From positions 1-21,843 of IMG/VR virus record IMGVR_UViG_3300025769_000968: a stretch of DNA of 21,843 nucleotides; one strand, given 5' to 3'. Positions 1 to 21,843 of this stretch are shown one piece after another. The notes under the pieces were generated by a model. The model ran no database searches. It was not told the origin of the DNA and saw nothing but the letters and a program-made list of their open reading frames with translations. Each line of letters opens with the position of its first letter. Within the stretch, counting starts at the first letter, position 1. Made by a program: the position numbers and the translations under genes. Source of the stretch: a virus.

Positions 1-1
1 T

Positions 2-100
2 GAACCCCAAGACCTGACCGAGCGTAGAAAAGTATTGTCCGGCACTGAGTTGCCACCTTCCCCAACCCCTTCTGAAAACAAGGAGACTCCCGATGAGTAA
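2..100 (+). CDS. 3' end of an upstream gene (partial, unknown product)
   Basis: A reading frame is open from the left edge of the window and stops at the TAA at 98-100. It gives 32 residues rich in Glu, Pro, Ser and Thr, ending in an acidic tail (KETPDE). The last 8 nt overlap the ATG of the next gene (ATGAGTAA). This arrangement is typical of the tightly packed gene ends elsewhere in the window, and the next gene's Shine-Dalgarno lies inside this frame. The visible part is too short and low in complexity to assign a function. It could be a chance open frame, but continuity with the edge and the coupled overlap favour a real gene end. Confidence 0.5.
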   Translation, partial: EPQDLTERRKVLSGTELPPSPTPSENKETPDE

Positions 101-836
101 GTTTGCAGAAACCAAAACGTTTGCTGAGTTCGAGGCTCAGTTGAAAGTCGACGGCGCACGCATGGACACCGAAGACGTGGTGTACACCCTGATGTGTGCA
201 GGTTTGTTCGACGGCATCACACGCAACAAGCCCGGGTCCAGTGAGGACTTCGATGTTGTCAAGGCACGCATCGAGGCCATGCTTGATTCCGACCCCGGCC
301 TTGCCAACACCTTCATGATGATGAGCGTTGTCTCGTCAGTTGCCAGCGCGTTCCGCTCCCGCATGAACCTGATGGAGAAGAACGCAGACATGATGATGCG
401 TTTGACCGAGGTCTTCAATGAGGCCAAGGCTAACGACGGCAGCATCCCCGCCGATCATGTGGAGATGTTGCTCGACAAGGTTCAGGATTTGGGCCGCTTC
501 TTCAAGAAGAAGTCAGCCGAAGCCAGCGACCACTACGAGCGCACGTCTGAGGCGTCCGCCGATGCTGCCATTGGCAACATGAAAGCGTACACCGAGAAGA
601 TGGTCAAGCACAAGACTGAGATGCAGCGCGGTACGCTCATCGAGTTGGTGCAGAAAGCCGTCAACGATGGCTTGCCCCCGCACGAGGCTCACTGGCCCGT
701 CTCCTTCTGTCTTGGAGACGATGAGTGGCAAATCATCGAGAAGTTGCATGCTGTCATGAGCGCCCTCAAGAAGTCCGGCGACAACCCCGCTGACTTGGAC
801 ATCCAGCAACTGAAAGACTTGCTCGACGATGAGTGA
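93..836 (+). CDS. Hypothetical helical phage protein (247 aa)
   Basis: I do not recognise this family. The start at 93 is supported by AAGGAG at 80-85 with 7 nt to the ATG. The protein looks almost wholly alpha-helical and charged, with Met-rich stretches near residues 75-105 and a Lys/Glu-rich middle (about 120-180) that could form a coiled coil. The C-terminus is acidic (LLDDE). No signal peptide, membrane segment or enzyme motif is visible. It lies in a plus-strand unit between the truncated gene before it and the DUF3846-like gene after it, and a G/C hairpin follows its stop. A structural or accessory role is possible but cannot be settled from the sequence. Confidence 0.85.
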   Translation: MSKFAETKTFAEFEAQLKVDGARMDTEDVVYTLMCAGLFDGITRNKPGSSEDFDVVKARIEAMLDSDPGLANTFMMMSVVSSVASAFRSRMNLMEKNADMMMRLTEVFNEAKANDGSIPADHVEMLLDKVQDLGRFFKKKSAEASDHYERTSEASADAAIGNMKAYTEKMVKHKTEMQRGTLIELVQKAVNDGLPPHEAHWPVSFCLGDDEWQIIEKLHAVMSALKKSGDNPADLDIQQLKDLLDDE

Positions 837-852
837 TGCTGCAAACCCGTTT

Positions 853-886
853 GAGGACTGCCCCCCCGTCATGGGGGGGTATCCTC
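853..886 (+). other. C7/G7 hairpin between two plus-strand genes
   Basis: Seven consecutive C (861-867) pair perfectly with seven consecutive G (873-879) across a 5-nt loop. The stem is extended by GAGGA (853-857) pairing with TCCTC (882-886) after a small internal loop. No T-run follows, so it is not a normal intrinsic terminator. It lies in the 91-nt gap between the stop at 836 and the Shine-Dalgarno of the next gene. It may be an RNA processing, stability or attenuation element. Confidence 0.6.
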
Positions 887-927
887 ATGATACTTCTAAG
901 CACTGGCCCAAAGAACAAGGAGAACCC

Positions 928-1317
928 ATGAAAGTTCACGGCCTTCTACTGTTGCCCAACGGCACCCGACATGACGTGTCCTGCGATGTTGATTCGTGGG
1001 ACGATCTTAAAGAAGATCACGGCGTCACCTTCTTCGACATCGTGCGTGGCAACCAAACCACCAACCAAGCCACCATCTTGGTGGACGATGAGGGGTTGCT
1101 CAAGGACAACAACCCGCTCAACTTCTGGTCGGTTGTTGTCTGTCCGCTGTTCGAGATCGGTCAACCCTTGACCGGACCCATCTGGATCTTCGGTCCTGCC
1201 AATGACCAAGGTGAGATGACCGACATCGACCCTGACTTGCTTGCCAAGATCCCGCCAACTCTGCGACCCAAAGCAGGCTTTGAGGTTCACTTCTTGGATT
1301 CAGGTGACGACACCTGA
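928..1317 (+). CDS. DUF3846-like phage protein (129 aa)
   Basis: The start at 928 is chosen because AAGGAG (918-923) sits 4 nt before the ATG. An in-frame ATG at 829 has no ribosome site and would place the C7/G7 hairpin inside the coding sequence. The product is small and soluble. Its middle, VDDEGLLKDNNPLN followed by a hydrophobic strand and a TGPIWIFGP strand, resembles the pattern of DUF3846 proteins of phages and mobile elements (a 'vDEeG...lPlN...G.i.i.G' layout). That assignment rests on pattern memory only, and the molecular role of the family is unknown to me. The 3' end overlaps the opposing nuclease gene tail-to-tail by 31 nt. Confidence 0.75.
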   Translation: MKVHGLLLLPNGTRHDVSCDVDSWDDLKEDHGVTFFDIVRGNQTTNQATILVDDEGLLKDNNPLNFWSVVVCPLFEIGQPLTGPIWIFGPANDQGEMTDIDPDLLAKIPPTLRPKAGFEVHFLDSGDDT

Positions 1318-1640
1318 GCAAGCAACAGCGTTGCCAGTTGGAACAACTGGTCCGCCTTCACTGTCACTAACCATTCCCCACCGTCTTCCCGCATAAATAC
1401 CAGCGGGAGACGGTGGGGATCTTTTTTTGTGTCCTCATCGCACTGATCCATGAACCGGCAGGCGGCGATGCTCTTCCGCCGCTTGACCTCAATCCAAAGC
1501 GGGTCACAGCCCGCCACGTCCGGGTCCACGGCTCCGTCTGACTGGCGCGAGCGGCGGGCCTCAGTCCAGCCGAGCGACTGCATGACCTGCACGACCTCAC
1601 GCTCACCCCGCTTGCCCTTGTCCCGCTGCATCTTTCCCAT
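1287..1640 (-). CDS. Hjc-like PD-(D/E)XK nuclease, probable Holliday junction resolvase
   Basis: The 117-residue product has the layout of small archaeal/phage Hjc-type resolvases and related endonucleases. It has an N-terminal basic helix with KRGEREV (E13/E15), D41 in the segment VDPDVAG, and the catalytic E51-V-K53 in LWIEVKRRK. Length and motif order fit a single-domain PD-(D/E)XK fold. It would act on branched DNA during phage recombination or before packaging, though a different nuclease specificity is possible. The start at 1640 shares one base with the stop of the preceding nuclease gene (TGATG), which implies translational coupling; ATG at 1631 is an alternative. It is the last gene of the minus-strand replication operon and overlaps the opposing gene's 3' end. 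Confidence 0.8.
   Translation of the reverse strand: MGKMQRDKGKRGEREVVQVMQSLGWTEARRSRQSDGAVDPDVAGCDPLWIEVKRRKSIAACRFMDQCDEDTKKDPHRLPLVFMREDGGEWLVTVKADQLFQLATLLLAQVSSPESKK
1300..1317. other. Short inverted repeat in the convergent gene overlap
   Basis: TCAGGTG and CACCTGA form a 7-bp stem around an ACGA loop exactly at the 3' end of the plus-strand gene, within the last codons of the minus-strand gene. Neither side has a T-run, so it is not a standard terminator. It could pause polymerase or protect RNA 3' ends, or be incidental. Confidence 0.35.
1376..1428 (+). terminator. Strong intrinsic terminator for the left plus-strand genes
   Basis: A 16-bp GC-rich stem (arms 1376-1392 and 1403-1418, with one bulged T at 1386 or 1387) closes a 10-nt loop. 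It is followed by ATC and seven T (1422-1428), the classic rho-independent layout in the plus direction. It lies about 60 nt beyond the stop at 1317, so it would end the 93-1317 transcript. The whole element is inside the coding region of the minus-strand nuclease (1640-1287). There it encodes part of the C-terminal half, including a Lys-Lys pair from the A-run. Confidence 0.8.
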
Positions 1641-2071
1641 CAGAGACTCGCGAACTTATTGACCGGAATCATGTAGCAGGGTTCAACGTCGGCGCTGTCT
1701 CTGGTCTGCATCGTGCGTCCACCATACACCAACTTGGCTTGCCCCGGAACGTCGTGCAGGTGGGTGTAGTGGCAACCGCCATCCATCGTCCCGACCACGA
1801 ATACCGTTGGCAACTTGAGCGACTGGTGATACTGGCAAGCAGTGTGAACCTTGCTCATTGACAGCATGATGGTTGGGTACTGGCCCCAGTTCATTCGGCG
1901 CATCTTGACTTCCGCAAAGCCAACGATTGCATCTGCCTTCGTGACTGCGAAGTCCATGCGGTAGGACATTGGCAACTTGTGGTACTCGATGTTCCACGCA
2001 GCAGCCAAGCGTTCCATGATTGCTTGCTCGTTGTTGCGGTCGTCTTGGTTCTCATACATCGTCCGGGTCAT
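1640..2071 (-). CDS. PD-(D/E)XK nuclease-like protein (143 aa)
   Basis: An E15 helix, then MDF (D40) and GFAEVK (E54, K56) with hydrophobic strands between them, form a PD-(D/E)XK signature. Strands and a K-containing helix follow (LSMSKVHTACQYH), as in restriction-like or VRR-NUC-like folds. The partner and DNA substrate are unknown. I chose the ATG at 2071 because GAGGAG lies 10 nt upstream. In-frame starts at 2188, 2080 and 2059 are possible, but 2188 would read through most of the neighbouring gene. It overlaps the small gene upstream by 20 nt and couples to the Hjc-like gene downstream. Two unrelated-looking nucleases in tandem suggest a division of labour rather than duplication. Confidence 0.75.
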   Translation of the reverse strand: MTRTMYENQDDRNNEQAIMERLAAAWNIEYHKLPMSYRMDFAVTKADAIVGFAEVKMRRMNWGQYPTIMLSMSKVHTACQYHQSLKLPTVFVVGTMDGGCHYTHLHDVPGQAKLVYGGRTMQTRDSADVEPCYMIPVNKFASL

Positions 2072-2234
2072 CGTCTTCATGCTCCTCGTCTCTTGCGTCA
2101 CTCCAAAACCAATACTCAAGAAGCAGGACTGTGACTGCTCCAATGATGTGGTAGTCGTCCATGTCAAACTCAAGTTGCCAGTTGTCAATCAGTCGTCGTA
2201 GATCCTGCTTCATCTTTTCTGGTGGGGTAATCAC
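2052..2234 (-). CDS. Small acidic protein with one hydrophobic segment (60 aa)
   Basis: A GTG start at 2234 overlaps the TGA of the primase gene (GTGA), the same coupling used by the helicase gene of this operon. The product has a basic, helical N-terminal part, a hydrophobic stretch around residues 30-44 (GAVTVLLLEYWFW), and a very acidic C-terminus (EEHEDDDPDD). The hydrophobic stretch is at the short limit for a membrane span and may instead be a buried helix. No family was recognised. The coupled position between primase and nuclease supports translation, but the protein is small and could be a chance frame. Confidence 0.5.
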   Translation of the reverse strand: MITPPEKMKQDLRRLIDNWQLEFDMDDYHIIGAVTVLLLEYWFWSDARDEEHEDDDPDDV

Positions 2235-3043
2235 AATGGCCTCGCTTGGTTGGCAACCAACTCAACTACTTGCTTGCTTGCTCCGTGCCCCACCACCCAG
2301 TCCTTGACATCAGAACCTTTGGATGGGTACATGATTCTAACCCGTGAGACTTTGGGCTTGAGCAAACTGGCAATAGACTTTGCCCCCTGCTTGCCGGGCT
2401 TGTCGTTGTCCGCAACGATCACCACGTCATGCTTCCAGCACAGCATCTTGGTGAGGAGAATCCCACCGCCATTGCAGGACGGGCGACCCACGGCAGGCAG
2501 GCCGATCTGGTGCAGCGCCAGCGTATCCGTTGGACCCTCAGCGACGTAGACACTGCCGTGGCTGGGCGGCTTTCCAACGTAGAACAGGCCAGCCCTGCTC
2601 CCCTTGACGGCGAACTTGTTCCCGTCTGGGGTGCGAAGCCTGATGCCGATCACGGCCCCGTTGCTGGCTCGCATCGGGAACGTGTACGCCGACTTCTTGG
2701 CTGACCATCCGACCTGCATATCTTCTAGTCCCCGCCTTCTGAGGCCCGTGGATAGGACGAGATGGTCATACATGTAGCCTTCCATGGCTGCGACACACTG
2801 ATCGACGCCCCGTTGCCAGTCAATGTCCAGCGGCTCAGTGACCGCAACTGGTGCGGACACAGGCTTTGGCTGAAGCAAGGGGTTGATGACGTGAACCCAG
2901 CCCGCATCTCCTGCGCGCTTGTCACTCTCAACCCGTGGGCATATGGCTGTCGATCCATCCTTGGATACCAAGCACCAGTCAGGCTTGTTGCATATCGGGC
3001 ATGGGTTCGCCCTGCTTACTCGTTCCCAGTCCGTACTCGTCAT
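2231..3043 (-). CDS. DNA primase with zinc ribbon and Toprim domain
   Basis: This would make RNA primers for phage DNA synthesis. The N-terminus has four cysteines (C15, C18, C24, C35) with a C-x2-C-x5-C-x10-C layout, a T7 gp4/DnaG-like zinc ribbon that reads template sequence. A primase N-subdomain follows (about 90-160, with TFPMRASNGAVIGIRLRTP). The Toprim core comes next: AEGPTD (E169) and ADNDKPG (D212, D214) as metal ligands. At 270 residues it covers the primase half of a T7-type primase-helicase, with no RecA-like helicase domain attached. The ATG at 3043 has GAAGGA upstream at good spacing and overlaps the HTH gene by 65 nt. Confidence 0.88.
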   Translation of the reverse strand: MTSTDWERVSRANPCPICNKPDWCLVSKDGSTAICPRVESDKRAGDAGWVHVINPLLQPKPVSAPVAVTEPLDIDWQRGVDQCVAAMEGYMYDHLVLSTGLRRRGLEDMQVGWSAKKSAYTFPMRASNGAVIGIRLRTPDGNKFAVKGSRAGLFYVGKPPSHGSVYVAEGPTDTLALHQIGLPAVGRPSCNGGGILLTKMLCWKHDVVIVADNDKPGKQGAKSIASLLKPKVSRVRIMYPSKGSDVKDWVVGHGASKQVVELVANQARPL

Positions 3044-3245
3044 GCAACAAGTCCTTCGGGATTCCGGTTGAGTCCATCCATTTCTCCACCTCGTTTATCA
3101 ATACTCGTCTGTGCCCTGACACTGGCAACCGATACCCGATCAGGTGGCCTTTGTCGATGGCGCGAATGATTGTTTGCTGGGACACACGAGCAACTCGTGC
3201 GATCTGTCCGGTAGTCAAACTGTCAACGTCAATCTTGTGCTTCAT
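2979..3245 (-). CDS. MerR/BldC-like helix-turn-helix DNA-binding protein (88 aa)
   Basis: TTGQIARVARVSQQTIIRAI (11-30) is a helix-turn-helix. It is followed by KGHLIGYRLP and SGHRRV (32-48), the winged turn typical of MerR, BldC and excisionase-type proteins. The effector-binding domain of classical MerR regulators is absent, so it resembles a minimal BldC or Xis-like DNA binder. It lies immediately downstream of the sigma-like gene (17-nt overlap) and upstream of the primase. It may be a phage transcription regulator; a role in recombination directionality is less likely because no integrase is visible. Confidence 0.82.
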   Translation of the reverse strand: MKHKIDVDSLTTGQIARVARVSQQTIIRAIDKGHLIGYRLPVSGHRRVLINEVEKWMDSTGIPKDLLHDEYGLGTSKQGEPMPDMQQA

Positions 3246-3555
3246 CAGTGAAACCCTTTTCTAATTGGAACCAAACGTTCTTGTTATCTATGCGTCTGCG
3301 TACTGCACCGTGTGATCTCCTATATCTGTATAGCACATCCTGCGTTATCACTAACGTCAGGAAGCGTGACAGCGACCCCTTGTTAGGGTCGAACCGCCGG
3401 TCGTAGGCTCTGCGTGCAATGACGTAGAACTCTGCAACCAACTCATCCTCATCCCATCTGGCGAACCGACCGTTGATCCTGTACTTCTTTGCAAGGAAGT
3501 ACAGTAGGCCGAGGTGTTCATCCAGCGGGTGGCTCTGGCTTTTTCCATCCGCCAT
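3229..3555 (-). CDS. Sigma-70 region 2-like protein lacking region 4 (108 aa)
   Basis: Residues 35-80 (DEDELVAEFYVIARRAYDR, then FDPNKGSLSRFL and a helix ending DVLYRYRR) follow the pattern of sigma-70 region 2, which binds the RNA polymerase beta' coiled coil and the -10 element. The protein ends about 28 residues later, so the region 4 that reads the -35 box is missing. AGGA lies at a suitable distance before the ATG at 3555, and the gene overlaps the helicase 3' end by 38 nt. It may redirect host polymerase to phage promoters, alone or with a partner. The fold call is from pattern only, and another small helical DNA-binding protein is possible. Confidence 0.7.
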   Translation of the reverse strand: MADGKSQSHPLDEHLGLLYFLAKKYRINGRFARWDEDELVAEFYVIARRAYDRRFDPNKGSLSRFLTLVITQDVLYRYRRSHGAVRRRIDNKNVWFQLEKGFTDEAQD

Positions 3556-5164
3556 CTGCCAATTCCTGAATCATGTCCTTTGCTTGTTTTGCTGTGACTT
3601 TCTCATACGGCAATCCATGCTCCTTGAGTATTGCTTCTTGCTTAAACGACGGCCTGTTCAGTTTGCGACGTAGCATAATCTGATAGACCAGCGCGCCAGC
3701 CTGCTTGCGTGTCAGGCTCTCGGCTTCAATGCCATTGTTGGCAAGCATGATGATCTGCTTGTCCGTTGGCTTTTCTTTGGGGTTGGCAGTCACGACCGGG
3801 GCGAACCCAAGATCCTCAAACGGATCGACTGCCCTGCTTGTGTACGACGAACGCAACTTGACTTGCGCCCGGCGCAGGTTCTCCTGCTGGCGGGCAGCGT
3901 TCCTCTCCTCTGCCAGTTTCTCCTTGGCCTCGGCTTCTTCAAGCAACTCGATGGGATCCAGTTCTTCTTCGTCAGGCACACGCCTGCTTACTCTGTCGAC
4001 CAGATCATCAGGTGCCCTGCCTGCCAACACATCAAACGTAGTGACAAGGCGGTGCCTTCCGGCGTTGCCCCTGAAGTCAAGGACAAGCAGGTCGGGCTTA
4101 CTCGACTGGCCTATCGCCTGCTTGCGGGTCGTCGCACACGAATCTGATTGGGGTGGGGTCAAAGGCCTCGTCCCCCTGCCCACGCATTGCGTGTACCTCG
4201 CTCTCGATTTCGTGGCTGTGAACATCGCGACACATGCGACGGACGGCTGATCGAATCCCTCGACTAAGACTCCCACATTGACCATCCATTGCAACTTGCC
4301 TGCGGCAAACTGCTCCAACAATTCTTTGCGCTGCGTCTTTGGCGTCTTGCCTGATACCCATGCTGCACTCTCCGGCCTATGCCTGTTAATGATTTCTGCC
4401 ACCAACTCGGCTTGCCGAACGGTGGCGGTGAAGATGATGGTGGGCCTGTCCCCTGCCAACTCAAGCGTCGGATGGATCATCCCGTGTAAGTTCTTCTCTT
4501 CCTCCAGCACCTCTGCCAATTGACTGGCGCACAGGTCGCCAGCCACTGTCTTGATCTGCGAGTAGTCAAGTGTCCCGACCCGCACAAACTTCTGCTTGAT
4601 AGGTACAAGCCAGCCCTGATTGATGCCGTCCAAGATTGAATACTGGTAGCAGCAGGTATCAAATACTGTGCCCATCGCCATCTCATCTGAACGGTCAGGG
4701 GTAGCAGTGACGCCCACCACACGCAGACTTTTGTTCTGCTTCATGTAGTCAATGAACGTGCGGTAGGAATTACTGATCGCGTGGTGCGCCTCGTCAACAA
4801 GCAGGAGCGAGTAGTCGTTGGGGTCAAACTTGTTGTACCGGCGGTGCCCAAGGATCTCGGACGTGAGGGTCTGGATACTGGCAAGCACAATGCTGGCCTT
4901 GCTTCCCGCCTTCGACTCCGCCTTCTCGATGGCTGGCACCACACCCAGCGTCTGCATGATCCGAGCCTCTGGCTGCTGGATCAACTCGGTGCGGTGGGCC
5001 ACAAGCATGGCACGCCTGCCTGATGACAGGCAGCGCCGGATCATGTCGATCATGACCACGGTCTTGCCCAGCCCTGTTGCCATGACTACCAGCGTGGACT
5101 GGTTGCTGGCAAGGTCAGACCTTGCGGCATCAACTGCTTGGTTCTGATAATCACGCAGTTTCAC
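3518..5164 (-). CDS. Superfamily 2 DEAH-box DNA helicase
   Basis: An ATP-driven helicase or translocase of the UvrB/RecG/SSL2-like type. Visible motifs are LRDYQ (3-7), Walker A ATGLGKT (29-35), DEAHH (124-128), VTATPDR (152-158), EGFD (302-305), and Q326 with GRGTR (329-333). These are motifs I, II, III, V and VI in two RecA-like lobes. A charged coiled coil follows (about 395-435). The C-terminus carries two copies of a Q-x3-L-x3-G...T-x-K-Q-A repeat (465-496 and 505-536), possibly a small DNA-binding module. The start is GTG at 5164, which overlaps the TGA of the upstream gene (GTGA) with no clear ribosome site, implying translational coupling. It probably acts in phage replication or recombination. 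Confidence 0.92.
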   Translation of the reverse strand: MKLRDYQNQAVDAARSDLASNQSTLVVMATGLGKTVVMIDMIRRCLSSGRRAMLVAHRTELIQQPEARIMQTLGVVPAIEKAESKAGSKASIVLASIQTLTSEILGHRRYNKFDPNDYSLLLVDEAHHAISNSYRTFIDYMKQNKSLRVVGVTATPDRSDEMAMGTVFDTCCYQYSILDGINQGWLVPIKQKFVRVGTLDYSQIKTVAGDLCASQLAEVLEEEKNLHGMIHPTLELAGDRPTIIFTATVRQAELVAEIINRHRPESAAWVSGKTPKTQRKELLEQFAAGKLQWMVNVGVLVEGFDQPSVACVAMFTATKSRARYTQCVGRGTRPLTPPQSDSCATTRKQAIGQSSKPDLLVLDFRGNAGRHRLVTTFDVLAGRAPDDLVDRVSRRVPDEEELDPIELLEEAEAKEKLAEERNAARQQENLRRAQVKLRSSYTSRAVDPFEDLGFAPVVTANPKEKPTDKQIIMLANNGIEAESLTRKQAGALVYQIMLRRKLNRPSFKQEAILKEHGLPYEKVTAKQAKDMIQELADGGWKKPEPPAG

Positions 5165-5448
5165 AGCAGTTCGTCAGGCAGCAGCCTGTCCCTGTCTTTG
5201 TTTGACCAGCCAGTCTGCCCGCAGAAGGAGCAGCCATTGCCAGCGCAGACCTTGCACTGGTGGGTGGGCTTGACCAGCCTGAGTATCTGAATCATCCGCG
5301 CCCTGCACACAAGGAACTCTTCGTAGTCGCTGTCGCTGAACAAATGACCAGACATATCTCGCAACTCATCAACACGCCTGCACGCTCGTGTCAGGTGGTG
5401 AAGAGATTCACTTATGATCTCTCGTGCGTCTTCCTCGTCGTAGGTCAT
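5161..5448 (-). CDS. Small protein with C-terminal zinc-knuckle-like Cys cluster
   Basis: The first gene of the minus-strand operon encodes 95 residues from the ATG at 5448. A frame extends to a TTG at 5490, but that start would run through the putative -35 box. The N-terminal two thirds are helical and charged. Near the C-terminus, CKVCAGNGCSFCGQTGW has C-x2-C-x4-C-x2-C spacing and GxG turns like the DnaJ-type Cys-rich repeats or a small treble clef, so zinc binding is likely. The stop overlaps the helicase GTG start. It may act with the helicase, but no family was recognised. If the weak promoter just upstream is used, the message would be nearly leaderless. Confidence 0.7.
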   Translation of the reverse strand: MTYDEEDAREIISESLHHLTRACRRVDELRDMSGHLFSDSDYEEFLVCRARMIQILRLVKPTHQCKVCAGNGCSFCGQTGWSNKDRDRLLPDELL

Positions 5449-5456
5449 GAAGCCAC

Positions 5457-5484
5457 AAATTACCAGACCTTCCGAATTTGTCAA
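5457..5484 (-). promoter_or_regulatory. Putative minus-strand sigma-70-type promoter
   Basis: On the minus strand TTGACA (5484-5479) is followed after 16 nt by TAATTT (5462-5457). The -35 box is perfect and the -10 box poor (3 of 6). Transcription would begin only a few bases before the ATG at 5448. It forms one arm of a divergent control region and may need an activator. Confidence 0.4.
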
Positions 5485-5507
5485 GACCAAAACTTAAAAT
5501 TTTTTCC

Positions 5508-5535
5508 TTGACAGCCTTGGAAGGGTTGGTACAAT
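5508..5535 (+). promoter_or_regulatory. Sigma-70-type promoter for the exonuclease unit
   Basis: TTGACA (5508-5513), a 16-nt spacer, and TACAAT (5530-5535, 5 of 6) make a good bacterial housekeeping-type promoter. It would start transcription near 5542 and give a leader of about 37 nt before the ATG at 5579. The -35 box is the inverted copy of the minus-strand box (arms 5479-5485 and 5507-5513), with an AT-rich stretch (5493-5505) between them. The host enzyme could use it directly, which suits an early gene. Confidence 0.65.
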
Positions 5536-5578
5536 CCCTAACAGCACCACCTGATATGGGGTTGCTCTAGGAGAAACC

Positions 5579-6397
5579 ATGGCATTACAGCACCTTGATG
5601 AGCAGGACTATCGTGCCCTACCTCATCTCAACCAATCCATTCTCAAGCATGGCCTACGGTCAATGCTGCACATGAAGAATGCAATGGAAGCCCCGTCCAA
5701 AACAACGGACGCTTTGATCTTTGGACAACTGGTACACACGCTGGTGCTTGAGCCGCATGCGTATGGCGAGCAGTTTGCTGTTGCTCCAGAGGTTGACCGC
5801 AGAACAAAAGCAGGCAAGCAGGAGTGGGAAGACTTTCTTGCTGTCAACCACGACCGCACCCCAATCAAGAAGGCTGACTACGACCGAGCCTGCGACATGA
5901 TGGGGGCACTGCGTGCGCACCCTGTTGCCAGCACCTATCTCGAACGCATCAAAGATGCAGAGATTGCCTGCACATGGAAGCATGATGGCCTTGACTGCAA
6001 AGCCAAACTGGATGGGGTGATCCCCGGCAAAGGCAAGGCCAAGCCAATCATCGTTGACCTCAAGACAGCGATGGATGCTTCGCCCGCAGGCTTTGCCAAC
6101 TCGGTAGCCAAGTTCAACTACCACTTTCAGCAGGCGTTCTACGTTGATGGCTATGCCCAGAACACCAAGCGCCGACCACGTTTCATCTTCCTCGTCGTAG
6201 AAAAAGAGCCGCCCCACGCGGTCGGCGTCTACACCTTGGACGAAGACGCTGAAAGAATCGGTAGAAAATCTTACGAATCTGTCTTGAAGCAGTGGAAATT
6301 GTGTTCCACTTCGGATAAGATTGAGGGGTACGGCAATGAAGTCAAGGAGATCAGCCTCCCCGGCTGGGCCGTACCAGACTCTGACATCATCATCTAA
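5579..6397 (+). CDS. RecE/lambda-exonuclease-like PD-(D/E)XK nuclease
   Basis: The 272-residue protein resembles phage exonuclease VIII/DUF3799-type nucleases that resect double-stranded DNA for single-strand annealing. The order is: an N-terminal segment LNQSILK, a helix with FGQLVHTLVLEP (G49, H53), E128, LDGVIP (D145), VDLKT (D160, K162) as the catalytic core, and a helix FQQAFYVDGY (183-192). An Asp replaces the usual Glu in the (D/E)XK element, which is allowed in this fold. GGAG (5570-5573) sits 5 nt before the ATG. It is followed by the SSB-like gene, and together they look like a recombination pair; no known annealase (RecT, Beta, Erf) is recognisable in the window. Confidence 0.9.
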   Translation: MALQHLDEQDYRALPHLNQSILKHGLRSMLHMKNAMEAPSKTTDALIFGQLVHTLVLEPHAYGEQFAVAPEVDRRTKAGKQEWEDFLAVNHDRTPIKKADYDRACDMMGALRAHPVASTYLERIKDAEIACTWKHDGLDCKAKLDGVIPGKGKAKPIIVDLKTAMDASPAGFANSVAKFNYHFQQAFYVDGYAQNTKRRPRFIFLVVEKEPPHAVGVYTLDEDAERIGRKSYESVLKQWKLCSTSDKIEGYGNEVKEISLPGWAVPDSDIII

Positions 6398-6413
6398 CTC
6401 AAAGGAAACCTAG

Positions 6414-6794
6414 ATGGACATTCGCGCAGCATTCCCTTCCAAGTATCTCAAAGCCGCAGACATCCCCGAACCTCAAGTCTTCACCATCCGTACCGTTGCT
6501 ATGGAACGGATGCTTGACGGCACTCAGAAGCCAGCCATTGGCTTCCACGAAACTGAGCAGATGTTTGTTCTGAACAAGACCAATGCCAACCGCTGTGAGG
6601 CTATGTTCGGTTCCGACACCAACGCTTGGGCCAACCAACGTCTGGAGTTGTACAAAGACTTCGCTGAGTTCCAAGGCAGAACGGTTGATTCCATCCGCTG
6701 CCGCCAACCGCAGCAGGCCGCACCACAGCAAGCGGCTCCTCCTCCGCAGCAGCCTGCCGCACCGCCTGCATCGAACGACGATCTCCCGTTCTGA
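6414..6794 (+). CDS. Conserved phage protein with SSB-like acidic tip
   Basis: The 126-residue product matches a common phage family whose hallmarks are FPSKYLKA near the start, a KPAIGF strand, FVLNKTNAN, a Trp (NAWANQ) followed by LELYKDF, and a final basic strand (SIRCRQ). A Gln/Pro/Ala-rich linker (about 99-120) then ends in NDDLPF. That modular plan, a compact beta-type core, disordered linker and acidic DD-x-PF tip, is the plan of single-stranded DNA-binding proteins, whose tip docks partner enzymes. The core lacks classical SSB motifs, so binding of ssDNA is an inference. AAAGGAA precedes the ATG. Its place right after the exonuclease supports a recombination role. Confidence 0.82.
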   Translation: MDIRAAFPSKYLKAADIPEPQVFTIRTVAMERMLDGTQKPAIGFHETEQMFVLNKTNANRCEAMFGSDTNAWANQRLELYKDFAEFQGRTVDSIRCRQPQQAAPQQAAPPPQQPAAPPASNDDLPF

Positions 6795-6811
6795 TGTAAA
6801 CCTCCTTGTTG

Positions 6812-6843
6812 GGTGGGGGCAGCAATCCACCGTTGCCCCCACC
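6812..6843 (+). terminator. Hairpin after the SSB-like gene, probable weak terminator
   Basis: GGTGGGGGCA (6812-6821) pairs perfectly with TGCCCCCACC (6834-6843) across a 12-nt loop, 17 nt after the stop at 6794. Only three T follow before AGCC, so termination may be partial and allow readthrough into the structured region and the next gene. Confidence 0.5.
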
Positions 6844-6844
6844 T

Positions 6845-6862
6845 TTAGCCCTCGGGCGACAA
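6845..6862. repeat. 18-bp direct repeat, copy 1
   Basis: TTAGCCCTCGGGCGACAA occurs here and again at 6932-6949, offset by 87 nt, flanking the competing stems. Each copy contains a short GCCC/GGGC self-complement. An exact noncoding 18-mer repeated at this distance is unlikely by chance. It may be a protein-binding site pair. Confidence 0.8.
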
Positions 6863-6931
6863 ATCCTTTTTGACAGAGCGGTTCTGCCGCTCAACATCTC
6901 CCGCTCTGTCTGTTGCAAGTCAGGCAGAGCA

Positions 6932-6949
6932 TTAGCCCTCGGGCGACAA
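6932..6949. repeat. 18-bp direct repeat, copy 2
   Basis: Exact second copy of the 18-mer at 6845-6862. It lies between stem B and the last hairpin, 60 nt before the start of the 73-residue gene. Confidence 0.8.
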
Positions 6950-6961
6950 TCCACCCCCTCG

Positions 6962-6998
6962 CCAGCCCCCCTTCTCTTCTTGGGGGGCTGGTTCTTTC
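6962..6998 (+). terminator. 10-bp hairpin with short T-rich tail just before a ribosome site
   Basis: CCAGCCCCCC (6962-6971) pairs with GGGGGGCTGG (6982-6991) across a 10-nt loop and is followed by TTCTTTC. The AAGGAG of the next gene begins 8 nt after the stem. It could end transcription when formed, giving attenuation, or simply set the 5' end of the message. Confidence 0.5.
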
Positions 6999-7009
6999 AA
7001 GGAGAAACC

Positions 7010-7231
7010 ATGCCATATCACAGAGCAAAAGACCAATCGTCACGGGTCTGGTCATCCCGAATCACCGAAGAAGAACTTGCCACGGACATACCGCCAGTGG
7101 TTTGTTCCTGCGGAGAAGACATGGAATACCTTGGCTCCTTCATTGAGGCGGGCCACGGCTGGTCAACCTTTTCCTGCAAGTGCGGCGAGACTACTTCCGT
7201 AGGGAGCCTCGACCCTCGCTCACCTGTCTGA
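7010..7231 (+). CDS. Small zinc-ribbon-like CxCG protein (73 aa)
   Basis: The ATG at 7010 is chosen for the AAGGAG at 6999-7004; longer in-frame versions would read through the structured region. The product has two CxCG knuckles (CSCG near residue 32 and CKCG near residue 57) separated by about 22 residues, a spacing typical of zinc ribbons, with a hydrophilic N-terminus. No enzyme motif is present and the family was not recognised. It could bind nucleic acid or another protein. The 3' end overlaps the end of the giant minus-strand gene tail-to-tail by 41 nt, so its last codons are complementary to coding sequence. Confidence 0.72.
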   Translation: MPYHRAKDQSSRVWSSRITEEELATDIPPVVCSCGEDMEYLGSFIEAGHGWSTFSCKCGETTSVGSLDPRSPV

Positions 7232-10200
7232 AGTCAGGACGGTTCAGATCTTCGGTCGCCTCCATCAGGATGCGGATTCTTTCTTCCAACTCTCCCGGCT
7301 CCCCGAACGGAACCTCTCGGTTGGTGAACTGGAATCGTTCGACCGCAGATTCAAGAGCCGTGGTTGGCACGTCATAATTGCGGAACTCTCCTTCAAGCAG
7401 GCTCTCAGTCAGATCTCTGCTTACTGCACCGAACGACATGCCCTGCCTGATCTGCCGATCACTGTAGCCCAGCGCACGCATGCCACCGACCAAACTCAAC
7501 AGGTCTTTCTGCAAGTTCTGCCTTGCCCCGTTGTAGTGACCGACTGCTTCAATCAGGTAATCTTCATCTACACCTCTGGCTGTTCGGATAGATGCTCGAT
7601 ACCGTGATCCCAACTCCCGGTCCAACCTGTTGAACTCTGCCAACTTGAACAAGAAGGATTGCATCGGACTGATTGTCTCAGTCTTGAAGCCAGTTGCGTG
7701 CGTAAGAATCGAGTTGGCAAGGCTGTACCTTCTGCCGTAATCGTTGACTTGTCCAGTGGCAGCGCGAACAAAGTCAATGCCCTGACCAATGAAGCCCGGC
7801 TCGATACCACTCAGTACGTGCGTAAGCAACTGGCCTGCTTGATCGAACGTGCTTGTGCCCGGCTCGACGATGGCCCGACCATTCATGTCCTTGTTGCGTA
7901 CCGCTTCGTAAGCAGCACCGAAGAACACCTCTTGCCCAATGAACGGTTGGAAGATCTGCTCAAGAGATTCAAGGATTGCCTTGTCTACATCTGAGTGTCT
8001 GCCTGCAAACAATGCGATGATTGGCTTGCGGAAGTAGACGAACGGGTCGACGTATCCGTAGTCGGTAAACTTGATCTCACCGTTCTCACCACGCTGGAAG
8101 AGCAACGTACTGTTGCGGTTCCAGAATGGAAGCATGCGTCTGATTGCTTCTTCCTCTTCATCGCTGATGCCTGACAAACTCTTGAACGCGATGGCTGCAA
8201 TGGACGGCAGGCTCAACATGATTGCCAGCCCCATCATTCGGTTGCGTCCTGCCTTCTGGATCTCTGGATTAGAGTCAGACATCTCACGGCGTGCAAGCCT
8301 GATCCTGCCAATGGTTGTCCGGATCATCTCTGCTGTGTGCGAAGGGAAGGTGCCGACGATTGGCAGGCGACGCAAAGCAAGCACTGCTTCTGGAACCATC
8401 TCGTAGTTCGGCATGGTTTGCCCAACGATCTCCGCTGCCATCGCTTCGATCTCATCATCCTTCATGAGGGGATAGGCTTTCTTCAAACGCCCAGCCTCAA
8501 TCTCGAAAGCAATGACTTTGAACACGTCATCTTCAAACGAGTACATCTGTTGCGTCTTGCCAATCACCCGTTGGGTCAGGCTTGATGTGTCACGACTGAT
8601 GCGTCCAACACGAGTCAGGAAAGAACCAAGCGTCTCGTCCGCACCTGACTGGCGAATCATGTCTTCGATCTCAACCTCGAAGCCGTAGTTGACCACGCCC
8701 AGTTCAACCATGCGGCGGTATCGTTCGCGCCGCTTCTCATCAGTCACACCAAACAAGTCGTTGCCAGCAGCAGCGGTACTCCACCACTCACGCAAGTTGG
8801 TATCCATTGCGTTGCCGTTGAAGTATCCATTGGCAATCATGTGAGGTATGTTGCCAATGAAGTTCCGTGAGTGTGTCAGTGGTGACAGCACGGTCTTGCC
8901 ATACTTGGTGAGCGCGTTGGCCTTGAAGATGAAGCCCATCAATCCACCAACGTCTGTCTTCTTAGGTTGCAGCAGGAACTCAAGAGCCTCCCGAACCTCA
9001 TGCTTGACATACAAACCATGCAGCATGTAGTCAGGCTTGAACTTGTCAGGCGAATGGATGGCAACCCACTGGTCTCCCTCGCCAATAGGAATCATGTCGC
9101 CATGAACAATCCATCCTTGCTCAATACCCATGCCACGGATGTCAGCAAACAGACGGTGGTTCTCGATGACCGCTGCCATCTTGGTGATGGTGTTGGTGTA
9201 GTTCTTGAAGATGTTATCTTCTTCACCCATGAGGGCACGCAACGCCTTGCTAAAATCATCGTCGCCAATCCTGCGCTTCATCAGGATGCTGGCACCCTTG
9301 AGGTCAGACTCCTCAATGATTGACAGCATGGCAATGGGCGACTGACTCTCCGAGCCACGCATGAGTACGCTGTTTGCCAGCGCCGCTGCCATCGTTGGAA
9401 TCTTGTCAGGGTCAAGTCGACCAGAGGCAATCTCGTCAGCGTACATCTTCTCGTACTCTTTGGTTGCCAGTTCGATGAACTTGTCTTTGACTTCTGCTGG
9501 TACGTTTTTTGCCCAGTCAGGTTCGCTAAACAACTTGTACGACCTGTTGACATACAGGCCCATGTTCTCACCGATCTTTGCACGCAAGCCATCAGGCAAG
9601 TCGAGGTTGTCTTTCAACGTAGCGGACATCTCATCAATGCTGTCACGCATGCCCCGCAAGGTAGCAAGCAAGCGAGGACTCATGCCCCTTGTCAATGGGT
9701 GTGGTCCGCTCACGTTGTAGTGGGTGCCATCGACAATGCTCTGCGGGATGCCAAGCAGCGTGTTGAGTTTTGCCATCACCGCTGCCTGCGACTCAGGAGT
9801 GACGTACTCCTCTGATACGATTTGTCTCAGGTCAATCAAGCGCTTGGCAGCACGGTCTTGCGCAGACTCAATGTGCCCCTTGCGCTGCATGTATCGTCGG
9901 AATGCGCCTTGTGGCAGGCCGCGACTGGTAGTGAAATACTTTCTGAACACCTCCCCGATTGACTTGGCAATCGAGTTGGCCTTTGGAACTGCTGCATCCA
10001 GCACGCCATCGCCAAACCGTGAGAACAGGACAGGGTTGCCTGCGTGTGCCTCGTCCTGAATCAACACATCTTTCGGATCAAACACAACTACAACCTGTGA
10101 CTCTTGCCCAGAGTTGGAACCCATGCCATCACTCACATCTTTGAAGATGACACCGGCATAGCCATCGTCCCGTGCGTCGTTGATAACCTCTTGGAATTCG

Positions 10201-13200
10201 TCCGCATCGTAGTCAGAAGTCTGATGAACATACATCTCGCCGCGAACGTGGGCTTTTACAATCGAGTGAACCTTGCCCATTTTTCTGATTCTTTTGTCTA
10301 GTCTCTCGATATCTCCGGTAAGCATGTTCTGCTTCTGGATCGCCTTGTTGAGAAACAACTCTTCATCCTTATCAATCGGAACGTCATACAATTCTCTTTC
10401 TCGATCAACTTCAGCAGCCTTCTCAAGTACAGCAATCCCTTCTTCTACATTGATGGTTCCGTACTGAGTCATGGCTGCGCGAAGGATTTGAGCGCCAGTT
10501 GGGTACGTTGCCAACTCTGCGGTGAACGCTTCAGACAGCATGTTCACTTCGTAAAGGTGTTTCATGTGGCCTGACTTGTACTGGTCGGTTTGGTCTAACT
10601 CAAACTGGAGAGTATTCAGGGCCACATCATTGAGGTTCGGCATGATCCGGGCTGGCTTCAGATTGTCTGACAGGCTTTCGATATCCGCAATCAACTCATC
10701 AACCGTGCTGAACTCTCTTGTGGTTGGACGCCTGCGATGCATATTTTCCAGAACAATCTTTGCTTGCTCTGGATCGTTTTGGTTCATTTGTTTCAGATGG
10801 TCTAGGAACGGCGTACCCTTCGGCTCCAAACTCAAACCAAAGTCAGGGTCGGACGCAATTTCTTCCAGCATGTTTTCGTAATCTTGCTGGGCCTGATACC
10901 TAAACTTCTGGTGGTACTGTCGAAGATTCTTGACAGTATCACGCATGCCCTTGGCCTGCTTGCGCGGGCTGGCAGACTCAGATACAACCTGTGACAGCAA
11001 GTCTTTGAGAGCAAGCATGTCTCCATCGAGAACCGTGCTTGGGTCTGTCACTTGCTTTAACTGCTCCGCTACTTGGGTTGCATCATCAAAATTGCCGCGA
11101 GTACCGAAAGTCGCGTCGTCGTTGTAGAAGTCACCCATGGTGGCATAGGTAGCAAGCATCTCGCCACCAGTGGTACGCGCCAGCATCTCGCTAGTAACAG
11201 CAGGCTCCAGCGGCAACTGACGCCTGATGTCAAACTTGAATTGCCTGCCGATACCATTCGGAAGTACCAGTCGGTACTTATCGTTCATATCCCTGTACTT
11301 CTTTGGGATATCTTTGTAGTCAAGCGGACGGAACGAAAACAGGTCGCCAAAATCCGTATCGCCTATGATCTCTGACTTTCGATAGGACGCATAGAAGGAT
11401 GGGTCAAGAATCAAAGCCCTTTTGAACTCTGACGTGTTGAGGCCAAGGACTTCTAACTCTGCATCTGCCTGCACCTTAGCCCTTTCTATCATGTCGATAA
11501 CGGACTCGTGATACTCCGCAACTTTGCTTGCGGTTTCCTCAGGGGTCTCCCCAAGTTCTGTCTGATACTGCTCAAGGCTTACTGCCACCGCATCTTCAAT
11601 TTCTTTTGCATAACCCCTTGCCACCATCTTGTCAGTGGTAAGGAAGATGCCAGCCTCTGCGTCCTTTGCCCCCGTGAACGAACCGAACTTATCTTTCTTG
11701 AAGTCTCCACCTTCAAGCCCGTACTTCGATTGCGTGCCGTGGTAGAAGGTGACAACCCCGCTGTCAGAATCCGTATCCACTGTCTCGATGGTTGTTCTCT
11801 CGCCAAAGTCCTCTGTCTCAGCAGAGCGGTCGGCGTAGGCGTTCATTCGTTCGAGGGTGAGGGGCTTTCTTTTGAAGGGGTTTCCGGGTTTTGATCCGTC
11901 AGGTTCGACTCCGAGGGACCAGAGTTTTCCTGCTTCGGAGTTGATATCAGCGCGGGCAAACCTGACTCCGCCGACTTCGACTTGGGCGCGGGAGAAGAAG
12001 AGTTCTCCCTTGTAGCCGCGCTCCGTAAGGAATTCATTTCTCGCTTGGCGTATCCTTCTGCGTAGAGAATCTGCATTCCTTCCGGCAACAGACTCTGGCC
12101 CGGGAGCATGCTTCGATTTGCTGATGAATCTGTTGGGGATGTCCGCCCCGACAACTTCATATTTTTCCCCGAGTCTTCTCTCGATTTCATTTAGGTTTTC
12201 CTCTGTGATGGATTCTGTTGAGCCATGGTAGGCCAAGCCGATTTGCTTGCGAGCCACGTCAAACGGGAAACTGAAACTGGTCATCTCAGCGTAGCCCGCT
12301 TCGGTGAACACGTCCTGCATTACCTTTGTGATGCGGTCAAAGTCTCTCTTGCTAGCCGGACCCTTGATAACAATACCGTTCGGCGCTTGCCCCTCATCAA
12401 CCACCTTGATGCTTTCGACAACTCCAACGCCGTGCTGGTCAAGCACGTAAGCAAGAGTTGCTGCTGCTGCGTCTGTCTGCTTCTCGCCAGCCTCGTCAAT
12501 AAAGACTTGCAATCCGGGGTTGAAGTCGCCCATCCACCACCCTCGGACAACATCCACTGAACCAAGCAAGTCAACGTTGAGGTCTCTGCCAATAGTGTTC
12601 CACTCCTCGTTGAGAATCTTGGCAGCCTGCTGCTCAAACTTTCTGCGCTGTGCGTAAGGGAGTTTGCCAAAGAATTGTGCCTGCTCTCCTTCTTGCATTG
12701 CATCCGGCTTGCTTTCACCTGTCAGCCTTCGCGAGAAAAACAAGTCCTGCCGCATGTTGTGCGACATCATGTTGGTGGTGATGTTTGCCATGCGTGCCAT
12801 TGACTTGGAGGAGTCAGGGTTTGGCATTACCGGGGTGGTAGGCAGCAACATGCCAAGCGCATCGCGCATCTGGAACATGTCAAATTTTGCCCCACTGATC
12901 TTGATGTCTCCAAGTTCCACCCCGTACTTAGACATGACTTGATTGATGTTGCTGTCTAGCAGAGTTCTGAATGCAGGATTGGCAACATACTCAGCCATGT
13001 ACTCAAGCATGGATGACATGCCGTACTCGCCGGTAAGCATCCCTTGTGCATACGGCATCCTGTAATCCATGATTGCGCCAAAGTTGTTCAAGAGTCCAGA
13101 ATTGGCTGCATCTTGGAAGAACTCTACAGCCGCAATGCGCAGGTTCCCCGGGTTGGACTTCATTACGCTCTCTGCCAACTTATGGAGATCTGTCAGAGCA

Positions 13201-16200
13201 TCACGATAGTCAGGGTCTGTGATGTTCTTTGTCAGCGTTTTGTAATCGGTAAGCAGAGAAACAAAGTGGGCAACCATGAAGTCGTTGGCTACATATGCAG
13301 TTGACCCGTATCTCATCTTTGCCAACTGCGCACGCTGCTCCGGTTGCAGGCGAGAGACTGGGCCTTCTACCGCAAGCATTTCCTTGTTGCCTGAAAGTTT
13401 CAACGTTTCCTTGTTTGACGTTGCCAGTGCGGCTAGGGACGGGAGGGCGTCCAAGATGATGGTCAACTCGGCACCAAGGTGGTTGCTCTCGTCCATCATG
13501 CCGACGGCTTTCGGGTCTATGTTCACCAAAGAATAGAGGTCGGTGTTTTCTTTCGGAGTAACCCATGCCGGGTTAGTCGGCACCACTTCTGCCAGTGTGA
13601 AAGAGATCGTGTTCTGGCTAACGGCGTGCGTGTATTCGTGCAGGATTGTTGCCACTGCGCTTTCCAAACCCGCCGTCTTGCGCTCAGATCTATCCATGTC
13701 GATGGACATAAGATCCATGCCTGAAGCCGTAGAGAAACTTGAGTGCGTGCCAACTGCATCGGTTGTATTTGCAAGCACTCCGGTCGGGTTGAAGTGGACA
13801 ACGGAGTTCTCAGACATGCTGCCAGCGCTGTTCAGCAAAGATTTGGCAGTAGCCTTAGACACGTCAGAAATAAATTCTGACTCTGCAACACGTTTCATCA
13901 GGGTCTTTGTGTAGTAGGTGACGCCGAAGTTAGTCGATAGAATCGGCGTAATTACACGCTTCATCTCAAGCATGAAGGCAAAGCGGTCAATGTTGCCAGC
14001 GATGAGATCGTCAACCAACTGGTCTGTCTGGAGACCTGCTTCCAAGGTAGCGGCCTTCGCGTTCAGAACCATCATGGATGCTTCGTCTTTGGTTGCAAGT
14101 CCGAACCTATACAGTTCGTCCGCCATCTCCACTTGATCCTCAAGCATGAAGACCATTGTGTTCCGCATGTTGTCTTTCAACACAGTCAAGTCAAGGTTGG
14201 GATCGTTGAGATCCATAGCGGACAACACACGCACAGGGCTTTCGAGGTTCGACCCATCCAGACCAAAGTAGTCATCAATGAGTCTTTGCCCCATAATTGC
14301 ACCCATGCCTGCGATGGGCAGGCCGCTTGCCAGACCATCCCGCTTGAGTTGCGCAACCCTTGGATCTTTCTTCCGCCGTTGATTGACCACAGGGTTGAGT
14401 GCGTGCTTCGGGTCGTCGATATCGTCATCAAGAAACCCTGCGATTGGAGGCCGCATAGATCCCGAGCGCTCCCCAATCGCGTCAACAGTCAGCGATGTTG
14501 AGATTGACGGGCGCTGACTGTCAACGTCTGCTCTTGAGAACATTGGCTGGGTAAGCGTGCCCACGTCAAGCGCACGCACCCGGTTGGAAATAGCCCTGTC
14601 CAGCCGAGCCGACAGGTTTCTCGCCTTCACGGTGGCATCGTCAGAGAATGGAGAGCGGATTGCATCTGCAATCAAATCAGACTCGCTGCCAGCCATGCTG
14701 CCCATAGCCAGACGTGCCTTGACGCCCTGCCGCTGGGGCCGGTATGTCCCAGTGCGTCCAAAGAACTGCCGATATAGATCGCTAGGGGTAGCAGAAACGC
14801 CATTCTCAGCCAGTTCTGAGGTCGTTTCTGTGCCATAAACAGCGCGTCGGCGGGCGATACCAGCCTTGATTTCGTCCGTCATCTCAACAGGAGTGCGCGC
14901 AAACATGGCAGCAGGCGTGCCAGTTTCATCAGGATCGACAGCCGTCTCGGGATTGAACTCCGAATCCAGTTTGCCGAACGTCTGACTAATCTCTACGAAC
15001 GATCCGTCTTCGACTCGCTGCGAGTGGCCTGCCATCATCTCGTGCAAAGCATCCCAGCGGTCACGAGTTTCCCAGTCTGCGTCTTCTGGGGTGAAATCAA
15101 TCAAAGATCGCAGGGTGTTCTTCATCCGGCGAATGACTGGGATGTTGCGGCTGTTGTTTGCAAGAGAAGTGATAACACCACGTGCCAAGTCCGGGTTGGC
15201 AGTAGCCATGCGCTGGATGTAGTAAGCGCCAGTCTCTTCTAAGATGCGCTTTGCTCTTGCTTTCTGCTCCTCGTTGCCATTTAGAGCCAACTCAAAAGCG
15301 CCAGCCAGTGCTTGCTCGACCTCGGTGATAGTAGTAAGGGTGCCCCGTTCTCCAGTAATTGGGTCTGCTTCAGCCCGTCTGGCAATAGCAAATGCTTCGC
15401 GGAAGCCATCTGGGTCTTGCTCCATGGCATTCATAAGGAAGTCAACGGCAGCGCGGCGGTCTTGCCGCATCACACCGTGGAACACCTCGTGTCCCATAAG
15501 TGAATCAAACACAGTCCGGTCAAGAGATGCGTCTGCATTGATGTAGATCACACCAGTATCAGACGAGATGGTTGCTGCCACATCGCCGGGCACTGGCTTT
15601 CTTGTGTCACCCTCTTTGGTGTAAAAGAACACCACACGCAAGCCGCGCTCTGCGTACCCCTGCTGAGTTGTCTTCTGACTGTCAGACATTTCATCTGGCC
15701 CGAGTACAACTAGGTCAAGATTTTCATTACCCTTTCCGTTGTTTGCTTGCTTGCGCAGGTTCTGTTCTAGATCTGCCTCAAAGCCTCTGCCTGCTTCTGC
15801 TACCTCTCCCGCCTCCGTCGAGTCAGCCACTTCATCCGCCACCCCCTCCGGCGTGCCCCTTGAGAACCTAGGCGCATCATCAGTAGTGTCGGGAACATCC
15901 GCTTCTTCACCTTCTTTTGCAGAGATAGCCTCCTCGCCTCGCGCTTCAAGTGCATCCAGAAGAACTTGACTGTTGCCCTTAGTGACCCGGTCAAGCAGTT
16001 TCTTTTCTGGCCCAGTCATCGGGTTGTCTGGATCAGGGTAGAGCATCTTGCTCATCATTGAATCAGCAATAGCGTTTGCTTCTTCATCACTGGCACCGTC
16101 TGCTTTTGCTGCTACTACCACGTCGTCAGCAACCCGCTGGATCACATCGTCAGTAGTGACCCCATCAGTTGTCACCTCCTCGATATAGGACGGCGCAGCC

Positions 16201-18422
16201 TCAGGAGTCAGACCACCAATCAATGCTCCCTCAATCTCAGACTCCACCCGAGCAGTGGACTCAGCAGAGATCTTGCGCAGTTCTCCAAGATCTTTTTCTG
16301 ACAATGAGTCGAGGAACCGAATCAACTCTTGATTCTTGCCAAGCGTAAACAACTGCGCTTTCTTTTTGGCAGCAGCGATGTTGTTTGAGTCCAAGGTGGC
16401 AAGGAACTCTGCCAACTGCGGCATCTCTTTGGCAATCTCAATCTTGAATGCACCAGCAAACGCGCCGGGATTCTTACCTTTGCCAGTGTCCTTGTCGGAG
16501 GTGTTGATAAGGTTGAGCGTCATGCGCTCAGTCTGAGGGCCAAAGATTGCGCGAAGGCTTCGCGTCTGGTCTTTGTTGCTGGCAATGCTAGTCAATGCTT
16601 TTTGGATGTACTGTTCGGGTGCGCCCGCAGCCCGCAAGACCTTTTCAAACTTGGCTTTGCTGCGCATGATGTTCAGGTTGTGGAGTCCCCGAATCATCAC
16701 AGATGAGACCGCGCCGCCAAGCGGCTCGTCATCGTGCAGCATCATCTGTTCTCTAAACTCAATACGCAACCGGCGGTTGACGCTCTTGATGTTCTCCTCT
16801 GTTACGTTGACAAACTCGTAACCGGTGCGCTGTCTATTTCGTAGTTTGACCGTGGTTCCAACTTCGGCTGGCGCAAGATTCATAGCCAGATTCATGTTTG
16901 AAATCGTGCCGCCGAAGCCACCTGTGGCGAAAGAGATTGCGCCAATGGTTTTCATTTCCTCAAGGTACTCAGGGCTAAACAAGGCTTGGTTTGCTAACTC
17001 TGCATCCCCACGCACGTTTTTGAAATACGCACGCTGAAAAGTATTTTCAAGCAATTCCTGCCCTGACTCTCGGAAGCCGCCCAAGGCGTATGCGCCATAA
17101 GCAGTATCTTCGACGACCGCGACCAGATTGCGCATGAACGCGGGCTTGGTTGCAAACTTGCCTATGCCTCCGACAATGGACTCGGAAACGCCAGTCATTA
17201 GGCCAGCGAATGCACCATCTTGAAGAGAGCGCGAACGCGCTTCGTCGGGGTCCATGCCATTGCCGATGTAGTATTCGTATCTCTGCTTTTGCGTTGTGCC
17301 TTGGACGTATCCCATGGCAGTTCCGACAAAGCCCACGAACGAAAGGCCGAGAGGAGCCAATGCCCCACTGACAAGCATCTGCATGGCAAGTTGACCAGCA
17401 GCGGAACCAAAGCCTTCAACAAACTTTGGTCCTTCGTACTGAACAAGTTCTTGGTATGGCTTGGCCCAATCTTCGCCCAGCACATCCTCGGATATGCGAT
17501 CAATAGCGGCTGCGTAGTCTGGATCAGCAAGGTTGGCAAACCCGCGCACTGACATAGGAATAACTTGTTGAGCGGTGTGCTGCGCATTTTCTAAGATGTG
17601 TTGCACGCTCGTGCTAAACGGTCGCACGTTTTCGTTAATCATGGTTCCAAACACGCCAAGACCAGCGGCGGCTTCGCCCTCTAGTTTGGCACCCATGATT
17701 CGATTGTTGACCCGCATTGCCGCAAGCGCTTCAACATATTTCTGCCCGAGGTTTGACTGGCTTCTTGCCATGGCAACAGCGTTTTCCAACTCAAACTCGT
17801 TTTCCAACTGGTCAGCAGAGATGTATTCGCCAACGTCCTCGCCGCGTCCACCCATGCGGGGAGGAGCCTCGACGTAGTCTTTAAACTCTTCGTACTCATC
17901 AAGCGTGATGGACTTTTTGCCAGAAAAAAAGTTCTCGTGCATCCGGCGGTGTGATACAGGGATGCGCAGCAACTTGACTGCTCTTCCGTTATCGTCAACT
18001 ACAGCAATGGGCCGCGCTGTATACACCTCGCCAATCTGATAATCAGCACTGGTGCCCATGACTGGCTCAACAAAGTTGTCTAAAAAGAAACTTCCCTTCT
18101 TGCCTTGGTAGCCGCCACCTGCTTCTTCGAGCGGCTCTAGTCCTTTTTCTCCTCTCAAGACGCGCGCTTCCCGATTACCTAACTGTCCAAAGTTGCGTTG
18201 CAGGAACGAATAGACGTGGTCAAAGGTGTAGTTGCCAGTTATATTATGGACGCCCTCACGGTGGTAAGCAGCATCACCAGCAGCCTCATCCATCTTGGCC
18301 CTGATTGCGGCATCATTTGTGGAAGTGAGCATATCCATGCCGAGCGTCGAAACGTCGGAAAGGTTGAGCGCCCCTTGGAACGCCTGCTCTGCTTTAGTTG
18401 CTGCGTCAGTGAAGTCTCGCAT
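7191..18422 (-). CDS. Giant polyvalent virion-type protein with two zincin motifs, ART module and LPD38-like end
   Basis: One uninterrupted 3743-residue frame (roughly 410 kDa). Visible parts in order: helical N-terminus with Gly/Ala-rich hydrophobic segments (about 341-375 and 402-423); long helical region; zincin motif HEVFH (978-982); helical stretch; second zincin HEYTHA (1595-1600), with EYMAEYVANPAF (from 1807) as candidate third-ligand helix; an alpha/beta region; an ART-like module with YHGT (2227-2230), then GIFLTTD and ARGYA, and later HLYEVNM (2622), GYAGVIF (2754) and ESQVVVVFDP (2774); and an LPD38-like C-terminus (about 2800-3743) with SPLTHSRNFIGN and a hydrophobic helix near 3400. 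F-[S/A]-R linkers recur. This matches the polyvalent proteins of phages and conjugative elements, thought to be delivered with DNA to modify host targets. It follows the 568-residue gene after an 11-nt gap. No virion RNA polymerase or transglycosylase motif was seen. Confidence 0.9.
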   Translation of the reverse strand: MRDFTDAATKAEQAFQGALNLSDVSTLGMDMLTSTNDAAIRAKMDEAAGDAAYHREGVHNITGNYTFDHVYSFLQRNFGQLGNREARVLRGEKGLEPLEEAGGGYQGKKGSFFLDNFVEPVMGTSADYQIGEVYTARPIAVVDDNGRAVKLLRIPVSHRRMHENFFSGKKSITLDEYEEFKDYVEAPPRMGGRGEDVGEYISADQLENEFELENAVAMARSQSNLGQKYVEALAAMRVNNRIMGAKLEGEAAAGLGVFGTMINENVRPFSTSVQHILENAQHTAQQVIPMSVRGFANLADPDYAAAIDRISEDVLGEDWAKPYQELVQYEGPKFVEGFGSAAGQLAMQMLVSGALAPLGLSFVGFVGTAMGYVQGTTQKQRYEYYIGNGMDPDEARSRSLQDGAFAGLMTGVSESIVGGIGKFATKPAFMRNLVAVVEDTAYGAYALGGFRESGQELLENTFQRAYFKNVRGDAELANQALFSPEYLEEMKTIGAISFATGGFGGTISNMNLAMNLAPAEVGTTVKLRNRQRTGYEFVNVTEENIKSVNRRLRIEFREQMMLHDDEPLGGAVSSVMIRGLHNLNIMRSKAKFEKVLRAAGAPEQYIQKALTSIASNKDQTRSLRAIFGPQTERMTLNLINTSDKDTGKGKNPGAFAGAFKIEIAKEMPQLAEFLATLDSNNIAAAKKKAQLFTLGKNQELIRFLDSLSEKDLGELRKISAESTARVESEIEGALIGGLTPEAAPSYIEEVTTDGVTTDDVIQRVADDVVVAAKADGASDEEANAIADSMMSKMLYPDPDNPMTGPEKKLLDRVTKGNSQVLLDALEARGEEAISAKEGEEADVPDTTDDAPRFSRGTPEGVADEVADSTEAGEVAEAGRGFEADLEQNLRKQANNGKGNENLDLVVLGPDEMSDSQKTTQQGYAERGLRVVFFYTKEGDTRKPVPGDVAATISSDTGVIYINADASLDRTVFDSLMGHEVFHGVMRQDRRAAVDFLMNAMEQDPDGFREAFAIARRAEADPITGERGTLTTITEVEQALAGAFELALNGNEEQKARAKRILEETGAYYIQRMATANPDLARGVITSLANNSRNIPVIRRMKNTLRSLIDFTPEDADWETRDRWDALHEMMAGHSQRVEDGSFVEISQTFGKLDSEFNPETAVDPDETGTPAAMFARTPVEMTDEIKAGIARRRAVYGTETTSELAENGVSATPSDLYRQFFGRTGTYRPQRQGVKARLAMGSMAGSESDLIADAIRSPFSDDATVKARNLSARLDRAISNRVRALDVGTLTQPMFSRADVDSQRPSISTSLTVDAIGERSGSMRPPIAGFLDDDIDDPKHALNPVVNQRRKKDPRVAQLKRDGLASGLPIAGMGAIMGQRLIDDYFGLDGSNLESPVRVLSAMDLNDPNLDLTVLKDNMRNTMVFMLEDQVEMADELYRFGLATKDEASMMVLNAKAATLEAGLQTDQLVDDLIAGNIDRFAFMLEMKRVITPILSTNFGVTYYTKTLMKRVAESEFISDVSKATAKSLLNSAGSMSENSVVHFNPTGVLANTTDAVGTHSSFSTASGMDLMSIDMDRSERKTAGLESAVATILHEYTHAVSQNTISFTLAEVVPTNPAWVTPKENTDLYSLVNIDPKAVGMMDESNHLGAELTIILDALPSLAALATSNKETLKLSGNKEMLAVEGPVSRLQPEQRAQLAKMRYGSTAYVANDFMVAHFVSLLTDYKTLTKNITDPDYRDALTDLHKLAESVMKSNPGNLRIAAVEFFQDAANSGLLNNFGAIMDYRMPYAQGMLTGEYGMSSMLEYMAEYVANPAFRTLLDSNINQVMSKYGVELGDIKISGAKFDMFQMRDALGMLLPTTPVMPNPDSSKSMARMANITTNMMSHNMRQDLFFSRRLTGESKPDAMQEGEQAQFFGKLPYAQRRKFEQQAAKILNEEWNTIGRDLNVDLLGSVDVVRGWWMGDFNPGLQVFIDEAGEKQTDAAAATLAYVLDQHGVGVVESIKVVDEGQAPNGIVIKGPASKRDFDRITKVMQDVFTEAGYAEMTSFSFPFDVARKQIGLAYHGSTESITEENLNEIERRLGEKYEVVGADIPNRFISKSKHAPGPESVAGRNADSLRRRIRQARNEFLTERGYKGELFFSRAQVEVGGVRFARADINSEAGKLWSLGVEPDGSKPGNPFKRKPLTLERMNAYADRSAETEDFGERTTIETVDTDSDSGVVTFYHGTQSKYGLEGGDFKKDKFGSFTGAKDAEAGIFLTTDKMVARGYAKEIEDAVAVSLEQYQTELGETPEETASKVAEYHESVIDMIERAKVQADAELEVLGLNTSEFKRALILDPSFYASYRKSEIIGDTDFGDLFSFRPLDYKDIPKKYRDMNDKYRLVLPNGIGRQFKFDIRRQLPLEPAVTSEMLARTTGGEMLATYATMGDFYNDDATFGTRGNFDDATQVAEQLKQVTDPSTVLDGDMLALKDLLSQVVSESASPRKQAKGMRDTVKNLRQYHQKFRYQAQQDYENMLEEIASDPDFGLSLEPKGTPFLDHLKQMNQNDPEQAKIVLENMHRRRPTTREFSTVDELIADIESLSDNLKPARIMPNLNDVALNTLQFELDQTDQYKSGHMKHLYEVNMLSEAFTAELATYPTGAQILRAAMTQYGTINVEEGIAVLEKAAEVDRERELYDVPIDKDEELFLNKAIQKQNMLTGDIERLDKRIRKMGKVHSIVKAHVRGEMYVHQTSDYDADEFQEVINDARDDGYAGVIFKDVSDGMGSNSGQESQVVVVFDPKDVLIQDEAHAGNPVLFSRFGDGVLDAAVPKANSIAKSIGEVFRKYFTTSRGLPQGAFRRYMQRKGHIESAQDRAAKRLIDLRQIVSEEYVTPESQAAVMAKLNTLLGIPQSIVDGTHYNVSGPHPLTRGMSPRLLATLRGMRDSIDEMSATLKDNLDLPDGLRAKIGENMGLYVNRSYKLFSEPDWAKNVPAEVKDKFIELATKEYEKMYADEIASGRLDPDKIPTMAAALANSVLMRGSESQSPIAMLSIIEESDLKGASILMKRRIGDDDFSKALRALMGEEDNIFKNYTNTITKMAAVIENHRLFADIRGMGIEQGWIVHGDMIPIGEGDQWVAIHSPDKFKPDYMLHGLYVKHEVREALEFLLQPKKTDVGGLMGFIFKANALTKYGKTVLSPLTHSRNFIGNIPHMIANGYFNGNAMDTNLREWWSTAAAGNDLFGVTDEKRRERYRRMVELGVVNYGFEVEIEDMIRQSGADETLGSFLTRVGRISRDTSSLTQRVIGKTQQMYSFEDDVFKVIAFEIEAGRLKKAYPLMKDDEIEAMAAEIVGQTMPNYEMVPEAVLALRRLPIVGTFPSHTAEMIRTTIGRIRLARREMSDSNPEIQKAGRNRMMGLAIMLSLPSIAAIAFKSLSGISDEEEEAIRRMLPFWNRNSTLLFQRGENGEIKFTDYGYVDPFVYFRKPIIALFAGRHSDVDKAILESLEQIFQPFIGQEVFFGAAYEAVRNKDMNGRAIVEPGTSTFDQAGQLLTHVLSGIEPGFIGQGIDFVRAATGQVNDYGRRYSLANSILTHATGFKTETISPMQSFLFKLAEFNRLDRELGSRYRASIRTARGVDEDYLIEAVGHYNGARQNLQKDLLSLVGGMRALGYSDRQIRQGMSFGAVSRDLTESLLEGEFRNYDVPTTALESAVERFQFTNREVPFGEPGELEERIRILMEATEDLNRPDFRQVSEGRGSLRK

Positions 18423-18433
18423 AGGTTCTCGAT

Positions 18434-20140
18434 TTAGATTCCTGCTGGCCTACGGTCTTGTTGGAGCGCTCTGGATTCGGCAGTGCCAGATCCAAGCGCC
18501 CGCTCTTCAGACTTGACTTTGGCTTCATGTTTTGCCGCTGCAATCTGCCCGTTGTACTGGTCAGAGTAAGCCATAGCCGTGGCTGCTGCCACTTGGGAAA
18601 GAGTGAAATTGCCACCGGCAGCGTTCAACCGCTGCATAGTTTTCATCACGTCGTAGTTCTTGATTGACGCATCTCCGGGTCCAGCAACATGCTGTTCCAA
18701 GAAGTCAACGTAAGAAATGCGAGATCGCGCCTGCGAGTGCAGGTGTTGCGCGTTGCGCATGCGATCCATAAGCGGCTTGACCGCTCGCATGTAGGCACGC
18801 TCTGCACGGTTGCGCTGATTGCCATCCTCTACTGGGTCAGCCGCCATGGCTGCTTCGATGAAGGCTCGATATCTTTCCGTAGAAAGCGGGCCGGTCTCAA
18901 GAGCGTTGATCTCTAACTCGGTAACTTTCATCAGGTGGGTGTTAGCCACACGCGCTTCCGCGTTTTGCTTGCGCATACCGTTGGTTTTCATGCGCTCCAC
19001 TGCAAACTGATCTGGCGACTTCATAGCGCCCAAAACGCTAGAGCGCATTGCATCCCCACGCCTGCCAAATCCAGCCTCTACAAAAGCCTCGACGTGCGCC
19101 ATTTTGATTTGCTCGTCGGTTGGGTCTTCAGGCAGCGCCTTAAGGCGCTTAGTAAATTCTTCTTGGTACTTTTCGTACCTGCCCTTGTATACGTTGTAAG
19201 CCTCTTCGTTTTCTTTTGACAAGATTGTCGGGTCGGACATGGCCTCAAGACGAGAGGTTTCAAGATCGAAGTCTTTGCTGAGGGCAGCGGTGGCAGACTG
19301 CATTTTTGCCAGATAATCTTCCTCTTCTTGTGCCAGAGCCAACGCTTCCTGCTGGAGTCTTTCCTGTGCTTGTTGCTGCACAGATTGCACCCTGTTGAAA
19401 TCAATGGTGTCAAACAGGGTGCTGTTGTTGCGGTACAACTCTGCCAGCGCTTGGTCACGTTCTTCTGCACGCAGACTTGTGTTGCTATCAATAGCATCAA
19501 TTTGCCGCTGCAAGTCTCGGTGCCGTGCCAATGTATCTGTATCGCCAAACTCTTGTGCGTAGTTCAGCACGTCTGCCATGCTGCTGGCAAGACGCTGCTT
19601 GATTCTCGCAATGCCTTCAGGCGTTTTGTAGTCCAGCACTTCAAACGAATCGGTGGCGGGGTTGAAAACAACAGTGGTAATCTTGCCAGTTTCAATGTCG
19701 AACCTGCCATACGTGCCGTCGTCACGCAAGATTGTTTGGTTGTCAGCCAGACCTGTGGTGTCAATCTGCCCATCTACGTACCTTGCCTGCACCGGTCTTT
19801 TTGAGGCTACGGGTGCAGATGCTATTTGTGGGGCGTCACCAAGCCGTGAACCCATAAACCCTGAGCCAGCACCCGTAAATAACGGCCCGACTCTTGCTGC
19901 ACGAGCGTCTTTCCGCTCTTGATCTTTTTGATTGCGGAGCGCTTCGGCGTCTTCTTTAATTAAGCCACGAAGAACATCTTGTTCGAGTTTTAGTTGGTTG
20001 ATTGTTTCCTCTAGATCAACCCGCTTGTCCGTCTGGACGGTTGTTTCGGCAGCGCCCCCCTGTGCTGCCAAGTTCTTAAGTTGTTGGTTGGCTTCTCTGA
20101 GCCTCTTTTGAACGCCACGGAGATCATCTCGTCTATTCAT
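18434..20140 (-). CDS. Probable internal virion (ejection) protein, helical (568 aa)
   Basis: No family was recognised. The N-terminus (1-85) is a strong coiled coil rich in Leu, Glu, Arg and Gln. A flexible Gly/Ala/Pro segment follows (about 86-120), then a small beta-type patch (YGRFDIETGKITTVVFNP, about 145-165), and from about 175 long Gln/Ala/Glu-rich helices to the end. There is no signal peptide or enzyme motif. Size, helicity and position just before the giant gene match internal core/ejection proteins of podoviruses, so co-assembly with the giant protein is plausible. The start shares one base with the preceding stop (TAATG), and AGGA sits 3 nt upstream of the ATG. A tail or scaffold role cannot be excluded. 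Confidence 0.8.
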   Translation of the reverse strand: MNRRDDLRGVQKRLREANQQLKNLAAQGGAAETTVQTDKRVDLEETINQLKLEQDVLRGLIKEDAEALRNQKDQERKDARAARVGPLFTGAGSGFMGSRLGDAPQIASAPVASKRPVQARYVDGQIDTTGLADNQTILRDDGTYGRFDIETGKITTVVFNPATDSFEVLDYKTPEGIARIKQRLASSMADVLNYAQEFGDTDTLARHRDLQRQIDAIDSNTSLRAEERDQALAELYRNNSTLFDTIDFNRVQSVQQQAQERLQQEALALAQEEEDYLAKMQSATAALSKDFDLETSRLEAMSDPTILSKENEEAYNVYKGRYEKYQEEFTKRLKALPEDPTDEQIKMAHVEAFVEAGFGRRGDAMRSSVLGAMKSPDQFAVERMKTNGMRKQNAEARVANTHLMKVTELEINALETGPLSTERYRAFIEAAMAADPVEDGNQRNRAERAYMRAVKPLMDRMRNAQHLHSQARSRISYVDFLEQHVAGPGDASIKNYDVMKTMQRLNAAGGNFTLSQVAAATAMAYSDQYNGQIAAAKHEAKVKSEERALGSGTAESRALQQDRRPAGI

Positions 20141-21432
20141 TATCCTGACCTCTTGGTAAAGCCTGCAAGTGTTGCGTTAGATGGCAATCTAACCTCTCCT
20201 CCAACATTTGTCACAGAAGTCAGGTCTACCAGTGTGGAAGCACCATCGGCTCTAAGGACGCCGCCGTAAATTTCGACCGTCCCCAAGTCAACCAGTTCGT
20301 TTGCAGATCGAGACTTGACTCGGCTGAAGTCTGCCTCTCCTCCAAATAATGCAAGATGTGTTTCGCCTGAAGCAAGGTCTTGATCGCTCTGGTGCAAATA
20401 CCTGCCTTTGCCCATGACAGTGATAGTTGCAGGCGTGTGGTGCGTCGTACCGGCTGAACTTGCAGCAGTAGAAATAGTGCCGCTGCCGTCAATCTTGCCA
20501 GACTCTTTGACTGTCAAAGTCCCAGTGCCCGTCACGATTGCTCTAGATTTGGGGCGGGTCGCCGCTGATAGTTCTACAAAGCCTGAGTCCATGTAGATAT
20601 CGTTTATGTAAACGCTAGTCGATGGAATTTCAACAATGCAGGACCGAGAAACATCGGCAATTTTTACGAACTCAGTACCGCCGTTGCCAGTGTGCGTGGC
20701 GTTGATGACAATTCTGCCTCCAACACCTTGGCCCATAATGCTAATTTTGTGGAATTGCTCGTTGAGTTTGAGTGTGCCCCTGTTCTGGGTGACAAACACA
20801 TTTTCGATGTCGCCTTCAATATTGTAGTAGCGCCCCCCGCCACCAAAAGTCGCACCCTTTTCCCCACCGTCGTTGCAGTCAATTTGGAGTGCAGCGGTTT
20901 CAGTCCCAATGTTGCCTGTGTAACCCGGCCCAACGATAAACTGGTCGAGTTGCAGTGTTGGGTCTGGGATCAAACCATAGAGAACATCGTTTGAGCCTTC
21001 TGTGAAGTAGACAATAGCCTCGTCTACGGGCACTGAGCCAAGGCTCCAGTTGGCAGCCGTGCCAAAATCGTTTGGGCCAGCATTTGCAGTGGTGGTTGCG
21101 ACCGTATATGCGGTGTTGCCATTGTCACTGACAGCCAACTTGAACGGCCTGCCAGCCAAGTCGGCTGTGATTGTCACAGTGTCAGTTGATACCGTGTAGG
21201 TCAGGCGGGAAAAAAGAGACAACGAACTGCTGGCAAGCGCAGACTGCACAGCCGACGCAGTGGTGTTGTTGTTGGTGTCCGCAACCGTGTGCGTGACTGC
21301 TTGCGTAGAGCCGTCTTCAGCAGTCAAGGTAATAGTGACTGTGTTGCCTGCTTCGGACGTGGTAAACCGGATGGTCTGCACCTGCGCAACAGCAGTTGCC
21401 CCGCCGATCCATCTGTTGTGAGTTGTTGTCAT
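20140..21432 (-). CDS. Beta-rich phage structural protein, possible fibre or decoration protein (430 aa)
   Basis: The N-terminal ~120 residues are a Thr/Val-rich beta domain (VTITLTAEDG, TVTITADLAGRPF). A GTAANWSLGSVPVDEAIV segment links it to a C-terminal half of short strands with Gly/Asp/Asn turns (VIVTG-, TLTVKESGKIDGSG-like), as in right-handed beta-helices. The N-W-S...VP...D layout is one I associate with surface and virion proteins carrying parallel beta-helices. No catalytic residues stand out. It starts with ATG at 21432 inside the stop of the preceding gene (ATGA) and lies in the structural row. Tail fibre, spike or capsid-surface protein are all possible. Confidence 0.8.
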   Translation of the reverse strand: MTTTHNRWIGGATAVAQVQTIRFTTSEAGNTVTITLTAEDGSTQAVTHTVADTNNNTTASAVQSALASSSLSLFSRLTYTVSTDTVTITADLAGRPFKLAVSDNGNTAYTVATTTANAGPNDFGTAANWSLGSVPVDEAIVYFTEGSNDVLYGLIPDPTLQLDQFIVGPGYTGNIGTETAALQIDCNDGGEKGATFGGGGRYYNIEGDIENVFVTQNRGTLKLNEQFHKISIMGQGVGGRIVINATHTGNGGTEFVKIADVSRSCIVEIPSTSVYINDIYMDSGFVELSAATRPKSRAIVTGTGTLTVKESGKIDGSGTISTAASSAGTTHHTPATITVMGKGRYLHQSDQDLASGETHLALFGGEADFSRVKSRSANELVDLGTVEIYGGVLRADGASTLVDLTSVTNVGGEVRLPSNATLAGFTKRSG

Positions 21433-21734
21433 ATGAGGTACACCTTTGTCAGTGCGTTGGGATCTGACGAGCCGTTAGCCGTCGAGGTTTTCATGCGAAT
21501 TGCGTACACCCCAGTTACATCAACCGCCGTGGTTGTGCCCGGAGCGCTGTTGGTAAGCGTGGTTGCTGTGTCGAAGAAATTCTCTCCGTCAGCAGAATAT
21601 TGGAGTTTGGCAATACCGCTGCCAATAGACAGAGATGCGTCTGGATCTGGGATCAGATGCAGCAGCGCGTGCCGGTACCGAGCAATGAGAACTGGCGCAG
21701 AAACGCCCGCCTCATCAGTCAGATTTATTCTCAT
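21429..21734 (-). CDS. Small probable structural protein (101 aa)
   Basis: The product reads as a beta-sandwich-like protein (MRINLTDEAG, LQYSADGENFFDTATTLT, TGVYAIRMKT, a final TKVYLI strand), in keeping with a small virion component. No family was assigned. The ATG at 21734 is preferred; a TTG at 21761 in the same frame would add nine residues and overlap more of the upstream gene. The ribosome site is weak (GGGAAAG too far upstream), so translation may be coupled to the upstream gene, whose stop lies 20 nt inside this frame. The 3' end overlaps the next gene by ATGA. Confidence 0.72.
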   Translation of the reverse strand: MRINLTDEAGVSAPVLIARYRHALLHLIPDPDASLSIGSGIAKLQYSADGENFFDTATTLTNSAPGTTTAVDVTGVYAIRMKTSTANGSSDPNALTKVYLI

Positions 21735-21843
21735 CTCTGCTGTCTTTCCCAAACTTAGCAATCCTGTTTAAAAACTTTTGACGCTTGCGGCAGCCGCAGC
21801 CTTTCTTCTTAAATCTTCGGAATGGGGTCTTGTCAATTGTGAC
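21715..21843 (-). CDS. 3' end of a basic Cys-containing phage protein (partial)
   Basis: A minus-strand frame is open from the right edge and stops at the TGA at 21717-21715, giving 42 residues. It is highly basic, with a GCGCRKRQKFLNRI core and an acidic/polar tail ending ENKSD. A C-x(1-2)-C-x-K-R-x3-L-N pattern is frequent in short phage proteins of unknown role, which supports a real gene. Its stop overlaps the start of the next gene by 20 nt, matching the style of the gene row. The start lies outside the window, so length and other domains are unknown. Confidence 0.6.
   Translation of the reverse strand, partial: VTIDKTPFRRFKKKGCGCRKRQKFLNRIAKFGKDSRDENKSD

Follow-up and report, generated by a model that had tools for sequence, protein, structure and literature searches.

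A 3,743-residue protein without a single cysteine is encoded in the window, the whole stretch of DNA analyzed here, which is an IMG/VR virus record of 21,843 bp. We consider it likely that this giant is a podophage ejection protein that doubles as a carrier of polyvalent effectors, from a phage that is known from a genome fragment alone; it is probably packed in the virion of a marine-type short-tailed phage and passed into the bacterium alongside the DNA. The ejection of the giant, its enzyme activities, and their targets we infer from homology, genomic context, and composition. The giant and some 120 sequenced relatives avoid cysteine almost completely, and this complete exclusion is the strongest physical evidence for the ejection of the giant. 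The protein is a variant of the known phage polyvalent proteins. The exclusion of cysteine appears to be a general rule in podophages, and we lean slightly toward the view that it is complete in the proteins that these phages pass through the host envelope, irrespective of fold and enzymatic payload.

RESULTS

An earlier note on this DNA had described a single uninterrupted frame of 3743 residues without giving its strand; the frame runs on the minus strand (18422..7191), with an ATG start, a TAG stop, and zero internal stops (Table 1). Residues 1060-3743 are encoded at 99.96% identity by a second contig, IMGVR_UViG_3300025803_000242, so that this part of the protein is real and not an assembly artifact, and residues 1-1059 are supported by the window contig alone. 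The motifs named in the note were all found in the giant, HEVFH at residue 978, HEYTH at 1595, YHGT at 2227, and ESQVVVVFDP at 2774-2783. The note had also placed hydrophobic segments at the N terminus, which is correct for residues 345-373 but not for the other two hydrophobic stretches (1648-1669 and 3394-3420).

Table 1. Coordinates of the giant gene, its predicted regions, and the genes upstream of it
Feature	Position	Strand	Basis
Likely giant polyvalent ejection protein	7191..18422	-	3743 aa, 0 cysteines
TM-like hydrophobic segment (aa 345-373)	17304..17390	-	hydropathy
Zincin-like region 1 (aa 951-1001, HEVFH 978-982)	15420..15572	-	relatives' zincin profile
Zincin-like motif 2 (aa 1590-1606, HEYTH 1595-1599)	13605..13655	-	motif; weak profile score
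ART-PolyVal-like domain, N-terminal half (aa 2224-2275, YHGT...GIFLT)	11598..11753	-	PF18760; alignment A8
Insert between ART halves, about 460 aa (aa 2276-2734)	10221..11597	-	mostly helical, low-confidence model
ART-like domain, C-terminal half (aa 2735-2800, GYAGVIF...QVVVVFDP)	10023..10220	-	alignment A8, relatives' ARTs
All-helical conserved C-terminal domain (aa 2785-3743)	7194..10070	-	tblastn, phrog_22602, hhalign, AF2, VIA-align 2
Candidate partner gene upstream of the giant (568 aa, no Cys)	18434..20140	-	Cys count; context in relatives
Upstream gene, 430 aa, 2 Cys	20140-21432	-	weak PHROG 29986 match
Upstream gene, 110 aa, 0 Cys	21429-21761	-	Cys count

The total absence of cysteine had been missed in the earlier note. 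At a background of 0.5-1%, the probability of finding no cysteine in 3,743 residues is 1e-8 to 1e-16, and codon or base composition was ruled out as the cause by the other two forward frames of the gene, which hold 160 and 197 cysteine codons. Eighty relatives together contain 8 cysteines in 173,495 aa, compared with 1,424/185,009 (0.77%) in neighboring ORFs, the control being all other ORFs of at least 150 aa at the same loci. After reduction to a nonredundant set (80% redundancy, 43 relatives), 5 cysteines remained in 98,447 aa, all of them in payloads (5/57,018) and none in the C-terminal domain (0/41,429). In the LPD38 family (38 loci, redundant), 20 cysteines were counted in 93,578 aa versus 1,001/86,393. 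The sharpest control is the comparison of one homologous region, the LPD5-zincin-LPD1 module, which contains no cysteine across 6,198 aligned aa of 17 podophage-type proteins, some of them close relatives, whereas six plasmid-type or jumbo-phage proteins have 14 in 1,171 aa. Of four more LPD5-LPD1 giants, three are without cysteine, and that of phi296 has two, located elsewhere in the chain. Wherever it could be done, controls were taken from an E. coli phage propagated on K-12 and from environmental records in preference to named toxin-converting phages, and only short flanking sequences were used.

Known ejected proteins share this composition: T7 gp15 and gp16, N4 gp50, gp51, and gp52, and P22 gp7, gp16, and gp20 all have zero cysteines, and not one occurs in the 21,235 aa of six virion RNA polymerases (vRNAPs) of the Schitoviridae, including that of N4; five of the six are complete, and the other is truncated where its locus begins. 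Several cysteines were counted in portal, tail, and terminase proteins of T7, N4, and P22, and cysteine is present in the virion proteins phi19:3 gp120 (9), N4 gp65 (11), P22 gp9 (8), and T7 gp12 (5). The exclusion is strong but not absolute, since T7 gp14 and gp6.7 each hold one cysteine and the crAss001 cargo (gp45-gp47, gp49, and gp50, including the virion RNA polymerase subunits) holds 7 in 7,478 aa; the non-virion enzymes of crAss001 have 1.5-2%. Nor does the absence of cysteine alone prove ejection, since the N4 major capsid protein, the P22 and T7 scaffolds, and T4 gp29 are also cysteine-free. The last of these is a baseplate hub/tail-length protein of 590 aa, and the same constraint may apply to tape-measure proteins. 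Cysteine does occur in proteins injected by long-tailed phages (P1 DarB, 9; DdrB, 2; DarA, 1; T4 Alt, 3), in a comparison that is small and covers a few proteins from two phages.

Sequence relatives of the giant were found through its C-terminal domain. A tblastn search with the last 966 aa matched Pseudoalteromonas phage Y3, Cellulophaga phages phi19:3, phi18:3, and phi13:2, Pelagibacter phage HTVC027P, and 023Pt_psg01, and matched C75C1 weakly. A profile scan with the C-terminal ~960 aa returned 80 IMG/VR loci, of 136 relatives; none was confirmed in GTDB genome contigs. The domain matches PHROG 22602 (virion structural protein) with an E value of 1.2e-43, and its relatives carry the same annotation, which for phi18:3 gp123 is based, according to the record, on "experimental MS/MS proteomics analysis." In HTVC027P and phi19:3, the structural module ends with the relative's gene. 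The proposal in the earlier note that the gene belongs to a late or virion module, with a product that is probably packaged and delivered, thus agrees with the detection of phi18:3 gp123 in virions.

The same note had called the C terminus LPD38-like. Profile alignment with LPD38 giants (hhalign; Prob 85.5, E = 5.7e-6) extended over 394 collinear columns at about 13% identity, with reversed decoys at 0.56-0.57; the match was weak against a 3-sequence LPD38 alignment and clear only with deeper alignments. Pfam LPD38 (PF18857) gave no match in the giant at E <= 1 and none in 37 scanned relatives at E <= 1e-3. The profile comparison therefore supports an assignment of the C-terminal domain as a remote homologue of the LPD38 family, outside the reach of the Pfam model. 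An alignment with the C termini of N4-type vRNAPs (E = 0.0046, 55 columns; reversed decoys, 0.02 and 0.06) is at most suggestive of a likeness to the N4 C-terminal domain (CTD).

The predicted structure of the C-terminal domain (AF2, 43-row alignment; pLDDT 76.6, pTM 0.74) is nearly all helical. Its fold matches in BFVD were phi19:3 and many entries named "large polyvalent protein," with one matched entry named LPD38 (E = 5.5e-8) and others bearing ART, zeta-toxin, RelA/SpoT, helicase, or LT_GEWL names. With Foldseek, no match to the PDB was found for the model at E <= 1e-3. Among the top six VIA-align 2 rows, three were podophage ejectosome/core proteins: PhiM1 8vb2_A (rank 1; Z 9.3, rmsd 6.6, 270 aligned), T7 9jyy_I (rank 2; Z 7.5, rmsd 6.7, 248 aligned), and E1004 9vvp_W (rank 6; Z 7.1, rmsd 6.6, 225 aligned). 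All three scores lie below the Z of ~13 that is a safe level for helical folds, and lower values can arise by chance. The matched proteins are nevertheless the functionally expected ones, and we tentatively suggest a T7 gp16-type ejectosome fold for residues ~2812-3281 of the model. The N4 vRNAP was absent from the VIA-align list, an absence that does not count against a shared fold.

Assignments in the N-terminal ~2,780 residues are less secure. Of the two peptidases proposed earlier, the first is the better founded: a profile built from the HExxH regions of relatives scored region 1 at 14.2 bits in the whole protein and 20.0 bits in a slice, compared with 2.5 bits for the best of 200 shuffles. 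The second is recognized mainly by its motif and reached 5.3-9.9 bits with the same profile. Among 200 shuffles of the giant, 12 had a single HExxH and none had two, so that the presence of both motifs is unlikely to be due to chance; a peptidase function for either region is putative. The ART-like module of the earlier note was likewise recovered in part. Pfam PF18760 (ART-PolyVal) matched with an E value of 3.4e-5, but at 25.1 bits, under the cutoff of 31.2, and over profile positions 7-46 of 140 only. An alignment with the ARTs of six relatives suggests that the second half resumes ~460 residues further on, so that the giant may contain a split ART-like domain. Structure prediction of slices had been proposed as a check, and the ART slice (residues 2205-2800) was modeled by AF2 with a pLDDT of 47.9 and a pTM of 0.27, which is not a confident fold. 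A second ART candidate at YHGS 2065 was dropped, as no additional ART motifs were found nearby.

No relatives of residues 1-2777 were found by tblastn in phages or plasmids; in IMG/VR, only the near-identical contig was returned, by scans that can detect only close relatives. A comparison of residues 1-700 with the N termini of relatives, in search of a shared N-terminal module, gave nothing above shuffles.

The relatives (80 proteins of 730-4,015 aa, some truncated at contig ends) are fusions of the conserved C-terminal part to freely exchanged N-terminal effectors. Among 37 that were scanned, we found ART-PolyVal (11), LPD1 (9), LPD5 (7), MuF_C (5), InPase (4), LPD3 (3), and ddrB-ParB (3), along with single cases of RadC, a helicase, GGDEF, an ATLF-type zincin, and a 2'-5' RNA ligase/Acb1-like domain. 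The combination of several disparate domains in one polypeptide is clear in the relatives; in the giant itself, the ART match is subthreshold and the zincin is recognized by profile. The joining of the conserved part to known polyvalent effector domains upholds the view taken in the earlier note that the giant is a phage polyvalent protein. The Acb1-like domain lies at residues 786-905 of a cysteine-free giant relative (L040), with a Pfam Acb1 match at E = 7.9e-4, below the cutoff; a delivered anti-CBASS activity is possible.

The gene directly upstream of the giant's relatives, often 450-540 aa in length, encodes a cysteine-free protein in 27 of 33 cases. In the window, the 568-aa upstream protein is a candidate second ejection protein (channel or scaffold), and the products of the 430-aa and 110-aa genes are probably virion or appendage proteins.

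DISCUSSION

Polyvalent proteins were defined by Iyer et al. in 2017, who placed LPD38 among the phage-type domains (PMC5512222); the word "cysteine" does not occur in that paper. The giant resembles the phage-type proteins described there in its great length, multidomain makeup, late-gene context, and ART-PolyVal-like and zincin-like regions, and its relatives share ddrB-ParB, MuF-C, InPase, and LPD1/3/5 with them. It differs in that its N-terminal ~2,780 residues have no detectable relatives beyond the near-identical contig. With the LPD38 proteins (PF18857; giants of Sepvirinae/933W-type podophages), it has in common the collinear remote homology, an ejection-gene-like neighborhood, and near-zero cysteine, although the Pfam model and the low identity set the two apart. 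Among the close known counterparts are Cellulophaga phi18:3 gp123 and phi19:3 gp129 (Pachyviridae), whose C-terminal domains are homologous at 26-27% identity, whereas the proteins are much shorter (1,871-1,990 aa) and have an unrelated N terminus. Like the giant, phi19:3 gp129 has zero cysteines, as do the IMG/VR entries L045, L046, and L051, which match these phages in record length. Similar to N4 gp50 (Schitoviridae; ~3,500 aa, ejected), the giant combines zero cysteines, an HExxH region, and a large helical C-terminal domain with cysteine-free partner genes upstream; with T7 gp16 and the PhiM1 ejectosome core, it may have a fold in common, and T7 gp16 likewise has zero cysteines, but no sequence similarity was detected, and its effector payload is far larger.

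On this basis, we propose that the giant would be packed in the capsid together with the upstream cysteine-free 568-aa protein and that, upon adsorption, it would exit before the DNA, partly unfolded, via the portal and tail. The helical C-terminal domain could then help to build or anchor an envelope-crossing ejectosome, while the N-terminal ~2,780 residues, with their two zincin-like regions, split ART-like domain, and orphan segments, would regain their fold in the cytoplasm and act there as effectors, possibly freed by the zincins. The zincins of polyvalent proteins have been proposed to process the polypeptide (PMC5512222), and those of the giant may cleave their own chain rather than host targets. 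In N4 and T7, ejection proteins exit the capsid by a narrow channel and partner proteins make a trans-envelope tunnel; in one model, the N4 vRNAP is unfolded en route (PMC12633501, PMC8954989). The whole chain would be thiol-free because any cysteine in a chain that crosses an oxidizing compartment unfolded could be drawn into a disulfide or cross-link. Our hypothesis is that this partly unfolded passage is the reason for the exclusion of cysteine; it would explain why the exclusion goes with the route of delivery instead of with fold or activity.

Three other readings have to be weighed against this proposal. The absence of cysteine was noted previously in the StenR_269 giant and its Zobellviridae counterparts, where it was taken as a sign of a vRNAP like that of N4 (PMC10747016), and the giant could by analogy be a divergent N4-type virion RNA polymerase. 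The similar size, the zero cysteines, and the HExxH region (N4 gp50 scores 20.6 bits with the zincin profile) fit this idea, as does the weak C-terminal profile similarity to the N4 CTD. However, no polymerase core was found when residues 1-2800 were aligned by hhalign to a Schitoviridae core profile (E of 0.08 or higher, with 0.43 for the reversed control), no sequence match to the N4 polymerase structures in the PDB was obtained, and the relatives bear ART, MuF-C, InPase, and other domains instead; we therefore regard a polymerase as very improbable. Our results suggest that the absence of cysteine marks ejection, not a polymerase. Hardly more probable in our estimation is a structural or tail protein that stays with the particle, carrying decayed effector-like domains and a low cysteine content that reflects a general depletion in virion proteins. 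The subthreshold, interrupted ART match and cysteine-free virion proteins that are not ejected, the N4 major capsid protein among them, would be in line with this, but the cysteine-bearing virion proteins listed above come from the same phages, and the swapped payloads are also depleted, with the homologous module cysteine-free where its plasmid-type counterparts have cysteine.

A more serious alternative, which we nevertheless think doubtful, accepts the ejection of the giant and attributes the exclusion to a different cause, either oxidation during long storage in the virion or a constraint of assembly. In its favor, capsid and scaffold proteins without cysteine are known, and environmental samples are the source of many of the relatives. 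Against it stands the finding that the injected proteins of P1 and T4, which also reside inside virions, keep their cysteines, albeit in a small comparison, and that cysteine is excluded in the enteric podophages T7, N4, and P22 just as it is in the marine ones. We thus continue to favor passage across the envelope as the origin of the signature.

The work bears on two questions: which proteins a phage delivers into the cell alongside its DNA, and by what means chains of 1,300-3,700 residues get through a channel of 25-45 Å. Reports of cysteine absence prior to this were limited to the StenR_269 and Zobellviridae giants, and the literature searched contained no statement of it as a general rule. 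If the rule is true, ejected effectors, including unknown ones, could be read directly from sequence, and captured effector domains would be purged of cysteine on recruitment into an ejected protein. A near-absolute signature common to unrelated ejected proteins would provide a one-line computational test for ejection, point to unfolding and passage through an oxidizing compartment as the selective force, and join the LPD38 polyvalent giants, the marine family, and, tentatively, the T7 and N4 ejectosome proteins into one functional class.

Two loci with related giants are of additional note. In phage Y3 (OR779980.1), a direct repeat (13073-13372 and 14073-14372, exactly 1000 nt from start to start) sits where a 3421-aa and a 1027-aa gene join, and the split into two ORFs may reflect a recent duplication or an assembly artifact rather than a true gene split. 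A 54-kb plasmid of Endozoicomonas gorgoniicola (NZ_CP103299.1) encodes a cysteine-free LPD38/LPD5/LPD1 giant with short same-strand genes upstream and has the appearance of a phage or a phage-plasmid.
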